Below, piece after piece: positions 1 through 64,000 of a stretch of 64,000 nucleotides of DNA. Source of the stretch: Ruania alkalisoli (GTDB taxonomy: Bacteria; Actinomycetota; Actinomycetes; Actinomycetales; Beutenbergiaceae). Within the stretch, counting starts at the first letter, position 1; every line of letters starts with the position of its first letter. Location of the stretch: NCBI RefSeq assembly GCF_014960965.1, contig NZ_CP063169.1, positions 2,141,581 to 2,205,580 of the forward strand, written 5' to 3'. The position numbers and the translations under genes were made by a program. Under the pieces are notes generated by a model, which was given only the letters and a program-made list of their open reading frames with translations, had not been told where the DNA came from and did not search any database.

Positions 1-2
1 CT

Positions 3-266
3 GGGCAGGTCGTTGTGCAGTTCTCCGGGCCACACTGCTCCGCTTGCGGTCCCACCGCCCGGGCCTGGCGCAGCGTCACGTCGGCGCCGGACGCATTCGT
101 CGAGGTGGACGTGACTGAGCATCTGGAGTTGGCGACCGCGTTCGGCGTCCTCAGCACACCCACCAGCCTGGTTTTCGACAATGTCGGCCGATTGCGTGCC
201 CGTGTGGGTGGCGCCGCCTCGCCGACCCGTGCGCGCGAGGCGCTGTCGTTGGTGGCAGCTCAATGA
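3..266 (+). CDS. Thioredoxin-family protein, 5' end outside window
   Basis: The reading frame is open from the window edge and contains the redox motif CSAC followed by Gly-Pro, as in thioredoxin folds, plus a cis-proline-like STPTS stretch. The true start lies upstream, because the frame before the first in-window GTG (reading GQVVVQFSG) already looks like the thioredoxin beta-strand. The protein probably reduces or exchanges disulfides. Its stop overlaps the start of the DUF4395 gene (ATGA), a common actinobacterial pairing. Substrate and location are unknown because the N-terminus is missing. Confidence 0.8.
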   Translation, partial: GQVVVQFSGPHCSACGPTARAWRSVTSAPDAFVEVDVTEHLELATAFGVLSTPTSLVFDNVGRLRARVGGAASPTRAREALSLVAAQ

Positions 267-709
267 CCGGGACCAGTGGAACAGGGATCGACCCACGTGG
301 GCCGCGAGTCGGAGCCGGCATCACGAGTGTGCTACTCATCGCCGTGATCCTGCTGAGCGGCGCCGCGGGACTGGTCGTTCTCGCGGTGGTGGTCGCATCG
401 TTTGCGCTCGGTACGGCCGCAGGAGTCGGGCGCACCTGGCAGGGGGCGCTCTACCGGCGCGTGATCCAGCCCCGTCTCGGACCTCCGGCCGAGCTGGAAG
501 ATCCGGCACCACCGCGATTCGCACAGGCAGTCGGTCTGCTCATCACTGCTGCCGGACTGGTGCTTGGCTTGCTCGGGGTGACCTGGGCGCCGCCGGTGTT
601 CGCCGGTGTGGCTCTGGTGGCCGCATTCCTGAACGCTGTGTTCGGTTTCTGCCTCGGATGTGAGATGTACGTGCTGCTCCGGCGCTTGCGCCGTCCCACC
701 GTGGCCTGA
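263..709 (+). CDS. DUF4395 membrane protein
   Basis: This is a 148-residue protein with hydrophobic segments at about 20-52 and 86-130. The C-terminal motif FCLGCE (Cys130, Cys133) is typical of DUF4395. The family is often found beside, or fused to, thioredoxin-like proteins, so the paired cysteines may exchange electrons with the upstream thioredoxin; this is inference. It is translationally coupled to that gene through a 4-base overlap. The biochemical role of DUF4395 is not established. Confidence 0.85.
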   Translation: MTGTSGTGIDPRGPRVGAGITSVLLIAVILLSGAAGLVVLAVVVASFALGTAAGVGRTWQGALYRRVIQPRLGPPAELEDPAPPRFAQAVGLLITAAGLVLGLLGVTWAPPVFAGVALVAAFLNAVFGFCLGCEMYVLLRRLRRPTVA

Positions 710-712
710 GCG

Positions 713-925
713 CTACCGGCGCCGCCGGTGCCACCAGGTGGCGACGAATGGCCACGAGAACGCGATCAGCGCGCAGAGCACGAGCGTCCCTCCCCATCCG
801 AGGCCTAGCCGATAGGCGACCAGGTTGATCAGCAGGATCACAGCCAACGTGATCAGCATCTGCTTCGTGCCGAGCCGCCACAGTCGGCGGTCGCGGTGGA
901 TGCGCGGACGCTGGGGGCTGCTCAT
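713..925 (-). CDS. Small two-helix membrane protein
   Basis: The 70-residue product has two hydrophobic segments (about 22-38 and 45-60) between Arg/His-rich ends. I do not recognise a named family. The start ATG overlaps the stop of the flavin-type oxidoreductase upstream (ATGA), which argues for a real, coupled gene. It ends three bases from the convergent DUF4395 gene. Confidence 0.65.
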   Translation of the reverse strand: MSSPQRPRIHRDRRLWRLGTKQMLITLAVILLINLVAYRLGLGWGGTLVLCALIAFSWPFVATWWHRRRR

Positions 926-1911
926 CGGATGAGCTCCGGGAGGACCTGCCGCTCGAACAGCTCGATACCTGAGCGGTCGTAGGCAGCCTCTGGGAAATAG
1001 AGGATCGCGTACGTCATCCCGGCCTCCTGCATCCCGCTCAGCCGTTCTACGACCTGCTCCGGAGTTCCCGTCGTCAGGGACGCACGGTAGCCGGCGACGA
1101 TCTGTGCGGCCCGGTCCGCGCCCACAGCAGCGGTCATCCGATCCTCCAGCTGCCACAGCCGATCGGCGACCTCGGCCTCGCTCGACCCGATCGCCGTGTT
1201 GTAGTTGGAGGATCGAACGATGGTGTCGAAGTCGGTGCCGACCTGGTCGCAGTGCTCACGCAGGACCTGACTCTTGTGGGCGAAGCCGTCTGGCGATCCG
1301 TCGAAATTCGTGTGGGTGGCGTAGCGTGCGGCGATCTTCAGCGTCACCTTCTCACCACCGCCGGCGATCCACAGCGGTAGTCCGCCGTCCTGCAATGGGC
1401 GGGGCTGCACGATCGCACCGTCGACCTGATAGTGCGTCCCATTGAGCGTCGCCACGCCGTCGGTCCAGGCCTGGCGCATGATCTGCACGCCTTCGTCGAG
1501 CATGCCGAGGCGCTGCCCGGCGCGCGGAAAGCCGTAGCCATATGCCCGCCATTCGTGCTCGTACCATCCGCCGCCGATCCCCATCTGCGCGCGTCCACCG
1601 GAGATGATGTCGACCGTTGCGGCGACCTTCGCCAGATAGGCCGGGTTGCGATACGCCATACACGTGCACATCTGGCCCAGCTTGACGCTGGAGGTGGAGG
1701 CGGCAAAGGCGGACATCAGTGTCCATGCCTCGTGAGTTGCCTCCTTACTCGGAACCGGGGTCGTGTGGAAGTGGTCGTAGACCCAGATCGAGTCCCAGGC
1801 GCCTGCGTCGGCCACCTGGGCGAGTCCGTTCATCACGTTCCAGTGGTCGACCGGGTCGATGCCCACCAGATCGAAGCGCCAGCCCTGCGGGATGAAGAAG
1901 CCGAATTCCAT
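922..1911 (-). CDS. LLM-class (luciferase-like) oxidoreductase, probably F420-dependent
   Basis: The 329-residue protein has the luciferase-like monooxygenase layout: an N-terminal beta strand MEFGFFIP, WVYDHF near residue 45, and a GGRAQMGIGGGWYEHE segment that is characteristic of actinobacterial F420-dependent members. Members transfer hydride between F420H2 (or FMN) and varied substrates; the substrate here is unknown. It follows the DUF4126 gene by about 10 bases. The start is the ATG that has a TAGGTT box 7 bases upstream rather than a ribosome binding site, suggesting its own leaderless promoter. Confidence 0.88.
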   Translation of the reverse strand: MEFGFFIPQGWRFDLVGIDPVDHWNVMNGLAQVADAGAWDSIWVYDHFHTTPVPSKEATHEAWTLMSAFAASTSSVKLGQMCTCMAYRNPAYLAKVAATVDIISGGRAQMGIGGGWYEHEWRAYGYGFPRAGQRLGMLDEGVQIMRQAWTDGVATLNGTHYQVDGAIVQPRPLQDGGLPLWIAGGGEKVTLKIAARYATHTNFDGSPDGFAHKSQVLREHCDQVGTDFDTIVRSSNYNTAIGSSEAEVADRLWQLEDRMTAAVGADRAAQIVAGYRASLTTGTPEQVVERLSGMQEAGMTYAILYFPEAAYDRSGIELFERQVLPELIR

Positions 1912-1918
1912 AGTGCTC

Positions 1919-1924
1919 AACCTA
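1919..1924 (-). promoter_or_regulatory. Leaderless-type -10 box for the LLM oxidoreductase
   Basis: TAGGTT lies 7 bases before the start codon, with no Shine-Dalgarno sequence. The TAG of this box is also the stop codon of the DUF4126 gene. No clear -35 element is visible. Confidence 0.5.
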
Positions 1925-2497
1925 CGCTGCTCTGGTACGTCGTCGCTGCAATCGCCACACGACGACAGCCGCCGCCGTGACGAGGACGAGTACCAGCACC
2001 GGGAGAAGGAGCGCGACGATCGTGAGCGCGACGGCCGTGATGTCCTCGACTGTGGAGGCCACCGGCGCGCCGACACCTGCCGTGGAGAGATTGACCCCGG
2101 CGCGCACACCCGCCTTGCCGATGTGGGTGATCAGGGCGAGCACCACGCCGCAGGCGAAGGGAAGCACTGCGGCGCTGGTGAGGAATTCACCCGGGTCAGT
2201 CGTCGCTGGAGTGACGGCACCCGAACCTGCCGCGAACACGATTCCACCCGCCGTCGGTCGTACCACCGTCTGCAGGATGTCGTTGACATGGTCCACGGCC
2301 GGGACTTTGTCCGCGACCACCTCGACGGCAAGCAGCACTCCGAGTACCACGAGCACCCACCCGTTGGTGATCCATGCCCATTCCGGCGGAAGGGACACCA
2401 GCGTGGTGTATCGGCTGAGGAGACCGATCATCAGCATCGGGACATAGGCGTTCAGTCCGGATGCGAGGGCAAGGCCGCTGCCGGTCAGCAGCTCCAC
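1922..2497 (-). CDS. DUF4126 membrane protein
   Basis: The 191-residue protein starts MELLTGSGLALASGLNAYVP, a signature-like N-terminus of DUF4126. It has several hydrophobic segments, including strong ones around 46-60, 109-125 and 152-180, and an Arg-rich C-terminus. Family function is unknown; it is an integral membrane protein. The start follows the stop of the thiamine-binding-like gene upstream by three bases, so the two are probably co-transcribed. Confidence 0.85.
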   Translation of the reverse strand: MELLTGSGLALASGLNAYVPMLMIGLLSRYTTLVSLPPEWAWITNGWVLVVLGVLLAVEVVADKVPAVDHVNDILQTVVRPTAGGIVFAAGSGAVTPATTDPGEFLTSAAVLPFACGVVLALITHIGKAGVRAGVNLSTAGVGAPVASTVEDITAVALTIVALLLPVLVLVLVTAAAVVVWRLQRRRTRAA

Positions 2498-2500
2498 CGG

Positions 2501-2806
2501 TCAGCCGTCCTGCCGCTCGGCAAGGGCGCTCTCGACCCGTGCGACCTTCGCGTCCAGCTCACCGGTATGACCGGGTCGGATGTCGGCCTTCATCACCAAG
2601 GTGATCCGATGACCGTGGGCGGCGACCGCATCGGTCGCTTCGCGGACAACGGCGAAGACCTCGTCCCATTCACCTTCGATAGTCGTGAACATGGCATCGG
2701 TACGGTGCGGCAGCCCGCTCGCACGCACGATGGCGACCGCATCGGCGACGGCGGCTGTCACCGAGTCGCCGGCACCGAGAGGCGCCACGGAGAACGCTAG
2801 GAGCAT
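2501..2806 (-). CDS. MTH1187/YqgV-type thiamine-binding protein (DUF77)
   Basis: The 101-residue product matches the small ferredoxin-like MTH1187/YkoF-type family: MLLAFSVAPLG at the N-terminus, HRTDAMFTTIEGEWDEV in the middle, and a conserved KADIRPG segment. Family members form tetramers and bind thiamine or related ligands; the physiological role is unclear. It is first in a three-gene minus-strand run with DUF4126 and the LLM oxidoreductase, and divergent from the phosphatidyltransferase gene. Confidence 0.85.
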   Translation of the reverse strand: MLLAFSVAPLGAGDSVTAAVADAVAIVRASGLPHRTDAMFTTIEGEWDEVFAVVREATDAVAAHGHRITLVMKADIRPGHTGELDAKVARVESALAERQDG

Positions 2807-2859
2807 GGCACCAGTGTGGCAGAACGCCCGTGTCGATCGATGGGGGAGCGACGATCGCA

Positions 2860-2865
2860 TAGCAT
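2860..2865 (+). promoter_or_regulatory. Leaderless-type -10 box for the CDP-alcohol phosphatidyltransferase
   Basis: TAGCAT lies exactly 6 bases upstream of the GTG at 2872, and no ribosome binding site precedes that GTG. Confidence 0.5.
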
Positions 2866-2871
2866 CGTGGC

Positions 2872-3495
2872 GTGAGCGCGTCAGAGGGTCCCCGCCGGTC
2901 TGAGCACCGGCCTGACGACAGCCCGGCAATGAGCGACCGGATCCTCACCGTCCCGAATGCCATCAGCCTTCTGCGGTTGCTGATGGTGCCAGTGGTCGGC
3001 GTGCTGATCTTCAGCGGCCACATGGTGGCGGCATTCTTCGTGCTGGTGCTAGCCGGGGTCAGCGATTGGCTGGACGGCGTGATCGCCCGCCGGTTCGATC
3101 AGACATCGCGCCTGGGCAAGTTCCTCGATCCATCGGCCGATCGCCTCTTCATCCTGGTGACAATCACCGGGCTCGCCTATCAGGGAACGATTCCGTGGTG
3201 GCTGGTTGTGGCGATCGTGGCGCGGGAAGCCGCCGTGGGTCTCTGCCTGCCGGCGATGGCCCGGCGTGGGTATGCGGGCTTCCCGGTGCACATGGCAGGA
3301 AAAGCAGGAACGTTCGCGCTCATGTACGCATTCCCGCTACTGCTGCTTGCGCATGTGGAGGGAACGGTCGGTGAGGTGGCCTGGGTCGTCGGGTGGGCTG
3401 CCGCGCTCTGGGGAGTGTTCTTGTACTGGGTCGCCGGGCTTCTTTACGTGAAGCAGTTCCGTGACGTGCTGACCGGCCGGGCGGTGCCGGCGTGA
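2872..3495 (+). CDS. CDP-alcohol phosphatidyltransferase, PgsA-like
   Basis: The 207-residue membrane protein carries the complete family motif DG(x)2AR(x)8G(x)3D(x)3D (Asp68, Gly69, Ala72, Arg73, Gly82, Asp86, Asp90), which binds CDP-diacylglycerol and metal, with about six hydrophobic segments. It makes a phospholipid head group linkage, probably phosphatidylglycerophosphate or cardiolipin; the acceptor cannot be read from sequence. GTG 2872 is chosen because of the promoter box 6 bases upstream; ATG 2929 (MSDRILTV) is the alternative. It opens the conserved DUF881/Sbp/GarA block and overlaps the next gene by 4 bases. Confidence 0.88.
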   Translation: MSASEGPRRSEHRPDDSPAMSDRILTVPNAISLLRLLMVPVVGVLIFSGHMVAAFFVLVLAGVSDWLDGVIARRFDQTSRLGKFLDPSADRLFILVTITGLAYQGTIPWWLVVAIVAREAAVGLCLPAMARRGYAGFPVHMAGKAGTFALMYAFPLLLLAHVEGTVGEVAWVVGWAAALWGVFLYWVAGLLYVKQFRDVLTGRAVPA

Positions 3496-4361
3496 CGCGG
3501 TACCCGGCTCCGCGGCAATCTGGGTATGCGCCCGGAGGACCGAACGCCCGACGGCCGGACGCCTCGATGACGCTGCTCAACGAGGTGCTCGAACGTCCGC
3601 TGGACCTCGGCTATGCGGCCGCAAGCGAAGCACGTAGGCAGGGCACTGCGCGGCCTGCCACTCCCGTGCGTCGCGGCCTGACCTTCCTTCTGGCGCTCGT
3701 TCTGGGCCTGACCGCTGTCTGGGCCGCGCGCGAGCTGCGTACCCCGGCCGGCGTCGAGACAGCCTCGGACGTCCTGGTTGCGCAGATCCGGGAGCGATCG
3801 GCTACCGGGGAGGAGCTGATGGCGCAGAACACTGCGCTGCGCGGCGAGATCGCCGAGTTGCAGGAGCAGGCCCTGGGAACCGAGGCCGAGGAACTGCTCG
3901 AGCTGACCGAGCGGATCGGGAGTGCAGTCGGCACGACCGCCGTCGAAGGGCCCGGGATGGTCGTCACGCTGAGCGACTCAGCGTCCGCGAACAGCGGCGA
4001 ACCAGATGCTGAGTACGGTCGCGTGCGCGACGTGGATCTTCAGCTCGTCGTCAACGGGCTGTGGGCATCCGGGGCCGAGGCGATCGCCGTCAACGGGCAT
4101 CGTTTGACCGCGCAGACGGCCATCCGGACGGCCGGGGATGCCATCCTCGTGGACCTGCAGCCGATGATCTCCCCATATCGGATCGAGGCGATCGGTGACC
4201 CGGACGGCATGCGTACCCAGTTCGCGCGGACCCAGGCCGCAGGATTCCTGAACTTCCTGGCGGCCCAGGCGTCCATTAGTTCGTCGGTCGAGCGCGCAGA
4301 CGAACTGCGCCTTGCCGCCGGCACGTCTCTGGCGCCGAGCCTCGTGACCGAATCGTCATGA
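3492..4361 (+). CDS. DUF881 family protein (first copy)
   Basis: The 289-residue protein has a cytoplasmic N-terminal region, one membrane helix at about 63-80, a coiled-coil-like stretch (about 100-140), and the DUF881 domain with VEGPGMVVTLSDS and the IAVNGHRLT motif. DUF881 proteins flank Sbp in Gram-positive bacteria and are linked to cell envelope or division only by context. The GTG start overlaps the upstream stop (GTGA). It is paralogous to the product at 4755-5534. Confidence 0.87.
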   Translation: MTRYPAPRQSGYAPGGPNARRPDASMTLLNEVLERPLDLGYAAASEARRQGTARPATPVRRGLTFLLALVLGLTAVWAARELRTPAGVETASDVLVAQIRERSATGEELMAQNTALRGEIAELQEQALGTEAEELLELTERIGSAVGTTAVEGPGMVVTLSDSASANSGEPDAEYGRVRDVDLQLVVNGLWASGAEAIAVNGHRLTAQTAIRTAGDAILVDLQPMISPYRIEAIGDPDGMRTQFARTQAAGFLNFLAAQASISSSVERADELRLAAGTSLAPSLVTESS

Positions 4362-4425
4362 GGCGCGACCACGGGCACCGCGGTTGGCGTGTCAGACTGT
4401 TGCGCGACGGCGAAGGGAGGTTGCG

Positions 4426-4758
4426 ATGATCGCCGTTGCCGGCCTCATCGTCGGAGTCGTGTTCGGGCTCATCCTGCAGCCGTCTGTCCCTGCTGAGTTG
4501 CAGCCGTACCTGCCCATTGCCGTCGTAGCGGCGTTGGACGCCCTCTTCGGTGCCGTACGGGCGCGGCTGGAGGAAGTGTTCGACGAACGAGTCTTCGTCA
4601 CCTCCTTCCTGTTCAACGTGCTCATCGCGGCCTTCTTGGTCTTCCTCGGCGATCAGCTGGGCGTGGGCTCCCAGCTCAGTACCGCAGTGGTGGTGGTGCT
4701 CGGAATCCGGATCTTCTCCAACGCCGCTTCGATCCGGCGGCATGTCTTCAAGGCATGA
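4426..4758 (+). CDS. sbp: Small basic protein Sbp (DUF1290)
   Basis: The 110-residue product has three hydrophobic segments and the family pattern PYLPIAVVAALDALFGAVRA followed by FDERVFVTSFLFN. The start is the ATG preceded by GAAGGGAGG. Sbp is a conserved membrane protein of unknown function that almost always lies between two DUF881 genes, as here. Its stop overlaps the next ATG by 4 bases. Confidence 0.9.
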   Translation: MIAVAGLIVGVVFGLILQPSVPAELQPYLPIAVVAALDALFGAVRARLEEVFDERVFVTSFLFNVLIAAFLVFLGDQLGVGSQLSTAVVVVLGIRIFSNAASIRRHVFKA

Positions 4759-5534
4759 CCCACCACAGCGGCGCTCACCGCGCAGAGGACGGCGACGGTC
4801 CCGAGAACGGGCCGGAGGGGGTGCCCCCTTCGGCGAGGGCGCCACAGTCGGACGGACGTGGTCGCTCCCTTCGATCCCAGCTGCTCATCGGTGCGATGTG
4901 CGTGCTGCTCGGCTTCGCGATCGTGGCTCAGGTACGTCAGACGCAGGGCGACGAGTTCTCGGCCCTGCGAGAGGACGACCTCGTCCGGTTGCTGGATGAG
5001 GTGACCCAGCGAAACGAGGAGCTCGCCGACCAGAGCGCGCAGCTGACGAGGCAGCGCGACAGCCTGCTCTCCGGCTCGGACGGGCGGGCTCTGCAAGAGG
5101 ATCAGCTCGATCTGCTGAACATCCTCGCTGGGACGGTCCCCGTGGAGGGCCCCGGCGTGGTGGTGACGGTGGAGGACCCGGACGACGACGTCAACGCGCA
5201 GCAGATGGTGCACATGCTCGAGGAGATGCGAAACGCGGGTGCGGAGGCGATTGCGGTTTCCGGGCAACGGCTGACCGCCTCATCAGCGTTCGTGGACACT
5301 GCCGACGGTGGGATGACAGTCAACGGCAACGTGATCGAGTCGCCTTACGAGTGGCGTGTGATCGGTAATGCCGACACCATCGCCGTGGCACTGGACATCC
5401 CCGGTGGCGCGTTCGCGATCATGCGTACTGCTGGAGCGAGCGTCGAGATGTCCGAACGCGAACTCGTCCAGATCACTGCGGTACGTGACATTCCCGACCC
5501 GGAGTTCGCCGAACCGGTCGAGAACGGATCCTGA
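4755..5534 (+). CDS. DUF881 family protein (second copy)
   Basis: The 259-residue protein has a hydrophilic N-terminus, one membrane helix at about 43-60, a coiled-coil-like stretch (about 70-110), and the DUF881 domain with VEGPGVVVTVEDPDDDVN and IAVSGQRLT. It is coupled to sbp by an ATGA overlap. The two DUF881 copies differ mainly in their N-terminal tails and probably act together with Sbp at the membrane; function is inferred only from the constant gene order. Confidence 0.88.
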   Translation: MTHHSGAHRAEDGDGPENGPEGVPPSARAPQSDGRGRSLRSQLLIGAMCVLLGFAIVAQVRQTQGDEFSALREDDLVRLLDEVTQRNEELADQSAQLTRQRDSLLSGSDGRALQEDQLDLLNILAGTVPVEGPGVVVTVEDPDDDVNAQQMVHMLEEMRNAGAEAIAVSGQRLTASSAFVDTADGGMTVNGNVIESPYEWRVIGNADTIAVALDIPGGAFAIMRTAGASVEMSERELVQITAVRDIPDPEFAEPVENGS

Positions 5535-5644
5535 CGTTCCCGCCCGATGCGCTCGCGAACTAGAGTGGTGCGGGTAGAGTCTGCGACCACGCGCACCCGC
5601 CCACCCCGGCGGGAGCGAATGTCAGGTACCGGGGAGGCACGAGG

Positions 5645-6148
5645 ATGACCGAGCAGCAGAACGGGCAGGGCGGCGAGGAAGCCGACCGGGGCCCTGCGCC
5701 GCACACCACGGCGGCGCTCGGCCGAATCGTGCCGGCCGATGCCGGCGAACAGGTCCCAGGAACGATTGACGCCTCGGATCGCGCGGCAGTGGAGGCGCTC
5801 CCGCCCTCCTCGGCACTCCTCATCGTGCAGCACGGCCCCAACGCCGGCGCGCGGTTTCTCCTCGACGCCGAGCGAGTGACCGCCGGTCGTGACACCTCGG
5901 CCGACATCTTCCTGGATGATGTGACGGTCTCGCGCAAGCATGCCGAGTTCCTCGGCCATGCCGGTGAATTCACAGTCCGGGACGTGGGCAGCCTGAACGG
6001 CACCTACGTGAACCGCACTCGCATCGATGAGGCCGTGCTCCAGGCAGGAGACGAGGTCCAGATCGGCAAGTACCGTTTGACCTTTCATCCGAGCCCGCGA
6101 CGCCCAGTGGCGGGACAGGGCGAGCACACGGGCGACCCGGGCCAGTGA
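5645..6148 (+). CDS. garA: FHA-domain protein, GarA/OdhI family
   Basis: The 167-residue protein has a C-terminal forkhead-associated domain with phosphopeptide-binding residues Gly81-Arg82, Ser97 in SRKHAEF, and Asn118-Gly119-Thr120. GarA/OdhI proteins inhibit 2-oxoglutarate dehydrogenase and regulate glutamate metabolism, controlled by phosphorylation of an N-terminal Thr pair. Here the usual ETTSVF motif is not present; the nearest match is HTTAALGR with Thr21-Thr22. The start follows GGGGAGGCACGAGG. Gene order before ftsR matches mycobacteria. The C-terminal tail is unusually Gly/Pro-rich. Confidence 0.85.
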   Translation: MTEQQNGQGGEEADRGPAPHTTAALGRIVPADAGEQVPGTIDASDRAAVEALPPSSALLIVQHGPNAGARFLLDAERVTAGRDTSADIFLDDVTVSRKHAEFLGHAGEFTVRDVGSLNGTYVNRTRIDEAVLQAGDEVQIGKYRLTFHPSPRRPVAGQGEHTGDPGQ

Positions 6149-6897
6149 GCTCAGCTGCCGCCCGCGAGGAGGACGCCCCGAGCTGGCCGTTCGGCGTGTC
6201 ACGCACACCGACGATGAACATCAGCGGCGCACTGTCGGTACTCAAGCGTGAGTTCCCGGCGATCTCGGTATCCAAGGTCCGCTTCCTCGAAGATCAAGGT
6301 CTGGTCAGCCCGCACCGGACCCCGTCCGGCTACCGGCGCTACTCGCTGGCCGACGTGGAACGGTTGCGGTTCGCCCTCGCGGCGCAGCGAGACTCCTTCC
6401 TGCCGTGGAAGGTGATCCGGGAGCGACTGGCCGATCTCGACGCCGGGGGAGCAGACGTCCCAGCGCCAGGTGCACGGGTGGTGACCGAGGACGGAGATCT
6501 CATCGCCGACCCGGCACCGCACGGACGGCTCACGCCCGAGCAGGTTGCCGAGCAGGCCGGGTGCAGCGTGGACCGGATTGCCGCGCTCACCGCGACCGGT
6601 CTCCTGGTGGCCGACGCGGCGGGGAAGTATCCCGGCGGCTCGGTCGAGATCGTGCGGCTCGCCGACGAACTCGCCTCTCATGGCATCGACGATCGTCATC
6701 TGCGGACGCTACGAAGCGCGGCAGAACGCCAGCTTGACCTGGTCGAGCAGATCGTGGCCCCCGTACGTTCCCAGCGCACCGGACCCTCGGCCAGTGGTTC
6801 GCGGGCCAAGTCGCATGCGATGGCGACTGAGCTTGCCCGCACGATGACCTCGCTACACACGGCGCTCCTGGGCGCCGGTGTGGATCGGATGGAGTGA
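6145..6897 (+). CDS. ftsR: MerR-family transcriptional regulator FtsR
   Basis: The 250-residue protein has an N-terminal MerR winged helix-turn-helix beginning MNISGALSVLKREFPAISVS and a SPHRTPSGYRRYS recognition wing. This matches the Rv1828/FtsR family, shown in Corynebacterium to activate ftsZ. The GTG start overlaps the garA stop (GTGA). The long central and C-terminal region carries a second HTH-like segment (LTPEQVAEQAGCSVDRIAAL), as in the family. Confidence 0.88.
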   Translation: MSSAAAREEDAPSWPFGVSRTPTMNISGALSVLKREFPAISVSKVRFLEDQGLVSPHRTPSGYRRYSLADVERLRFALAAQRDSFLPWKVIRERLADLDAGGADVPAPGARVVTEDGDLIADPAPHGRLTPEQVAEQAGCSVDRIAALTATGLLVADAAGKYPGGSVEIVRLADELASHGIDDRHLRTLRSAAERQLDLVEQIVAPVRSQRTGPSASGSRAKSHAMATELARTMTSLHTALLGAGVDRME

Positions 6898-6946
6898 CAA
6901 CCGGTCACCCGCCGGCCCGAGGTTCGCACGTGAGGCATGTGCGGCG

Positions 6947-6952
6947 TAGCGT
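6947..6952 (+). promoter_or_regulatory. Leaderless-type -10 box for the bifunctional nuclease gene
   Basis: TAGCGT lies exactly 6 bases upstream of the GTG at 6959, with no ribosome binding site between them. Confidence 0.5.
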
Positions 6953-6958
6953 GGTGGC

Positions 6959-7498
6959 GTGCGACAGATGGAGGTTCTCGGAGTGCGGGTGCGGTTGAAC
7001 GCACCTGAGCACGAGGTTCTCGTGTTGCTCAATGAGCGTGAGGGATCGCGCTCGCTGCCCATCGTCATCGGGCCGCACGAAGCGGTCGCCATCGCGACGG
7101 TGCAGGCTGGCATGCCGATGCCGCGGCCGGGAACGCATGACCTGCTGCTTGCGTGCGTTGAGGCCACAGGGATGAAGGTTCAACGGGTGGCGATCACCGA
7201 GCTGCGCGAGGGTACTTTCATCGCCGAGATTGTGCTGAGCAACGGTAGCCGGGTGGATTCACGTGCCTCGGATGCGATCGCTGTCGGGTTGCGGGCCGGA
7301 GTTGAGGTGTGGTGCGCCGATGCCGTACTTGAAGAGGCGGCTGTGGTGCTCGACGTCGACGAGGATGACCGTGAGCACGTCCACCTCACGGGAACCCTGG
7401 GTACCGATGAAGCGGAGGAGCGGGTCGCGGAGTTCCGATCGTTCCTCGACTCGGTTGATCCCGAGGATTTCTCCGATGGCAACGACGACCGATCGTGA
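6959..7498 (+). CDS. Bifunctional nuclease family protein (DUF151)
   Basis: The 179-residue product carries the BFN domain: LPIVIGPHEAVAI near residue 34, RPGTHDLL near 59, and SRASDAIAVGLRAGVEVW near 101. Plant and bacterial BFN proteins have RNase and DNase activity, but the physiological role in actinobacteria is unknown. The C-terminus is acidic. GTG 6959 is preferred over ATG 6968 because of the promoter box 6 bases upstream. It sits in the conserved Rv1829 position. Confidence 0.87.
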   Translation: MRQMEVLGVRVRLNAPEHEVLVLLNEREGSRSLPIVIGPHEAVAIATVQAGMPMPRPGTHDLLLACVEATGMKVQRVAITELREGTFIAEIVLSNGSRVDSRASDAIAVGLRAGVEVWCADAVLEEAAVVLDVDEDDREHVHLTGTLGTDEAEERVAEFRSFLDSVDPEDFSDGNDDRS

Positions 7499-7504
7499 CC
7501 AACT

Positions 7505-7527
7505 CTTAACCTGAACTCGAGGGTAAG
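7505..7527. promoter_or_regulatory. Inverted repeat between the nuclease and MerR genes, candidate MerR operator
   Basis: CTTAACCT and AGGGTAAG flank a 7-base spacer, an 8-base dyad with one mismatch. It lies just after the nuclease stop codon and about 45 bases upstream of a strong promoter for the MerR gene. The placement suggests an operator for that MerR protein or FtsR; this is inference. Confidence 0.4.
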
Positions 7528-7571
7528 ACTCGCCGCGAGCGACACGCCGACACGCTTCCGTGCGCATGTCG

Positions 7572-7600
7572 TTGACCCGGCCCCTCCGGACCAATAGCGT
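7572..7600 (+). promoter_or_regulatory. Sigma-A type promoter of the MerR regulator gene
   Basis: TTGACC and TAGCGT are separated by exactly 17 bases, a near-consensus housekeeping promoter. Transcription would begin near 7607, giving an untranslated leader of about 85 bases before GTG 7691. Confidence 0.55.
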
Positions 7601-7690
7601 CGTGTTCGGAAGGTCGATCTGACCCCAGACCACCGTCGTCGGACGCCACGGAGTACAGTGGTGTAAGTCCGGTATGAGAATGGAGAAGGC

Positions 7691-8272
7691 GTGAGCGGCA
7701 GCGACGCACAGGCGGACGCCACCCCAGGCATCCCGCAGCGGGCCCAGGGGATGCTGTTCGGTGACACCCTGCCGGACCTGGACACCACGACCGGCTACCG
7801 TGGTCCGACCGCGTGCCGTGCCGCGGGCATCACCTACCGACAGTTGGACTACTGGGCACGGACGGGTCTGGTTGAGCCCAGCATCCGGCCGGCTACGGGC
7901 TCGGGAACCCACCGGTTGTACAGCTTCCGGGACATCCTTGTCATCAAGGTCATCAAGCGATTGCTGGACACCGGCGTCTCGCTGCAGCAGATTCGCTCAG
8001 CCGTCGAGCACCTGCGTGAACGTGGCGTAGACGACCTCGCGCAGATCACGCTGATGAGTGATGGTGCCTCGGTCTATGAGTGCACATCCGCCGATGAGGT
8101 GTTCGACCTCGTCCAGGGTGGTCAGGGTGTCTTCGGCATCGCCGTCGGCCGGGTGTGGCGCGAAGTTGAGGGAAGCCTCGCCGAGTTGCCCACAGAGAAG
8201 GCCGAGGACGAGGCTCAGGCCTCGGTTGACGATGAGCTTGCGAAGCGTCGCGCCGCCCGGCGCATCGGCTGA
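7691..8272 (+). CDS. MerR-family regulator, Rv1830-like
   Basis: The 193-residue protein begins with a variable tail containing MLFGD, then a MerR HTH (ACRAAGITYRQLDYWARTGL, about 43-62) and a wing GTHRLYSF. By order and form it corresponds to M. tuberculosis Rv1830, implicated in growth control and antibiotic recovery. The GTG start is preceded by GGAGAAGG. It probably acts on its own promoter region, where an inverted repeat lies at 7505. It ends the conserved block. Confidence 0.85.
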   Translation: MSGSDAQADATPGIPQRAQGMLFGDTLPDLDTTTGYRGPTACRAAGITYRQLDYWARTGLVEPSIRPATGSGTHRLYSFRDILVIKVIKRLLDTGVSLQQIRSAVEHLRERGVDDLAQITLMSDGASVYECTSADEVFDLVQGGQGVFGIAVGRVWREVEGSLAELPTEKAEDEAQASVDDELAKRRAARRIG

Positions 8273-8284
8273 CGTTGATCCTGG

Positions 8285-9040
8285 CTACAGCACCTGTTTG
8301 CGTGCCTCGATCAGGAACCGGGTGGAATGCGAGAGGAACAGACCGTCGCGTTGAATGATCTCGTGCACGGTGCGTAGTTGCCGCCGGTACCCGACTGAGG
8401 TGAATCCGGGAACTGTCCAGACCACCTTCCGCAGGAAGTGCACGACAGCCGCGACGTCGTAGAACTCGACGCGGCATGTCGCTCGACGTAGATCGACCAC
8501 CTGCAGTCCGTGCGCTCGTGCCGTCTCTGCCTCGTGCTCCGGGCAGCGGCCCGCTGGCTGGATGTGTTCACCCATCATGGCTCGCGTGAGTTCGATGTTT
8601 GTCGCATGCCCGACCTGGTGGGAGAGAAACGTGCCACCAGGGGTGAGCACGCGGGCAATCTCCGACCACGGGTTGACCACCGGAAGCCTGGCCGATACTA
8701 GGTCGAAGGCGCTGTCGGTGAAGGGGAGTGGGCCTTCGTCGGGAGCCTGCACCACCCGGGCGCCGAGGGAGCTGAGACGTGCGCGCGCTACCGGCAGATT
8801 CGGTTCCCACGATTCGGTGGCCGCCAAGATCGCGGGCGGGTGAGCAATCTCTGCCAGCACCTCACCGCCGCCGGTCTGCAGATCGAGCGCGGCCTGCGCC
8901 CGCGCCATCCGGTCGCTGAGCATCTCGGAGTAGCGCCACGGCGGTCGTTCCTCGTGGGCACGCCCGTCAAACCAGGAGAAGTCCCAGCCCTCCAGGCTGA
9001 CAGCGTCACCTTCTGCGACCAGTGCATCGAAGTCGGGCAT
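8285..9040 (-). CDS. SAM-dependent methyltransferase
   Basis: The 251-residue protein looks like a class I methyltransferase: a motif I-like GGEVLAEIA near residue 58, an acidic FDLVSARLPVVNP motif near 113, and LTPGGTFLSHQVG typical of post-motif III. The glycine-rich SAM loop is less canonical than usual. The substrate is unknown. It is convergent with the MerR gene and divergent from yciO, with 68 bases between the start codons. Confidence 0.75.
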   Translation of the reverse strand: MPDFDALVAEGDAVSLEGWDFSWFDGRAHEERPPWRYSEMLSDRMARAQAALDLQTGGGEVLAEIAHPPAILAATESWEPNLPVARARLSSLGARVVQAPDEGPLPFTDSAFDLVSARLPVVNPWSEIARVLTPGGTFLSHQVGHATNIELTRAMMGEHIQPAGRCPEHEAETARAHGLQVVDLRRATCRVEFYDVAAVVHFLRKVVWTVPGFTSVGYRRQLRTVHEIIQRDGLFLSHSTRFLIEARKQVL

Positions 9041-9108
9041 GGACCCACTGTGCCGCTCCCAACGTTGTCGGTCGAGCGAATACCTCCCGGGGATGCTTAA
9101 GGTGGAGT

Positions 9109-9729
9109 ATGGCGCGATACTTTGATGTTCACCCGGTCAACCCGCAGCCCCGGTCGATCCGTCAGGTGGCGGAGATCATCCGAGACGGCGGTCTCGTTGC
9201 CTATCCGACCGACTCGGGCTACGCCGTCGGTGCTCAGCTCGGGAACCTCCAGGCGAAGCAGCGAATCCTGGATCTACGGCGGCTCGACGAACGGCACCAT
9301 TTCACGCTCGTGTGCGCCGACTTCGCTCAGCTCGGCAAGTTCGTGCATGTGGACAATGCCGTGTTTCGGGCGGTGAAGGCCGCCACACCAGGCCCCTACA
9401 CGTTCATCCTGCCGGCAACCAGAGATGTGCCGCGACGATTGCTGCATCCGAAGAAGAAGACCGTGGGCGTCCGGATACCGGATCACACGGTGGTGCAGGC
9501 GTTGCTGGCCGAGATTGGTGAGCCGCTTCTGTCCAGCACCCTCCTGCTGCCGGACCAGGAGCGCCCGTTGACTGACGGCTGGCAGATCAAGGAGGACCTC
9601 GACAACACTCTGGACGCCGTGATCGATGCAGGGGAGTGTGACGACGAGCCGACCACCGTGGTCGACCTGTCCGACGGCGTCGCGGAGGTGCTCCGTTACG
9701 GGGCGGGGGATCCGGCACCCTTCGAGTAG
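9109..9729 (+). CDS. yciO: YciO/Sua5/YrdC/YwlC-family protein
   Basis: The 206-residue product has the length and layout of E. coli YciO: FDVHPVNPQPRSI at the start, GGLVAYPTDSGYAVG, TPGPYTFILPAT, VPRRLL and KKTVGVRIPDH. It belongs to the same fold as TsaC/Sua5, which makes threonylcarbamoyl-AMP for tRNA t6A, but lacks the Sua5 extension and is closer to YciO, whose role is less certain. The start is the ATG after GGTGGAG. Its 3' end overlaps the convergent DinB gene by 34 bases. Confidence 0.88.
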   Translation: MARYFDVHPVNPQPRSIRQVAEIIRDGGLVAYPTDSGYAVGAQLGNLQAKQRILDLRRLDERHHFTLVCADFAQLGKFVHVDNAVFRAVKAATPGPYTFILPATRDVPRRLLHPKKKTVGVRIPDHTVVQALLAEIGEPLLSSTLLLPDQERPLTDGWQIKEDLDNTLDAVIDAGECDDEPTTVVDLSDGVAEVLRYGAGDPAPFE

Positions 9730-10310
9730 TGCGTCGGGTGCCCGGCGGCTTCGGCGACCGTGCGCAGCTTCTCCCGGTAGTCGATCCACCACGTGTCGCC
9801 GGCGTCAGGCAGATTGAGCGCCTGTGGGCGGAGACCGGCGGTGCCATCGAGAAGTTCCCGGACGATATCGGCGTGGCCGGTATGACGCGCGAGCTCGCAA
9901 CTCACATGCACCAGGATCTGCGCGAGTGTCACGTCTGCGCGGTCGCCCCACCAGGGCACACGGCCTGGTGCGTCGAGGGGCAGGGACCCGATCGTGTCAT
10001 CCGCGAAGGTCCACACGCTCCGGTACAACGTGACGATCGACTCGCGGGACTCCGCTGATGTGGCCCACATGTCTGCGTTGGGTTCGGCGTCATCATCCAG
10101 CCACGGCGTCGGGATCGGATGCTCGCGCCCGAAGACTGTGCCGAAGTACGTCTGCTCCACGCCGGCCATGTGCTTGACGAGGCCGAGCAGGTTCGTGCCG
10201 GTTGGTGTCATGGGCCATCGCACCTGGCGTTCGTCGAGGCCGTCGAGCTTCCATAGCAGCGCTTCCCGGTGGCTCTGGAGATACCGGTGTAGTGCCGCGT
10301 GCGGGGTCAT
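9696..10310 (-). CDS. DinB-like four-helix protein (DUF664 type)
   Basis: The 204-residue protein has the DinB/DUF664 pattern: helix 1 HREALLWKLDGLDERQVRWP, GTNLLGLVKHMAGVEQTYF with a candidate metal-binding His, and ILVHVSCELARHTGHADIVRE with further His residues. Actinobacterial members may be mycothiol- or bacillithiol-type transferases; the substrate is unknown. ATG 10310 is chosen. A TAGGCT box lies 6 bases upstream. Confidence 0.85.
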   Translation of the reverse strand: MTPHAALHRYLQSHREALLWKLDGLDERQVRWPMTPTGTNLLGLVKHMAGVEQTYFGTVFGREHPIPTPWLDDDAEPNADMWATSAESRESIVTLYRSVWTFADDTIGSLPLDAPGRVPWWGDRADVTLAQILVHVSCELARHTGHADIVRELLDGTAGLRPQALNLPDAGDTWWIDYREKLRTVAEAAGHPTHYSKGAGSPAP

Positions 10311-10316
10311 GCTGCG

Positions 10317-10322
10317 AGCCTA
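10317..10322 (-). promoter_or_regulatory. Leaderless-type -10 box for the DinB-like gene
   Basis: TAGGCT lies 6 bases upstream of the ATG, within the last bases before or at the end of the upstream histidine kinase gene; no ribosome binding site is seen. Confidence 0.45.
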
Positions 10323-11498
10323 CGCCTGTTCGGGTTCGCTTCCGAGGTGTCTGTGACGGGGCAGTGGCGGTAGCCGGACCTCGAATCGGGCACCTCGCGT
10401 GGTGTTGGTGACGCGAACCTGACCGTGGTGTGCTTCCACGATCCCGCGTACGATCGCCAGCCCGAGTCCGGCTCCGGCGGTGTGACCCCAGCTGTGCTGG
10501 GGCGTTCGTGACTCGTTGCCTTTCCAGCCGGTGCGGAACACCTGCTCCAGATCTGTCTCCGGGATGCCGGCTCCGGCATCGGTGACGCTCAGGACGGCGT
10601 GGGCGCCGCCGTCGAGAGTGGTTTCGACGCGCACCTGAGACCCTGCAGGGGAGTGCTGAATGGCGTTCATCAGCAGGTTCTTCACCACTCGGGTGAGTTC
10701 TCGAGGGTCGGCGAGCACCACCGGACCGGCTCCACCGTGGGCGTGAAGGGTGACCGCGTGCGCGTCAGCGACGGGCCTGAGGTCTGCGACGGCGTCAGAG
10801 GCGAGGTCGTACAGGTCCACCTGCTCGGTATGCAGGCGGAGGGTGCCGGATTCGATCGTGGCCAGCTCGAACAGATCGTCCACCATGCCGGAGAGTTGGT
10901 CGACCTGCGACCGGATCTGCCGGTGGTACCTGCTGGGATCTGCGACCATCCCGTCCTCGAGCGCCTCAGCCATCGCCCGCAGCCCGGCCAACGGGGTGCG
11001 CAGATCGTGGGAGATCCAGGCAAACAGCTCTCGTCGCGAGGCGTCGACGGCGACTAACTCGGCCTTCGCCTCATCAAGTCTGCGGCTGGTCTCGGTGAGA
11101 TCGTCGGCGAGGCGAGCGAGCTCGGAGTGATCGCCTGGGCGGCCGGCCCGTTCAACGCGTTCGCCTGAGCCGATCGCTCGTGCCATACGGCGCAGGTCGG
11201 CTGCCTCGCTTGCGAAGAGCTTGCTGAGCGCAAAGGCGACCCCGAAGGAACTGAGCGCTGCCGTGACCGCGACCCAGAGCAGCACGGTGAGATCGTGCTC
11301 GGAGATGTACATACCTTGCGCGATCGCCACCATCCCGGCCACGACCGAGAGCACGCCGGTGGCGGCTACGATCATCAGCCGCACGCCCATCGGGGCGCGG
11401 CGGGCGAGGCGCAGGGCGACCAGACCCAGGAGGCCGACGCCGACCGAGCAGGCGAGGCAGACGGCAACGATGACCGCGAGCTCGGGCAACGGGATCAT
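10320..11498 (-). CDS. Sensor histidine kinase (OmpR-partner type)
   Basis: The 392-residue protein has three membrane helices (about 6-30, 40-61, 70-93), a HAMP-like linker, a HisKA H-box ISHDLRTP with His164, N-box NLLMNAIQHS, and ATP-binding motifs DAGAGIPETD and GAGLGLAIV. It would phosphorylate the response regulator encoded just upstream, with which it overlaps by 4 bases. The extracytoplasmic loops are short, so it may sense the membrane itself; the signal is unknown. Confidence 0.92.
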   Translation of the reverse strand: MIPLPELAVIVAVCLACSVGVGLLGLVALRLARRAPMGVRLMIVAATGVLSVVAGMVAIAQGMYISEHDLTVLLWVAVTAALSSFGVAFALSKLFASEAADLRRMARAIGSGERVERAGRPGDHSELARLADDLTETSRRLDEAKAELVAVDASRRELFAWISHDLRTPLAGLRAMAEALEDGMVADPSRYHRQIRSQVDQLSGMVDDLFELATIESGTLRLHTEQVDLYDLASDAVADLRPVADAHAVTLHAHGGAGPVVLADPRELTRVVKNLLMNAIQHSPAGSQVRVETTLDGGAHAVLSVTDAGAGIPETDLEQVFRTGWKGNESRTPQHSWGHTAGAGLGLAIVRGIVEAHHGQVRVTNTTRGARFEVRLPPLPRHRHLGSEPEQA

Positions 11499-12214
11499 GG
11501 CGTCGCGTCCCCTGGGACGTCGAGACGGTAGCCCACACCCCAGACGGTGACGAGGATGGCGGGGGAGGCGGGGTTGGTCTCGATCTTCTCCCGCAGGCGG
11601 CGCACGGTCACCGTGATCGTAGACAGGTCACCGAACTCCCAGCCCCAGACGGCGCGGAGCAGCTGATCGCGCCCGAATGCCTGGCGGGGGTGTTTGAGGA
11701 GATAGGCGAGCAGGTCGAACTCGCGCGTGGACAGGGCCAGGTCTGTTCCGTTCTTGCTCACCGTGCGGGCGGCGACATCCAGGTGGAACGGTCCGGCGTC
11801 GAACGGCACCTCGGGAGTGTCCTCGTCGATCGTGCGACGCAGGATGGATCGCACCCGCAGCACGAGTTCGCGCGGGGAGAACGGTTTGGCGAGATAGTCG
11901 TCGGCCCCTGCTTCGAGGCCGTCGATCCGGTCGTCGGTAGTGCCGAGGGCAGTGAGCATGAGTACGGGCGTTCGGGAGATTGACCGAATGCGCCGGCTGA
12001 CCTCGAGCCCGTCGATCCCGGGGAGCATGCGGTCGAGGACGATCAGATCGGGGTGGCACTCTTTGGCGCGTTGAACGGCGGCGATGCCGTCGGTCGCCTG
12101 GTCAACGAGGAATCCCGCCGCTTCAAGGTAGGTGGTGACGATCTCCAGCACTGTGGGGTCGTCCTCGACCACCAGGACGCGGCGGTCGGTCAGGGGGTCA
12201 TCCGGCTCGGGCAC
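11495..12214 (-). CDS. OmpR-family response regulator
   Basis: The 239-residue protein has a receiver domain (acidic pair Asp18-Asp19, phospho-acceptor Asp61, Lys in LAKPFS near 109) and a C-terminal winged helix with DLALSTREFDLLAYLL and VTVRRLREKIE. It pairs with the histidine kinase that follows in the same operon. GTG 12214 is chosen because a TATCCT box lies 6 bases upstream and no ribosome binding site is present. Confidence 0.92.
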   Translation of the reverse strand: MPEPDDPLTDRRVLVVEDDPTVLEIVTTYLEAAGFLVDQATDGIAAVQRAKECHPDLIVLDRMLPGIDGLEVSRRIRSISRTPVLMLTALGTTDDRIDGLEAGADDYLAKPFSPRELVLRVRSILRRTIDEDTPEVPFDAGPFHLDVAARTVSKNGTDLALSTREFDLLAYLLKHPRQAFGRDQLLRAVWGWEFGDLSTITVTVRRLREKIETNPASPAILVTVWGVGYRLDVPGDATP

Positions 12215-12220
12215 CTTTGC

Positions 12221-12226
12221 AGGATA
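12221..12226 (-). promoter_or_regulatory. Leaderless-type -10 box for the OmpR-type operon
   Basis: TATCCT is placed exactly 6 bases before the GTG at 12214. Confidence 0.5.
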
Positions 12227-12346
12227 GGCGCCCGCACGATCCGGGGCCGCTCCGGTCTGCCGCTCGAGCCGACCTGTCCCCGGTTTGTCATGATCTCGGC
12301 CGATCGACGAGGCGGTGGTTCGTGGCAGGGCTGTTCGCGACAGTGC

Positions 12347-12979
12347 TCAGGTGCGAGGCAGCAGTCCGTGTGTCCACGCGATTACGACGGCGTTGGTGCG
12401 GTCGCGTGCGGAGAGCTTGCCGATCAGATGGGACACGTGGGTGCGCACGGTCTCGACACCGAGCACCAGGCGGGCGGCGATCTCCGCGTTGGTGAACCCC
12501 TCGGCGACGAGCGCGAGCACCTCGAGCTCCCGGTCGGTGAGCCGGGGGCCGTGCCAGCTGGAGCCTGGACGCGCCGTGAGCAGCGCACGCACTTGGTCCG
12601 GGAACACCAGGCTCTGAGCATCAGCCACCGTGCGGACGGCGTTGACCACCTGTTCGGCGGTGCTGCGTTTGAGGAGGAACCCGGATGCGCCGGCCTGCAA
12701 CGCCGCGTGGACGTAATCGTCGTGGCCGAAGGTGGTCAGCACCAGGACCCGCGGCGGATCGTCCTTGCGCAGCAGCAGCTCGGTGGCGCGCAGACCGTCC
12801 ACCCGGGGCATCCGGACGTCCATCACCACGACGTCTGGCTGGGTGCGCCCGGCCAGCTCCACCGCCTCCGCACCGTCAGCGGCCTCGCCCACGACGTCCA
12901 GGTCCGGCTCGGCCTCCAGGATCATGCGGATCCCTTGCCGGATCAGTGGCTCGTCGTCGACGAGCAGGATGGTGATCAT
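12347..12979 (-). CDS. NarL/LuxR-family response regulator
   Basis: The 210-residue protein has a receiver domain (Asp8-Asp9, phospho-acceptor Asp54 in VVVMDVRMP, Lys in FLLKRS) and a C-terminal LuxR helix-turn-helix (LTDRELEVLALVAEGFTNAEIA). It overlaps the preceding sensor kinase gene by 4 bases. ATG 12979 begins the typical MITILLVDDE receiver strand. The target genes are unknown; the membrane protein gene at the head of the operon is one candidate. Confidence 0.92.
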   Translation of the reverse strand: MITILLVDDEPLIRQGIRMILEAEPDLDVVGEAADGAEAVELAGRTQPDVVVMDVRMPRVDGLRATELLLRKDDPPRVLVLTTFGHDDYVHAALQAGASGFLLKRSTAEQVVNAVRTVADAQSLVFPDQVRALLTARPGSSWHGPRLTDRELEVLALVAEGFTNAEIAARLVLGVETVRTHVSHLIGKLSARDRTNAVVIAWTHGLLPRT

Positions 12980-14235
12980 GACTGCCCGGTTCGGGGTGGC
13001 CGGGCTCGCGGCACCGGAATGGAGGCAACGATCTGCCACTCGCGCTTGGTTCGAGTGGTGTTCGGATCTGCTGGGCCGGCGGTCACGGTGCCCTCCAGCA
13101 GCGCGGCACGTTCCTGCATCCCGGTGATCCCTCGTCCGGCCGGAGTGGTGCGGCGAGTGCGCTGGTGCGGTGGGAGCGGGTTGGTGACGTGCAGCTCGAG
13201 CGTGTCGGCGGTCTGTGCCACGGTGACCGTGACGGTGTCAGCACCGCCGTGCCGCCGGGCGTTGGTGAGGGCCTCGGCGAGGATGTCGAGCATGGTGCTC
13301 CAGACCACGTGCGGCACCTCGCGATGGGTGTCGTGCACATCGATCGTCAGCCCGGTCTCGCGGTACCGGGCGAGGAGTTCGGAAAGGCCGTGATCAGTGG
13401 TCGCGCGCGCGGGTAGGGCATGCGGATCGCGGAGGAGCCCGAGCAGGTGGTCCAACTCGTTCTGAGCGCCGCGGGAGGTCTGCTCGATCACAGTCAGCGC
13501 CGCCGCGGCCCGGTCCGGGCGGGTGCCGGCGACGCGCTGTGCCGCCGCGGCTTGGATACTGATGATGGAGAGCGCGTGACCGATGCCGTCGTGCAGTTCC
13601 CGGGCGAGTGCAGTGTGCCGCTGCTCCTGTGCGAGCCGCGCCTCGGCCAGGGCCAACCTGTCCGCGGGGCTCGGACCGAGCAGCACGGGAGCGAGCCGGA
13701 CGGCGGACCACCCGCAACCGAGCACGCCCACGACCGCCCCGAGCAGCAGAACGAAGCCGATGAGCAGCAGCGATCCCGTGGGGTAGTCCCAGCCGAGACC
13801 CTCGAGCCGGTCCCGTTGGCCCCCGACGGTCCACAGTAGGGTGAGGACCGCGCCGGGCAGCAGTCCAAACACGGAGAATCCGGCCACTAGACCGGCAACT
13901 GTCTGGAAGACCGTCCACGCCGCGGTGCGCATCCGGTGCCGCGCCAGCATCGGATCCGGGACCACGAGTGTGGCGCGCGTCCGGAGCAGGGTGCGGGCCG
14001 CCGTCACCTGGATCTCCCGGACCCCCGGGAGAAGACCGACCAGGGCGGCCACGACCAGGGCCCCGATCACCCCACCGGGTAGGGCGGGTGCTGCACCGAA
14101 CACGGTGGAGCGTTCGAGATCCCCGGCTGGCCCCTGCACGATCGCGATGATCGTCCCAGTGAGCAGGACGGCAGCCACGCCGATCGCGGCGCCCAGCATC
14201 AGCCAGGCGCCGCGCAGCACGGCGGTGCGGATCAC
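12976..14235 (-). CDS. Sensor histidine kinase, NarL-partner (HisKA_3) type
   Basis: The 419-residue protein has about four membrane helices (12-34, 50-70, 106-135, 153-180), then a HisKA_3 box ALARELHDGIGHALSI with His215, and an ATPase domain with EALTNARRHGG and the GRGITGMQERAALLEG motif. It would phosphorylate the adjacent LuxR-type regulator. The GTG start overlaps the stop of the membrane protein gene (GTGA), fixing the start and implying one operon of three genes. Confidence 0.9.
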   Translation of the reverse strand: MIRTAVLRGAWLMLGAAIGVAAVLLTGTIIAIVQGPAGDLERSTVFGAAPALPGGVIGALVVAALVGLLPGVREIQVTAARTLLRTRATLVVPDPMLARHRMRTAAWTVFQTVAGLVAGFSVFGLLPGAVLTLLWTVGGQRDRLEGLGWDYPTGSLLLIGFVLLLGAVVGVLGCGWSAVRLAPVLLGPSPADRLALAEARLAQEQRHTALARELHDGIGHALSIISIQAAAAQRVAGTRPDRAAAALTVIEQTSRGAQNELDHLLGLLRDPHALPARATTDHGLSELLARYRETGLTIDVHDTHREVPHVVWSTMLDILAEALTNARRHGGADTVTVTVAQTADTLELHVTNPLPPHQRTRRTTPAGRGITGMQERAALLEGTVTAGPADPNTTRTKREWQIVASIPVPRARPPRTGQS

Positions 14236-15329
14236 TGGACCATTGTGGCGGTCGTGGCGCCACCCTCGTGACTCTCGGTGGGGGTGGTGGTCGCACGGTG
14301 GCCGGCGTACGCCCAGACGGCGAGAGCCAGCATCGGGCCCCAGAACCAGACCGGCAGGATCCAGAAGTAGGCCTGGAGGGGCCCGGCGAGGGCGATCCAC
14401 CCGGCAGCCGCCAGGCACACCAGCCCCGCGACGATCCCACCGGGAACAATCGCGACCAGTGGCGGAACGGCGCGTCCTCCGATCCAGGGTAGCCACCGCG
14501 GGAACCGCTCGCCCCAAGGGCGGATCAGACCGATCGTGAGGACCACTCCCATCCAGGCACCGAGGGAGAGCAGCATCCCCCAGGCGGTGATGGACGCTTC
14601 GCCGCTGGGGTGGGCACCGATCGGCCACGGAGTGAGCCAGCTGATCCGGATGAGCGCGTAGGGCAGGGGACCGACGGCCGCCAGCACCGTGATCGGGACG
14701 CGGAAGCGCACGAGCCACGCGGTGGCGACCCGGCCGAAGGAACTGGTTCTCACCACGTGTGCAGCGCACGCGATCCACAGCCCGGTGGCAGTCAGGGTCA
14801 TGGCCACGATCCACAGCATCACCCCGTTGTCGACCATGGCGCCGGCCGCACTCGCGAATCCGGCGGTCAGGGAGTCACGGAAGGCCACGAAGGTGGCTGC
14901 CGCCGCGGTCAGCACCAGGCCGAGCGGGATCCGGGTGCGGGGGAGGCGGATCATGGCCACGATCGCCACGACCACGGCCACGAACGGTAGCGCCATGGCC
15001 ACCAGGTAGCCCGCCAGGGAGAGACCGCTCAGGCCGGCAGTGGCTGTGGCGAGACCGACGGCGACCACCGGCGCGGCGGGGCGAACTGCGCCGTCACGAT
15101 GCGGGGCCAGCGTTGCGATCATGGCCGAGACCGTGCCGGCCAGGGCGAGTGCGGCGACCAGGATCGTGAACGTACTCAGCGGCATCGCGCGGCTGAGGAG
15201 GGAGAGCTGGCCGTCGGAGTACGGGTTCAGCCCTGGCCTGAGCAGCCAGACGATGGTATGTGCGAGCAGGATGAGGGAGACGACGGCGGTCGCGCCGACG
15301 AGACGGCGGGCGAGAGGTGATGTGCTCAT
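14232..15329 (-). CDS. Polytopic membrane protein upstream of a two-component system
   Basis: The 365-residue product has about nine to ten hydrophobic segments separated by short Arg/Pro loops. I recognise no named family. Its stop overlaps the start of the sensor kinase by 4 bases, so it is probably the first gene of that operon and may supply the signal or be protected by the system. No transporter signature motifs are visible. Confidence 0.65.
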   Translation of the reverse strand: MSTSPLARRLVGATAVVSLILLAHTIVWLLRPGLNPYSDGQLSLLSRAMPLSTFTILVAALALAGTVSAMIATLAPHRDGAVRPAAPVVAVGLATATAGLSGLSLAGYLVAMALPFVAVVVAIVAMIRLPRTRIPLGLVLTAAAATFVAFRDSLTAGFASAAGAMVDNGVMLWIVAMTLTATGLWIACAAHVVRTSSFGRVATAWLVRFRVPITVLAAVGPLPYALIRISWLTPWPIGAHPSGEASITAWGMLLSLGAWMGVVLTIGLIRPWGERFPRWLPWIGGRAVPPLVAIVPGGIVAGLVCLAAAGWIALAGPLQAYFWILPVWFWGPMLALAVWAYAGHRATTTPTESHEGGATTATMVQ

Positions 15330-15445
15330 GCCCGCAAGGCTCGCCTCTCAGGCGCCGTGTCCAGATCCCCCACCTGGGGGATCTGCTGGAGGATCTCACG
15401 CCGTCCGGGGGAGCGAACCGGCGACGGCGGTACTCGCCACCGGCT

Positions 15446-16369
15446 TCAGCTGGGTTCCGGAGGGCCGAAGATGCGATCGCAGGAGGCTCGCACCTCGTCG
15501 AGGAAGATGGCACCGGCAGGGGAGAGACGCCGGGTGGTGGCCCAGTGTGCGGCGATGTCGCGGTAGGCGTCCGGGTGCCTGACGAGACGGGTGACCAGGC
15601 CAGGGACGTTGAGCATGCGGCCGGGCAGGTCGCCGATGAGGCCCAGTCCGAGGCCGTGACTGACGAAGGAGAACACGGTGGTCGGCTGGGTGACGGCCAT
15701 GCTTCGTGCCTCGTCCACGTCGAAGGGCGCCAGCAGGGTGCGGAACTCGGCACCGATGCGCGCGTCCAGGCCGGCCTCGCCGGTGGTGATGACCGCCTCA
15801 CCTGCCAACTCGGCCAGGTCGACCTGCTCGTGCTGTGCGAGCGGGTGCTCCTCGGGCAGGACGAGTACGAACGGGTCACGGACCAGCACGACTCGCTGAA
15901 CCGTGGCGTCGTGCCGTTGCTCGATCACAGGTCGCAGCGCGATCTCGATCGTGCGGCGCGCGAGTGCCTCGTCCAACCAGGAGTTCGGACCCTCATGCAC
16001 CTCGAACCGCACGTGCGGGTGCGTCGTGGCGAACCCGGCCAGGACCGGAGCGAGGATCTGGGTACTCGCGCTCGGGACGCTCCCGACGGCAACCGTGCCA
16101 TGGACCTCCTCCCGAAGCATCCCTACGGAGGCGACGGCCGCCGTCCACTCATCGACCATCCCCCGAGCGTGCGGGAGGAACGCCGCCCCGGCCGCGGTCA
16201 GCGTGGGCGGGTGCACATCCCGGTGGAACAGCCGGTCCCCGACGTACTTCTCCAACCCGGCCACGTGGGCACTGATCCGCGACTGGGATCGATGCAGCGA
16301 CCGGGCAGCGGTGGAGAACCCGCCCGTCTCGTGGACGGCGATGAATGACTGGCACCAGGTCAGTTCCAT
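15446..16369 (-). CDS. LysR-family transcriptional regulator
   Basis: The 307-residue protein has an N-terminal LysR HTH (residues about 1-60, GGFSTAARSLHRSQSRISAHVAGLE) and an effector domain beginning GTVAVGSVPSASTQILAPVL. It starts 4 bases after the stop of the sulfatase gene on the same strand, so it is probably co-transcribed with, and a candidate regulator of, the sulfatase/ABC importer operon. The inducer is unknown. About 115 bases without a gene separate its end from the membrane protein gene. Confidence 0.9.
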   Translation of the reverse strand: MELTWCQSFIAVHETGGFSTAARSLHRSQSRISAHVAGLEKYVGDRLFHRDVHPPTLTAAGAAFLPHARGMVDEWTAAVASVGMLREEVHGTVAVGSVPSASTQILAPVLAGFATTHPHVRFEVHEGPNSWLDEALARRTIEIALRPVIEQRHDATVQRVVLVRDPFVLVLPEEHPLAQHEQVDLAELAGEAVITTGEAGLDARIGAEFRTLLAPFDVDEARSMAVTQPTTVFSFVSHGLGLGLIGDLPGRMLNVPGLVTRLVRHPDAYRDIAAHWATTRRLSPAGAIFLDEVRASCDRIFGPPEPS

Positions 16370-16373
16370 GGCT

Positions 16374-17672
16374 CTACTGTGCCGTGCGCACCGCCTGCGC
16401 GTCGCGCGCGCGTGACGGCGCGGCCGGTTCGGGGACCTCGCCGGTGAGCACCGGATCGTTGGTGCGGGCGAGGTGTGCCTCCAAGCGACCGGCGAGATCG
16501 CGGCGCAGGTCGTCGTGACGGCGGTCCTCGGCCACGTTGTGCAGTTCGTCCGGATCCTCACCGAGAAGGTAGAGCTCCTCGGCGACGGTGGCATCGAGCT
16601 CCAGGGAGCGTCGCGTGGGGCTCTCCTCGAGGTCGATCGCGAGTGGGTGCCGCGGGCCCGGTGCGTAGTTGCGGATGTACTTCGCGTCGCGGGTGCGCAG
16701 CCCACGGATCGGGTCGTAGCGGTCGTGGTATGTCTTCTCCAGGACCAGCTCCCGGTCGGCGGTGTTCTCCTCGCCGTGCAGATCCTGGACCAAGCTGCGC
16801 CCTTCGAGGCTATCCGGGATGGTGCCACCCGCGAGGTCGATGCAGGTGGGCACCAGGTCGAGGTGGCTCACCAGGGCCTCGGACCGGCGGGGCGTGCATC
16901 CCCAGGCGCGAGGTGGACGCATCAGGAGCGCCACCTGCACGCCGGAGTCGTACAGCGTGCTCTTCGCGCGGGGGAACGCCGCACCATGGTCGGTGGTGAA
17001 AATGACCAGGGTGTTGTCGGCAAGCGGTGAGTCGTCGACGGCGGTGAGGATCCGGCCGACCGCCTCGTCCAGCTGACGGATGGCCCCGTGGAAGCCGGCG
17101 ATGTCCTCCCGCGTGTCGGGAGTGTCCGGCAGGTAGCCAGGGACGTCGACGGCGTCCGGATCAGCATGCTCGTAGTCCTCCTTGGGCCAAGGACGATGGG
17201 CCTCCCACATGCCGACGGTCAGCAGGTGGGGCTGCTCGCTCTGTGCTCGCTCAGGCTGCTCCAGCCACCACTCCACGCGATGCGCTACTTCCAGTGCCCG
17301 GGGGAGGAAGCCGAGCCCGTGCACCTCGTCATAGCCAAGAGCGCGCGCGTCGAAATCCTCATGCTGCAATCCGATCAGCGTGGAGTGGTACCCGGTCGTG
17401 CGCAGGTGCTCCGGCAGCGTAGTCACATCGTCGCGGTACGACCAGCCGGCGTGGGTGAGCCCCATCAGGCCGTTTTGGTGGGGGAGTAGCCCGGTGAAAA
17501 TGCTCGATCGTGCCGGCGTGCACAGCGGTGCGGCGGCGAAGGCGGACTCGAAGGTGACGCTCTCGGCCGCGAGCCGGTCCAGGTTCGGGCTCGGCACCGA
17601 CGGCATGCCGTAGCAGGAGAGCCAGACGCCGAGGTCGTGACCGTGGATGAGGACGATGTTCGGGGCAGTCAT
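16374..17672 (-). CDS. Sulfatase, formylglycine (Cys) type
   Basis: The 432-residue protein has the S1 sulfatase signature CTPARSSIFTG with Cys51 as the residue converted to formylglycine, and a TTDHG metal/His motif near residue 230. The N-terminal metal site is IHGHDLG instead of the usual Asp pair. No signal peptide is evident, so it probably acts in the cytoplasm on imported sulfated carbohydrates. A separate formylglycine-generating enzyme would be needed and is not in this window. The start follows GGGAGGAAA. It lies downstream of an ABC importer operon. Confidence 0.88.
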   Translation of the reverse strand: MTAPNIVLIHGHDLGVWLSCYGMPSVPSPNLDRLAAESVTFESAFAAAPLCTPARSSIFTGLLPHQNGLMGLTHAGWSYRDDVTTLPEHLRTTGYHSTLIGLQHEDFDARALGYDEVHGLGFLPRALEVAHRVEWWLEQPERAQSEQPHLLTVGMWEAHRPWPKEDYEHADPDAVDVPGYLPDTPDTREDIAGFHGAIRQLDEAVGRILTAVDDSPLADNTLVIFTTDHGAAFPRAKSTLYDSGVQVALLMRPPRAWGCTPRRSEALVSHLDLVPTCIDLAGGTIPDSLEGRSLVQDLHGEENTADRELVLEKTYHDRYDPIRGLRTRDAKYIRNYAPGPRHPLAIDLEESPTRRSLELDATVAEELYLLGEDPDELHNVAEDRRHDDLRRDLAGRLEAHLARTNDPVLTGEVPEPAAPSRARDAQAVRTAQ

Positions 17673-17791
17673 GGTGGTTTCCTCCCGTGGTGGGCGCGGC
17701 GCAGGGACGGACCAGGTCCGTGGATGGGTCGACGGGCAAGCGGGGAGACTGCTGCGGGAACAGTGGGGTCTGCTCCCGCAGCACGCGAGGG

Positions 17792-19114
17792 CTATTCGGT
17801 GACGTACCCGCCCTCGGTGACGATCGCCGTCAGCTCCTCCTGCAGTGCGGCAAGTCCTTCTTCGGGGGTGACCTCACCGGCGGCGATGTTGGCCAGCGCC
17901 GGCTCGGTCACGGAAAGGAACTCACCGATGAAGGGCAGGCGCAGGGTGCCGCGTGCGGTCTCGGCCGACGCGCTCACGGCGTCCAGATAGGCCAGGGCGG
18001 ACTCATCAAGTCCCTCGGCATCCAGCACATCGGAGCGGGTCGGGATGCCGCCGTTGGTCACGAAGACCTCTTGACCCTCTTCGGACGTGACCCAGGTGAT
18101 GAAGTCGAGCGCGGCCTGCTGCCGTTCCTCGGGCAGGTCCGCGGGAATCGTGAGGTTCCACGTGCCGGTGGGGGAGGCGCCACCGGGCAACGGTGCGAAA
18201 CCCACCGTGTCGATGACGTTCGAGTTGTTCTCGTTCAGGATGCCGCTGGCGGCGGCGCCGACCACGTTGAGCTGGGCTGCTTCGCCGGACTGCATCAGCG
18301 CGATCGCTTCTGCCTGGCCCACACTCTGCGGATCCGCCGGCCCGAGCGCGGCGAGGTCCCGGAGCATGGTGGCCGCCTCGAGTGCCTCCGGCGTGTCCAG
18401 GGCCGGAGTCCAGTCGGTACCCGGGTCGGTGAAGAAGGAGCCGCCCATTCCGAAGAGGATCCCGGAGAAGTCGTAGGTGACGCCGGGCGCGCCGGGGATG
18501 CCCTGGGTACGCATCGTGTGCCCGTATCGGGTGGTCTCGGCGTCGACGATGGTCTCGGCATTGCTGAGCGTGTCGGGCCAGTCCTGTGGCGCGTCCAGGC
18601 CGAGCTCGTCATAGACATCGGTGCGGTAGACAAGGATCTGCAGGTTGCCGAGCAGCGGGATGCTGGTGAGGGCGCCCCCTTCGGCGAACGTCTCGGTCTC
18701 AGCGTCCCAGTACGGCAGGTTGTCGTAGGTGTGCATCGCCTCGTCCAGGGCGAATCCGGAGTCGATGTCGGTGAGCGGCATGAGCAGTTCGTTGCCGTTG
18801 AAGTACGCGAGGTCGACCTCGTTCACCTGGTACACGTCGAACGTGTGGTTGCCGGTCTGGGCGTCGTTGAGCATCTGCGACTTCACATCGTCGTTCGGGA
18901 AGGAACGCAGGTCCACATCGACGCCGGTGGCGTCCTCATAGGCGGCGACGACGGCGTCGTACGCCGGGTTCCACGGAGCCTGGGACGTGATCACGGTGAG
19001 GGACTCACCCGACCCCAGCGCTCCGCCGTCGGTGCCCCCGCCGCCGCAGGCGACCAGCGTGAGGGAGAGCGAGGCGGTGATGGCGACGGTGCATGTGGCA
19101 CGGCGGCGATTCAT
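17792..19114 (-). CDS. ABC transporter solute-binding lipoprotein, carbohydrate type
   Basis: The 440-residue protein has a signal peptide ending in lipobox LVAC (lipidated Cys23), a Gly/Ser linker, and the extracellular family 1 binding-protein layout (NPAYDAVVAAYEDATGVDVD near 50, MQSGEAAQLNV in the middle). It would deliver a sugar or sugar sulfate to the two permeases encoded immediately upstream. The start is the ATG after GAGGAG. Specificity is unknown; the adjacent sulfatase suggests a sulfated glycan fragment. Confidence 0.9.
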   Translation of the reverse strand: MNRRRATCTVAITASLSLTLVACGGGGTDGGALGSGESLTVITSQAPWNPAYDAVVAAYEDATGVDVDLRSFPNDDVKSQMLNDAQTGNHTFDVYQVNEVDLAYFNGNELLMPLTDIDSGFALDEAMHTYDNLPYWDAETETFAEGGALTSIPLLGNLQILVYRTDVYDELGLDAPQDWPDTLSNAETIVDAETTRYGHTMRTQGIPGAPGVTYDFSGILFGMGGSFFTDPGTDWTPALDTPEALEAATMLRDLAALGPADPQSVGQAEAIALMQSGEAAQLNVVGAAASGILNENNSNVIDTVGFAPLPGGASPTGTWNLTIPADLPEERQQAALDFITWVTSEEGQEVFVTNGGIPTRSDVLDAEGLDESALAYLDAVSASAETARGTLRLPFIGEFLSVTEPALANIAAGEVTPEEGLAALQEELTAIVTEGGYVTE

Positions 19115-19142
19115 GGGTACTCCTCGGATGTGGGGATGAGGG

Positions 19143-19966
<824 letters not shown>

Positions 19967-19970
<4 letters not shown>

Positions 19971-20905
19971 CGTTGCACCGCCTTCCGGACGAGGAGAACC
20001 AGGGCGAGCACCAGGGCGGTGACGGCGACGGTGAAGAGGCTGAACGCGGCTGCCTCGCCCAGGTCGAGGTTGTCGAAGAACAGGGTCTTGATGTGCTGGG
20101 AGACGAGCGTGGTGGCGCCGTCGGGCCCGCCTCGCGTCATCAGGTACATCTCGTCAAAGGCTTTGACGCCCATGATGATCCGGACCAGGATCACTGCGCC
20201 GATCGCCGCGCTCATCGACGGGATGACGATGTGGCGGACGACTTGGAACTCGCGGGCGCCGTCCACCCGGGCGGCCTCGAGCACGCTGGCATCGATGCCC
20301 TTCAGCGCCGTGTAGAGGAATAGGAACACCACTGGTGTCCAGTGCCAGATGTCTACCACCATGACGGCGGCCATGGCTGTGGGCCCGTCGCCGAGCCACC
20401 CTTGTTCGGAGAGCCCGATCGTGCGCAGGAGCTTGTTCAGTCCACCGGCGGTCGGGCTGAGGATGAGCAGCCACATGAGGCTCACGACCACCGGTGCGAT
20501 GACAGCGGGCCAGATGAGGACATTGCGGGCCAGCGGCAGGAGGGTGACGGCGCGATCGACGAGCAGGGCGAGGACGAAACCCACGACCAGTGTGCCGATC
20601 ACCGTCGCCGCCACGAACACGACCGTGTTGGTCAGGGCCTGGATGGAGGCAGCGTCGGCGAGGACATCGCGCAGGTTCGTCAGACCGGTCCATTCCCATT
20701 CGAAGCGGCCGCTGCGGATCTGCACGTCGGACCCTGCCATGCGTGCGACCTGCAGCAGTGGGTAGACGGCGAAGACGAGGCCGAAGAGGAGGAACGGAAC
20801 GAGGGCGAGGAGACGGAACAGGCTCCGGTTTGTCTGTGGACGGCGCCGTCTCGGCGCGGATGTCCCCACCCGATCCCGGGCGGGTGCTGCGGTCGTGGTG
20901 CTCAC
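19967..20905 (-). CDS. Carbohydrate ABC transporter permease, MalF/UgpA type
   Basis: The 312-residue protein has an Arg-rich cytoplasmic N-terminus, six membrane segments, and EAA loop ASVLEAARVDGAREFQVV. It is the first gene of the importer/sulfatase operon. The start is a GTG after a GAGAGGTTGGG purine-rich stretch. It pairs with the MalG-type permease. The divergent neighbour is a DUF222/HNH gene, 191 bases away. Confidence 0.9.
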
Positions 20906-20995
20906 TACCCAACCTCTCTGTTGTGGGGGAGTGCGTCCTCGATCGACCGTAGAGAGACTGAAGTGATCTGTCCAACGCGTAGTGCGGGATCGTCA

Positions 20996-21012
20996 GATCC
21001 GCGAAACGGATC
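20996..21012. promoter_or_regulatory. Inverted repeat in the permease/HNH divergent region
   Basis: GATCCG and CGGATC flank the 5-base spacer CGAAA, a perfect 6-base dyad. It lies about 90 bases from both start codons, so it could be an operator for the importer operon, perhaps for the LysR protein at 15446-16369. The binding protein is unknown. Confidence 0.35.
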
Positions 21013-21045
21013 GTGACGTGGGCAACCGCTGCCCATATATCTGCT

Positions 21046-21075
21046 CTGGACGGCGTCGAACGGATGTGCTATTGT
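21046..21075 (+). promoter_or_regulatory. Putative promoter of the DUF222/HNH gene
   Basis: CTGGAC and TATTGT are separated by 18 bases, followed by an AAGGAGG ribosome binding site and the ATG at 21097. The -35 element is a weak match. Confidence 0.35.
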
Positions 21076-21096
21076 CGGCTGTGAAGGAGGTTCTCT

Positions 21097-22536
21097 ATGA
21101 CGCAGACGACGATGTCGCGGGGGAGCGTGTTGTCGCGCGTCGAGGGCCTGGTGGCGGAGGTCCGGGAGCTCGCCGAGGCTGATCTGCTGGATGAAGTGGA
21201 TTCGATGGAGCTGCCGCGGTACATCAACGCCGTGGAGGAGCTGGGCCGGGTGCAGCATGCACTGTCGGTCAACGCTGCCCGGGCGATGGAGGCCGACGGC
21301 GGGTGGGCGCTGTCGGGTGCACGTTCGTTTGCCTCCTGGTGGGCGATGCGAACCGGGCATCACGAGGTGGCCGCGAGGCGCGAGGTGAAGACTGCGCGGG
21401 ATGTACGCGACTACCTACCGGCTTCGGGTACGGCACTCGCCGCGGGGGAAATCAGCGGCGATCACCTGGTGGCACTGTCGCGGCACGCGACGCGCACCGA
21501 GGTGCTGCGTGAACGTCTGCGGGATGAGGAGATGGGGGAGGGCTTCCTGCTGACTCATGCGCGGGCGATGGATGCGACGGCGTTCGCGAAGGTGGTCAAG
21601 GCGTGGGCGGTAGCGGCAGATCCCGAGGCGGCCGATCGCAGCTGGGTCGAGGATTCAGCAGCCGAGCACATGTACTTGTCGAAGACGATGGGTGGCTGGG
21701 CCTTCCGCGGTTGGATGGGCGATTCCAACGGGGCGGCGCTGGATGGAATGCTGACCGCTCGGATGGGATTACCCGCCGCAGGGGACGAGCGGTTGCCGTC
21801 ACAGCGACGCGCGGCGGCATTGATGGATGTGACTCGTCAGATGCTCGACTCGGGGGAGTTGTCACCGGGGGCGAGGGTCCGTCCGCACCTGGCGGTGACC
21901 GTGCCCTACGACACGTTGGAGCGGTTGATCGAGGCCAGTGATCCCACCCGGCACGACCACGTTGCGGTGCCGAGCCTGTCGCCGGGACCGTGCACCGGCA
22001 GCGGGCGCGTGAGGGGTTCGGGCGGTGTGCAGGACATGCTGGACGCTGTTTGCGAAACCGACGTTGACGATCCGCTCGACGGGGTCGTCATCAGTACAGT
22101 GATCGATCCAGAGGCGATGCGCGGCGCGGAGCCGGCCACGTTGGCCGATCAGACGCCGAACGCGCCGGCGCTGTTGGCGCGGCTGGCGTGCGAGGGTGAG
22201 TTCCACCGGGTGATCTTCGGCCCGGAGTCCGAAGTCCTCGATGCCGGGAGAACCAGAAGGCTCTTCTCCTCTGGGCAGGCGCGCGCGGTCATCGCCAGGG
22301 ACCGACATTGTCAGTATCCGGGTTGCCATGCGCCACCCGGTCGAGGGGAGGTGCACCACTCGATCTGGTGGTACGAGCAGCAGGGGAACACGGACGTCAA
22401 GGACGGGGTGTTGTTGTGCTGGCATCATCACGATTGGGTGCATCAGATGACGATCACCATCCGACGATCAGGTGGGCGGTGGCGGTTCTTCAAACCGAGC
22501 GGGCTCGAGGTCACGGCGCACCAACTCGCCGCATAG
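21097..22536 (+). CDS. DUF222 protein with C-terminal HNH endonuclease domain
   Basis: The 479-residue protein combines a DUF222 domain with a C-terminal HNH nuclease: CQYPGCHAPPGRGEVHH, then a GNTDVKDGVLLCWHHHDWVH tail with paired Cys and His for zinc and metal. Members resemble the 13E12 repeat family of mycobacteria and are often multi-copy; their role is unsettled (mobile, defence or competence-linked ideas exist). A strong AAGGAGG site sets the start. A second, more distant copy lies at 54526-56343. Confidence 0.88.
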   Translation: MTQTTMSRGSVLSRVEGLVAEVRELAEADLLDEVDSMELPRYINAVEELGRVQHALSVNAARAMEADGGWALSGARSFASWWAMRTGHHEVAARREVKTARDVRDYLPASGTALAAGEISGDHLVALSRHATRTEVLRERLRDEEMGEGFLLTHARAMDATAFAKVVKAWAVAADPEAADRSWVEDSAAEHMYLSKTMGGWAFRGWMGDSNGAALDGMLTARMGLPAAGDERLPSQRRAAALMDVTRQMLDSGELSPGARVRPHLAVTVPYDTLERLIEASDPTRHDHVAVPSLSPGPCTGSGRVRGSGGVQDMLDAVCETDVDDPLDGVVISTVIDPEAMRGAEPATLADQTPNAPALLARLACEGEFHRVIFGPESEVLDAGRTRRLFSSGQARAVIARDRHCQYPGCHAPPGRGEVHHSIWWYEQQGNTDVKDGVLLCWHHHDWVHQMTITIRRSGGRWRFFKPSGLEVTAHQLAA

Positions 22537-22666
22537 ACAGCTGCTGGGGGCTGCGGTGCGGGCTCGTGGGCGGCACGTGCCTACAGCACGTGAATCCCGT
22601 GCGCAGCGAGCAGTTCACGGGGAGCTGGGTGATTCGGGTGATGCAATACACAGACTAGAGAATGAC

Positions 22667-22680
22667 ATAATGTACATTAT
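22667..22680. promoter_or_regulatory. 14-base AT-rich perfect palindrome upstream of the phosphotransferase gene
   Basis: ATAATGTACATTAT is its own reverse complement. It lies 43 bases upstream of ATG 22724 in otherwise GC-rich DNA, and is flanked by a further inverted pair GACTAG (22653-22658) and CTAGTC (22684-22689). It also contains TACATT and TAATGT, which could serve as a -10 box, so a repressor binding here would block transcription. The regulator is unknown. Confidence 0.5.
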
Positions 22681-22723
22681 CGGCTAGTCGGACACGGTCC
22701 TGGTTGTGTGTTGAGATGGCGCC

Positions 22724-23704
22724 ATGGAATGCGACCGTGGGCCCCGGCTAGAGATGCTGTGGGAGTCCTGTGACCCTCAGCAGACGTTGGCGCAGCGATT
22801 CGGATTCGCAGATGCCGACGCGGTCGAAGGTTGGCTGCGCGTCACGCTGGCGACGTACTGGGACGTGACCGTTGAGTCGTGCGAACGCATCGTGATCAGC
22901 GACCACAACGCGCTGGCCTGGCTGACGACTGCCTCAGGGTCGCTGATCGCCAAGTGGTCGGCAGCACCGGAGCTTTTCCCGCGCTTGTCCCGGGTCGCGC
23001 GTCTCACCCAGTGGCTCGATGGCCAAGGTCTGCCGGTCTCCGCACCGCTGCCGTCGCTCGACGGCGCGGTACAGGTCGAGGTCGATGGCGCGTCGATGGC
23101 CCTGCAGCACGTCATCGACGGCGACATGCTCGATGTTGGTGATCCTCAGCAGGTCCGGGCTGCGGGGGTCGCACTGGGTGAACTCCACCAGGCTCTCGGT
23201 CGCTCCCCCGCAGCCGAAGAGCCGGTATCGCAGCGTGAAACGTTCGTGCCGATGATGTCACGAATAGCGCGCTGGCTGGAGTCGGAGCAACCGCATGTGC
23301 CCAAGCCTGCCCAGCAGGCGCTGCGCAGGCTCGTCGGCTCCGCACCCGTACTCGACGACGTCCCTCAGCTCCTCCATGGAGACTTCCGTTCCGCGAACGT
23401 CTTGTGCTCAGGCTCGTCCGTCGTCGGCGTGCTCGATTTCGAAGAGGTGCGCTTCGACCACTGCGTGGATGAGCTGGCGCGGTCGGCGGTCTTGCTGGGA
23501 ACACGATTTCACGACTGGGGACCTGTGTCGCCGGAGGTGCACGCACAGTTCCTCGCGGGCTACGAAACGGTGCGCTACCTGAGCCCGTCCGAGCAGCATT
23601 GGTGGGATGTGCTCGTGCTCTGGTACACGCTGGCGTTCGTGCCGGTCGGTCACGACCCCACGGGGTGGGCGGAGTCGGCTCGGAACCTCACGGTTGGGCG
23701 CTGA
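22724..23704 (+). CDS. Aminoglycoside phosphotransferase (APH)-like kinase
   Basis: The 326-residue protein has the APH/choline-kinase fold motifs: Lys77 in SLIAKWS, catalytic loop LLHGDFRSANVL with His218, Asp220 and Asn225, and metal-binding Asp238 in GVLDFEEV. Members phosphorylate aminoglycosides, homoserine, methylthioribose or other small alcohols; the substrate cannot be deduced. The start is the first ATG; ATG 22754 is an alternative. It stands alone, preceded by a striking palindrome. Confidence 0.8.
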   Translation: MECDRGPRLEMLWESCDPQQTLAQRFGFADADAVEGWLRVTLATYWDVTVESCERIVISDHNALAWLTTASGSLIAKWSAAPELFPRLSRVARLTQWLDGQGLPVSAPLPSLDGAVQVEVDGASMALQHVIDGDMLDVGDPQQVRAAGVALGELHQALGRSPAAEEPVSQRETFVPMMSRIARWLESEQPHVPKPAQQALRRLVGSAPVLDDVPQLLHGDFRSANVLCSGSSVVGVLDFEEVRFDHCVDELARSAVLLGTRFHDWGPVSPEVHAQFLAGYETVRYLSPSEQHWWDVLVLWYTLAFVPVGHDPTGWAESARNLTVGR

Positions 23705-23747
23705 GGAGAAGCATCGCTCGAAGGTACCTGTCCGGATGCGCAGCAGA

Positions 23748-23765
23748 TGAACGCCCAGTAACGTC
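23748..23765 (+). promoter_or_regulatory. Duplicated promoter element, copy 1
   Basis: TGAACGC, four bases, then TAACGTC. The same arrangement recurs at 24350-24367 in front of the paralogous gene. TAACGT fits a -10 box; the start codon lies 31 bases downstream, after GGAG. Confidence 0.5.
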
Positions 23766-23795
23766 GAGAGCCCATCTCGACACTGGAGTCAGATC

Positions 23796-24299
23796 ATGGC
23801 GCTACACGCACGGGCATGGACGCCCGTTGCCTCGCAACGCAGATCTTCGGAGTCCGCCCGGGTTGTTGCGCCCAGTCTGCGACGTGCAGGGGCGGCGACG
23901 TTCACCTGTGCTATCGCGGTTGCTGTCGACGCCATGACGCGGGCGGATGCGGCATTGGAACCTGCTCTTCTCGCTGGCTACTCGGTGACGATCTGGGTCA
24001 TCCTGCCCGCCACGCTCGCCCTCTGTGTGGTGGCGGGCGTGGCCGCTAGTCGGCGTGCAGTGCTCTCGTTCTGGAGCGCATCCCTGGTGGTGTCGTTCGC
24101 GACGGCCGGATGGATCGCGTGGGGTGTGGGCAACGTCGAAGGGACCTTGTACGGGGCGTTCCTGGGTGGGGGCGCTTTCGTCGCCGGCCTGGCCTCAGGT
24201 CGGCCGTGGCCGCTGCACCTGCGGATCACCATCGTGCTGCTGGTCGCATCGGCTACCGCGGTTGTGCTGGCCCGCGGCGTACCCGCCCTGGCCGGGTGA
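23796..24299 (+). CDS. Small four-helix membrane protein, paralogue 1
   Basis: The 167-residue product has about four hydrophobic segments (30-47, 57-83, 91-106, 140-165) and a central GVGNVEGTLYGAFLGGGAF motif. It is clearly related to the next gene (24402-24950), which has VSNVEGSLYGIVLGAGAI at the same position. I recognise no named family and propose no function. The ATG follows GGAG. Confidence 0.7.
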   Translation: MALHARAWTPVASQRRSSESARVVAPSLRRAGAATFTCAIAVAVDAMTRADAALEPALLAGYSVTIWVILPATLALCVVAGVAASRRAVLSFWSASLVVSFATAGWIAWGVGNVEGTLYGAFLGGGAFVAGLASGRPWPLHLRITIVLLVASATAVVLARGVPALAG

Positions 24300-24349
24300 A
24301 CCTGCGAGTCATATCCGTCACTTCTCGGCGTGGGCGGGTGACCGGCAGG

Positions 24350-24367
24350 TGAACGCGGGGTAACGTC
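24350..24367 (+). promoter_or_regulatory. Duplicated promoter element, copy 2
   Basis: TGAACGC, four bases, then TAACGTC, matching copy 1 at 23748-23765. The ATG at 24402 lies 35 bases after the TAACGT box, preceded by AAAGGAG. Confidence 0.5.
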
Positions 24368-24401
24368 TTCGGTCCTGGGGAGGCGACAAAGGAGCCTGAT
24401 C

Positions 24402-24950
24402 ATGACCATGTACGACCACGCGCTGGCGTTGCGGCCGGTAGCGTCGCAACGTCCTGCCCACGGCGACGCGGTCGTTCCCACGAGTCTGCGCGGCATGCTT
24501 CCGGCAGTTCTCGCCGGTGCTGCCATCATCGGCATCGACTCCCTGTTCAGTTCGAGCGCCGCTGTGCACCAGTGGATTCTGGTTGCCTACTCCGTCGCGT
24601 TGTGGGTGCTGGTGCCTGCCATCGCTACGGCCGGTGTGGTGGTCGGCGTGTCAGCGCACCGCCGCACCTCGATGACTGCCCTGCACTCTGCCCTGATCTT
24701 CGGCATCGCAGCGGCGCTGTGGATGATGCTCGGTGTGAGCAACGTCGAGGGGTCGCTCTACGGCATCGTGCTCGGGGCTGGCGCCATCACTGCCGGTACG
24801 GTGTTCGGACGACGCGACCACCGACGCCAGGCGACGGCGGCTGCGGCCGTGGTGGTCGCCGTCGGGGCCATGCTGCTCAACGTGGCGGTTCCGCTGCTCT
24901 CGCCGCCGGTTGAGAGTCTCCTCCTCGGTCTGGGGTTGCCGGTCGCGTGA
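24402..24950 (+). CDS. Small four-helix membrane protein, paralogue 2
   Basis: The 182-residue product shares the layout of the preceding gene: a hydrophilic N-terminus containing RPVASQR (compare TPVASQR upstream), about four hydrophobic segments, and the VSNVEGSLYG motif. The pair seems to be a tandem duplication that kept its promoter. The start follows AAAGGAG. No function is assigned. Confidence 0.7.
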   Translation: MTMYDHALALRPVASQRPAHGDAVVPTSLRGMLPAVLAGAAIIGIDSLFSSSAAVHQWILVAYSVALWVLVPAIATAGVVVGVSAHRRTSMTALHSALIFGIAAALWMMLGVSNVEGSLYGIVLGAGAITAGTVFGRRDHRRQATAAAAVVVAVGAMLLNVAVPLLSPPVESLLLGLGLPVA

Positions 24951-24969
24951 TCGGCTGAAAATTGAGGCG

Positions 24970-25371
24970 TCACTCCCCCGCCAACTCCTTGGTTGCTACC
25001 AACTGAATCAGGTTGCCGCAGGTGTCGTCGAAGACGGCGATCACGGCCGTCCCGATATCCGTGGGGCCCTCGGTGAACTGGACGTTCAGCCCGGTCAGCC
25101 GCTCGTGCTCGGCGGCGACATCCTCGACCTGAAACTGAGCCAGTGGGATACCGTCCTCCATCAGCGCATCACGGTAGGGCTTGACCGCTGGGTGCCCGGA
25201 AGGTTCGAGGAGCAACTCAGTTCCCTCGGGATCCTCCGGTGAGACGACGGTCAGCCACGACGCCTCCCCCAGCGGGATGTCGTGCTTGATCTGAAAGCCA
25301 AGCACCTCGGTGTAGAACTGGCGGGCGTGCGCCTGGTCGTCGACGAAGACGCTGGTGAGTCCGATCTTCAT
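24970..25371 (-). CDS. VOC-family (glyoxalase/bleomycin-resistance-like) protein
   Basis: The 133-residue product has two beta-alpha-beta-beta-beta halves typical of the vicinal oxygen chelate fold: SVFVDDQAHARQFYTEVLGF at the start, and VFDDTCGNLIQLV at the end with the metal-site-like Gln. It overlaps the ArsR gene by 4 bases. The role may be metal-dependent chemistry on, or sequestration of, a small molecule; the substrate is unknown. Confidence 0.87.
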   Translation of the reverse strand: MKIGLTSVFVDDQAHARQFYTEVLGFQIKHDIPLGEASWLTVVSPEDPEGTELLLEPSGHPAVKPYRDALMEDGIPLAQFQVEDVAAEHERLTGLNVQFTEGPTDIGTAVIAVFDDTCGNLIQLVATKELAGE

Positions 25372-25649
25372 GGTGAGGTCCTTTCGTGCGGCCACCGCCG
25401 CTGAATCTCGGCGAGCGGCTCCGGTGTGAAGTAGTGGAACTTGGAGCGGCCGCGCCGCTCGGTCGTGACCAGGCCCGCCGCCTCCAGTACCGCGAGATGC
25501 TGAGAGACGGCCTGCCGGCTCATGCTGAGCCCGTGCTGCATCGTGAGTGCACCGCACAGCTCGAACAAGGTCTTGCCCTCCCCCGCCGCGAGCTCGTCGA
25601 GCAGCACCCGGCGGGTCGCGTCGGCGAGTGCGCGGTAGATGTCGGCCAT
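25368..25649 (-). CDS. ArsR-family transcriptional regulator
   Basis: The 93-residue protein has the winged HTH of the ArsR type: ADIYRALADATRRVLLDEL at the N-terminus and MSRQAVSQHLAVLEAAGLV as recognition helix. No thiol metal-binding motif is seen, so it is probably not metal-sensing. ATG 25649 is chosen because residues upstream do not match the family. It is coupled to the VOC gene, and a perfect inverted repeat lies 15-30 bases upstream. Confidence 0.88.
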   Translation of the reverse strand: MADIYRALADATRRVLLDELAAGEGKTLFELCGALTMQHGLSMSRQAVSQHLAVLEAAGLVTTERRGRSKFHYFTPEPLAEIQRRWPHERTSP

Positions 25650-25663
25650 GGCGACCACAATAG

Positions 25664-25679
25664 GCAAGTGGTGTCTTGC
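25664..25679. promoter_or_regulatory. Inverted repeat upstream of the ArsR gene, candidate operator
   Basis: GCAAG and CTTGC are separated by 6 bases, a perfect dyad in the promoter region of the ArsR/VOC pair. ArsR proteins usually bind such short dyads and repress their own operon. Confidence 0.45.
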
Positions 25680-25754
25680 ATGTCAATTGGATGCGTGTCC
25701 CACTCCCCCGAAATCCTCGTGCACGTGATTCGTCATCAGTGCGACAGTGACCGC

Positions 25755-26246
25755 ATGTCCGAACCTCGACTGGCGCCGAACCTGCTCTCGGCGTTGAGTA
25801 CACCCGACCGTGTGAAGGCGTTCGCCGAACTCGTCGTCGGCGGTGACGACCCTGCGCTCTGGAAGGCACGTGATCGACTTCGCGCTGCCGGTATCGACCC
25901 CACTGGACCTCCTGAGGAAATCGCTGCAACGTTCGCAGCGGCTCTCGAGGAAGTCCGGACCGAGATGGCACACCGCCACCACCTGGTGGGCCAAGCGCGA
26001 GCCCCGCACGACCTACCCTTTCGGCACGGTCGCCTCGTGGAAGTGCCCGTCAACAGCGAGCAGCTCAGGACCTTGATGGATTGGATCGCCGGCGAGTATC
26101 TGCGTTCGAGTACCTACAAAGAGGCGGACCTGAACACGCAGCTCGGGCAGGTCGCGGACGACTATGCACTCCTGCGACGCATCTTGGTGGACTTCGGCTA
26201 CTTCACCCGCGATCCGCATACAGCCCTCTATGTGCGAACGGTCTGA
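25755..26246 (+). CDS. DUF2087-domain protein
   Basis: The 163-residue protein ends with the DUF2087 pattern YKEADLNTQLGQVADDYALLRRILVDFGYFTRDPHT. The N-terminal part resembles a helical regulator module (LSALSTPDRVKAFAELVVGGDDP). Members often act as, or beside, transcription factors; function is unproved. ATG 25755 is chosen; GTG and ATG codons further upstream would give an unlikely extension over the ArsR promoter. Confidence 0.75.
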   Translation: MSEPRLAPNLLSALSTPDRVKAFAELVVGGDDPALWKARDRLRAAGIDPTGPPEEIAATFAAALEEVRTEMAHRHHLVGQARAPHDLPFRHGRLVEVPVNSEQLRTLMDWIAGEYLRSSTYKEADLNTQLGQVADDYALLRRILVDFGYFTRDPHTALYVRTV

Positions 26247-26253
26247 CAGCTAT

Positions 26254-26347
26254 CACTCGCCGGCACGTCCTGAGCGACACCCTCGCGCCATGGGTCCCGC
26301 TGGTGCACGGCGACTTCGGACTGCACAACCATGCTGTGACATGGTGA
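26254..26347 (+). pseudogene. Remnant of an aminoglycoside-phosphotransferase-like gene
   Basis: A short frame reads PWVPLVHGDFGLHNHAV. It contains the catalytic loop HGD(x)4N of the APH family with a hydrophobic lead-in, but then stops. No adjacent frame continues the expected downstream Asp motif. It follows the DUF2087 gene directly, with no good start codon or ribosome site. It may be the debris of a deleted kinase gene; chance resemblance is possible. Confidence 0.4.
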
Positions 26348-26355
26348 CGACCTCT

Positions 26356-27351
26356 CTACGACCCGGGAGGCCTCGCACCACCCGCCGCGCGTCTCATCCG
26401 CTGAGCGAGCTCGGCAGCGCGGTCGGCCAGATCCGGCGGTTCCAGCACCTCGAACTCGTGCCCCAGTAGCGCCACGTGCAGCAGCACGAAGTCCAGGTCG
26501 TCCGACCCGGCCCTCACTTCAGACCGTTGCCCCCGTTCGAGCACGACGGCGGCGCTCGCCGGGATCTGCTGGCGCACCACGGCCATGGGTGCGTCCACCA
26601 GGAACCTCGCCTGGCGCCGGTACACCCGATTCGTGACGCCCTCCTGTACATGGCCCGCCGCGTCCGGTGCCGGCCGTGGGGTGAACTGCCACGTCCGGGC
26701 CGTGACCTCGGTCATCCGGTCCACTCGGAAAGTGCGCCAGTCGTCCCGGTCGAGATCGTAGGCGAACAGGTACCAGCGCCGGTCCGAGGTCACCAGCCGG
26801 TATGGCTCCACCCGGCGCTGCGCCGAATCGTCAACCGACCCGGACCGGCTCGGATATATGAAGCCCACCTGCACCGCATCCCGGCACGCCCGGGCCAGGA
26901 CCATGAGCACGGCTGCATCGATCGGGTCTCGTCCACTGGTGAAGGACTCCACCGATCGGCTCAACGCCTGCAGTTCCTGCCGGAGCCGTGCCGGCAACAC
27001 CCGATCGAGCTTGGTCAACGCGCCGAGGGCGGCATCATCGGACCCGCGAACCCCCGCACCGGCCCCCGCGAGTAACGAGACCGCGATCGCGATCGCCTCC
27101 GAGTCATCGAGCATCAAGGGTGGCAGTTCCTGGCCCGGCAGCAGCCGGTAGCCGCCACCGATCCCCTGGGCGGCGTCCACCCGGTATCCGAGCTCGCGCA
27201 GTCGCTCCACATCCCGCCGCACCGTCCGGGTGGTCACGGCCAGGCGCTCCGCCAGCTCCGGACCGGTCCAGACCTGACGCCGCTGCAGCAGCCCGAGCAG
27301 GCTGAGCACCCGCTCGGTGGTCCCCCGCTCCTCAGCGCTTGCATCGGCCAT
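26356..27351 (-). CDS. WYL-domain transcriptional regulator (YafY type)
   Basis: The 331-residue protein has an N-terminal HTH (TTERVLSLLGLLQRRQVWTG, TTRTVRRDVERLRELGY), a WYL domain with VEPYRLVTSDRRWYLFAYDLDR and WRTFRVDRM, and a C-terminal WCX-like region. WYL domains sense nucleic acids or small ligands. It is divergent from the DinB/VOC pair across a 61-base region with a perfect 8-base inverted repeat, so it probably controls both sides. Confidence 0.9.
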   Translation of the reverse strand: MADASAEERGTTERVLSLLGLLQRRQVWTGPELAERLAVTTRTVRRDVERLRELGYRVDAAQGIGGGYRLLPGQELPPLMLDDSEAIAIAVSLLAGAGAGVRGSDDAALGALTKLDRVLPARLRQELQALSRSVESFTSGRDPIDAAVLMVLARACRDAVQVGFIYPSRSGSVDDSAQRRVEPYRLVTSDRRWYLFAYDLDRDDWRTFRVDRMTEVTARTWQFTPRPAPDAAGHVQEGVTNRVYRRQARFLVDAPMAVVRQQIPASAAVVLERGQRSEVRAGSDDLDFVLLHVALLGHEFEVLEPPDLADRAAELAQRMRRAAGGARPPGS

Positions 27352-27370
27352 AGAGTCACTCTGCCAGATC

Positions 27371-27393
27371 TAGCGGACCTATCCTGTCCGCTA
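27371..27393. promoter_or_regulatory. Perfect inverted repeat between WYL regulator and DinB gene
   Basis: TAGCGGAC and GTCCGCTA flank a 7-base spacer. It covers a TATCCT sequence that could be a -10 box for the rightward genes. It is positioned to be the WYL protein's operator for both divergent promoters. Confidence 0.55.
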
Positions 27394-27412
27394 TAGCGGC
27401 CACGCTGGTCTC

Positions 27413-27988
27413 ATGACAACCAACGACCTCGACTGGAACCACCACCTCCGAGAGCAGATCGAATGGCATTGGGCACATCACGTGGTCCCTCGCTTCGCCA
27501 CTCTCACCGACCACGAGTACTTCTGGTCCCCTGTTCCGAACGCCTGGAGTGTCCGAGAACGCGGCACCTCCTCGGCCCCTATCCAGGGCGGTTCGGGTGC
27601 GTTCACCATCGACTTCGCCTTCCCCGAGCCCGCACCATCGCCGTTCACCACGATCGCCTGGCGTCTTGGACACGTGATCGTGGGCGTCCTGGCGATGCGC
27701 AATGCGGCGCATTTCGGCGCACCGCCGGCCACCTACGAATCGTGGGAGTACGCCGGAACCGCCGCCGAGGCACTCGAGCAACTGCAGACCCAGCTCGATA
27801 CCTGGCTCACCGGCGTGCGCAGTCTCAGCGCGCACGACCTCACGGTTCCCGTGGGTGAGAAAGAGCCCTTCCCTGAGCTCCCCATGGCAGATCTGATCCT
27901 GCACATCCACCGGGAACTGATCCATCATCTATCCGAGGTCTGCCTGCTACGCGACCTGTACCGCCACACCGAAGGAGCATCCCGATGA
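27413..27988 (+). CDS. DinB_2-family protein
   Basis: The 191-residue protein has DinB_2 features: HLREQIEWHWAHHVVPRF, TTIAWRLGHVIVGVLAMRNAAHF with a candidate metal-binding His, and ILHIHRELIHHLSEVCLLRDLY near the C-terminus with further His residues. Members are probable metal-dependent thiol transferases or hydrolases. It is coupled by a 4-base overlap to a VOC gene and divergent from a WYL regulator. Confidence 0.87.
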   Translation: MTTNDLDWNHHLREQIEWHWAHHVVPRFATLTDHEYFWSPVPNAWSVRERGTSSAPIQGGSGAFTIDFAFPEPAPSPFTTIAWRLGHVIVGVLAMRNAAHFGAPPATYESWEYAGTAAEALEQLQTQLDTWLTGVRSLSAHDLTVPVGEKEPFPELPMADLILHIHRELIHHLSEVCLLRDLYRHTEGASR

Positions 27989-28449
27989 GCCGCGAGTTCC
28001 AAGTCACCTTCGACGCCCACGACCCGGTCGCCCTCTCCTACTTCTGGCGTGAGGCGCTCCCCGGGTACGTCCACCCCGCTCCCCCGGGTCGGGAGATCCC
28101 GGATGGTGTGGACCCATTCAGCGTCTGGGAGCAGTTTCTGGCCGAGATCGGCGTCCCCGAGTCCGAGCGCCGCGCCAGCTCCGCCCTTGAGGATGCCGAA
28201 GGCACCGGGCCGCGCATCTTCTTCCAGCAGGTCCCTGAGGACAAGGTCGCCAAGAACCGGATCCATCTCGATCTGCGGGCCGCTCCCGGCCTCGAGGGCG
28301 ACGACCGCATGGCCGCGCTCGAGACCGAGTGCGAACGGCTCGTCGCTGCTGGCGCCATGCGGGTACAGCGCTTCGAACCGGACCCGCCCATGAGCGGCGG
28401 CTTCATCGTGATGACGGACCCGGAGGGCAACGAGTTCTGCCTCGACTGA
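27985..28449 (+). CDS. VOC-family protein (glyoxalase-like)
   Basis: The 154-residue protein begins FQVTFDAHDPVALSYFWREAL and ends VMTDPEGNEFCLD, the glyoxalase-like pattern with a terminal acidic metal-binding motif. It overlaps the DinB gene by an ATGA and is probably expressed with it. The substrate is unknown. It is convergent with the lipoprotein gene downstream. Confidence 0.87.
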   Translation: MSREFQVTFDAHDPVALSYFWREALPGYVHPAPPGREIPDGVDPFSVWEQFLAEIGVPESERRASSALEDAEGTGPRIFFQQVPEDKVAKNRIHLDLRAAPGLEGDDRMAALETECERLVAAGAMRVQRFEPDPPMSGGFIVMTDPEGNEFCLD

Positions 28450-28458
28450 CCGCCGCGC

Positions 28459-28914
28459 TCACGGCGTCCAGCGCACCGGGTCCTCGCAGTGCGACGTTCC
28501 GGCGGCGTCCCCTTCCAGGCAGGCTCCGTCCACCAGGTCTCGTTCTCCCAGCGATTCGTCGAGCATCACCGTGGCGGGCTCCACCGGATTGCTCTGGCAG
28601 GTGTGCGCGTCGCCCGTGAGCGGCTCCACGTCGATGGTCACCACTACCCGGTCGTCCTCGTAAACTACCTGCGGCGGCAACGGCTCCCCGGTGAATCCGG
28701 ACGCACAGTCCAACCGCGTGACACCCACGACGAGGACCCGATCCTCGGACTCCACACCAGCGGAGTGCGTCAGATCCCATACAGCGATGTCGCCGTCACC
28801 GTTGGATCCGGAGGCGCTACTCAGGGTGGCGCACCCGCCTAGAAGCAACGCGCCGCCGAGCGCGAGAACTAGACCAGTACGTGGGGCCGGCCGGAACTCG
28901 TCTGCTGCGTCCAT
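28459..28914 (-). CDS. Putative lipoprotein of unknown function
   Basis: The 151-residue product has a hydrophobic N-terminal stretch (about 13-27) and a lipobox LGGC with Cys28, followed by a Ser/Gly linker. The rest is acidic with four further Cys (for example LDCASG and SHCEDP), which may form disulfides. I know no family for it. It lies between the VOC gene and the UvrA paralogue. Confidence 0.65.
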   Translation of the reverse strand: MDAADEFRPAPRTGLVLALGGALLLGGCATLSSASGSNGDGDIAVWDLTHSAGVESEDRVLVVGVTRLDCASGFTGEPLPPQVVYEDDRVVVTIDVEPLTGDAHTCQSNPVEPATVMLDESLGERDLVDGACLEGDAAGTSHCEDPVRWTP

Positions 28915-28964
28915 ATCCGGAATGTGTCGGGCTCGCGGCGGGTGTTGCAGGGCCGTCGTGAATC

Positions 28965-31352
<2,388 letters not shown>

Positions 31353-31433
31353 CGCTTGCTTTGTGCTCCTCGGGATGCGGTGGCCGCGATGTGCGGCCGA
31401 GTCATGTCTACCTGATGGCGGGGACATTCGGGG

Positions 31434-31913
31434 TCATACCGTCCAGGTGCCGTCCCGCATGAGGGTGCGGCCAACCGCTTCATCGACCTCCCGCCACGCC
31501 TGAATACGCTCCGGACGCAGCACGAGATAGACGTACCCCTCGGCCCCGCGCGGGTCCCAGTCCGCCTGGCCGGCGTAGACCTGGGCCAGCTCCCCATCAG
31601 CGCCGACATCGACCACTCGATCCACGACCATATCGATCATCACCACGTCCCGGGTGGGGCCGAGCCCCACCCGGGCGCGCGGCGTCGTGGCCAGGTTGCG
31701 GGCGGTGCGGGAGGCACCGTCGATGGCGATGACTACGCACCCATCCGCCCAGACGATCGACAACGGCACCAGGTACGGGACGCCGTCGGGCGAGGCCGTG
31801 GCCACCCAGCCGTCCAGGGCGGGCGTGCGCAGTAGGGCGAGAGTGTCCTCCCGCCGTTGCCGCGGCGGCCGGGGTGTCACGGCGCCGTGGCCGGTGAAGC
31901 GGGAGCTGCACAT
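31434..31913 (-). CDS. Pyridoxamine 5'-phosphate oxidase-family (split beta-barrel) protein
   Basis: The 159-residue product has the flavin-binding split-barrel pattern: a helix ALLRTPALDGWVATASPDGVP, then VPLSIVWADGCVVIAI, and SRTARNLATTPRARVGLG, as in actinobacterial F420/FMN-binding PPOX proteins. The reaction is unknown. The start lies about 8 bases after the VOC stop, so it is probably in the AraC/VOC operon. Confidence 0.8.
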   Translation of the reverse strand: MCSSRFTGHGAVTPRPPRQRREDTLALLRTPALDGWVATASPDGVPYLVPLSIVWADGCVVIAIDGASRTARNLATTPRARVGLGPTRDVVMIDMVVDRVVDVGADGELAQVYAGQADWDPRGAEGYVYLVLRPERIQAWREVDEAVGRTLMRDGTWTV

Positions 31914-31920
31914 GCCGTGC

Positions 31921-32331
31921 TCACTCGGACTGCTGCATGCGGACCATGTTCCCGGCTGGGTCGCGGAACGCGCAGTCCCGCTTGCCCCACGGCTGGTCGG
32001 TAGGCTCGGCCACCACCTCGACGTTGTGGGACTGGATGCGTTCGAACGCGGCGTCCACATCCGGCGTGGCCAGCATGATCGAGGCGAATGTGCCCTTGGC
32101 GATCATCTCGGTGATGACCCGGCCCTCGTCCTCGGTGATGCCGGGGTCGGCCGTGGGCGGGTACAGCACGATGTTGACGTCCGGCTGGCTCGGCGGACCC
32201 ACGGTGATCCACCGCATGTCCTGATAGCCGACATCTTGACGAACCTCGAAGCCGAAGACGTCGCGATAGAAGGCAACACTCGCCTCGGCGTCGGTGTGCG
32301 GAAGGAAACTGGTGTGAATGGTGATATCCAT
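31921..32331 (-). CDS. VOC-family protein in AraC operon
   Basis: The 136-residue protein starts MDITIHTSFLPHTDAEASVAFYRDVFGF, matching VOC relatives, and ends CAFRDPAGNMVRMQQ. Alternative ATG 32358 (nine residues upstream) overlaps the AraC gene stop as ATGA and cannot be excluded. Metal site residues are partly conserved. It is downstream of an AraC-type regulator and upstream of a PPOX protein. Confidence 0.85.
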   Translation of the reverse strand: MDITIHTSFLPHTDAEASVAFYRDVFGFEVRQDVGYQDMRWITVGPPSQPDVNIVLYPPTADPGITEDEGRVITEMIAKGTFASIMLATPDVDAAFERIQSHNVEVVAEPTDQPWGKRDCAFRDPAGNMVRMQQSE

Positions 32332-32354
32332 GCCGCTGACACTACGGAGGACGT

Positions 32355-32798
32355 TCATTGCCGCGCTTCTTGATTCCTGATCGATTGCCGGATCGGCCTC
32401 GCGACCTGCTTCACGATGCACGTGGGCAGGTCGAGGTCACCATCGGTAGCCCGGTGGCGGTACTCACTCGGCGGGACACCCACCAGCTCGGTGAACCTCG
32501 TGCTGAACGTGCCCAGAGAGGAACTCCCGACGGCGAAGCACACCTCGGTCACGGAGAGGTCACCTCGGCGTAGCAGTGCCATGGCACGCTCCACCCGGCG
32601 CGTCATCAGATACGAGTAGGGCGACTCCCCGAACGCACGCTTGAACTCCCGGCTCAGGTGCCCCGCCGACATTCCCACGCCGGCCGCCAGGGCAGGCACG
32701 TCCAGCGGTTCGGCGAAGTCACGGTCGATCCGGTCCCGCACGCGGCGCAGCAGGCGCAGGTCGCGCAGGTGCTGGGCGAACGCCGGATCGGTAGCCAT
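32355..32798 (-). CDS. AraC-family regulator, DNA-binding domain only
   Basis: The 147-residue protein is essentially a two-HTH AraC domain: LDVPALAAGVGMSAGHLSRE and LSVTEVCFAVGSSSLGTFS followed by FTELVGVPPSEYR. It lacks an N-terminal ligand-binding domain, so how it senses an inducer is unclear. It is the first gene of a cluster with the VOC and PPOX genes, its likely targets. Confidence 0.88.
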   Translation of the reverse strand: MATDPAFAQHLRDLRLLRRVRDRIDRDFAEPLDVPALAAGVGMSAGHLSREFKRAFGESPYSYLMTRRVERAMALLRRGDLSVTEVCFAVGSSSLGTFSTRFTELVGVPPSEYRHRATDGDLDLPTCIVKQVARPIRQSIRNQEARQ

Positions 32799-32816
32799 GT
32801 ACTCGATCCTGCCACG

Positions 32817-33584
32817 TCAGGCGGTGGCGACAACCACGGCACTCCCCCAGTGCTCCGAGGGCCGCCACCGGACGACCCAGCCCGCCGCCTGGAAAAGATC
32901 CCGAGCAGCAGGCCACTGGTCTGCGGCGATCTCGGTGAGCAGTGCCGCCCCGGGCGCCATCCAGGTCCGAGCCTGCACGGCCAGCCGACGCTGCACATCC
33001 AGCCCGTCGCTGCCGCCGTCCAGGGCGAGAGCGGGTTCGTGCTCGCGTGCCTCCCGGGGCATGGTGTGCAACTCATCCGTGGGCACATAGGGGGTGTTCG
33101 CCACCACCATGTCGAGGCGTCCACGCTCGGTGACAGGCAGAGCCTCGAGCAGGTCACCGGTCACGACGTCGATTCCTGGCAGATTGTGCCGGGCTGCGCA
33201 CGTCGCGGCCGGGTCCACGTCGCAGGCGATGAGTCGCAGATCCGGCCGGCGGCGCCCGAGCGCCGCGGCGACGGCGCCGATCCCACAACACACATCTGCC
33301 ACCACCCCGCCTGTGGGTGCCAGCGCCGCAGCGACCTCCACCAGGTGCTGTGTACGTGCGCGTGGGACGAAGACGCCGGCCGCAGTACCCAGGCGTATCC
33401 CGTCGAAATCGACCCACCCGAGTACGAGCTCGAGCGGTTCCCCTGCGGTGCGCCGGGCAACCAGCCGCTCCAGCTGCACCGGATCGCTCGCGGCGGCCTC
33501 CAGCAGAGCCGCCTCCTCCTCGGCGAAGACACACCCGGCTGCGCGCAGCTGCCGGACGAGCTCGGGACGTCGCTCGCGTCTCAT
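32817..33584 (-). CDS. PrmC/HemK-related protein N5-glutamine methyltransferase-like
   Basis: The 255-residue protein has a Rossmann SAM site VVADVCCGIGAVAAALGRRR and the catalytic motif NTPYVP, a variant of NPPY of PrmC/HemK. It belongs to the actinobacterial PrmC-related group of unknown substrate; a true prmC normally lies elsewhere (beside prfA). The start overlaps the aldo/keto reductase stop by 4 bases. Confidence 0.83.
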   Translation of the reverse strand: MRRERRPELVRQLRAAGCVFAEEEAALLEAAASDPVQLERLVARRTAGEPLELVLGWVDFDGIRLGTAAGVFVPRARTQHLVEVAAALAPTGGVVADVCCGIGAVAAALGRRRPDLRLIACDVDPAATCAARHNLPGIDVVTGDLLEALPVTERGRLDMVVANTPYVPTDELHTMPREAREHEPALALDGGSDGLDVQRRLAVQARTWMAPGAALLTEIAADQWPAARDLFQAAGWVVRWRPSEHWGSAVVVATA

Positions 33585-34531
33585 GCAGGGGCGATCTCGT
33601 CCAGTTCGACGAGGTCGGCCGCCGTCGGCTCCCACGCTCCAGCGCGTACGTTGGCCTGGACTTGCTCGGGGCGGGAGGCACCGGCGATGACCGAGGCGAC
33701 CGCGGGCTGGGCAGCCAACCAGCCGATGGCCACTGTCAGCAACGGCAGGTCGCGGGCCTGGGCGAATGCTTCGAGCGCCTCGATCCGGTCGAAGTCGGCT
33801 GCTTCGATTCGTTCGGGTCTCCGCTCCAGCCGGCTGCCCGCCGGCGCCGCCTGGCCGCGACGGTACTTGCCCGACAGCAGCCCGGAGGCGATCGGGTAGT
33901 ACGGCAGGATCCCGGCGCCGACGTGCTCAACGGCAGGGACCAGCTCGGCTTCGATCCCCCGGTCGAGCAGGTTGTACGGGTTCTGCGCCGAGATCATGGG
34001 CGTGTAGCTGCCCCCACGGGCCGTCCAGTCCGCGTCCACGACCTGCCACGCCGCGAAGTTCGACGACCCGATGTAGCGCACCTTGCCCTCGACGACGAGC
34101 TCATGCAGCGCGGCGAGTGTCTCCTCGATCGGTGTCCGAGGATCCGGAGCGTGCATCTGGTACAGGTCGATGTAGTCGGTCCCGAGCTGGCGCAGTGAAC
34201 TCTCGACGGCCTTGCGGATGTACCGGCGTGACCCACGCACTCCCCAGTCCGGGCCGTTGAGGCCACCGGCGTCCATCCCGAACTTCGTCGCGATCACCAC
34301 GTCCTCACGCACGCCGCGCAGAGCGGCACCGAGCAGCTCCTCGCTGCGGCCCCGCGTGTAGACGTCCGCGGTATCGAAGAGTGTGATTCCCGCCTCAAGC
34401 GCGGACCTGACCAGCACCGGGACCTCCGCGTCCGGTACGGTCGCGCCGAGCGTGTTACAGCCCAGGCCGATGGTCGAGACGGTGAGCCCGGACGAGCCGA
34501 GCTGGCGGAATGTCATCTCTGGTGTGCTCAC
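33581..34531 (-). CDS. Aldo/keto reductase
   Basis: The product is about 316 residues with the AKR barrel: FDTADVY (Asp and Tyr of the tetrad), ATKFG (Lys), LYQMHAPDP (His), and IVAGASRPEQV-like NADPH-binding end (VIAGASRPEQVQANV). It reduces carbonyl compounds with NADPH; the substrate is unknown. GTG 34531 is chosen; TTG 34543 and ATG 34516 are possible. It is coupled to the PrmC-like gene. Confidence 0.88.
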   Translation of the reverse strand: MSTPEMTFRQLGSSGLTVSTIGLGCNTLGATVPDAEVPVLVRSALEAGITLFDTADVYTRGRSEELLGAALRGVREDVVIATKFGMDAGGLNGPDWGVRGSRRYIRKAVESSLRQLGTDYIDLYQMHAPDPRTPIEETLAALHELVVEGKVRYIGSSNFAAWQVVDADWTARGGSYTPMISAQNPYNLLDRGIEAELVPAVEHVGAGILPYYPIASGLLSGKYRRGQAAPAGSRLERRPERIEAADFDRIEALEAFAQARDLPLLTVAIGWLAAQPAVASVIAGASRPEQVQANVRAGAWEPTAADLVELDEIAPA

Positions 34532-34660
34532 GGAGCCACTCAATCACGTGATGGGTACGTGAGTTTCACATCACCTTCACACCTGGTCTGGAACATCGCG
34601 AGTATCTCACCCGTTGGAATGGGTGGAGACGACCACAAGTCATGGACAGGAGGAGTCGCG

Positions 34661-35008
34661 ATGGCTGAACGAGCACTGCGCGGCACGAGGATCGGTGCCA
34701 ACAGCATGGAGACCGAAGAGGGCGTCGAGTTCGCCCCCCGGGTGGAGGCCGTCTACGACTGCCCCGACGGCAGGGTCATCGTCATTCCGTTCTCAGCTGA
34801 GGCCGAGATCCCCCCGGTGTGGGAGGCTCCTGGCGGCGGTGAGGCGCTCCTGCGGAATGCGACCCGGCCCGAGCCGAAGTCCGGCAAGCCAGTGCGTACT
34901 CACTGGGACATGCTGCTCGAGCGACGGACGGTCGCCGAGCTGGAGGATCTCCTCAACGAACGGTTGCAGCTCCTACGAAGCGGTCAGTTGCGTCGCCGTA
35001 GCGCCTGA
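34661..35008 (+). CDS. rbpA: RNA polymerase-binding protein RbpA
   Basis: The 115-residue protein matches RbpA: MAERALRGTRIGANSMETE, zinc-less core YDCPDGRVIVIPFSAEAEIP, and C-terminal sigma-interaction helix HWDMLLERRTVAELEDLL. It stabilises the RNA polymerase-sigma A complex and activates transcription in actinobacteria. The start follows CAGGAGGAG. It is convergent with, and overlaps by 25 bases, the ppm gene, the same neighbour as in mycobacteria. Confidence 0.94.
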   Translation: MAERALRGTRIGANSMETEEGVEFAPRVEAVYDCPDGRVIVIPFSAEAEIPPVWEAPGGGEALLRNATRPEPKSGKPVRTHWDMLLERRTVAELEDLLNERLQLLRSGQLRRRSA

Positions 35009-35751
35009 GCACCCGTTCGTACGAACTGACGCCACTGCCTGGTGCGCCGCTCGGCGCCCCAGGCAGTGGTGCGCCAGAGGGCCTCGAACACGATGGCCCT
35101 ACTCATCTTTGAGACCCCTTCGACGCGTTCGGTGAAGGTGATGGGGATCTCGACGATCGCCCCACCGGCCTCTCGGACGCGCCTGGTCATGTCGACCTGG
35201 AAGCAGTAACCCTGCGACGTGATCTCTGCCAGCGGCAACCGCCGGAGCATCTCGGACCTGAACACGCGGAATCCGGCCGTGGCATCACGTACGCCCAACC
35301 CGATCATCACGTTCGCGTAGGCATTCGCCGAACGGCTCAGCAGTTCCCGGTACCACGGCCAGTTGGCTGTGCGTCCACCCGGCACCCACCGGGACCCGAT
35401 CGCCAGATCCGCACCGGACTCCAGGGCCCCGAGCAAGCGCGGCAGATCCTCGGGATGATGCGAGCCATCGGCGTCCATCTCCACGACGAGGTCGTACCCA
35501 CGCGCCAGCGCCCACTCGAAGCCGGCCACGTAGGCACGGCCCAGGCCGGCCTTGCCGGGACGGTGCAGCACATGCACCCCAGGATCCTGGGTGGCACGAT
35601 CCTGCACCCACTGACCAGTCCCATCCGGGCTGGCGTCGTCTACGACCAGCACGTCCACCTCGGGGGCAGCGGCGCGTGCACGCGCGAGCGTCTCGGGCAG
35701 GGCATCCCTCTCGTTGTAGGTCGGGATGATGACCAGCGCGCGCTGCCTCAT
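34984..35751 (-). CDS. ppm1: Polyprenol-phosphate mannosyltransferase (Ppm1 catalytic domain)
   Basis: The 255-residue GT2 glycosyltransferase has VIIPTYNERDALP, VVDDASPDGTG and EMDADGSHHPE with Asp residues that bind GDP-mannose and metal. It makes polyprenol-phosphate-mannose for lipoglycan and protein mannosylation. In M. tuberculosis it is fused to Lnt; here they are separate genes joined by a 4-base overlap. Confidence 0.9.
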   Translation of the reverse strand: MRQRALVIIPTYNERDALPETLARARAAAPEVDVLVVDDASPDGTGQWVQDRATQDPGVHVLHRPGKAGLGRAYVAGFEWALARGYDLVVEMDADGSHHPEDLPRLLGALESGADLAIGSRWVPGGRTANWPWYRELLSRSANAYANVMIGLGVRDATAGFRVFRSEMLRRLPLAEITSQGYCFQVDMTRRVREAGGAIVEIPITFTERVEGVSKMSRAIVFEALWRTTAWGAERRTRQWRQFVRTGAQALRRRN

Positions 35752-37376
35752 GCGCCTGTCCGCGGCTTGCGGCCCGTGACCACACCGACGGCGAACGCCA
35801 GCATGACGAGAACGGTCGCCACCCCGATGGGCCAGTCGCCGAGCCGATCCGCGACCGTCAGCGACGTACGCAGCGGAAGCTCCGCCGTCATGGTGGCCGG
35901 GGTGAACAGCTCCGTGCGTTCGAGCACGGTGCCATCGGCGGCGATCACCCCGCTGACGCCGACGGTCGAGATCTGCACCGTAGCGCGCCCATGTTCGACG
36001 GCGCGCAGCCGTGACATGGCCAGTTGCTGCTCGCTCTCCGCGGTGTAGCCGAACGAGGCGTTGTTCGTGGGCACCACCAACAGCTCGGCGCCACCGAGCG
36101 CGGCTTCGCGGATCAAGGCGTCGTAGGCGACCTCGAAGCAGATGACGGTGCCCAGAGGCACCGGACGACCCAACCGTTCGACCGGGACCGGGACCACGGC
36201 GATCTCCTGTCCCGGCGCCATATCGGTGCGGACGAGGTCCACAGCCGGGGAGAACATGCGCGCCACCTCCCGGATCGGGATGTACTCGGCGAACGCGGCT
36301 GGGATCTGCTTGGAGTAGGAGAACGTCGCGCCCTCCCCCTCGATCCACAGGACCATGTCGTTGAAGCGCGCGTCCTCACCGTCGGTGTCCTGCCCGTAGG
36401 AGTCGGTCCCGAAGAGGATGGGCGCACCGGCCGCGGACGCGGCCTCGTCCAGCAGGGCGGCGGCGTCAGCATCAGCCCGCGGGTTGATATCGGAGGAGTT
36501 CTCCGGCCACAGCACGACATCGAGGGCGTCGCTGCCTTCCTGCTCGGCGAGAGCGATGGTGCCGTCGACGTGGTTGTTCAGCACCTCCCGGGCATTGGCG
36601 AACGCTCCCAGACCCGGTTCGGAGACGTTTCCCTGGACGGCCGCCACCCGCAGGTTCCCCGACTCGGCTGCGGTCGGCGTCGGTACCAGCAATCCGCCGG
36701 CGAGCACGGCCACGATCATGACCGCGGACGGCGCTGCAGTGCGCGTGCGCGTGCGCGTGCTGGCCGTGCCGGAGCCGGCGAGTGCCGTGACCATATGGGC
36801 GAGCAGGAAGGCGCAGAGCGCCGTGACGAAGGAGACGGCGGGGGCACCGGCGACGGCTGCGAACGGCAGCAGCGGGCCGTCCGTCTGGGAGAACGCCAGA
36901 CGTCCCCACGGGAAGCCGCCGAACGGCCACACCTGCCGGACCTGCTCGGTGACCACCCACACGAGCGAGAACCCGAGGCCGAGCAGTATCGGCCGGCGGC
37001 GCCACCAGCGCGCCCGGCGAGACCACGTCCACACCGCGGCGCCCGCTGCGATGATGCCCGCCTCGGCCACGCTCAGGGCCAGCCAGGGGATGACGCCGAC
37101 GGCCGCGTTCGCCCACCAGATGTGAGGCAGGAAGAACGCCAGCCCCCACAACCACGCCACGAGGGCGTTCCACCGCGCCGAGTCACGCCCGAGAGCGAGC
37201 ACCAGCAACCCGACACCGACGAACGCGAGCGGCCACCAGGATCGCTGCGGGAACGCCGTATCGGTCACCAGACCACCGACCACGGCGAGGATGAGCGTCA
37301 GGCTCCGGGTTGGCCGGAGCAATCCCGCACTCCTCGAGGGAGCCACGGGGGTACGGGCAGCGAGTGCAGCAGACAC
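35748..37376 (-). CDS. lnt: Apolipoprotein N-acyltransferase
   Basis: The 542-residue protein has six to eight membrane helices then a nitrilase-like domain with the Glu-Lys-Cys triad: VLWPENSSD (Glu), FSYSKQIP (Lys), GTVICFEVAYD (Cys). It N-acylates lipoproteins at the outer face of the membrane. GTG 37376 is chosen because a TATTCT box lies 6 bases upstream; no ribosome site supports a longer form. A linker of Thr-Arg repeats is encoded by a hexanucleotide repeat. It precedes ppm1. Confidence 0.9.
   Translation of the reverse strand: MSAALAARTPVAPSRSAGLLRPTRSLTLILAVVGGLVTDTAFPQRSWWPLAFVGVGLLVLALGRDSARWNALVAWLWGLAFFLPHIWWANAAVGVIPWLALSVAEAGIIAAGAAVWTWSRRARWWRRRPILLGLGFSLVWVVTEQVRQVWPFGGFPWGRLAFSQTDGPLLPFAAVAGAPAVSFVTALCAFLLAHMVTALAGSGTASTRTRTRTAAPSAVMIVAVLAGGLLVPTPTAAESGNLRVAAVQGNVSEPGLGAFANAREVLNNHVDGTIALAEQEGSDALDVVLWPENSSDINPRADADAAALLDEAASAAGAPILFGTDSYGQDTDGEDARFNDMVLWIEGEGATFSYSKQIPAAFAEYIPIREVARMFSPAVDLVRTDMAPGQEIAVVPVPVERLGRPVPLGTVICFEVAYDALIREAALGGAELLVVPTNNASFGYTAESEQQLAMSRLRAVEHGRATVQISTVGVSGVIAADGTVLERTELFTPATMTAELPLRTSLTVADRLGDWPIGVATVLVMLAFAVGVVTGRKPRTGA
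36739..36760. repeat. GTGCGC hexanucleotide repeat within lnt
   Basis: Three full units of GTGCGC plus a partial unit run in tandem and encode the alternating Thr-Arg segment between the membrane part and the nitrilase domain. A 6-base unit change would add or remove two residues without a frameshift. Confidence 0.6.
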
Positions 37377-37758
37377 CACTGCAGAATACGGCCCGTACGC
37401 CCGCGTCCGGCACTCGGACCCACCGACCGGCTCGCGCGTCCTTCGGTCCGGAACCCCTGCGCGGTCAGCCCCGTTTTCTATGGAACGCGCGAGCCCGGTC
37501 GGTGACTGCTTCCTGAAATAAGGAGCAGTACGAGAAGTGAACATACCTGCCAGCGAGGCTCCCGCCAAGGTCGTGTTTGCCCAGGTCACAGACGTACGCG
37601 CAGGTCAGAGCAACCATGATCGAGGGCAAGAATCTTGGCCTTCACGGCGTGTCGCGGCGCCGCCCACCGGACTGTCGTGCTGGTGGCTGTACCCGTTCGT
37701 CACACCAGTCCCTCTACTATCGTGGTCGGATGCTCGGGGACGAGGTTATGGAGACGCA
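37377..37758. other. Intergenic region, lnt to DeoR regulator (382 bp)
   Basis: I see no convincing gene here. A TATTCT box for lnt lies at 37383-37388 on the minus strand. A TACTAT sequence at 37715-37720 could be the -10 box for the DeoR gene, about 38 bases before its GTG. The rest holds no clear repeat. Confidence 0.5.
37383..37388 (-). promoter_or_regulatory. Leaderless-type -10 box for lnt
   Basis: TATTCT lies 6 bases upstream of the GTG at 37376 and 3 bases upstream of an adjacent in-frame GTG at 37379. Confidence 0.4.
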
Positions 37759-38541
37759 GTGCTGGTAGCCGAACGGCGAGCCCGGGTGCTGGAGTCGGTG
37801 CTCGCACAGGGCGCGGTGAGCGTCACCCAGCTGGCCAGCGACCTGCAGGTCAGTGCGATGACGATCCGCCGGGACCTGGAGGCGCTGGCACGGGACGGTC
37901 TGCTGGACAAGGTGCACGGTGGCGCCACGGCTCGGCGTAGCCCGAGTGCCGAGGAGGTCGGATTCGAGGCCAAGGCGAGTCGTGAGCAGGCCGAGAAGGA
38001 GGCCATCGCGGATGTGGCCGCGGATCTGGTGGAGCCCGGTATGTCCGTCGGGCTTTCGGCCGGTACGACCACGTGGGCCGTCGCCCGTCAGCTCCGGCGA
38101 GTCCCGCGGCTGACCGTGGTGACCAATTCCCTCCCCATCGCCGATCTCCTGCACACAACGCCTCTGCCTGGGGAGTGTGAACCCGCCGGCGTCGTTCTCA
38201 CCGGTGGTGTGCGGACCGCCTCGGACGCCCTGGTCGGGCCGGTCGCCGTCGCTGCCCTCGCCCAGCTGCACTGCGACCTGGTGTTCCTCGGTGTGCACGG
38301 GATGGACCCTGACGCCGGGCTGACCACGCCGAACCTGCTGGAGGCCGAGACCGACCGCGCTCTGATCGCTTCGGGGCGTTCCGCCGTCGTGGTGGCCGAC
38401 CACACGAAGTGGGGCACGATCGGCCTGACCACGATCGTGCCGCTCGAGCAGGTCGATCACGTCGTCACCGATCGTGGCATGACCGGGGAGGCACTGCAGA
38501 TCTTGCGTGAGCGTGTTCCCGAGGTGCACGTCGCGCCGTGA
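37759..38541 (+). CDS. DeoR-family transcriptional regulator
   Basis: The 260-residue protein has the DeoR HTH (SVTQLASDLQVSAMTIRRDLEALARDGLLDKVHGGA) and a sensor domain with GLSAGTTTWAVA and DHTKWG, typical of sugar-phosphate-binding DeoR regulators. The target is not adjacent. The GTG start is preceded by GGAGACGCA; earlier codons in the frame do not look like this family. It is convergent with helY. Confidence 0.88.
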   Translation: MLVAERRARVLESVLAQGAVSVTQLASDLQVSAMTIRRDLEALARDGLLDKVHGGATARRSPSAEEVGFEAKASREQAEKEAIADVAADLVEPGMSVGLSAGTTTWAVARQLRRVPRLTVVTNSLPIADLLHTTPLPGECEPAGVVLTGGVRTASDALVGPVAVAALAQLHCDLVFLGVHGMDPDAGLTTPNLLEAETDRALIASGRSAVVVADHTKWGTIGLTTIVPLEQVDHVVTDRGMTGEALQILRERVPEVHVAP

Positions 38542-38544
38542 GTG

Positions 38545-41334
38545 TCACCAGGTTCCGTGTGCGACGATGCCACGCCGGACGGCGGAGATCGCCTCACGAG
38601 CCGTCTCACGTAGCCGCGGGGTCGGCGCCGCGATAGCCACCTGGTCCAGCAGGTCGAGCACCTGCCGGCTCCAGCGGACGAAGTCTCCGGCCGCGATCGG
38701 TGCGGTATCCAGCACCGCGGCGAGGGAACCACCGCAGGCCCAGGTGTACATCGGACGGACCAGTCCGAGGTCCACGGCACCGGAGGGCGACAAGCGATGC
38801 TCTCGTTCGAGGTTCTCCAGTCGGCGGGAGGTGCGCACGGTCTCCCGGACGGCCACCGCGAGCGGACCGTCAGGCGCCCCCGGTGGCGTCGGTGGCACGG
38901 CTGGTTCCTCACCGCGGGACTGGTAGAGCACGATGGAGGCCACAGCTGCCAGGCCCGCTGCGTCGACCTTGGCCCAGGCCCCTGAGCGCAGGCACTCGGC
39001 CAGCACCAGGTCTCGCTCGCAGTACAACCTGCGCAGCCAGCGTCCCTGATCGGTCACGGCGGACTCGGGCCCCTCCCCCTCCAGGTACCCCAGGGCCGTG
39101 AGCACCTGACAGACCTTGTCGAAGTCACGGGCGATGGAGGCCGTCCGGCCCTCGATCCGTCGCAGCAGCGCCTGGTGCTCACCCTCCAGGGTGGAGCGTC
39201 GCTTCGCCCAGCGGGCGTGCTCCTCCCGGTCGGCGCACCCGTGGCACGGGTGGTGGCGCAGCTTCTCGCGCAGCTGGTTGAGCGTGCTGTCGGTAGCGGC
39301 TGCCGAGGGCGGCCTCGCGCGTGCCGGGGTCTCGTGGGCGAGGGCGCCGAGCGCGTTGCGCATGGTCGAGGCCAGGTCGCGCCGCTGGTCGGGACGGCGG
39401 CCGTTGAAGTGCTTCGGGATCGTGATACGGGTGATGGCCTCGGTTCCGTACGGCACCTCGGAGACGGGCATCCGGACCAGTCGCGGCTCGGCGGTGAGCA
39501 AGCTCAGCGGTGGTGCGTCGAGGCCGCCAGGTGCAGGCTTCTCGAGCACCACGGCGAAGCCGGCTCGGCGTCCGGCCGGGATCTGCAGCACGTCGCCGCG
39601 GCGCAGACTACCGACGAGGGACTCGGTCGCTTCGCGGGCGCTGCGGGACCGGCTCCGGGAAAGTTCACGCTCGCGGTCGCTGATCGCCCGGCGCAGGCCC
39701 AGGTACTCCTCGACATCGCCGAGGTGACACGACATCGCCTCGGAATAGCCCTCCAGTGCCTCGCTCATCGACCGTGCCTGCCGCGCCAGCCCCACCACGC
39801 CACGATCGGCTTGGAACTGAGCGAAGGACGTCTCCAACGTCTCACGCGCCCGCGTCCAGCCCGTGGCAGAGATCAGGTTGACGGCCATGTTGTAGGTCGG
39901 ACGGAAGCTCGAGCGCAGCGGGTAGGTGCGCCGCCCTGCCAATCCGGCCACCGCGACCGGGTCGACGCCGGAGGCGTAGAGCACGACCGCGTGGCCCTCC
40001 ACGTCGATCCCGCGGCGCCCCGCCCTCCCGGTGAGCTGGGTGTACTCCCCCGCTGTGATGTCGGCGTGCGCGGTCCCATCCCACTTGCTCAGCTTCTCCA
40101 GCACGACCGAGCGGGCGGGCATGTTGATCCCGAGAGCCAGCGTCTCGGTGGCGAAGACGACCTTGACGAGGCCGGCGGCGAAGAGTGCCTCGACGGTCTC
40201 CTTGAACACCGGAAGCAGTCCGGCGTGGTGGGCCGCCACGCCGGCGAGCAGCGCCTGCCGCCACGCCCAGTAGTCCAGTACCTGCAGGTCATCGGATGGG
40301 AGGTTGCCGCAGTGGCGTTCGATCTCGGCGTCGATCAACTCTCGCTCGGCAGGTGTAGTGAGCGCGATGCCCGACGCGGCGACCTGGTGCACGGCTGCCT
40401 CGCAACCGGCGCGGGAGAAGATGAAGACGATCGCCGGCAGCAAACCGGCACGGTCGAGCTGGTCGACCACGAGGAAGCGTGGCGGTACCCGCACGGTCCG
40501 TGGACGCTCCCAGTTGTTCCTACCGCCGCGGCCGCGTCCGCGACCTTTGCGGCGACCGCTGCCCCGCGAGGGCCCGGATCGTTCGACGGCCCGGATGGCC
40601 TCTGTCAGGTCCGGGCTGATCGGCGGGTCCACTCCCGGGTTGGTCGGGTCGACATGGGAACTGTAGAGGTCGTGGATGTCCTTGCCGACCATCACGTGCT
40701 GCCATAACGGCACCGGTCGGACCTCGGAGACAACCACGTCGGTGTGTCCGCGGACCTCGGTGAGCCACTGCCCGAATTCCTCGGCGTTGGACACGGTGGC
40801 TGAGAGAGATGCGATCTGCACCGAGGTCGGCAGGTGCAGGATCACTTCTTCCCAGACGGGCCCCCGGAACCGGTCGGCGAGGTAGTGCACCTCGTCCATG
40901 ACGACGAAGCCGAGCCCGGCGAGGGTCGGAGAGTCGTTGTAGAGCATGTTGCGCAGCACCTCGGTGGTCATCACCACCACCGGAGCGCCGGAGTTGATCG
41001 AGGTGTCACCGGTGAGCAGCCCGACGGCGTCGTCACCGTGGCGGGCGCGCAGGTCCTGGAACTTCTGGTTGCTGAGCGCCTTGATCGGCGTGGTGTAGAA
41101 GGTCTTGCGGCCCTGCTCCAGTCCCAGTGCGACCGCGAACTCGCCGACGACGGTCTTACCCGCTCCCGTGGGTGCCGCGACGAGAACGCCTCGACCCTCC
41201 TGGAGTGCCTGACAGCCCTCGATCTGGAAGTCGTCGAGCTCGAAGTCCACAGTGCGTCGGAACTGCGCCAGTGGGGTCTCGTCCTCGGCCTGTCGCTGCC
41301 GGAATGCCGCGTAACGCTCGGCAGGGCTCGTCAT
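38545..41334 (-). CDS. helY: DEAD/DEAH helicase HelY (Mtr4/Ski2-like)
   Basis: The 929-residue protein has Walker A APTGAGKTVV, DEVH box VVMDEVHYLADR, SATVSNAEE motif III, and QLTGRAGRRGID motif VI, plus the Ski2/Mtr4-like C-terminal helical region. It is the actinobacterial HelY, a likely RNA helicase. A Gly/Arg-rich insert (RGSGRRKGRGRGRGGRN) sits between the two RecA domains. A TAGCCT box lies 6 bases upstream of the ATG. Confidence 0.93.
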   Translation of the reverse strand: MTSPAERYAAFRQRQAEDETPLAQFRRTVDFELDDFQIEGCQALQEGRGVLVAAPTGAGKTVVGEFAVALGLEQGRKTFYTTPIKALSNQKFQDLRARHGDDAVGLLTGDTSINSGAPVVVMTTEVLRNMLYNDSPTLAGLGFVVMDEVHYLADRFRGPVWEEVILHLPTSVQIASLSATVSNAEEFGQWLTEVRGHTDVVVSEVRPVPLWQHVMVGKDIHDLYSSHVDPTNPGVDPPISPDLTEAIRAVERSGPSRGSGRRKGRGRGRGGRNNWERPRTVRVPPRFLVVDQLDRAGLLPAIVFIFSRAGCEAAVHQVAASGIALTTPAERELIDAEIERHCGNLPSDDLQVLDYWAWRQALLAGVAAHHAGLLPVFKETVEALFAAGLVKVVFATETLALGINMPARSVVLEKLSKWDGTAHADITAGEYTQLTGRAGRRGIDVEGHAVVLYASGVDPVAVAGLAGRRTYPLRSSFRPTYNMAVNLISATGWTRARETLETSFAQFQADRGVVGLARQARSMSEALEGYSEAMSCHLGDVEEYLGLRRAISDRERELSRSRSRSAREATESLVGSLRRGDVLQIPAGRRAGFAVVLEKPAPGGLDAPPLSLLTAEPRLVRMPVSEVPYGTEAITRITIPKHFNGRRPDQRRDLASTMRNALGALAHETPARARPPSAAATDSTLNQLREKLRHHPCHGCADREEHARWAKRRSTLEGEHQALLRRIEGRTASIARDFDKVCQVLTALGYLEGEGPESAVTDQGRWLRRLYCERDLVLAECLRSGAWAKVDAAGLAAVASIVLYQSRGEEPAVPPTPPGAPDGPLAVAVRETVRTSRRLENLEREHRLSPSGAVDLGLVRPMYTWACGGSLAAVLDTAPIAAGDFVRWSRQVLDLLDQVAIAAPTPRLRETAREAISAVRRGIVAHGTW

Positions 41335-41340
41335 GCAGCC

Positions 41341-41346
41341 AGGCTA
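41341..41346 (-). promoter_or_regulatory. Leaderless-type -10 box for helY
   Basis: TAGCCT lies 6 bases before the ATG at 41334. Confidence 0.45.
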
Positions 41347-41347
41347 C

Positions 41348-42283
41348 CTATGGCGAGAGCAGGTGGAGACCCGCCGGGCGGATGCGTGCGCGGATCGGCA
41401 GCGAGCCCAGCAGTTCGCCATCGGCGTACACCGGTGGCGGTGCGGGGTGCCCGGGCAACGCCTCCAGGACGACTTCCCGGGCACGGACGATCTCCACCTT
41501 GTCCGAGGTGACGTGACGGCCCGAGTACACCCGCGGGAACAGGCGCAGCAGCGCCGCGCGTCCCATGGCATGGCCGATGACCACGTCGATCAGCCCGTCA
41601 TCGGGCCGGGCATCCGGCGCGATCCGCATCCCGCCGCCGAAGGAGGTGGCGTTGGCGAGGGCCACGAGAGTGGCGGGCAGCTCCCGGGTGGTGCCGTCGA
41701 TCGTGATCCGGTATCCGTAGGGGCGGAACGAGGCGAGCTCTCCGAGCACTCCGCGGACGTACCGGCCGCCACCACGTGGCCACCGGAAGCTGTTCGCGCG
41801 GTGGTTGACGGCGGCGTCGAAGCCGGCAGAGAGCACGCAGGCTGTCCACTCCAGCGCTGTTTCGTCCGTCTCGGTCTCCCCGCCGGGCACGTGTACCTGA
41901 GTGCCGATCACGTCCAGCAACCGGGGCGGGTGGTCGAGTGCGGTCAGGACGTCGGCGACGGCGCGGGAGACATCGTGCACGGCCAGGCCCAGGTTCCTCG
42001 CGAGGTCATTCCCGCTACCGACCGGAACCAGCCCGAGTGGCGTGGTGGTGCTGGCGACCGCGTTCACGCCGAGGTGAGCCATCCCGTCACCGCCGACTGC
42101 GATGACGGCGTCCAGTTCCCACAGTGCGCCACGTACGCGACCGAGTGCATCGGCAGCGTCGTGTCCGGACAGATCGAGAATCTCGTGACCACTGCGGCCC
42201 AGCAAACCCAGCACTTCGGGTCCACTACTCGCTCCTCGGCCGTGACCCGCCGTCGGGTTGACCAGGACCCCCAACCTGCTCAC
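41348..42283 (-). CDS. Diacylglycerol kinase-family lipid kinase
   Basis: The 311-residue protein has NPTAGHG at the start, IAVGGDGMAHLG (a GGDGM variant of the usual GGDGT), and VPVGSGNDLARNLGL, as in YegS/DagK-type kinases, followed by DGELLGSLPIRAR at the end. It phosphorylates diacylglycerol or a related lipid. The Met for Thr in the catalytic loop makes activity less certain. It lies between helY and tatC. Confidence 0.85.
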   Translation of the reverse strand: MSRLGVLVNPTAGHGRGASSGPEVLGLLGRSGHEILDLSGHDAADALGRVRGALWELDAVIAVGGDGMAHLGVNAVASTTTPLGLVPVGSGNDLARNLGLAVHDVSRAVADVLTALDHPPRLLDVIGTQVHVPGGETETDETALEWTACVLSAGFDAAVNHRANSFRWPRGGGRYVRGVLGELASFRPYGYRITIDGTTRELPATLVALANATSFGGGMRIAPDARPDDGLIDVVIGHAMGRAALLRLFPRVYSGRHVTSDKVEIVRAREVVLEALPGHPAPPPVYADGELLGSLPIRARIRPAGLHLLSP

Positions 42284-42290
42284 GGCCGGC

Positions 42291-43127
42291 CTACTCCTCG
42301 GTGTCGGACGAGGAACCGCTGGTGGACCGTCCGTCGGCGAGTGCCGCGTCCAGCTCCGCGTCCTCCTTGGCGGCCCGCTTGGCCCGGCGCCGGTCGTTGA
42401 GCATGCAGATGCCCACGGCGAGGAAGTAGAGGGCGATGATGGGCAGGGCCATCATGATGAATGTCACCGCATCCGCAGTCGGCGTGGCGAGTGCGGCGAG
42501 AACGAAGATGACGATGACCGCCCACCGCCAGCCCTTCAGCCAGGTGATGCCCTTGACCATCCCCAGGAAGTTGAGCACCACGAGGATCAGTGGCAACAGG
42601 AACGCAATCCCGAAGATCAGCAGGAACTGCATCACGAACTTCAGGTACGTGGGAACGTCGATGAAGGCCGAGATTTCGTCGCCAGGCGGGATGAACTGTG
42701 TCAGGAGCAAGAAGGTGTTGGGGAGAGCGATCCACGCCATGAAGACGCCGCCGGTGAAGAGAGGGACCCCTGCGGCGATCACACCGATTGCCCATCGCCG
42801 TTCGTTCTTCTTCAGCCCGGGCGACAGAAATGCCCAGAGCTGGTAGATCCACCATGGGCTCGAGACCAGGACGCCGAGAAAGGCTGCAACACGCAGGGCC
42901 ATGTCGAAGCTGGATGCGACACCGGAGAAGTTCAGGCTGGTGTTGACACCTTCTGCCTGCAACTCGGTCACTGGCTGCTTCAGCAAGTCCAGTACTGGCA
43001 AATAGAGGAACCAACCGCCGACGGCACCCAGCAGGATGCCAATCGCGGCCAAGATGATCCGCTTGCGCAGTTCACGCAGATGGTCCCCGAGGGGCATCCG
43101 CCCCTCGGGGTTTTCCCGAGCGACCAC
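42291..43127 (-). CDS. tatC: Twin-arginine translocase subunit TatC
   Basis: The 278-residue protein has six membrane helices and conserved TatC features: MPLGDHLRELRKRI at the N-terminus (signal peptide recognition) and WAFLSPGLKKNERRW after helix two. It binds twin-arginine signals in the Tat complex. It follows tatA directly. The first codons contain a perfect 10-base hairpin (43085-43110). Confidence 0.95.
   Translation of the reverse strand: MVARENPEGRMPLGDHLRELRKRIILAAIGILLGAVGGWFLYLPVLDLLKQPVTELQAEGVNTSLNFSGVASSFDMALRVAAFLGVLVSSPWWIYQLWAFLSPGLKKNERRWAIGVIAAGVPLFTGGVFMAWIALPNTFLLLTQFIPPGDEISAFIDVPTYLKFVMQFLLIFGIAFLLPLILVVLNFLGMVKGITWLKGWRWAVIVIFVLAALATPTADAVTFIMMALPIIALYFLAVGICMLNDRRRAKRAAKEDAELDAALADGRSTSGSSSDTEE
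43085..43110 (-). promoter_or_regulatory. Perfect hairpin inside the first codons of tatC
   Basis: CCCCGAGGGG and CCCCTCGGGG are perfect complements with a 6-base loop. On the tatC strand it falls at about codons 6-15, where it could slow or block ribosomes. On the opposite strand it is followed by TTTT, like an intrinsic terminator, although no opposite-strand gene is known to end here. Confidence 0.55.
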
Positions 43128-43129
43128 CG

Positions 43130-43390
43130 TCAGGTGGTGGTGTTCTCGTCGGTTCGCCGCTGCTCGGTGCTCTGCGGGGAGCCGGTCGTGTCGGTCGAGC
43201 CCGTGGAACCGGAGTCGGAGGACTTGTCATCGATGGAGATGTCGGTGTCGTCCTGCAGCTCCTTGATCTCCTTCTTGAAGACCTTGAGCGACTTGCCGAC
43301 GTTGCCCGCGATGTCCGGCAGCCGGCTGGCGCCGAACAGCAGCAGCACCAGGGCGATGATCGCGATCCAGAAGACGGGGTTCTTCAGCAT
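43130..43390 (-). CDS. tatA: Twin-arginine translocase subunit TatA
   Basis: The 86-residue protein has one N-terminal membrane helix, an amphipathic helix FGASRLPDIAGNVGKSLKVF, and an acidic Ser/Thr-rich tail. It forms the Tat translocation pore with TatC. Only three bases separate it from tatC, suggesting co-transcription; the order pafB-pafC-tatA-tatC-helY is conserved in actinobacteria. Confidence 0.94.
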   Translation of the reverse strand: MLKNPVFWIAIIALVLLLFGASRLPDIAGNVGKSLKVFKKEIKELQDDTDISIDDKSSDSGSTGSTDTTGSPQSTEQRRTDENTTT

Positions 43391-43436
43391 GTGCGGTTCC
43401 TTCGTCGGAATGTTCGAGGCGGTCGGTGGTCAGTGG

Positions 43437-43766
43437 TCATAACGGCATCCCGATCGCCCGCCATCTGTCCAGGGTACGCCTTCGGCGGGCCCGCAGCCGC
43501 TCGGCACGGGCGGCGACGTTCTCGGCGCGGGTGGAGCGCCAGTGTTCGCGCTGTTCCTCGGTAGCAGCGAGGTGCGGCCCGAAGCCGTGCCTCGCCTGCT
43601 GCTCGTCGAGGTCGGCGACCAGCTGGTTGAGCCGCCCCATGACCTCGGCGCTGCGCCCGGCCTCAGCGGTGAGGGCCTTGAAGGAACGCCACAGGCGACG
43701 CCCGATCAGGAACAGCACGACGAACGCTCCGAGCACGAGCGTTGTCCATACGGCCGACCAGATCAC
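43437..43766 (-). CDS. Hypothetical membrane-anchored coiled-coil-like protein
   Basis: The 109-residue product has one N-terminal membrane helix (about 4-21) and a long, charged, Arg- and Ala-rich helical remainder. I recognise no family. It sits between pafC and tatA. The GTG start has a TAGGCT box 6 bases upstream and no ribosome site, so it may have a leaderless promoter. Confidence 0.65.
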   Translation of the reverse strand: MIWSAVWTTLVLGAFVVLFLIGRRLWRSFKALTAEAGRSAEVMGRLNQLVADLDEQQARHGFGPHLAATEEQREHWRSTRAENVAARAERLRARRRRTLDRWRAIGMPL

Positions 43767-43772
43767 ACCGAC

Positions 43773-43778
43773 AGCCTA
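43773..43778 (-). promoter_or_regulatory. Leaderless-type -10 box for the hypothetical membrane gene
   Basis: TAGGCT lies 6 bases upstream of the GTG at 43766, overlapping the end of pafC. Confidence 0.45.
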
Positions 43779-44780
43779 GAGCACCGTGCCCGGCATATCC
43801 TCCACCAGTCCCGCCTGAGCGTAGGCCTCCAGCGCACTGCGGGCACGCAAGCGCAGCCCTTCGGCCACATCCGCCGGTTCGACGGCGAGGACGTCGGGGC
43901 CCAGCCCGAGCACCAGGTTGTGTAGCCAGGCCAGATCGACCACGTCCAGCTCGACGGCGAAGCGCCCGTCCTCCAGGTCCGTGACCACGGCCACGGGGTA
44001 CTGCTCGGCGACCCACCGCGCGCGCGGTGCGAGGACGAGCCGCACATGCCACGGTGCCGACTCCAACTCCGGCTGGGCCGAGCCGGGCAGCGCGACGTCC
44101 GGGTGCTCGTCGATCTTCGCTTCCAGCATCGTCACCTCCAGCATCCGGTCCAGGCGGAACTGCCGCAGGCCCGCGGCACGGTGGCACCAGGCCAGCAGGA
44201 ACCACCGATGGGAGTCGGTCAGCAGCTGCAGCGGATCCACGACACGCTCGCTGGTCGTGTCGGACGCCGACACATACGTGAGGGCGAGTTGGCGGCCCTT
44301 CTTCACGGCACGACGAACGACGGGCAGGTGGGTGGGTGTATCGGCCCCAGAACTGCTGGGCGCCTCGACGTCGACAGCTTCGGCAGCCTGGGCCGCCTGC
44401 CCAGCAGCGCGGGCGAGCTTCTTGGTGGTGGACGCCAGCACGGCATCGTCGGTCAGACCGGGATTGGCCTGCAACGAACGCAACGCCGTCAGCAGAGCGA
44501 GCGCTTCGTGCGGGCCCAGCCGGAGGGGGCGGTCCATCCCGCGCGCATCGGTCAGCGTGAGGATGTGGTGCTCGCGATCGTCGGCGGCGAAGTCGATCAG
44601 GTCACCGTGCAGGTACCCCGGCGTACCGGAGACCCAGAGCGTGTCCACATCCTGAAGTACCTGCCCGGTGCTGACACCGAAGTGCTCGGCCACCTGCTCC
44701 ACCGGAACGCCGCGATTCTTCTCCAGGTAGGCGATCAGGGCGAGCATGCGCACCATCCGGTCGCCGGCGGTCTCGGCCAT
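43776..44780 (-). CDS. pafC: WYL-domain regulator PafC
   Basis: The 334-residue protein has an N-terminal HTH (VPVEQVAEHFGVSTGQVLQDVDTL), a WYL domain (ERVVDPLQLLTDSHRWFLLAWCH, LRQFRLDRMLEV), and a C-terminal domain. With PafB it forms the PafBC regulator of the mycobacterial RecA-independent DNA-damage response. It overlaps the pafB stop by one base (TGATG), indicating coupled expression. Confidence 0.9.
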   Translation of the reverse strand: MAETAGDRMVRMLALIAYLEKNRGVPVEQVAEHFGVSTGQVLQDVDTLWVSGTPGYLHGDLIDFAADDREHHILTLTDARGMDRPLRLGPHEALALLTALRSLQANPGLTDDAVLASTTKKLARAAGQAAQAAEAVDVEAPSSSGADTPTHLPVVRRAVKKGRQLALTYVSASDTTSERVVDPLQLLTDSHRWFLLAWCHRAAGLRQFRLDRMLEVTMLEAKIDEHPDVALPGSAQPELESAPWHVRLVLAPRARWVAEQYPVAVVTDLEDGRFAVELDVVDLAWLHNLVLGLGPDVLAVEPADVAEGLRLRARSALEAYAQAGLVEDMPGTVL

Positions 44781-45730
44781 CAGTTCTCCCCCCACGTGGT
44801 GGCCGCCCGGAGCCGCGCCAGCACCGCAGAGCGCAGTTCGGACGGCTCCAGCACCAGCACGCTGTCCGCGTAGCCGGCGACCTGCTCCGCGAACCTGTCG
44901 ATGTCGGTGACCGTCAACCGAACCACGTCTCGGTCGCTCGGTGCGGAGGGATGCTCGCAGGGTTCGGCCCGAGCGCGCAGCGCCGAGGCGCGTTCGGGGA
45001 CGAGGGCTAGCACCACCTCGGTGGTGGTTACTGGCGGCACCTCGATCCGCGACGGAATGTGCACTGCACCTCGTTCGCCGACCCGCCGCACCTTGGTCGT
45101 GATCCGGGAAAGGCGGAAGGAACGCTGCGCCTGGCGGTCGCGATCGAACCCGATCAGGTACCAGCCCCGGTCCTTGGCGACCAGGCGCCACGGCTCGACC
45201 GTGCGCTGTGCACTCGTGCCGGTCCTGGCGGTGCGGTAGGTGAACTGCACGGCGATCCGGTCGGTGATGGCCTCCAGCAGCTCGGCGAAGGCTGCATCCG
45301 GCCCCCGTACTCGAAGAGCCAGCCCAGCGTGCTCACCCGGGTCGCTGAGGTCACTGACGGCGCGCAGCTTCGTCAGCCCACGCCGGGACTCCGCGGCGAA
45401 GGAGGAGTCCTGCCACACCTGTGCGGCGAGCGAGAGCACTCCGACCTCGGCCGGTGTGAAGTCGACGGGAGGCAAGGTGTACTCGGTGGTGTCGATCCGG
45501 TAGCCGACATCGTCCTCGTGTGCGGAGTCGGTGAGCGTGACGATCGGGATTCCGAGCGACCGCAGCTGGTCCTTGTCACGCTCGAACATGCGGTCGAACG
45601 ACTCATTGGACGCAGCATCGGCATAGCCGTTCACATGACGCCGGATCTCACCCTTGGTCATCCGGTGACGGGTGTGACTGAGCGCGATCACCAGGTCGAG
45701 GAGGCGTTCGGCGGCCGGGACACGGTCCAT
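44780..45730 (-). CDS. pafB: WYL-domain regulator PafB
   Basis: The 316-residue protein starts MDRVPAAERLLDLVIALSHT, with an HTH-like N-terminus, a WYL domain (QRTVEPWRLVAKDRGWYLIGFDRDR, RSFRLSRI), and a C-terminal part. It partners with PafC. A TAGCCT box lies 7 bases upstream of the ATG and no ribosome site is seen. The pafB-pafC order and link to tatA match other actinobacteria. Confidence 0.9.
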   Translation of the reverse strand: MDRVPAAERLLDLVIALSHTRHRMTKGEIRRHVNGYADAASNESFDRMFERDKDQLRSLGIPIVTLTDSAHEDDVGYRIDTTEYTLPPVDFTPAEVGVLSLAAQVWQDSSFAAESRRGLTKLRAVSDLSDPGEHAGLALRVRGPDAAFAELLEAITDRIAVQFTYRTARTGTSAQRTVEPWRLVAKDRGWYLIGFDRDRQAQRSFRLSRITTKVRRVGERGAVHIPSRIEVPPVTTTEVVLALVPERASALRARAEPCEHPSAPSDRDVVRLTVTDIDRFAEQVAGYADSVLVLEPSELRSAVLARLRAATTWGEN

Positions 45731-45737
45731 GTATCCC

Positions 45738-45743
45738 AGGCTA
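45738..45743 (-). promoter_or_regulatory. Leaderless-type -10 box for pafBC
   Basis: TAGCCT lies 7 bases before the ATG of pafB, with no Shine-Dalgarno sequence between. Confidence 0.45.
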
Positions 45744-45750
45744 GCCGCGA

Positions 45751-45756
45751 TACCTT
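45751..45756 (+). promoter_or_regulatory. Leaderless-type -10 box for the DUF3866 gene
   Basis: TACCTT lies 6 bases before GTG 45763 and 9 before ATG 45766; no ribosome site is visible. Confidence 0.4.
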
Positions 45757-45765
45757 GCGTTGGTG

Positions 45766-46893
45766 ATGACATGGCGAGACGGCGTGGTGCGACGGGTGGG
45801 AGCGCGATGGTCCGGGGCGCTCGAGCTCGATGTCGAGATCGATGAACCTAGCGGAACCAGCCTCGTGCGGGCACTGGCCTACCCCGATCTCGTCGGTGAA
45901 CCCTGGGTGGGCACGCGGGTGCTGCTGTCGATATCCGCACTGAGCAGGGGCTTGGGAACGGGCGGCTACGCCTTCGTTGTGGCGTGCCCCGACGACCTGC
46001 CGCCGGACCCGCCCGCCCGTGCCGGGCACCTCGTCAAGGCCCGTTACACGCCCCTGCAGACGATGGTGCTCGGCGCGGACGAGCAGGAGGCTGACAGCCA
46101 CGCCCTGCTTGCCGACGCTGACGACCTCGACGGCCTGCCGGTCGTGGTCGCTGACCTGCATTCGGCGCTGCCCGCGATCGTGGCCGGCGTACGCCACGAG
46201 ACCGAGCGTGCAGGACGTCCGGCCCCGCGTGTGGTCTACGTGATGACTGATGGTGGCGCGCTGCCCGCCTGGTTCTCCCGCACTGTAGCGACGCTGCGCG
46301 AACGGGAGTGGCTCACGGCTACCGTCACAGTCGGTCAGGCCTTCGGCGGCGACCTGGAGGCTGTCACCGTGCACTCCGGGTTGCTGGCCGCCAGGCTCGT
46401 GGCTCGCGCAGACCTGGTGGTTCTGGCACAGGGCCCAGGCAACCTCGGGACCGGCACCCGCTGGGGCTTCTCGGGCGTCAGCGCCGGGGAGGCGATCAAC
46501 GCCACCGGTGTGCTCGGTGGACGCCCGGTAGCGAGCCTGCGGGTCTCCGGAGCCGATCCGCGGCAGCGTCATCAGGGTGTCTCCCACCACAGCCTCACGG
46601 CCTATGGGCGCGTGGCGATGCACCCCTGTGATGTCGTCGTCCCCGAGTTGACCGGGTCCCTCACTGAGCTCAGTGAGACGGTTCGCGCACAGGCGCAGCC
46701 GCTTGCCGCCCGGCATCGACTGGTCACCGTGGCCACCGACGGGTTGGACGACGCCCTGGCCGCCTGCCCGGTCCGGTTGTCGACCATGGGCCGTGGCCTG
46801 GCCGAGGACCCCGGTGCGTTCCTAGCCGCCGCCGCCGCGGGCGTCCATGCCGCCCGGCTCGTGCCGCGCGACGAGGGCCGCCAGCCGGCGTGA
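45766..46893 (+). CDS. DUF3866 family protein
   Basis: The 375-residue protein matches DUF3866 in its opening MTWRDGVVRRV, a VVYVMTDGGALPAWFSRTVA segment, and LVVLAQGPGNLGTGTRWGFSG. Function is unknown; the conserved glycine-rich GPGNLGTGT loop suggests ligand binding. ATG 45766 is chosen; GTG 45763 fits a leaderless start from a TACCTT box. Its 3' end overlaps the convergent PH-domain gene by 72 bases. It is divergent from pafB. Confidence 0.85.
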   Translation: MTWRDGVVRRVGARWSGALELDVEIDEPSGTSLVRALAYPDLVGEPWVGTRVLLSISALSRGLGTGGYAFVVACPDDLPPDPPARAGHLVKARYTPLQTMVLGADEQEADSHALLADADDLDGLPVVVADLHSALPAIVAGVRHETERAGRPAPRVVYVMTDGGALPAWFSRTVATLREREWLTATVTVGQAFGGDLEAVTVHSGLLAARLVARADLVVLAQGPGNLGTGTRWGFSGVSAGEAINATGVLGGRPVASLRVSGADPRQRHQGVSHHSLTAYGRVAMHPCDVVVPELTGSLTELSETVRAQAQPLAARHRLVTVATDGLDDALAACPVRLSTMGRGLAEDPGAFLAAAAAGVHAARLVPRDEGRQPA

Positions 46894-47295
46894 GTCGGCG
46901 CGGGCGCGTTCGCCGTCGACCCGTTGGATGGCCATCACCGCCCACACGGACCCGTCGTCCAGATCGAGTTGCACCCAGTCCCGCTCACCGAATCGCACGG
47001 TGACGATCTGCTCCCAGGCGAGGTAGCGTCGTCGGAAGACGTTCCGGACCAGCAAGCCCCGCTGGTCCGGAACAGCGGCCACGCTGGCCTGCAGCCACAG
47101 GAACAGCGCCACGGCGGTGGCCAGTGCCCCGGCAGCAAGGTGGAGCCCGAGGTGTGATCCCGGGAGTCGAGCCGTCAGGATCACGAAGAGCACATAGCCG
47201 CCGACGATCCAGCCGATGATCGACAGGCTCACCCAGCGGGTGGCACGCGGGCGGAACCGAGCGTAGAGATCTGGCGCGCCCGCGTGCTCGGTCAT
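46822..47295 (-). CDS. PH-domain membrane protein
   Basis: The 157-residue protein has two membrane helices (about 22-41 and 50-70) and a bacterial PH-like domain with QRGLLVRNVFRRRYLAWEQI. It follows hisG directly, as its homologue follows ribH in mycobacteria (Rv1417). Role unknown. The C-terminal coding region overlaps the opposite-strand DUF3866 gene by 72 bases. Confidence 0.8.
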   Translation of the reverse strand: MTEHAGAPDLYARFRPRATRWVSLSIIGWIVGGYVLFVILTARLPGSHLGLHLAAGALATAVALFLWLQASVAAVPDQRGLLVRNVFRRRYLAWEQIVTVRFGERDWVQLDLDDGSVWAVMAIQRVDGERARADSRRLAALVARHEPGGMDARGGGG

Positions 47296-47300
47296 GAGCC

Positions 47301-48149
47301 CTACAGTCGGCTCGCGTGGATCCCGGTGACGATGATCGCTCGGGCCCCGAGCTCGTACAGCTCGTCCATGATCTGGTTCGTCTGCTTCCGGGGCACCATC
47401 GCGCGGACGGCCTTCCAGCGGTCGTCGTGCAGCGGCGAGACTGTCGGCGACTCCAGGCCGGGGGTGACGGCCACGCAGGCCTCCACTCGATCCACCGGGC
47501 AGTCGTAGTCCATGAGGACATACTGACGTGCGACGAGCACGCCATGGAGACGGCGGTCGAGGGTGGCGAGCCCTGCCTTGGGCTCCTCCCCCGCGTTCGG
47601 GCGGATCAGCACCGCCTCCGAGTGCAGGATCGGCTCGCCGAAGACGTGCAGGCCCGCCGCACGTAGTGTGCCACCGGTCTCGACGACGTCCGCGACCACG
47701 TCAGCAACCCCGAGCCGGATGGTTGACTCGATCGCGCCGTCCAGACGGACCACATGCGCATCGATACCCCGTTCAGACAGGTACGTGCCGACCAGGTGGG
47801 CGTAGCTGGTGGCGACTCGCTTGCCGTGGATGTCCGCCAGTGAGGTGACCTGGTCGGGTGGCCCGGCGAAGTGGAACGTCGAGCCTGCGAAGCCGAGCGC
47901 GCGATGCTCGATGGCGTCCACACCGGAGTCCAGTAGCAGGTCGCGGCCGGTGATTCCGGCGTCGACGACGCCTTCACCGACGTAGACGGCGATGTCACGC
48001 GGTCGCAGGAAGAAGAACTCGACGTCGTTCGCGGTGTCGGGCAGTACCAGTTCGCGGCCGTCGCGGCGCTGCCGGTAGCCGGCTTCCCGCAGCATCTGGC
48101 TGGCGGGCTCGGAGAGTGAGCCCTTGTTGGGCACGGCAATTCTGAGCAC
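47301..48149 (-). CDS. hisG: ATP phosphoribosyltransferase (long form)
   Basis: The 282-residue protein starts [12 protein letters not shown] and has the PRPP-binding segment [17 protein letters not shown], then the C-terminal ACT-like regulatory domain ([18 protein letters not shown]) that binds histidine. It catalyses the first step of histidine synthesis. GTG 48149 is chosen as the standard family start with GAAGGA upstream; GTG 48167 is less likely. It follows hisE. Confidence 0.94.
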
Positions 48150-48202
48150 GGGGGTCCTTCGGTTCACAGATGGGTGGGTGTCATATCACGTGGGCCGGGT
48201 GC

Positions 48203-48466
48203 TCACAGATGCTTGTAGACGTCCTCGAGTGTGAGACCGCGGGCGAGCATCATCACCTGCAGGTGGTAAAGCAGCTGCGAGATCTCTTCGGCGGCCTCGT
48301 CCTCGCTCTGGTACTCGGCCGCCATCCACACCTCGGCGGCCTCCTCGACGATCTTCTTGCCGATGGCATGGACGCCGGAGTCCAGCTCGGCGACGGTCCC
48401 GGAACCGTCCGGGCGGGTCTGGGCCTTGTGCTGGAGCTCGGCGAAGAGGTCGTCGAAGGTTTTCAC
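48203..48466 (-). CDS. hisE: Phosphoribosyl-ATP pyrophosphatase
   Basis: The 87-residue protein has the MazG-like HisE motif [16 protein letters not shown] with EE(x)2E metal ligands and the downstream [13 protein letters not shown]. It hydrolyses phosphoribosyl-ATP, step two of the histidine pathway. The GTG start has a TAGGCT box 7 bases upstream that overlaps the stop codon of the preceding ABC binding protein gene. Confidence 0.93.
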
Positions 48467-48473
48467 GCCGCAG

Positions 48474-48479
48474 AGCCTA
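48474..48479 (-). promoter_or_regulatory. Leaderless-type -10 box for hisE
   Basis: TAGGCT lies 7 bases before the GTG. Its TAG is the stop codon of the upstream RibY-like gene. This would let hisE-hisG be transcribed independently of the riboswitch. Confidence 0.45.
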
Positions 48480-49502
48480 CTGGTCTTCAGCGAAGGCGTC
48501 GGTATACGCCTCCTGGGGTGGGACGGGCGAGGAGGTCAACTCAACCGAGTCGAGGAACGTCGACATCTCCTGCCACGGGCCGCGGTGCACGCCCCACCCG
48601 GGACCGGTGGTGCCGTACAACGGCACTGTCGACTCCATCGTGGCGGTCATGATCGCCTCCTGCTCGGCATCGACGGTGCCCGGGATCGCCTCGATCGCGG
48701 CGTCCACCCCGGAACGGGGGTCTGCGGCGATGTCGGCGAGGGCACGCCCGACTGCGCCGATCACCGCCCGCAACGCCTCGGGTTGGGTCTGGGTGAGCTC
48801 GTCGGTGGTGCCGAGTCCGATGCCCACGAGCGGCACCTCACCCAGGGGTACGGCCCGCACGTCGAGCCCGGTGGCGGCGAACTGAGGTACGTCGTTGTTC
48901 TGATAGCCCATGACGGCGTCCACGTGTCCCTCGGAGAGTGCGCTCTGCTGCGTGAAGCCGATGTGTTCGATCTGCACGTCCTCGTCGGTGAGCCCGGCCT
49001 GGTCGAGCATGGCGAGCAGCCCGAACCACGTCTCCCCGAACGGACCGGGCACCCCGACGGTGCGGCCGACCAGGTCGGCCGGCGTGGCGATGTCGGAGTC
49101 GGCCGGAACGATGAGCGCCACCGGATAGGACTCATACAGGGTGGCGATGCTGCGGACCGGAACGCCCGCGTCCCGCGCCACCATGATCTCGTCGCCACCG
49201 GCCACGACCACCTGCTCGGTGCCGGCGGCCAGGGCTCCGAACAGGTCCTCGGACTCGCCGTGGTGACGCAGGGTGACATCGACGCCGGCCTCATCGAAGT
49301 AGCCCTGCTGTTCGGCGAGGTAGAACGGCGCGAACTGGACGTTCGGAACGTACGTGAGGCCGATCGTCAGTGAGTGCTGCGGATCGGTGCCCGAACTCGG
49401 CGAGGAAGAGTCGCCGTCATCGGTGGTGGGCGCGCACCCCGCGGCTGCGGCAAGAGTGAGTGTGAGGGCAGCCAGCAGGCTGCGGCGGCGAACGGTAGTC
49501 AC
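48477..49502 (-). CDS. ribY: NMT1/THI5-type ABC binding lipoprotein, probable riboflavin importer subunit
   Basis: The 341-residue protein has a signal peptide with lipobox AAGC (Cys near 22), a Ser/Asp-rich linker, and the NMT1/THI5-like fold ([36 protein letters not shown]). Members bind pyrimidines, thiamine precursors or riboflavin. The FMN riboswitch upstream of its operon points to riboflavin or a flavin, as for RibY. GTG 49502 overlaps the permease stop by 4 bases. No ATPase gene is in the operon. Confidence 0.82.
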
Positions 49503-50278
49503 CAACGGACCTTTCTTTCCCAGGCTCTGACGAGCACGTAGAATCCGACCGCTCCGGCGGCCAGGACGATGAGAGTGGCGAACATGCCGGTCGTGTCGGA
49601 GCGGTCGCGGTAGACCGACAGCAGCAGTCCCAGGCCCTGCCCGCCCATGACGAACTCGCCGACCACGGCGCCCGTGATGGACAGGACGAAACCGTTGCGG
49701 ACACCCGCGAGGACGGCGGGAAGGGCCAGGGGCGCTTCGATGTGGAGCAGCAGACGCCAGCGCCCGGCGCCGTCGAGCCGCGCGGCACCGAGCACCTCCT
49801 CGTCGAGCGTGGTCAGGCCGAGGGTGGTGTTCACCACGATCGGGAAGAAGACCAGCAGCGCGCACAGCATCGCGATCGGCAGCAGGCCATAGCCGAACCA
49901 GAGGACGATCAGCGGGGCGAGGGCGACGGCGGGGATGGCCTGGGTGGCGGCCAGGTAGGGCCCCAGCGCGGCCGACGCGAGGCGGGACCGGGCCAGCAGG
50001 TAGCCGAGTGGGAGGGCGACCGCCAGGCCGATGAGACCGCCGAGGAGGCTCTCGCTGGCCGTGGTGGCGGCGTAGCGCAGGATGTCGCCCTCGGAGATCT
50101 CGGTCGCGAGCCGCGTGGCCAGTGCACTAGGGGCAGGAAGGAGGCGCGAGGGCGTCAGGCCGGCGACGATCTCCCACAGGAGCAGCCCGGCCGCTCCGGC
50201 CGCGAGCGGTGCCAGAACGGACGAGCCGACAAGATCGGCGGCGTCAGCCGGTCCTGGCTGCGTCGACCTGCGCGACAT
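49499..50278 (-). CDS. ribX: ABC transporter permease, probable riboflavin importer (RibX-like)
   Basis: The 259-residue protein has about six membrane helices and the EAA-type loop EEVLGAARLDGAGRWRLLLH, as in NitT/TauT-type permeases. Immediately upstream is an FMN riboswitch, so it is a riboflavin-importer candidate. ATG 50278 follows GAGAGGACGAAAGAGC. An upstream frame to 50386 would run into the riboswitch and is rejected. Partner ATPase missing, perhaps shared. Confidence 0.82.
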   Translation of the reverse strand: MSRRSTQPGPADAADLVGSSVLAPLAAGAAGLLLWEIVAGLTPSRLLPAPSALATRLATEISEGDILRYAATTASESLLGGLIGLAVALPLGYLLARSRLASAALGPYLAATQAIPAVALAPLIVLWFGYGLLPIAMLCALLVFFPIVVNTTLGLTTLDEEVLGAARLDGAGRWRLLLHIEAPLALPAVLAGVRNGFVLSITGAVVGEFVMGGQGLGLLLSVYRDRSDTTGMFATLIVLAAGAVGFYVLVRAWERKVRW

Positions 50279-50341
50279 GCTCTTTCGTCCTCTCCCCAAG
50301 CGATACCCGGGGTGGACGACGGCGCGGCGCACGTCGACCGA

Positions 50342-50359
50342 CGACGTCACTTGACGTCG
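50342..50359 (-). promoter_or_regulatory. Expression-platform hairpin after the FMN riboswitch
   Basis: CGACGTC and GACGTCG pair across the AAGT loop immediately after the aptamer closing stem. A downstream ACGTGC (50329-50334) could compete for the closing strand GCACG of the aptamer. No U-run follows, so it is not a clear intrinsic terminator. Confidence 0.45.
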
Positions 50360-50480
50360 CGTGCTTCCTCCCATCCGGACTTTCACCGTCGGTCCTGGAG
50401 TTCCACCAGGTCAACCGATCTTGCGATCGGGTCGCGGACTGTCACCGCCGGCTCGGACTTTCACCGACCCCGGAGCACGT
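50360..50480 (-). ncRNA. FMN riboswitch (RFN element)
   Basis: Read on the minus strand this has the conserved RFN core: GAGCCGGCGGTGACAGTCCG, a variable hairpin CCGATC-GCAA-GATCGG, then GACCGACGGTGAAAGTCCGG and GATGGGAGGAAG. The ends pair as ACGTGCT with AGCACG(C) to close helix P1. This is the classic FMN-sensing aptamer. It precedes the ribX-ribY pair, so flavin binding should turn importer expression down. It starts 39 bases after the rpe stop. Confidence 0.93.
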
Positions 50481-50518
50481 TGATCGCGGCCATTCTCTCA
50501 CACCTGAGACGGTGGGCC

Positions 50519-51190
50519 TCAGGGCCGGAACGCGTCCGTGGCCTTGCCCCGCAGGACGGCGATCTCCTCGGCCGGGTCGGCGGCAGAGTAGACCGCTGAG
50601 CCTGCGACGAAGACGTTCGCGCCTGCGGCTGCGGCGTCGGCGATGGTCTCGCGGGAGACGCCACCGTCGACCTGGATCCACACGTCACCGCCCGAGCGGG
50701 TGATGGCATCGCGGGTACGACGGATCTTCGGCAACGTCCCGGTGATGAAGGACTGGCCACCGAAGCCGGGTTCAACGGTCATCACCAGGACCATGTCGAA
50801 CTCCGGTAGCAGGTCCAGATAGTTCTCGATCCCGGTCGCCGGGCGGAGCGCGAGACTTGCCCTGGCACCTTTCGCGCGGAGTTCCCGCGCGAGCCTCACT
50901 GGCGCCCGGGCCGCTTCGGCGTGGAAGGTGACGGACGCAGCCCCGGCCTCGGCGTAGGCGGGGGCCCAGGTGTCCGGGTCGTCGATCATCAGGTGCACAT
51001 CGGCGGGAACGGCCGTGGTGGCGAGGATACGTTCGACCACCGGGAGGCCGAAGGTCATGTTGGGCACGAAATGGTTGTCCATGACGTCCAAGTGCACGTA
51101 GTCGGCACTGGCGATGCGCCCGATCTCCCCGGTGAGGTTCGCCAGGTCCGCGTTCAGCACGCTCGGTGAGATGAGTATCGGTGCCGTCAT
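50519..51190 (-). CDS. rpe: Ribulose-phosphate 3-epimerase
   Basis: The 223-residue protein has [13 protein letters not shown], catalytic metal-site motifs [14 protein letters not shown] and [10 protein letters not shown], and [11 protein letters not shown]. It interconverts ribulose 5-phosphate and xylulose 5-phosphate in the pentose phosphate pathway. The start lies 21 bases after the rsmB stop, with a TACCCT box 7 bases upstream. The fmt-rsmB-rpe order is standard in actinobacteria. Confidence 0.95.
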
Positions 51191-51197
51191 GGTGGTC

Positions 51198-51203
51198 AGG
51201 GTA
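51198..51203 (-). promoter_or_regulatory. Leaderless-type -10 box for rpe
   Basis: TACCCT lies 7 bases before the ATG at 51190, just after the rsmB stop codon. Confidence 0.4.
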
Positions 51204-51210
51204 TCGGTGG

Positions 51211-52797
51211 TCACCGGCGAATGAGGGCGAGGAACATCGCGTCGGTCCCGTGCCGGTGGGGCCACAGTTGCACATAGGGGCCCTGCTGGCTGGGCAGCGG
51301 GGCGCCGATCACACGCTCGGCGATCTCGACGGCGTCCAGTACCTCCGCATGCTCGGCTCGCTTCAGCACGTCGGTCACCACGGCGTGAGTCTCGGCCAGG
51401 TGCGGAGAGCAGGTCACATAGGCCACCACTCCCCCGGGACGGGTGGCGTTCAGAGCGGAGGTCAGCAACTGGCGCTGCAGCGGGCCGAGGGTGGCCAGGT
51501 CGGACAGCGACCGACGCCAGCGGGACTCGGGGCGGCGGCGGAGCGCGCCCAGGCCCGTGCACGGGGCGTCCACCAGGACTCGATCGAAGGCACCGGGCTG
51601 TTCGTGTCCGACTTCTCGGCCGTCTCCGATCCGGACGCTCAAGCCGGGCAGCACCGTCCGGACGGCTGCGGTGGACTGATCCACAAGTCTGGCCCGGTGG
51701 GTAGAGATCTCGTTGGCCACCAGAACTCCGTCCGGAGACCGTTCGGCGAGGAGGGCGCCGAACAGGGCGGCCTTGCCGCCGGGGCCGGCGCACAGGTCGA
51801 GCCATGTGGCATCGGGGCCATCGACGGGCGCGGCGGCGGCAATCAGCGTGACGAGCTGGCTTCCTTCATCTTGGACCCCGGCGCGGGCGGAGCGGACCGC
51901 CTCCAGCGCCCCTGGATCGCCATGAGAGAGCGTACGAGCGGTCGAGGCCCATCGGGTGGGCTGGCCATTGGGTGCATCCTCGTCCGTCGCGAGCCCTGGG
52001 CGGAGAACGAGTGTGACCGCGGGCGGGGTGTTGTCCGCCTCCAGCAGCGCGGGCAGGTCGTCCGCACCGTCGGCGGTGGTGGACAGGCTCTGCCGCATCG
52101 AGCGAACGATCCACGCCGGGTGCGAACTGGACACAGCCAGCCGGTCGGTTTCCTCGGGCACTTCGGCGGTGATGATGTCCAACCATTCCGGAAGCTCACG
52201 CTCGGCGATGCGTCGCAGGATCGCGTTGACGAACTGAGCCGACCCGGCTCCGACGGCACTGCGGGCCAGCCCCACTGTCGCGGAGACGGCTGCGTGATCG
52301 GGTACCCGCATGGCGAGTAGCTGGTGGGCACCGAGCCGCAGGACGTCGAGCACCGGTGGGTCGAGCTGCTCGAGGCGGCGGTCTGCGACAGTGGCGATGA
52401 TCGCGTCATAGCGGCCCTGGTAGCGCAGCGTGCCGTATGCGAGCTCGGTCGCGAACGCGGCATCACGGCCGATGATGCGGCGTTCGCGCAGCATCGGCGG
52501 CAGGGTCAGGTTCGCGTAGGAGTCGGAGTCGGCGACTGTGCGGAGGGTGTCGTAGGCGGCGCGGCGCGCCGGATCGGCGTCCTTGGCTCGCTCGCGTGGT
52601 GCCCGGTTCGTGCGGGAACGGTCGTCGGTCCTGTCGCGACGATTGGCGCCACGCTGGGCGCCTTGTCGGCCGTGCTCCCGCCCACCCGGTTGATCACCTC
52701 CACGACTCGATCGCGGTCCGCGCGCTGGCCGGCCGTCCCGATCGTGCCGGCCGCGGCGTTCCCGGTCATTGCCGTTGTTGCGGTGATCTTCGTTCAT
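51211..52797 (-). CDS. rsmB: 16S rRNA m5C967 methyltransferase RsmB
   Basis: The 528-residue protein has a NusB-like N-terminal domain ([12 protein letters not shown]... [13 protein letters not shown]), a SAM site [15 protein letters not shown], and the two catalytic cysteines in DAPCTGLG and [14 protein letters not shown]. The first about 70 residues are an Arg/Gly/Asp-rich, probably disordered extension. It methylates C967 of 16S rRNA. The start overlaps the fmt stop by 4 bases. Confidence 0.92.
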
Positions 52798-53768
52798 ATC
52801 TGCGTGTCCTGCCTGGAGTGGTGGCCGGCTGCCACATCAGCGATATCGAATCTGTCGGCTTCACCCAGCCGCGCGCCCCGTGCCCAGTCGGCCGCTGCCA
52901 TCCAGGACTTCCCTGGTGGCGCGATCCGGTCGAGACGCACCGGCACGGTCCCGGTGCCGACAAAGACGCCGTCCGCTGTGGCGGCGAGCTGGCCCGGCAC
53001 GAGCGCGGTGGCGTTCTGGACGGGGCGTACCGGTCCGAGCTTGACGCGGTGGCCCTCCCGGGTGGTCCACGCCCCCGGGGCCGGGGTGCAGCCACGGATC
53101 TGCCTGTCGATGGCGGCCGCGGGCCGTCGCCAGTCGACGTGCCCGTGTTCGGCTGTCAGGCGGGGGGCGTGACTGACACCGTCGGGAGGCTGTGGTTGCG
53201 GCTGCGCGCTGCCGTCAGCCAGTGCGTCCAGGGATGAGACGAGAAGGGCGGGCCCTGACTCCGCCAGCCGGTCCAGCAGGTCGCCGCTCGTATCCCACGG
53301 GCGCACCGTCTCAGTCATCGTGCCGATCACAGGGCCGGTGTCGAGACCTGCTTCGATGCGGAACGTGCTCGCCCCGGTCACGTCGTCGCCGGCCATGATC
53401 GCGTGCTGCACAGGTGCCGCACCTCGCCATGCGGGCAGGAGTGAGAAGTGCAGGTTGATCCAGCCGTGCGTCGGCAGCGAGAGGGCGGGTTCACGCAGCA
53501 GCGCACCGTAGGCGACGACGGCGCACGCGTCCGGGGCGAGTGCGCGCAGGCGCTCGTAGGTGCCGGGTTCGTGCGGCTTGTCGGAGGTGATCACCGGGAT
53601 TCCTGCCGCGTCCGCCGCCTCGTGAACCGGACTCGGAGTCAGGACGCGTTTGCGCCCGACAGGGGCCGGAGGTCGCGTGAGAACGGCGACAACCTCGTGG
53701 TCTGAGGCGAGGATCGCGTGGAGGGAGGGCACAGCAACGGCGGGCGTGCCCGCAAACACAACACGCAT
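52794..53768 (-). CDS. fmt: Methionyl-tRNA formyltransferase
   Basis: The 324-residue protein has the formyltransferase motif [21 protein letters not shown] with the Asn-His pair, a conserved DTGPVIG with catalytic Asp, and a C-terminal beta domain for tRNA binding. It formylates initiator Met-tRNA. The ATG has a TAGACT box 7 bases upstream. It heads the fmt-rsmB operon. Confidence 0.94.
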
Positions 53769-53775
53769 GCGTGCC

Positions 53776-53781
53776 AGTCTA
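53776..53781 (-). promoter_or_regulatory. Leaderless-type -10 box for fmt
   Basis: TAGACT lies 7 bases before the ATG at 53768, with no ribosome site in between. Confidence 0.45.
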
Positions 53782-53795
53782 GGTCTAGTCGCCGG

Positions 53796-54446
53796 TCAGT
53801 TGGATGACCTGGTGCGCTGCAGCCAGTCGGCCAGCTCGGGCAGCGAACTGATCCGGATGTCGGCGCGGCGTGCGTCGGGCAGTCTTGCGTGGTGGACTCC
53901 CCATGGCCCCCGGCGCAGGTGCGCCGTCCTCATTCCCGAGGCGTGCGCGGGCAGGATGTCGTTGTCGAGCCGATCGCCAACGTACAGGATCCGCTCTGGG
54001 GCAAGTGAGAGCTCAGCGCAGACGCGGTCGAAGAACGCGGCCGCTGGTTTGGCCACAGCCCACTCGGTAGACGAGGCGATCAGGTCCGCGTGTACGCCAG
54101 CCTGCCGAAGTTCACGGACCGCTGCGCTCGGTTGGTTTCCGGCAATGCCGAGCCGGAGGCCGCACTTCTGAGTGACTGCCAAGCAATGGAGTGCGTCAGA
54201 GTAGAGGTCGCCGCGTTCAATCGATGCTGGATTGGTCGGCGGGGCAACGTCCAACCGGCTCCACAGGTGCCGATGATCGACACCCTCCGCGATGAGGGCT
54301 CCCAACGTTGCCATGACCGTGAATGGACTGAGGTTCACCGCGTGCGCATGCTGAGTCCAGGCGCGAGATTCGTCGACAAGCGTCTCACCGACGTCGAACA
54401 CGACAGCATCCAGATCAACTGCTCTCAGGGGAGCTTCTAGCGCCAT
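53796..54446 (-). CDS. HAD-superfamily hydrolase
   Basis: The 216-residue protein has motif I DAVVFDVGETLVDE (nucleophile Asp; the second Asp position is Gly), motif III AKPAAAFFDRV, and motif IV ILYVGDRLDNDI. Motif II is LGIAGNQ, without an obvious Ser/Thr at the usual place. It is probably a phosphatase or dehalogenase of unknown substrate. The ATG 54446 starts the family-like region. It is downstream of the second DUF222/HNH gene. Confidence 0.85.
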   Translation of the reverse strand: MALEAPLRAVDLDAVVFDVGETLVDESRAWTQHAHAVNLSPFTVMATLGALIAEGVDHRHLWSRLDVAPPTNPASIERGDLYSDALHCLAVTQKCGLRLGIAGNQPSAAVRELRQAGVHADLIASSTEWAVAKPAAAFFDRVCAELSLAPERILYVGDRLDNDILPAHASGMRTAHLRRGPWGVHHARLPDARRADIRISSLPELADWLQRTRSSN

Positions 54447-54525
54447 GGAAATGGTGCAGCAGGAGAACTCCGGGCACGCCAAGGCCCCCGTCGACGGGCT
54501 GTCGGCGGGGTTCGGGGCGGGGTGG

Positions 54526-56343
54526 TCAGAAGGGTGGTGGGTCGGTGTTGCCTGGCCGGGGCGTCGTCGTGCCGGGGCTTGCGGGCGGCTCAACGTCGTG
54601 GACGGGCGGGCGCCCGCCGTGCTCGTGGTGCAGGCGCCGGTCACGGTCGAGACCAGCGTCGGGCCCTGGATCGGTGCCGAAACCGGTGCTGGGACTGGTG
54701 CCGGGAGGCGGCTGTCCTGCTGCTGGTCGCACCTGGTGGCGGCGGGTGGGCATGGCCCGGGCATTGGCTCTCATCGAGGCGATCGCGACGCGGCGGGTCT
54801 TGATCACCGGCTGACCCGGGGTACTGATGACACCGGGGAGTACGAACGTGCCCGCCGGGCTCACCAGATACGCCACCCGATCGGGCCCGGTCCAGTAATA
54901 CATCCCCGGACTCAACAGCTCATACGACCAGTCGGTGTGGGTCTTCACCCGATGGTGCCTGCGGCACAACACGGCCAGGTTCCGTGAGGTCGTGGGACCA
55001 CCCTGTTCGTGCGGGGTGATGTGATCCAGATCCGCTGTGCGGGCACTGCGGGAGCAGAACGGGAACCGGCACGCGGTATCGCGCAGGATGACTTGTTCAC
55101 GCAGCCTGGGGCTGGCCTCATACGTGGTGGCTGAGTAGTGGTCGTTCAGATCGATCACCGGCCGCACCAGCACCCGCCCCGCAGTGCCACACCAGGAACG
55201 CACCTGCTCGACCGTGACCGGCGAACGGGTGTTCTCACACCGGCCCACCACCCCGGCCCCGAACACACCCGCACCGCTGTGCTCGTCGAAGGCGTGTTGA
55301 TCGAGGGCATGCGGGTTGAGGGCATCAACCGGTAGATGCAGGTACAGCATCACCGTGCGCCCGGTGGCCTGCGTGCCGCCGGTGTCGGTGGCGGCCGGGT
55401 CATCGTCGGTCATGCCGGCCGGGCCGATAGGGGCACCAGCCCCGGTGGTGCATCCGCAGGTGGCGTCCTCCGTAGCCCCGGTGCCGTCCAGTGGGGCCGC
55501 GCCGTCATGTGCGTGGCTATCGGGCGCAGGCAACGTCGTGGTGTTCCCGCGGGCGAGGTCACCCAACGCGATCGAGCGGCGTACGTCCTCACTCGCATCC
55601 GGCATGAGGGTCTTCAATGCGGCGGCGCGGGCTGTCACGGCTGCTTCCAGGTCGAGTGCGTCGGCCACATCCAACCCGCCATCGAAACCGACCACAGCGC
55701 CCGCGCTGGGGTCAGCGGCCGTGGCGAGATCACCCAGGTGGATGTTCACCCGCCGCTGTTCGAGGGCGGCCTGCTGGTCGCGTTCAGCCTGCTCGGGGTC
55801 GAAGGTCTCCATCGCCGCGGCAACGGTGCGTTCGATCTGGCCCAGCGAGCAGGACCCGATCGTCCACGCCACCTGCCCATCCACCCAGGCTGCGCCATCG
55901 GTAGGGAGTCGCTTCGTCAACCGGGTCACCGCCCGGGCCCGGGTGATGCTGACCTGCCCGGCCCGCACCCTCGACCACAGGGTCGGTAACCGGTAGGCGA
56001 GTTCGACCACCGCGCCGACGTACCCCAACGCTGCTTCGTTCGACATCCCCAACGCCGCCGCCAACGACACAAACCCCAGATCCGAGACCAACGGCGCCCC
56101 CGGGCCAGCCAACCGCATCGGCTCCTGCGTGCCCGGTAAACCTGGCTGCTCGTCCGGGTCGAACACGCCGTTCCTGGCCGCCGGGTCATCGGGGTCGATC
56201 GCGGCCTGACGCACCCACGCCACCACCAGTTCGGCCCGTTCGACCTCCACCGCGCGAGCTGCCACCCCATTGGCCCGCACAGCAGCCAACAACCCCGTCC
56301 CGGCCGGAACCGAGAAGGAGTCGTGAGCTGCTGTCGAGGTCAT
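54526..56343 (-). CDS. DUF222 protein with HNH endonuclease domain (second copy)
   Basis: The 605-residue protein has DUF222 in the N-terminal two-thirds, an HNH domain (CRFPFCSRSARTADLDHITP, then NLAVLCRRHHRVKTH) near residues 440-490, and a low-complexity Pro/Gly/Asp/Thr-rich tail of about 100 residues. It is longer than, and not closely similar to, the copy at 21097-22536. The start is preceded by GGGAGGGTGAAGTC. The function of these 13E12-like proteins is not settled. Confidence 0.87.
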   Translation of the reverse strand: MTSTAAHDSFSVPAGTGLLAAVRANGVAARAVEVERAELVVAWVRQAAIDPDDPAARNGVFDPDEQPGLPGTQEPMRLAGPGAPLVSDLGFVSLAAALGMSNEAALGYVGAVVELAYRLPTLWSRVRAGQVSITRARAVTRLTKRLPTDGAAWVDGQVAWTIGSCSLGQIERTVAAAMETFDPEQAERDQQAALEQRRVNIHLGDLATAADPSAGAVVGFDGGLDVADALDLEAAVTARAAALKTLMPDASEDVRRSIALGDLARGNTTTLPAPDSHAHDGAAPLDGTGATEDATCGCTTGAGAPIGPAGMTDDDPAATDTGGTQATGRTVMLYLHLPVDALNPHALDQHAFDEHSGAGVFGAGVVGRCENTRSPVTVEQVRSWCGTAGRVLVRPVIDLNDHYSATTYEASPRLREQVILRDTACRFPFCSRSARTADLDHITPHEQGGPTTSRNLAVLCRRHHRVKTHTDWSYELLSPGMYYWTGPDRVAYLVSPAGTFVLPGVISTPGQPVIKTRRVAIASMRANARAMPTRRHQVRPAAGQPPPGTSPSTGFGTDPGPDAGLDRDRRLHHEHGGRPPVHDVEPPASPGTTTPRPGNTDPPPF

Positions 56344-56504
56344 GACTTCACCCTCCCACCCACCACCGACATTGAGCGGGTACGGAGGTCAGGATGGCGT
56401 CATCTGCGTGGATGATCGACAGGAGCCGGGAGGCGCAAGCACCAATTCTCCCGGGGCCGACATGGCAGGCCAGCCACGGTCACAGAGGCGGCGGTCGAGC
56501 CACG

Positions 56505-57113
56505 TCACACCGCCACACCCCACCCCCGCAGCGCTGCCCGCCACTCGTCGGCACCGGTGAACACCTCGGCCCGGATGCCCAGCGCGCGGGCCGCGTCGAC
56601 GTTCGGCGGCGAGTCGTCCACGAAGGCGGTCTGTGCAGGATCCAGGCCGAACCGATCCAGCATCAAGGTGTAGATGGCCGGATCCGGCTTCGCCAACTTC
56701 ACCTGTCCGGACACCACCACGTCCTCCATGAGAGCGATCGCGGGCACCGTCTCCGGGGCGTGATGGAACGTCTCCGCGGACCAGTTCGTGAGTCCGAGCG
56801 TCCGGATCCCGGCGTGCTGGAGGTCCCGCACGAGTGCCTCCATTCCCTCCATCGGCCGCACCAGTGACCGTGGGAAGTCCTGCAGGTAGCGGTCCACCAC
56901 CTGCACCCGCTCCCCCACTCTCGCTTCGTGCTCCCCACGCACGTCCGCCCACCGTGCGCCGGCGTCCAGCCTCCGATTCACAGCGAAGAAGTCCGCCTCC
57001 TCGAGCGCAGTGAGGGCCTCCTGCCGAGAGAGTTCGCCCTCCCACACTGCGGTCGGGTCCCAGTGCACCAGCACCTGCCCGAAGTCGAAGACCACGGCGC
57101 TGATCCTGCTCAC
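56505..57113 (-). CDS. HAD-superfamily hydrolase, subfamily IA
   Basis: The 202-residue protein has motif I AVVFDFGQVLVHWD, motif II LGLTNWSAE, motif III KLAKPDPAIY and motif IV TAFVDDSPPNVDAA, as in HAD-IA phosphatase/dehalogenase-like enzymes. GTG 57113 is chosen because GGAGGA precedes it at a good distance; GTG 57158 is not preceded by such a site. Substrate unknown. It follows priA on the same strand. Confidence 0.88.
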   Translation of the reverse strand: MSRISAVVFDFGQVLVHWDPTAVWEGELSRQEALTALEEADFFAVNRRLDAGARWADVRGEHEARVGERVQVVDRYLQDFPRSLVRPMEGMEALVRDLQHAGIRTLGLTNWSAETFHHAPETVPAIALMEDVVVSGQVKLAKPDPAIYTLMLDRFGLDPAQTAFVDDSPPNVDAARALGIRAEVFTGADEWRAALRGWGVAV

Positions 57114-57204
57114 GTCTCGTCCTCCATCTGCCGCACCAGTCGTTGCGATGTCTCTCACTCCCGCTCCGTTCCCTGGATCGCCTGTGGCCGCCCCCAGAGG
57201 TTCC

Positions 57205-59334
57205 TCAGACCACCCGTTCCGGGTCCACCCGCACCCGCAGCGAACCTGGTTCCTTGCGGGCGCTGCGGATCGCGACCGCCTCCGCCAACGCCTGGCCCAA
57301 CTCGTCCCGCTGATCCCGTGGACAGCGCACCAGGAGGCGCACCCAGGGCTCCCCGTCCGGGCCCGTCTCCTCCACCGGCACCGGCCCCAGCGTCACTGCG
57401 CCTTCCGGAAGCCGCAGCCGCGCACTGAACAGCCGCATCGCTGTCGCATCGCCGGTCACGGCAGCCCACTGCGTGATCGGAGGGAACTCCAGCTCGCCAC
57501 GTTCGCTCAGCTCGCGCTGCGCGTGACCGACCGGATCCCACCGCACCAGCGCCTGCACCGGCACGGGGGCTCCTTGACCCAGCAGCATCACCTGACCATC
57601 CGGGCGAACCAGCGCCGCCGCCCGCAACCACCGCCGCAGCGCTTCCACTGCGGCACCCAGTTCAGGGCGCCCGGTCAGCACCGCAGCATCGAGCAGGAGC
57701 CCTGCTCGATACCCGCCCTGCGCCTCCGGTTCCGCCCCCGGGGTCGCGACGACCAGGCGTGGCCGCGCATCCACCTCAGCGGTGACTCCGGAGTCCCGGT
57801 CCGAGACCAGCACCGGAGTGCCGGGAAACGCGCGACCGAGCTCCTCCGCCGTCCGATCCGACCCCACACGCGCTGCCCGCACCCGCGTCCCCTCACACGT
57901 ACCGCACTGCCAGCGCGTCTGCCACCGCCCGCACCAGCGGCACCGCGGTGTCGCATCCGGACGGTCCAGCGCCAACGGACCATGGCACTCTCCGCAGCGT
58001 GCCGGTGTCCGGCACGTCTGGCAGGCCACCACCGGCAGATACCCCGATCGCGGAACCTGCACAAGCACCGGCCCCTCGCTCAAACCGCGCCGGACGACCT
58101 GCACGGCCGCACCCGGGATACGAGCCCGTCCGGCGGCACCCTCTCGCGCGAGATCGGCATCAGTGGGTGCACTCACCCGCGGTGTGCTCGCCCGTACCAG
58201 TCCCCGCGCCGCCTGCACCGACCGCGCCCAGCCCTCCGAGACCAGGATCTCCGCGTGAGGGGTGCGCCCGAACCCGCCGATCAGTGCCGCCGCGGACTCC
58301 TCCTCCGCCCGTAGGCACAGGACCTCCCGGATGTGGGGATACGGTGCTCGTGGCTCGGCATGCAGATCGTCGCCGTCGTCCCAGCACACCACCAGCCCCA
58401 GGTTGCGTACCGGTGCGAACGCCGCCGACCGGGTGCCGATCACCACGTGCGCCTGCCCGGTGAGTGCGAGCAGAAAGCGGCGGTACCGCGCCGAGGCGCC
58501 CTGGTCGGCGCTCAGCACCACATGATCCACCCCGGCTGCCGTCAGTGCCCCGCCCAGGCTCGCGATGTCTCGCTGATCGGGCAGACACACGACGACGTCA
58601 CGTCCGCCCGCGCGCACGGCCTGGATAGCGGCCACGATCGCACGGGCCCAGTGCGGCGGCTCCTCAGCGCCGGCGTCCGACCATGGCAGTGCGCACCAGA
58701 CCGCGCGCGGTGACTGCCCGGCTGCGAGCCGGCGCAGGAATGCCTCACCCCCTGCGTAGGGGTGCCACACGCGCGGCGTCGCCGCGTCGAGATCGGTGTG
58801 CTCGACCTGCGGATCGGGCAACGTCTCCTGACCGAGGTGAGCTCCGCCGTCGCCGGCTTGTTCTTCCCACGGGATCCGCACGTCGGCCTGCTCGGCGAGA
58901 CCCTCGAGTACGGCCCGCTCCGCGGTGGCGTGGCGAGGCGGCACGGCGAGGCGCAGGACATCGGTGGTGGTCCCGGCGTACCGACGCGCCACGCGCCGGG
59001 CGAGCGAGAGGATCTCCGGGGCGAGCACAGCCACAGAGGACGGCACTTTCCGCACCGGAGAGAGCGACCCGCCGTGATCGGAGGTACGAGTACGGCCGAC
59101 GACGTAGGCGTCGCGCTCGAGCCCGGCGAAGCGGACCTTCACGCGCACACCTGGGTGCACGTCGGCGTCCAGCTCGGGTGGGATTCCGTAGTCGAAGGTC
59201 CGGTCCAGATGCGGCAGCGGGACGTCGACGATCACCTGGGCCACACCGATGTAGGCAGCCGGCTGCGGCTGCGCCACGGCACCTGGGTCGAGCAGGCTCG
59301 GTTGTTCGACGTCCACAGCACCCGATCCCATCAC
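57205..59334 (-). CDS. priA: Primosomal protein N' (PriA), degenerate helicase type
   Basis: The 709-residue protein has the PriA N-terminal DNA-binding domain (VDVPLPHLDRTFDYGIPPEL), an RTRTSD... helicase-like region and zinc-binding Cys pairs CQTCRTPARCGECHG and CRWCG...CGTCEG. A canonical Walker A (GKT/S) is absent, as in most actinobacterial PriA proteins annotated as probable restart proteins. Start is GTG 59334 or adjacent ATG 59331. It follows metK. Confidence 0.87.
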   Translation of the reverse strand: MMGSGAVDVEQPSLLDPGAVAQPQPAAYIGVAQVIVDVPLPHLDRTFDYGIPPELDADVHPGVRVKVRFAGLERDAYVVGRTRTSDHGGSLSPVRKVPSSVAVLAPEILSLARRVARRYAGTTTDVLRLAVPPRHATAERAVLEGLAEQADVRIPWEEQAGDGGAHLGQETLPDPQVEHTDLDAATPRVWHPYAGGEAFLRRLAAGQSPRAVWCALPWSDAGAEEPPHWARAIVAAIQAVRAGGRDVVVCLPDQRDIASLGGALTAAGVDHVVLSADQGASARYRRFLLALTGQAHVVIGTRSAAFAPVRNLGLVVCWDDGDDLHAEPRAPYPHIREVLCLRAEEESAAALIGGFGRTPHAEILVSEGWARSVQAARGLVRASTPRVSAPTDADLAREGAAGRARIPGAAVQVVRRGLSEGPVLVQVPRSGYLPVVACQTCRTPARCGECHGPLALDRPDATPRCRWCGRWQTRWQCGTCEGTRVRAARVGSDRTAEELGRAFPGTPVLVSDRDSGVTAEVDARPRLVVATPGAEPEAQGGYRAGLLLDAAVLTGRPELGAAVEALRRWLRAAALVRPDGQVMLLGQGAPVPVQALVRWDPVGHAQRELSERGELEFPPITQWAAVTGDATAMRLFSARLRLPEGAVTLGPVPVEETGPDGEPWVRLLVRCPRDQRDELGQALAEAVAIRSARKEPGSLRVRVDPERVV

Positions 59335-59352
59335 GAGCCGCTGACGCCGCGG

Positions 59353-60573
59353 TCAGGCGACCGCGGCGCGCAGGGCGTCGGCGCGGTCGGTGCGCTCCCA
59401 GGTGAACTCTGGCAGCTCGCGCCCGAAATGCCCATAGGTCGAGGTCAGCGCATAGATCGGACGCAACAGGTCCAATGCGTCGATGATGGCTGCCGGCCGC
59501 AGATCGAACACCTGCGAGATGGCCGCCGTGATCTCCTCCACCGGAACCGTCTCAGTACCGAACGTCTCCACGTATACCGCGATCGGGTGAGCACGCCCGA
59601 TCGCGTAGGAGACCTGGACCTCGCAGCGGCGCGCCAAGCCGGCCGCCACGACGTTCTTGGCCACCCAGCGCATCGCGTAACTGGCGGAGCGGTCCACCTT
59701 CGAGGGGTCCTTCCCGCTGAATGCGCCCCCACCGTGGCGGGCCATCCCGCCGTAGGTGTCGACGATGATCTTGCGGCCGGTCAGTCCGGCATCGCCCATC
59801 GGGCCGCCGATCACGAAGGTACCGGTGGGGTTCACGAGCAGCTCGTAGCTACTGACGTCGATGTCCAGGTCGGCTCCGAGACGCGCGAGCTCGTGCTCGA
59901 CCACGTGCTCCCGGACGGCGGGCTCCAGGTCCTCGACCAGACGCACCTGCGCCTCATGCTGAGTGGAGACGACCACCGTGCGCACGGCCACAGGACGATC
60001 TCCGTCATAGGCGATCGTGACCTGCGTCTTGCCATCGGGCCGTAGCCCCGGCACGATCCCCTCCTTGCGCACCTGTGTCAGCCGGGCACTCAGACGATGC
60101 GCCAGCAGGATGGGCAACGGCATCAACTCGGGGGTCTCGTCCGTGGCGTACCCGAACATCAGCCCCTGGTCACCGGCGCCCTGCTCATCGAACCGGGCAT
60201 CGAAACCGGTCGCCTCGTGCTCGGCCGAACTCCGCAGCTCGAGGGACTTGTCCACCCCTGCCGCGATATCGGGCGACTGCTGCCCGATCGAGAGGGAGAT
60301 CCCGCAGGAGTGACCGTCGAAGCCGATGTCGGAGGAGGTGTAGCCGATCGCGTTGACCACACTGCGAACCAGCCGCGGGATCTCGACGTAGCTCTCCGTG
60401 GTGACTTCACCGGCCACATGCACCAGGCCGGTGGTCACCAACGTCTCGACGGCCACCCGGGACGCCGGGTCAGCCTCAAGCATCGCGTCGAGGATCGAAT
60501 CAGAGATACGGTCCGCAACCTTGTCAGGGTGCCCTTCGGTGACGGACTCGGAAGTGAAGAGGCGGATGGTCAC
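59353..60573 (-). CDS. metK: S-adenosylmethionine synthetase
   Basis: The 406-residue protein has [32 protein letters not shown] and [17 protein letters not shown], the methionine- and ATP-binding signatures of MetK. It makes S-adenosylmethionine for methyltransferases such as those in this window. GTG 60573 has a TAGGCT box 6 bases upstream, inside the end of coaBC, implying a separate leaderless transcript. Confidence 0.96.
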
Positions 60574-61850
60574 CCGGAGAGCCTACCTGCGGCAGGCGTG
60601 CCCACCGTCGGTGTCTCGCTGCCCGACCGGCTGTTGAGAAGTCTCACGACGGCGTCCCACACCACGTGCGCAACGTCATCCTTGGAGCCACCACCAGCGC
60701 CGAGATCGCTTCCGGAAGCGTCGAGTAGATGGACCTCGTTCGGCACGTCCCCGAACCCGACGTCGGCACCGACCGCATTCACGGCCAGCAGGTCAGCGCC
60801 CTTGCGGCGGGCCTTGGCGCGACCATGATCGAGCACCGAGCCGTCGGCGTCTCCGGTCTCGGCCGCGAACCCCACGATGATCTGACCCTCCCGCCGACCT
60901 GCGACGAGGCCGGCAAGAATGTCGGGGTTCTGGACCAGCTCAAGGCTCTCGACGCTGCCGTCGGCGTGCTTCTTGGTCTTCTCGGTACGTGTGCGTGCCG
61001 GACGGAAGTCCGCGACCGCGGCAGCCATGACGACCACGTGCGAAGCCGCCGACGCCTCGAGCATGGCGTCCTGCAGCTCGGCAGTGGTCTCGACCGACGT
61101 GATCTGGACGTTGCCCGGAACAGCCGCGAGCACCGAGGAATCGACGTTCGCAGCCACCAGGTGCACCTGGGCGCCGCGCGCTGCTGCCTTCGCAGCGAGG
61201 GCCACTCCCTGGCGCCCGCTGGAGCGATTCCCCAGGAAGCGGACCGGGTCAAGGGGTTCTCGCGTGCCACCGGCACTGATCACGACGCGGAGGCCATGCA
61301 GGTCCGAGCCGTCGTGATCGTCGCCACCGGCCGCGGCAGCCAGGGCGACGTCGACGATCTCGTGCGGTTCGGGCATACGCCCGGGCCCGGAGTCAGCGCC
61401 GGTGAGTCGGCCGACCGCCGGATCGATCACGTGGACCCCACGCTCTCGCAGTGTCTCCACATTGCGCTGCGTGGCCGGGTGCAGCCACATCTCAGTGTGC
61501 ATCGCTGGAGCGAGCACCACCGGGCACGTCACCGTCAGGAGCGTCGCTGTCAGCAGGTCGTCAGCAATACCGGCCGCGGCCCGCGCGAGCAGGTCAGCGG
61601 TCGCGGGCGCCACGACCATCAATTCCGCCTCGCGTCCCAGGCGCACGTGGTCCACCGACTCGGCGCCTTCGAAGACGGACGTGGTCACCGGCTCACCGCT
61701 GAGCGCCTCCCAGGTGGCGCGCCCCACGAAGTCGAGCGCCGCCCGGGTAGGAATCACCCGGACGGCGTGACCGTCCTCCCGCAGCGAACGCAGGACGGAG
61801 GGCACCTTGTAGGCGGCGATCCCCCCGCTCACGCCGAGCAGGATGCGCAT
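60570..61850 (-). CDS. coaBC: Bifunctional phosphopantothenoylcysteine decarboxylase/synthetase
   Basis: The 426-residue protein has an N-terminal flavodoxin-like CoaC domain ([21 protein letters not shown] substrate-recognition clamp) and a C-terminal CoaB domain ([22 protein letters not shown], KKxK-like region). It makes 4'-phosphopantetheine for coenzyme A. It lies between rpoZ and metK, the usual order. Confidence 0.95.
60580..60585 (-). promoter_or_regulatory. Leaderless-type -10 box for metK
   Basis: TAGGCT lies 6 bases before GTG 60573, within the last codons of coaBC. Confidence 0.5.
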
Positions 61851-61858
61851 CGAGGGTG

Positions 61859-62122
61859 TCAGCCCTCGGTCTTCTCAGCCGTCAGCAGGCCCTCGTTGAT
61901 CTCGCGCATCGCAATGGAGAGCGGCTTCTCCTGCGGCTTGGTCTCCACGAGCGGGCCGACGTACTCCAGCAGGCCCTCGTTCAGCTGCGCGTAGTAGGCG
62001 TTGATCTGCCGGGCCCGCTTGGCGGAGTAGATCACCAGCGCGTACTTCGAGTCCGCGGCCTTGAGCAGGTCGTCGATGGGCGGGTCGGTGATGCCCTCGG
62101 GTGCGGCAACAGTTCCTGACAT
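61859..62122 (-). CDS. rpoZ: RNA polymerase omega subunit
   Basis: The 87-residue protein has the omega core [20 protein letters not shown] and [11 protein letters not shown], with a C-terminal [11 protein letters not shown] segment. It stabilises the RNA polymerase beta' subunit. ATG 62122 follows GAGGGATC; a longer frame to 62209 would add residues not found in the family. Confidence 0.94.
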
Positions 62123-62236
62123 GTGGATCCCTCGCGATAGTCGGTGCGTAGCAGCGGGAACATCTCGTGCGCCGTGAGGGCGTACGAGGACCCACCGCCA
62201 ACGTTCCATGCTACCCGCTCCCGCGGCAAACGCGGG

Positions 62237-62827
62237 TCAGGCGGTTCGTTCCGGTGTGGTGACGCCCATCAGCGCCACGAGCTCGTCCGTGGCGCGGGTG
62301 ACGTCATCATTGATGATCGTATGGTCGAACTCGGCGGCCGCTGCCATCTCCACCTCCGCCGTCGCGAGGCGGCGCTGACGTTCTTCGGCGTCCTCCGTGC
62401 CCCGGCCCTCGAGCCGCCGTACCAGCTCCTCCCAGCTCGGTGGCGCCAGGAACACGAAGTGCGCTTCGGGCATGGTCTGACGCACCTGGCGTGCACCCTG
62501 CAAGTCGATCTCGAGCAGGGCTGGGCGCCCCGCAGCGAGCCGTTCCTCCACCGGACCACGCGGCGTGCCGTAGGAGTTGCGGCCGTGCACGACAGCCCAC
62601 TCCAGGAACTCGCCATCGCTGACCATCCGGGCGAACTCCTCCGGTGGCAGGAAGTGATAGTGGACCCCGTCCACTTCGCCAGGCCGGGGCGGTCGCGTCG
62701 TCGCCGACACGGACAGCCAGACATCCGGGTAGCGGGAGCGCACGTCAGCCGACACAGTTCCCTTGCCAACGGCGGTCGGACCGGCAAGGACCGTCAGGCG
62801 GGCACGGTCGGTGGTCGCCTCAGCCAA
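62237..62827 (-). CDS. gmk: Guanylate kinase
   Basis: The 196-residue protein has P-loop [36 protein letters not shown], and [13 protein letters not shown], as in guanylate kinase. It phosphorylates GMP to GDP. The start overlaps the mihF stop by 8 bases. The mihF-gmk-rpoZ order is conserved. Confidence 0.95.
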
Positions 62828-63131
62828 ACCGCTCGACCAGCTTGGCGATCTGCTGCGGACCCAGGCCGCGGACCCGGCGTGACTCCGAGATGCCGACCTC
62901 GGTCATCACCGTGCGTGCTGTCACCTTCCCGACGCCAGGCAGGGACTCCAGCAGGGCGAGCACCTTGAGCTTGCCGATGGCATCGTCCTCCTGCCCCTCG
63001 GCGATCACCTCGGAGAGCTTGCCGCCGGAGTATTTCAGGCGATTCTTCACCTCAGCACGCGTCACGCGGGCTTGTGCCGCCTTCTCAAGCGCCTTGGCGC
63101 GCTGTTCGGGCGTGAGTGGAGGAAGGGCCAC
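62820..63131 (-). CDS. mihF: Actinobacterial integration host factor
   Basis: The 103-residue protein has the mIHF pattern: [16 protein letters not shown], a positively charged [21 protein letters not shown], and a helix-two-turn-helix-like [22 protein letters not shown]. It bends and compacts DNA and is essential in mycobacteria. The GTG start follows GAGGTGA. It lies between pyrF and gmk. Confidence 0.95.
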
Positions 63132-63202
63132 GGTGTGTCACCTCGCCGGTCGGGGACGGATAGGACGTATGCCTGGCAACGTAGCGAGCAGGCTGATGCA
63201 AA

Positions 63203-64000
63203 TCAATCGGAGGTTCCGCCGTCGGAACGCCGCAGATCCCTCAGGCCATCTTGCACCCGCTGCGCGACAACAGCCAGACCGGTTGGTCCCGCTGAGAGGA
63301 TCTCACGCGAACTCGACGGCAGCACGGCGTGCTCGGCTCCGGCGAAGACACGGCGGATCTCATCCGTCCCGGCGCCTTGGGCGCCCAGGCCCGGGGCGAG
63401 CAGTGCGCCACCGACGGCGGCCAGATCCATCCCGAGGTCGCGAGGCGCCGATCCCACGGTCGCCCCGACCACGAGGCCGACGCTGCCGAGGGGCTCACCT
63501 GCCTCGAGCTCGGCGGCGTTGCGATGCCCTGCCTCGGCTGCGATCCGTGCGGCAACGCTCGTGCCATTTGCCTCGCGGGCATGCTGCACCTGAGCGCCCT
63601 CCGGGTTGGAGGTCAGCGCCAGCACGAACACGCCGCGTCCCGTGGCGCGAGCCTGCTCGATGAGTGGGTCGAGCGAACCGAAACCCAGATACGGCGACAC
63701 GGTGACGGCGTCGCCGGCCAGAGGTGAATCCTCACCGACGTAGGCGCTGGCATATCCGCCCATCGTGCTGCCGATGTCGCCACGCTTGGCATCGACAATG
63801 CACAGCAGACCCGCTGCTCGGCACGCTGCGATCGTCTCCTCCAGCGCCGCCACACCAGGGCTGCCGAAGCGTTCGAAGAAGGCAGCCTGGGGCTTGACCA
63901 CGCCGACCACGTCACGAAGTGCCTCCACCGTGCGCAGAGCGAACTCCCGCACCCCATCGGCGGCGCTGGGTAGCCCCCAAGCGGCCAGTAGCTCCTCGTG
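63203..64000 (-). CDS. pyrF: Orotidine 5'-phosphate decarboxylase (type 2), 5' end outside window
   Basis: The frame runs off the window end and contains the catalytic segment CIVDAKRGDIGSTM, with Lys and Asp of the active site, and SPYLGFGSLDPL and GLVVGATVG motifs of the type 2 (mycobacterial) family. It converts OMP to UMP. Residues before the first in-window GTG (LLAAWGLPSAADGVREF) already match the family, so the true start is beyond 64000. Confidence 0.93.
   Translation of the reverse strand, partial: HEELLAAWGLPSAADGVREFALRTVEALRDVVGVVKPQAAFFERFGSPGVAALEETIAACRAAGLLCIVDAKRGDIGSTMGGYASAYVGEDSPLAGDAVTVSPYLGFGSLDPLIEQARATGRGVFVLALTSNPEGAQVQHAREANGTSVAARIAAEAGHRNAAELEAGEPLGSVGLVVGATVGSAPRDLGMDLAAVGGALLAPGLGAQGAGTDEIRRVFAGAEHAVLPSSSREILSAGPTGLAVVAQRVQDGLRDLRRSDGGTSD

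Follow-up and report, generated by a model that had tools for sequence, protein, structure and literature searches.

Between rpe and hisE, the genome of Ruania alkalisoli carries an FMN riboswitch followed by a two-gene module, ribXY, which is very probably a riboflavin importer under FMN feedback, as predicted from its sequence. In relatives the same slot is filled with riboflavin synthesis genes (ribDEBAH), with ribXY or with a RibM-type permease. The original prediction regarded the locus as a switch from riboflavin synthesis to uptake; this does not hold for Ruania, which keeps a complete synthesis operon elsewhere, but replacement of synthesis by uptake looks real in nine family-mates with ribXY, judging by their gene content. 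The features of the window, i.e., of the whole 64,000-nt stretch of DNA analysed, are as follows.

46822..47295, minus strand: bacterial PH-domain protein (bPH_6; PF10756, 52.5 bits)
47301..48167, minus strand: hisG (TIGR00070, 177.1 bits)
48203..48466, minus strand: hisE, bordering the slot downstream, 10 nt past ribY (NF001610, 162.6 bits)
48477..49502, minus strand: ribY, NMT1/THI5-type substrate-binding lipoprotein, 341 aa (PF09084, 145.2 bits)
49499..50278, minus strand: ribX, ABC permease (BPD_transp_1), 259 aa (PF00528, 112.8 bits)
50289..50312, minus strand: predicted hairpin CCCCGGG...CUUGGGG with the ribX ribosome-binding site GGGGAGAGG in its 3' arm
50358..50481, minus strand: FMN riboswitch aptamer, or RFN element (cmscan, RF00050)
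50519..51205, minus strand: rpe, upstream border of the slot (TIGR01163, 247.4 bits)
51211..52797, minus strand: rsmB (translation and conserved place in relatives)
52794..53768, minus strand: fmt (translation and conserved place in relatives)

The claim of a textbook FMN aptamer is borne out by the Rfam FMN covariance model, which cmscan places on the minus strand at 50481-50358 at 92.7 bits, where the gathering score is 66.2 (RF00050, E 5.2e-20, model positions 1-138). The same aptamer was recovered in a whole-genome FMN search of the Ruania genome (G000), and FMN is the sole Rfam family reaching its gathering score across the 64 kb window. About 80 nt separate the end of the aptamer from the start of ribX, and the RNA of this stretch (50374-50262) folds with -57.8 kcal/mol (z -3.47). 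Both arms of the hairpin listed above are found in 11 of 12 aligned leaders, the stretch in the twelfth (G009) being too short. Since the hairpin holds the ribosome-binding site and its arms are kept in these leaders, translational control of ribX through occlusion of its ribosome-binding site is likely. When FMN is scarce in the cytosol, the site would stay open and RibX and RibY would be made, while plentiful FMN would fold the aptamer and let the hairpin hide the site. As to the far end of the module, hisE starts directly behind ribY (window 48466-48477), and hisE-hisG may lie on the FMN-controlled transcript.

Both importer genes are intact and overlap by 4 nt, and their PF00528 and PF09084 scores lie far over the cut-off, in agreement with the reading of a RibXY-like permease and lipoprotein directly behind the aptamer. 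The N-terminus of RibY is of the lipoprotein type, with cysteine 23 invariant in 16 of 16 aligned sequences, and the protein is 95% identical to RibY of Ruania rhizosphaerae. RibX would thus act as the permease and RibY as its flavin-binding lipoprotein. In an alignment of 16 sequences D169 and A171 of the RibX coupling loop, a region that we take to be the EAA loop, are invariant and G170 is nearly so; given this conservation, RibX should need an ABC ATPase. A profile scan of the six neighbours of ribXY in the window found none, just as had been noted from the sequence, and the ATPase would have to be supplied in trans from another locus.

The substrate deserves separate consideration. The nearest solved relative of RibY is 3ix1, a pyrimidine-binding protein, and because the nearest solved relatives bind thiamine pyrimidines rather than flavins, the assignment of the substrate rests on the riboswitch, from which we infer riboflavin. 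ThiXYZ, an ABC importer of thiamine precursors, is under TPP control, whereas no TPP riboswitch was met in the window, where only FMN reaches the gathering score. Homology of ThiXYZ to RibXY is described in PMC3766115, which also gives ThiXYZ an ATPase component; none of the six neighbours scanned in the window is an ATPase. Transport of another substrate, e.g., a thiamine pyrimidine precursor, would fit the homology of RibY to THI5-type and pyrimidine-binding proteins, as well as the RibXY homologues with other riboswitches reported in PMC4418817. Such a substrate is nevertheless very unlikely: ribXY is preceded by an FMN aptamer, the sole Rfam hit at gathering score in the window; the same pairing of FMN switch and ribXY turns up in different families; and 23 of the 30 ribXY genomes examined have no ribH.

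At the level of the locus, the arrangement in Ruania is as had been read from the sequence: profiles, translations and synteny confirm fmt-rsmB-rpe on one side of the slot and hisE-hisG-PH on the other, and the rib genes are gone from the interval between rpe and hisE. They are present elsewhere in the genome. The window belongs to an assembly of one 4.45 Mb contig with 100% completeness, and a second FMN riboswitch in this assembly (G000:C1:649628-649758, 94.6 bits) heads ribD, ribE, ribBA and ribH, the operon and its switch spanning G000:C1:649628-653546 (L003). The ribD, ribE and ribH products exceed curated equivalog cut-offs, RibBA clears the cut-offs set for its ribB domain and for the RibA subfamily, and ribH, ribE and ribB were recovered again by genome-wide searches. 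The importer does occupy a slot where some order-mates keep synthesis genes, which is what would speak for an organism that itself swapped synthesis for uptake; since Ruania also has ribD, ribE, ribBA and ribH under another FMN switch, this reading is almost certainly wrong, and replacement at the genome level is ruled out for Ruania. Ruania instead has both modules, with ribXY in the slot and the synthesis operon at another locus. Position makes it plausible that the slot retained the same riboswitch through a change of cargo. A DNA tree of the switches has too few sites to demonstrate this: 125 rows are compared over 131 columns, and 65 of 113 inner branches stay open. In this tree the switch of the Ruania rib operon stands beside switches of Streptomyces and Saccharothrix, without a starred branch. 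In some other Ruania genomes the sole ribE match lies away from the rib operon (G003:C2:1839803, G005:C11:42418).

Comparison with relatives bears out the idea of a slot with changing content and extends it to three kinds of cargo. Because loci entered the comparison through an FMN switch or through a match to RibY, they document the existence of the arrangements and not their frequencies. Within the family of the window, 23 of the 24 genomes examined, the window counted, have ribXY in the interval from rpe to hisE; the remaining one, G008, is a fragmented assembly from which no slot locus was fetched. The distance from rpe to the FMN switch in the family slots is 42 nt at the least and about 4.2 kb at the most, which implies that other genes have been inserted in some genera. 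In line with the original prediction, some order-mates carry synthesis genes at this position, namely ribDEBAH behind an FMN switch (G028, G037, G039, G046, G148, G221 and G341). In G029 (L092), G034 (L090), G038 (L100) and G054 (L109) the switch is followed by a PF04973 permease of the RibM/PnuC type. Outside the family, ribXY is found in the full rpe-hisE slot of G025 and, with the rpe side of the slot only, in G057; among 80 named ribY loci, Actinomycetaceae such as Trueperella and Arcanobacterium show the slot form as well. At a further locus, L108 (G042), an FMN switch precedes an ECF-type riboflavin S component and then an ORF with ABC ATPase motifs.

Loss of synthesis is seen on this background in part of the family. 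Nine of its genomes (G009, G011, G012, G013, G015, G016, G018, G019 and G022; completeness 95-100%) have one FMN switch, located at ribXY, in a genome search whose stricter filters lose weak matches. Neither ribH nor ribB was found in any of the nine (0/9 each, with 14/14 controls positive for each gene), ribD gave no match at E 1e-60, the only threshold used, and ribE remains in two of them as a lone copy (G013, L312; G018, L313). Another family member, G007, has ribE and lacks ribH in a fragmented assembly. Outside the family, ribB and ribH are absent from G025 and G057, both with ribXY, and from G054, with RibM. Gene content thus supports a putative importer without synthesis in the nine family genomes as well as in G025, G057 and G054, and several descendants within the family would have lost synthesis to live on uptake.

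The synthesis operons that do occur in the family are not one clade. For RibD, a single family clade is rejected in the main alignment (AU p 1.1e-4; 18 of 52 rows), in a smaller set (p 1.7e-9; 14 of 48 rows) and after removal of Georgenia and G008 (p 1.4e-4; 13 of 52 rows). RibE, RibBA and RibH taken together reject the family as one clade (p 5e-17; 17 of 40 rows), and also Ruania together with Georgenia and G008 (p 0.0011), while the result is borderline (p 0.046) once Georgenia and G008 are taken out of the family. RibBA alone rejects the family clade (p 7.2e-5; 14 of 33 rows), and a clade of Ruania and Occultella is not rejected by it (p 0.088). When Ruania RibD was searched against 396 genomes of the order, its best 14 hits beyond the genus (53-63%) were all in other families, and none of 16 family-mates outside the genus was matched at E 1e-60. 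The best 20 matches of Ruania RibBA outside its own genome (57-62%) all come from other orders in a class-wide sample of 394 genomes that holds few members of the family; the best match within the order, at 58%, is hardly under the cross-order ones, and G010, the one family-mate listed, gave no RibBA match at E 1e-112 in this search. Taken together, the trees and matches suggest that the Ruania synthesis operon was probably gained horizontally.

The importer genes tell a different part of the story. A clade of the family with Georgenia is not rejected for ribX and ribY (p 0.26; 32 of 90 rows), the best tree separating the two, and in the slot-gene tree the 22 family rows used, the window's own row being absent, group with G025. 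On this pattern, the family ancestor probably carried ribXY in the slot. Lone ribD genes, with no other rib gene in the 13 kb of sequence covered, were met at several loci of other families (L227, L230-L232, L234-L238 and L246) and cluster with Ruania RibD, as if the Ruania type of this gene were moving by itself.

For the family as a whole, we lean slightly towards a history of synthesis loss followed by horizontal regain, in which the direction of gain or loss is what we infer, since tree changes cannot separate the two. Its main rival is an ancestor already equipped with a synthesis operon in addition to ribXY in the slot; repeated losses would have followed, and the operon genes of Ruania would have been replaced by foreign ones without any auxotrophic ancestor. 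Georgenia lends this scenario some weight. Four loci (L140, L131, L137 and L127) show ribXY-hisE-hisG-PH and then ribDEBAH with its own FMN switch, although in L137 ribH lies beyond the end of the sequence; both switches are visible in L140, L131 and L137, 5 to 10 kb apart. Only L140 has rpe upstream of ribXY: it is absent from the roughly 9 kb upstream in L131 and L137, and L127 begins at ribX. Georgenia subflava combines ribXY in the slot with a separately switched ribDEBAH shortly past hisG-PH, and both modules may therefore go back to the family ancestor. The Occultella and Pseudactinotalea operons, moreover, group weakly in the tree of RibE, RibBA and RibH (support 59). However, the operons of Georgenia, of Occultella and Pseudactinotalea, and of Ruania differ in origin, both by RibD and by RibE, RibBA and RibH, so an ancestor with both modules calls for several replacements on top of several losses. 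We consider this ancestor a serious possibility, if the less likely one, and keep loss and horizontal regain as the working reading.

The power source of RibXY was approached through candidate ATPases. No ATPase was found beside ribXY in the available sequence of the 80 named loci with eight ATPase queries from the Ruania genome, four of which are of the nitrate/taurine kind, and contig ends clip several of the loci. The Ruania genome has three clear members of the nitrate/taurine class (206-239 bits) and a fourth type, L038, at 171 bits; G016 holds one at 163. No obvious orphan ATPase of this class stands out as the RibXY partner in Ruania, because L033, L034, L035 and L038 each adjoin a permease-like ORF, named as such from its translation. 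The nitrate/taurine ATPase model was then compared with 30 ribXY-bearing genomes (12 and 18), the set in which 23 are without ribH. Twelve of these 23 show no match above 180 bits, a line set after the scores were seen: G016, G025, G396-G402, G405, G406 and G407. The named genomes in the set came without completeness values. The other 11 ribH-less genomes (G057, G009, G011, G012, G013, G015, G018, G019, G022, G404 and G411) score above it, G057 just over the line with 182.8 bits. Of the candidates from a first look, 111 of 136 were scored in G016 and 90 of 103 in G401.

The best matches were scanned in 10 of the 12 low-scoring genomes, and nine are closest to ATPases of the UgpC, PotA, ProV or PhnT type, L286, L287, L289 and L290 among them reaching no curated cut-off. 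In G016 the best ATPase match fell into no family at E 1e-55. A UgpC/MsiK-type ATPase, in Ruania encoded at C1:932675-933796, is present in 18 of 18 genomes tested, with 60-91% identity in the 17 beyond the query's own (partial in G401). We take it to be MsiK by name, the NCBIfam name being UgpC. The dozen ribH-less ribXY genomes without a clear nitrate/taurine-class ATPase lead to the suggestion that RibXY may borrow this protein, although such ATPases are common in these bacteria and their presence does not prove a partnership. It is tempting to combine these threads into one scheme, in which RibXY is a "half" ABC importer borrowing a shared UgpC/MsiK-type sugar ATPase, and the slot repeatedly exchanged its flavin-supply module, be it synthesis, RibXY or RibM, downstream of a single FMN switch, synthesis being first lost and then reacquired from outside; as a whole, this scheme is tentative and rather doubtful.

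The importer itself is no different from published RibXY: they share a COG0600-type permease and a COG0715-type binding protein, an FMN riboswitch and the lack of an operon ATPase (PMC3766115, PMC4418817). The system was proposed from FMN riboswitches in Chloroflexi, likewise without an ATPase, in PMC3766115. According to PMC4418817, which starts from a RibY threshold of 38% identity over 80% to the C. aurantiacus protein, RibXY of C. aurantiacus rescued an E. coli riboflavin auxotroph, a linked ATPase accompanies RibXY in a few Chloroflexi, and the Actinobacteria listed with RibXY include some that have the synthesis pathway and some that lack it. The occurrence of FMN-controlled ribXY in these bacteria, whether beside a synthesis pathway or not, had thus been published before. 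Actinobacterial ribM, of the PnuC family, is another FMN-controlled riboflavin uptake gene (PMC4418817). It is a single-gene permease unrelated to RibXY. In Streptomyces davaonensis, among the roseoflavin producers, ribXY belongs to the rosB cluster (PMC11039241), whereas in Ruania it stands alone in the rpe-hisE slot. Neither a comparison of this slot nor an ATPase pairing for RibXY was found in the titles and abstract openings of the literature searched. What this analysis contributes is a comparison of the slot among relatives, the finding that the family's synthesis operons have mixed origins, and a more pointed question about the ATPase.

These observations present one riboswitch locus whose cargo alternates between vitamin synthesis and vitamin import. 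The power source of RibXY becomes a concrete test, as several dependent genomes seem to be without the expected ATPase class. By their gene content, nine of the 24 family genomes examined seem to be auxotrophs, and the comparison suggests that a lineage which has lost vitamin synthesis can reacquire it from outside.
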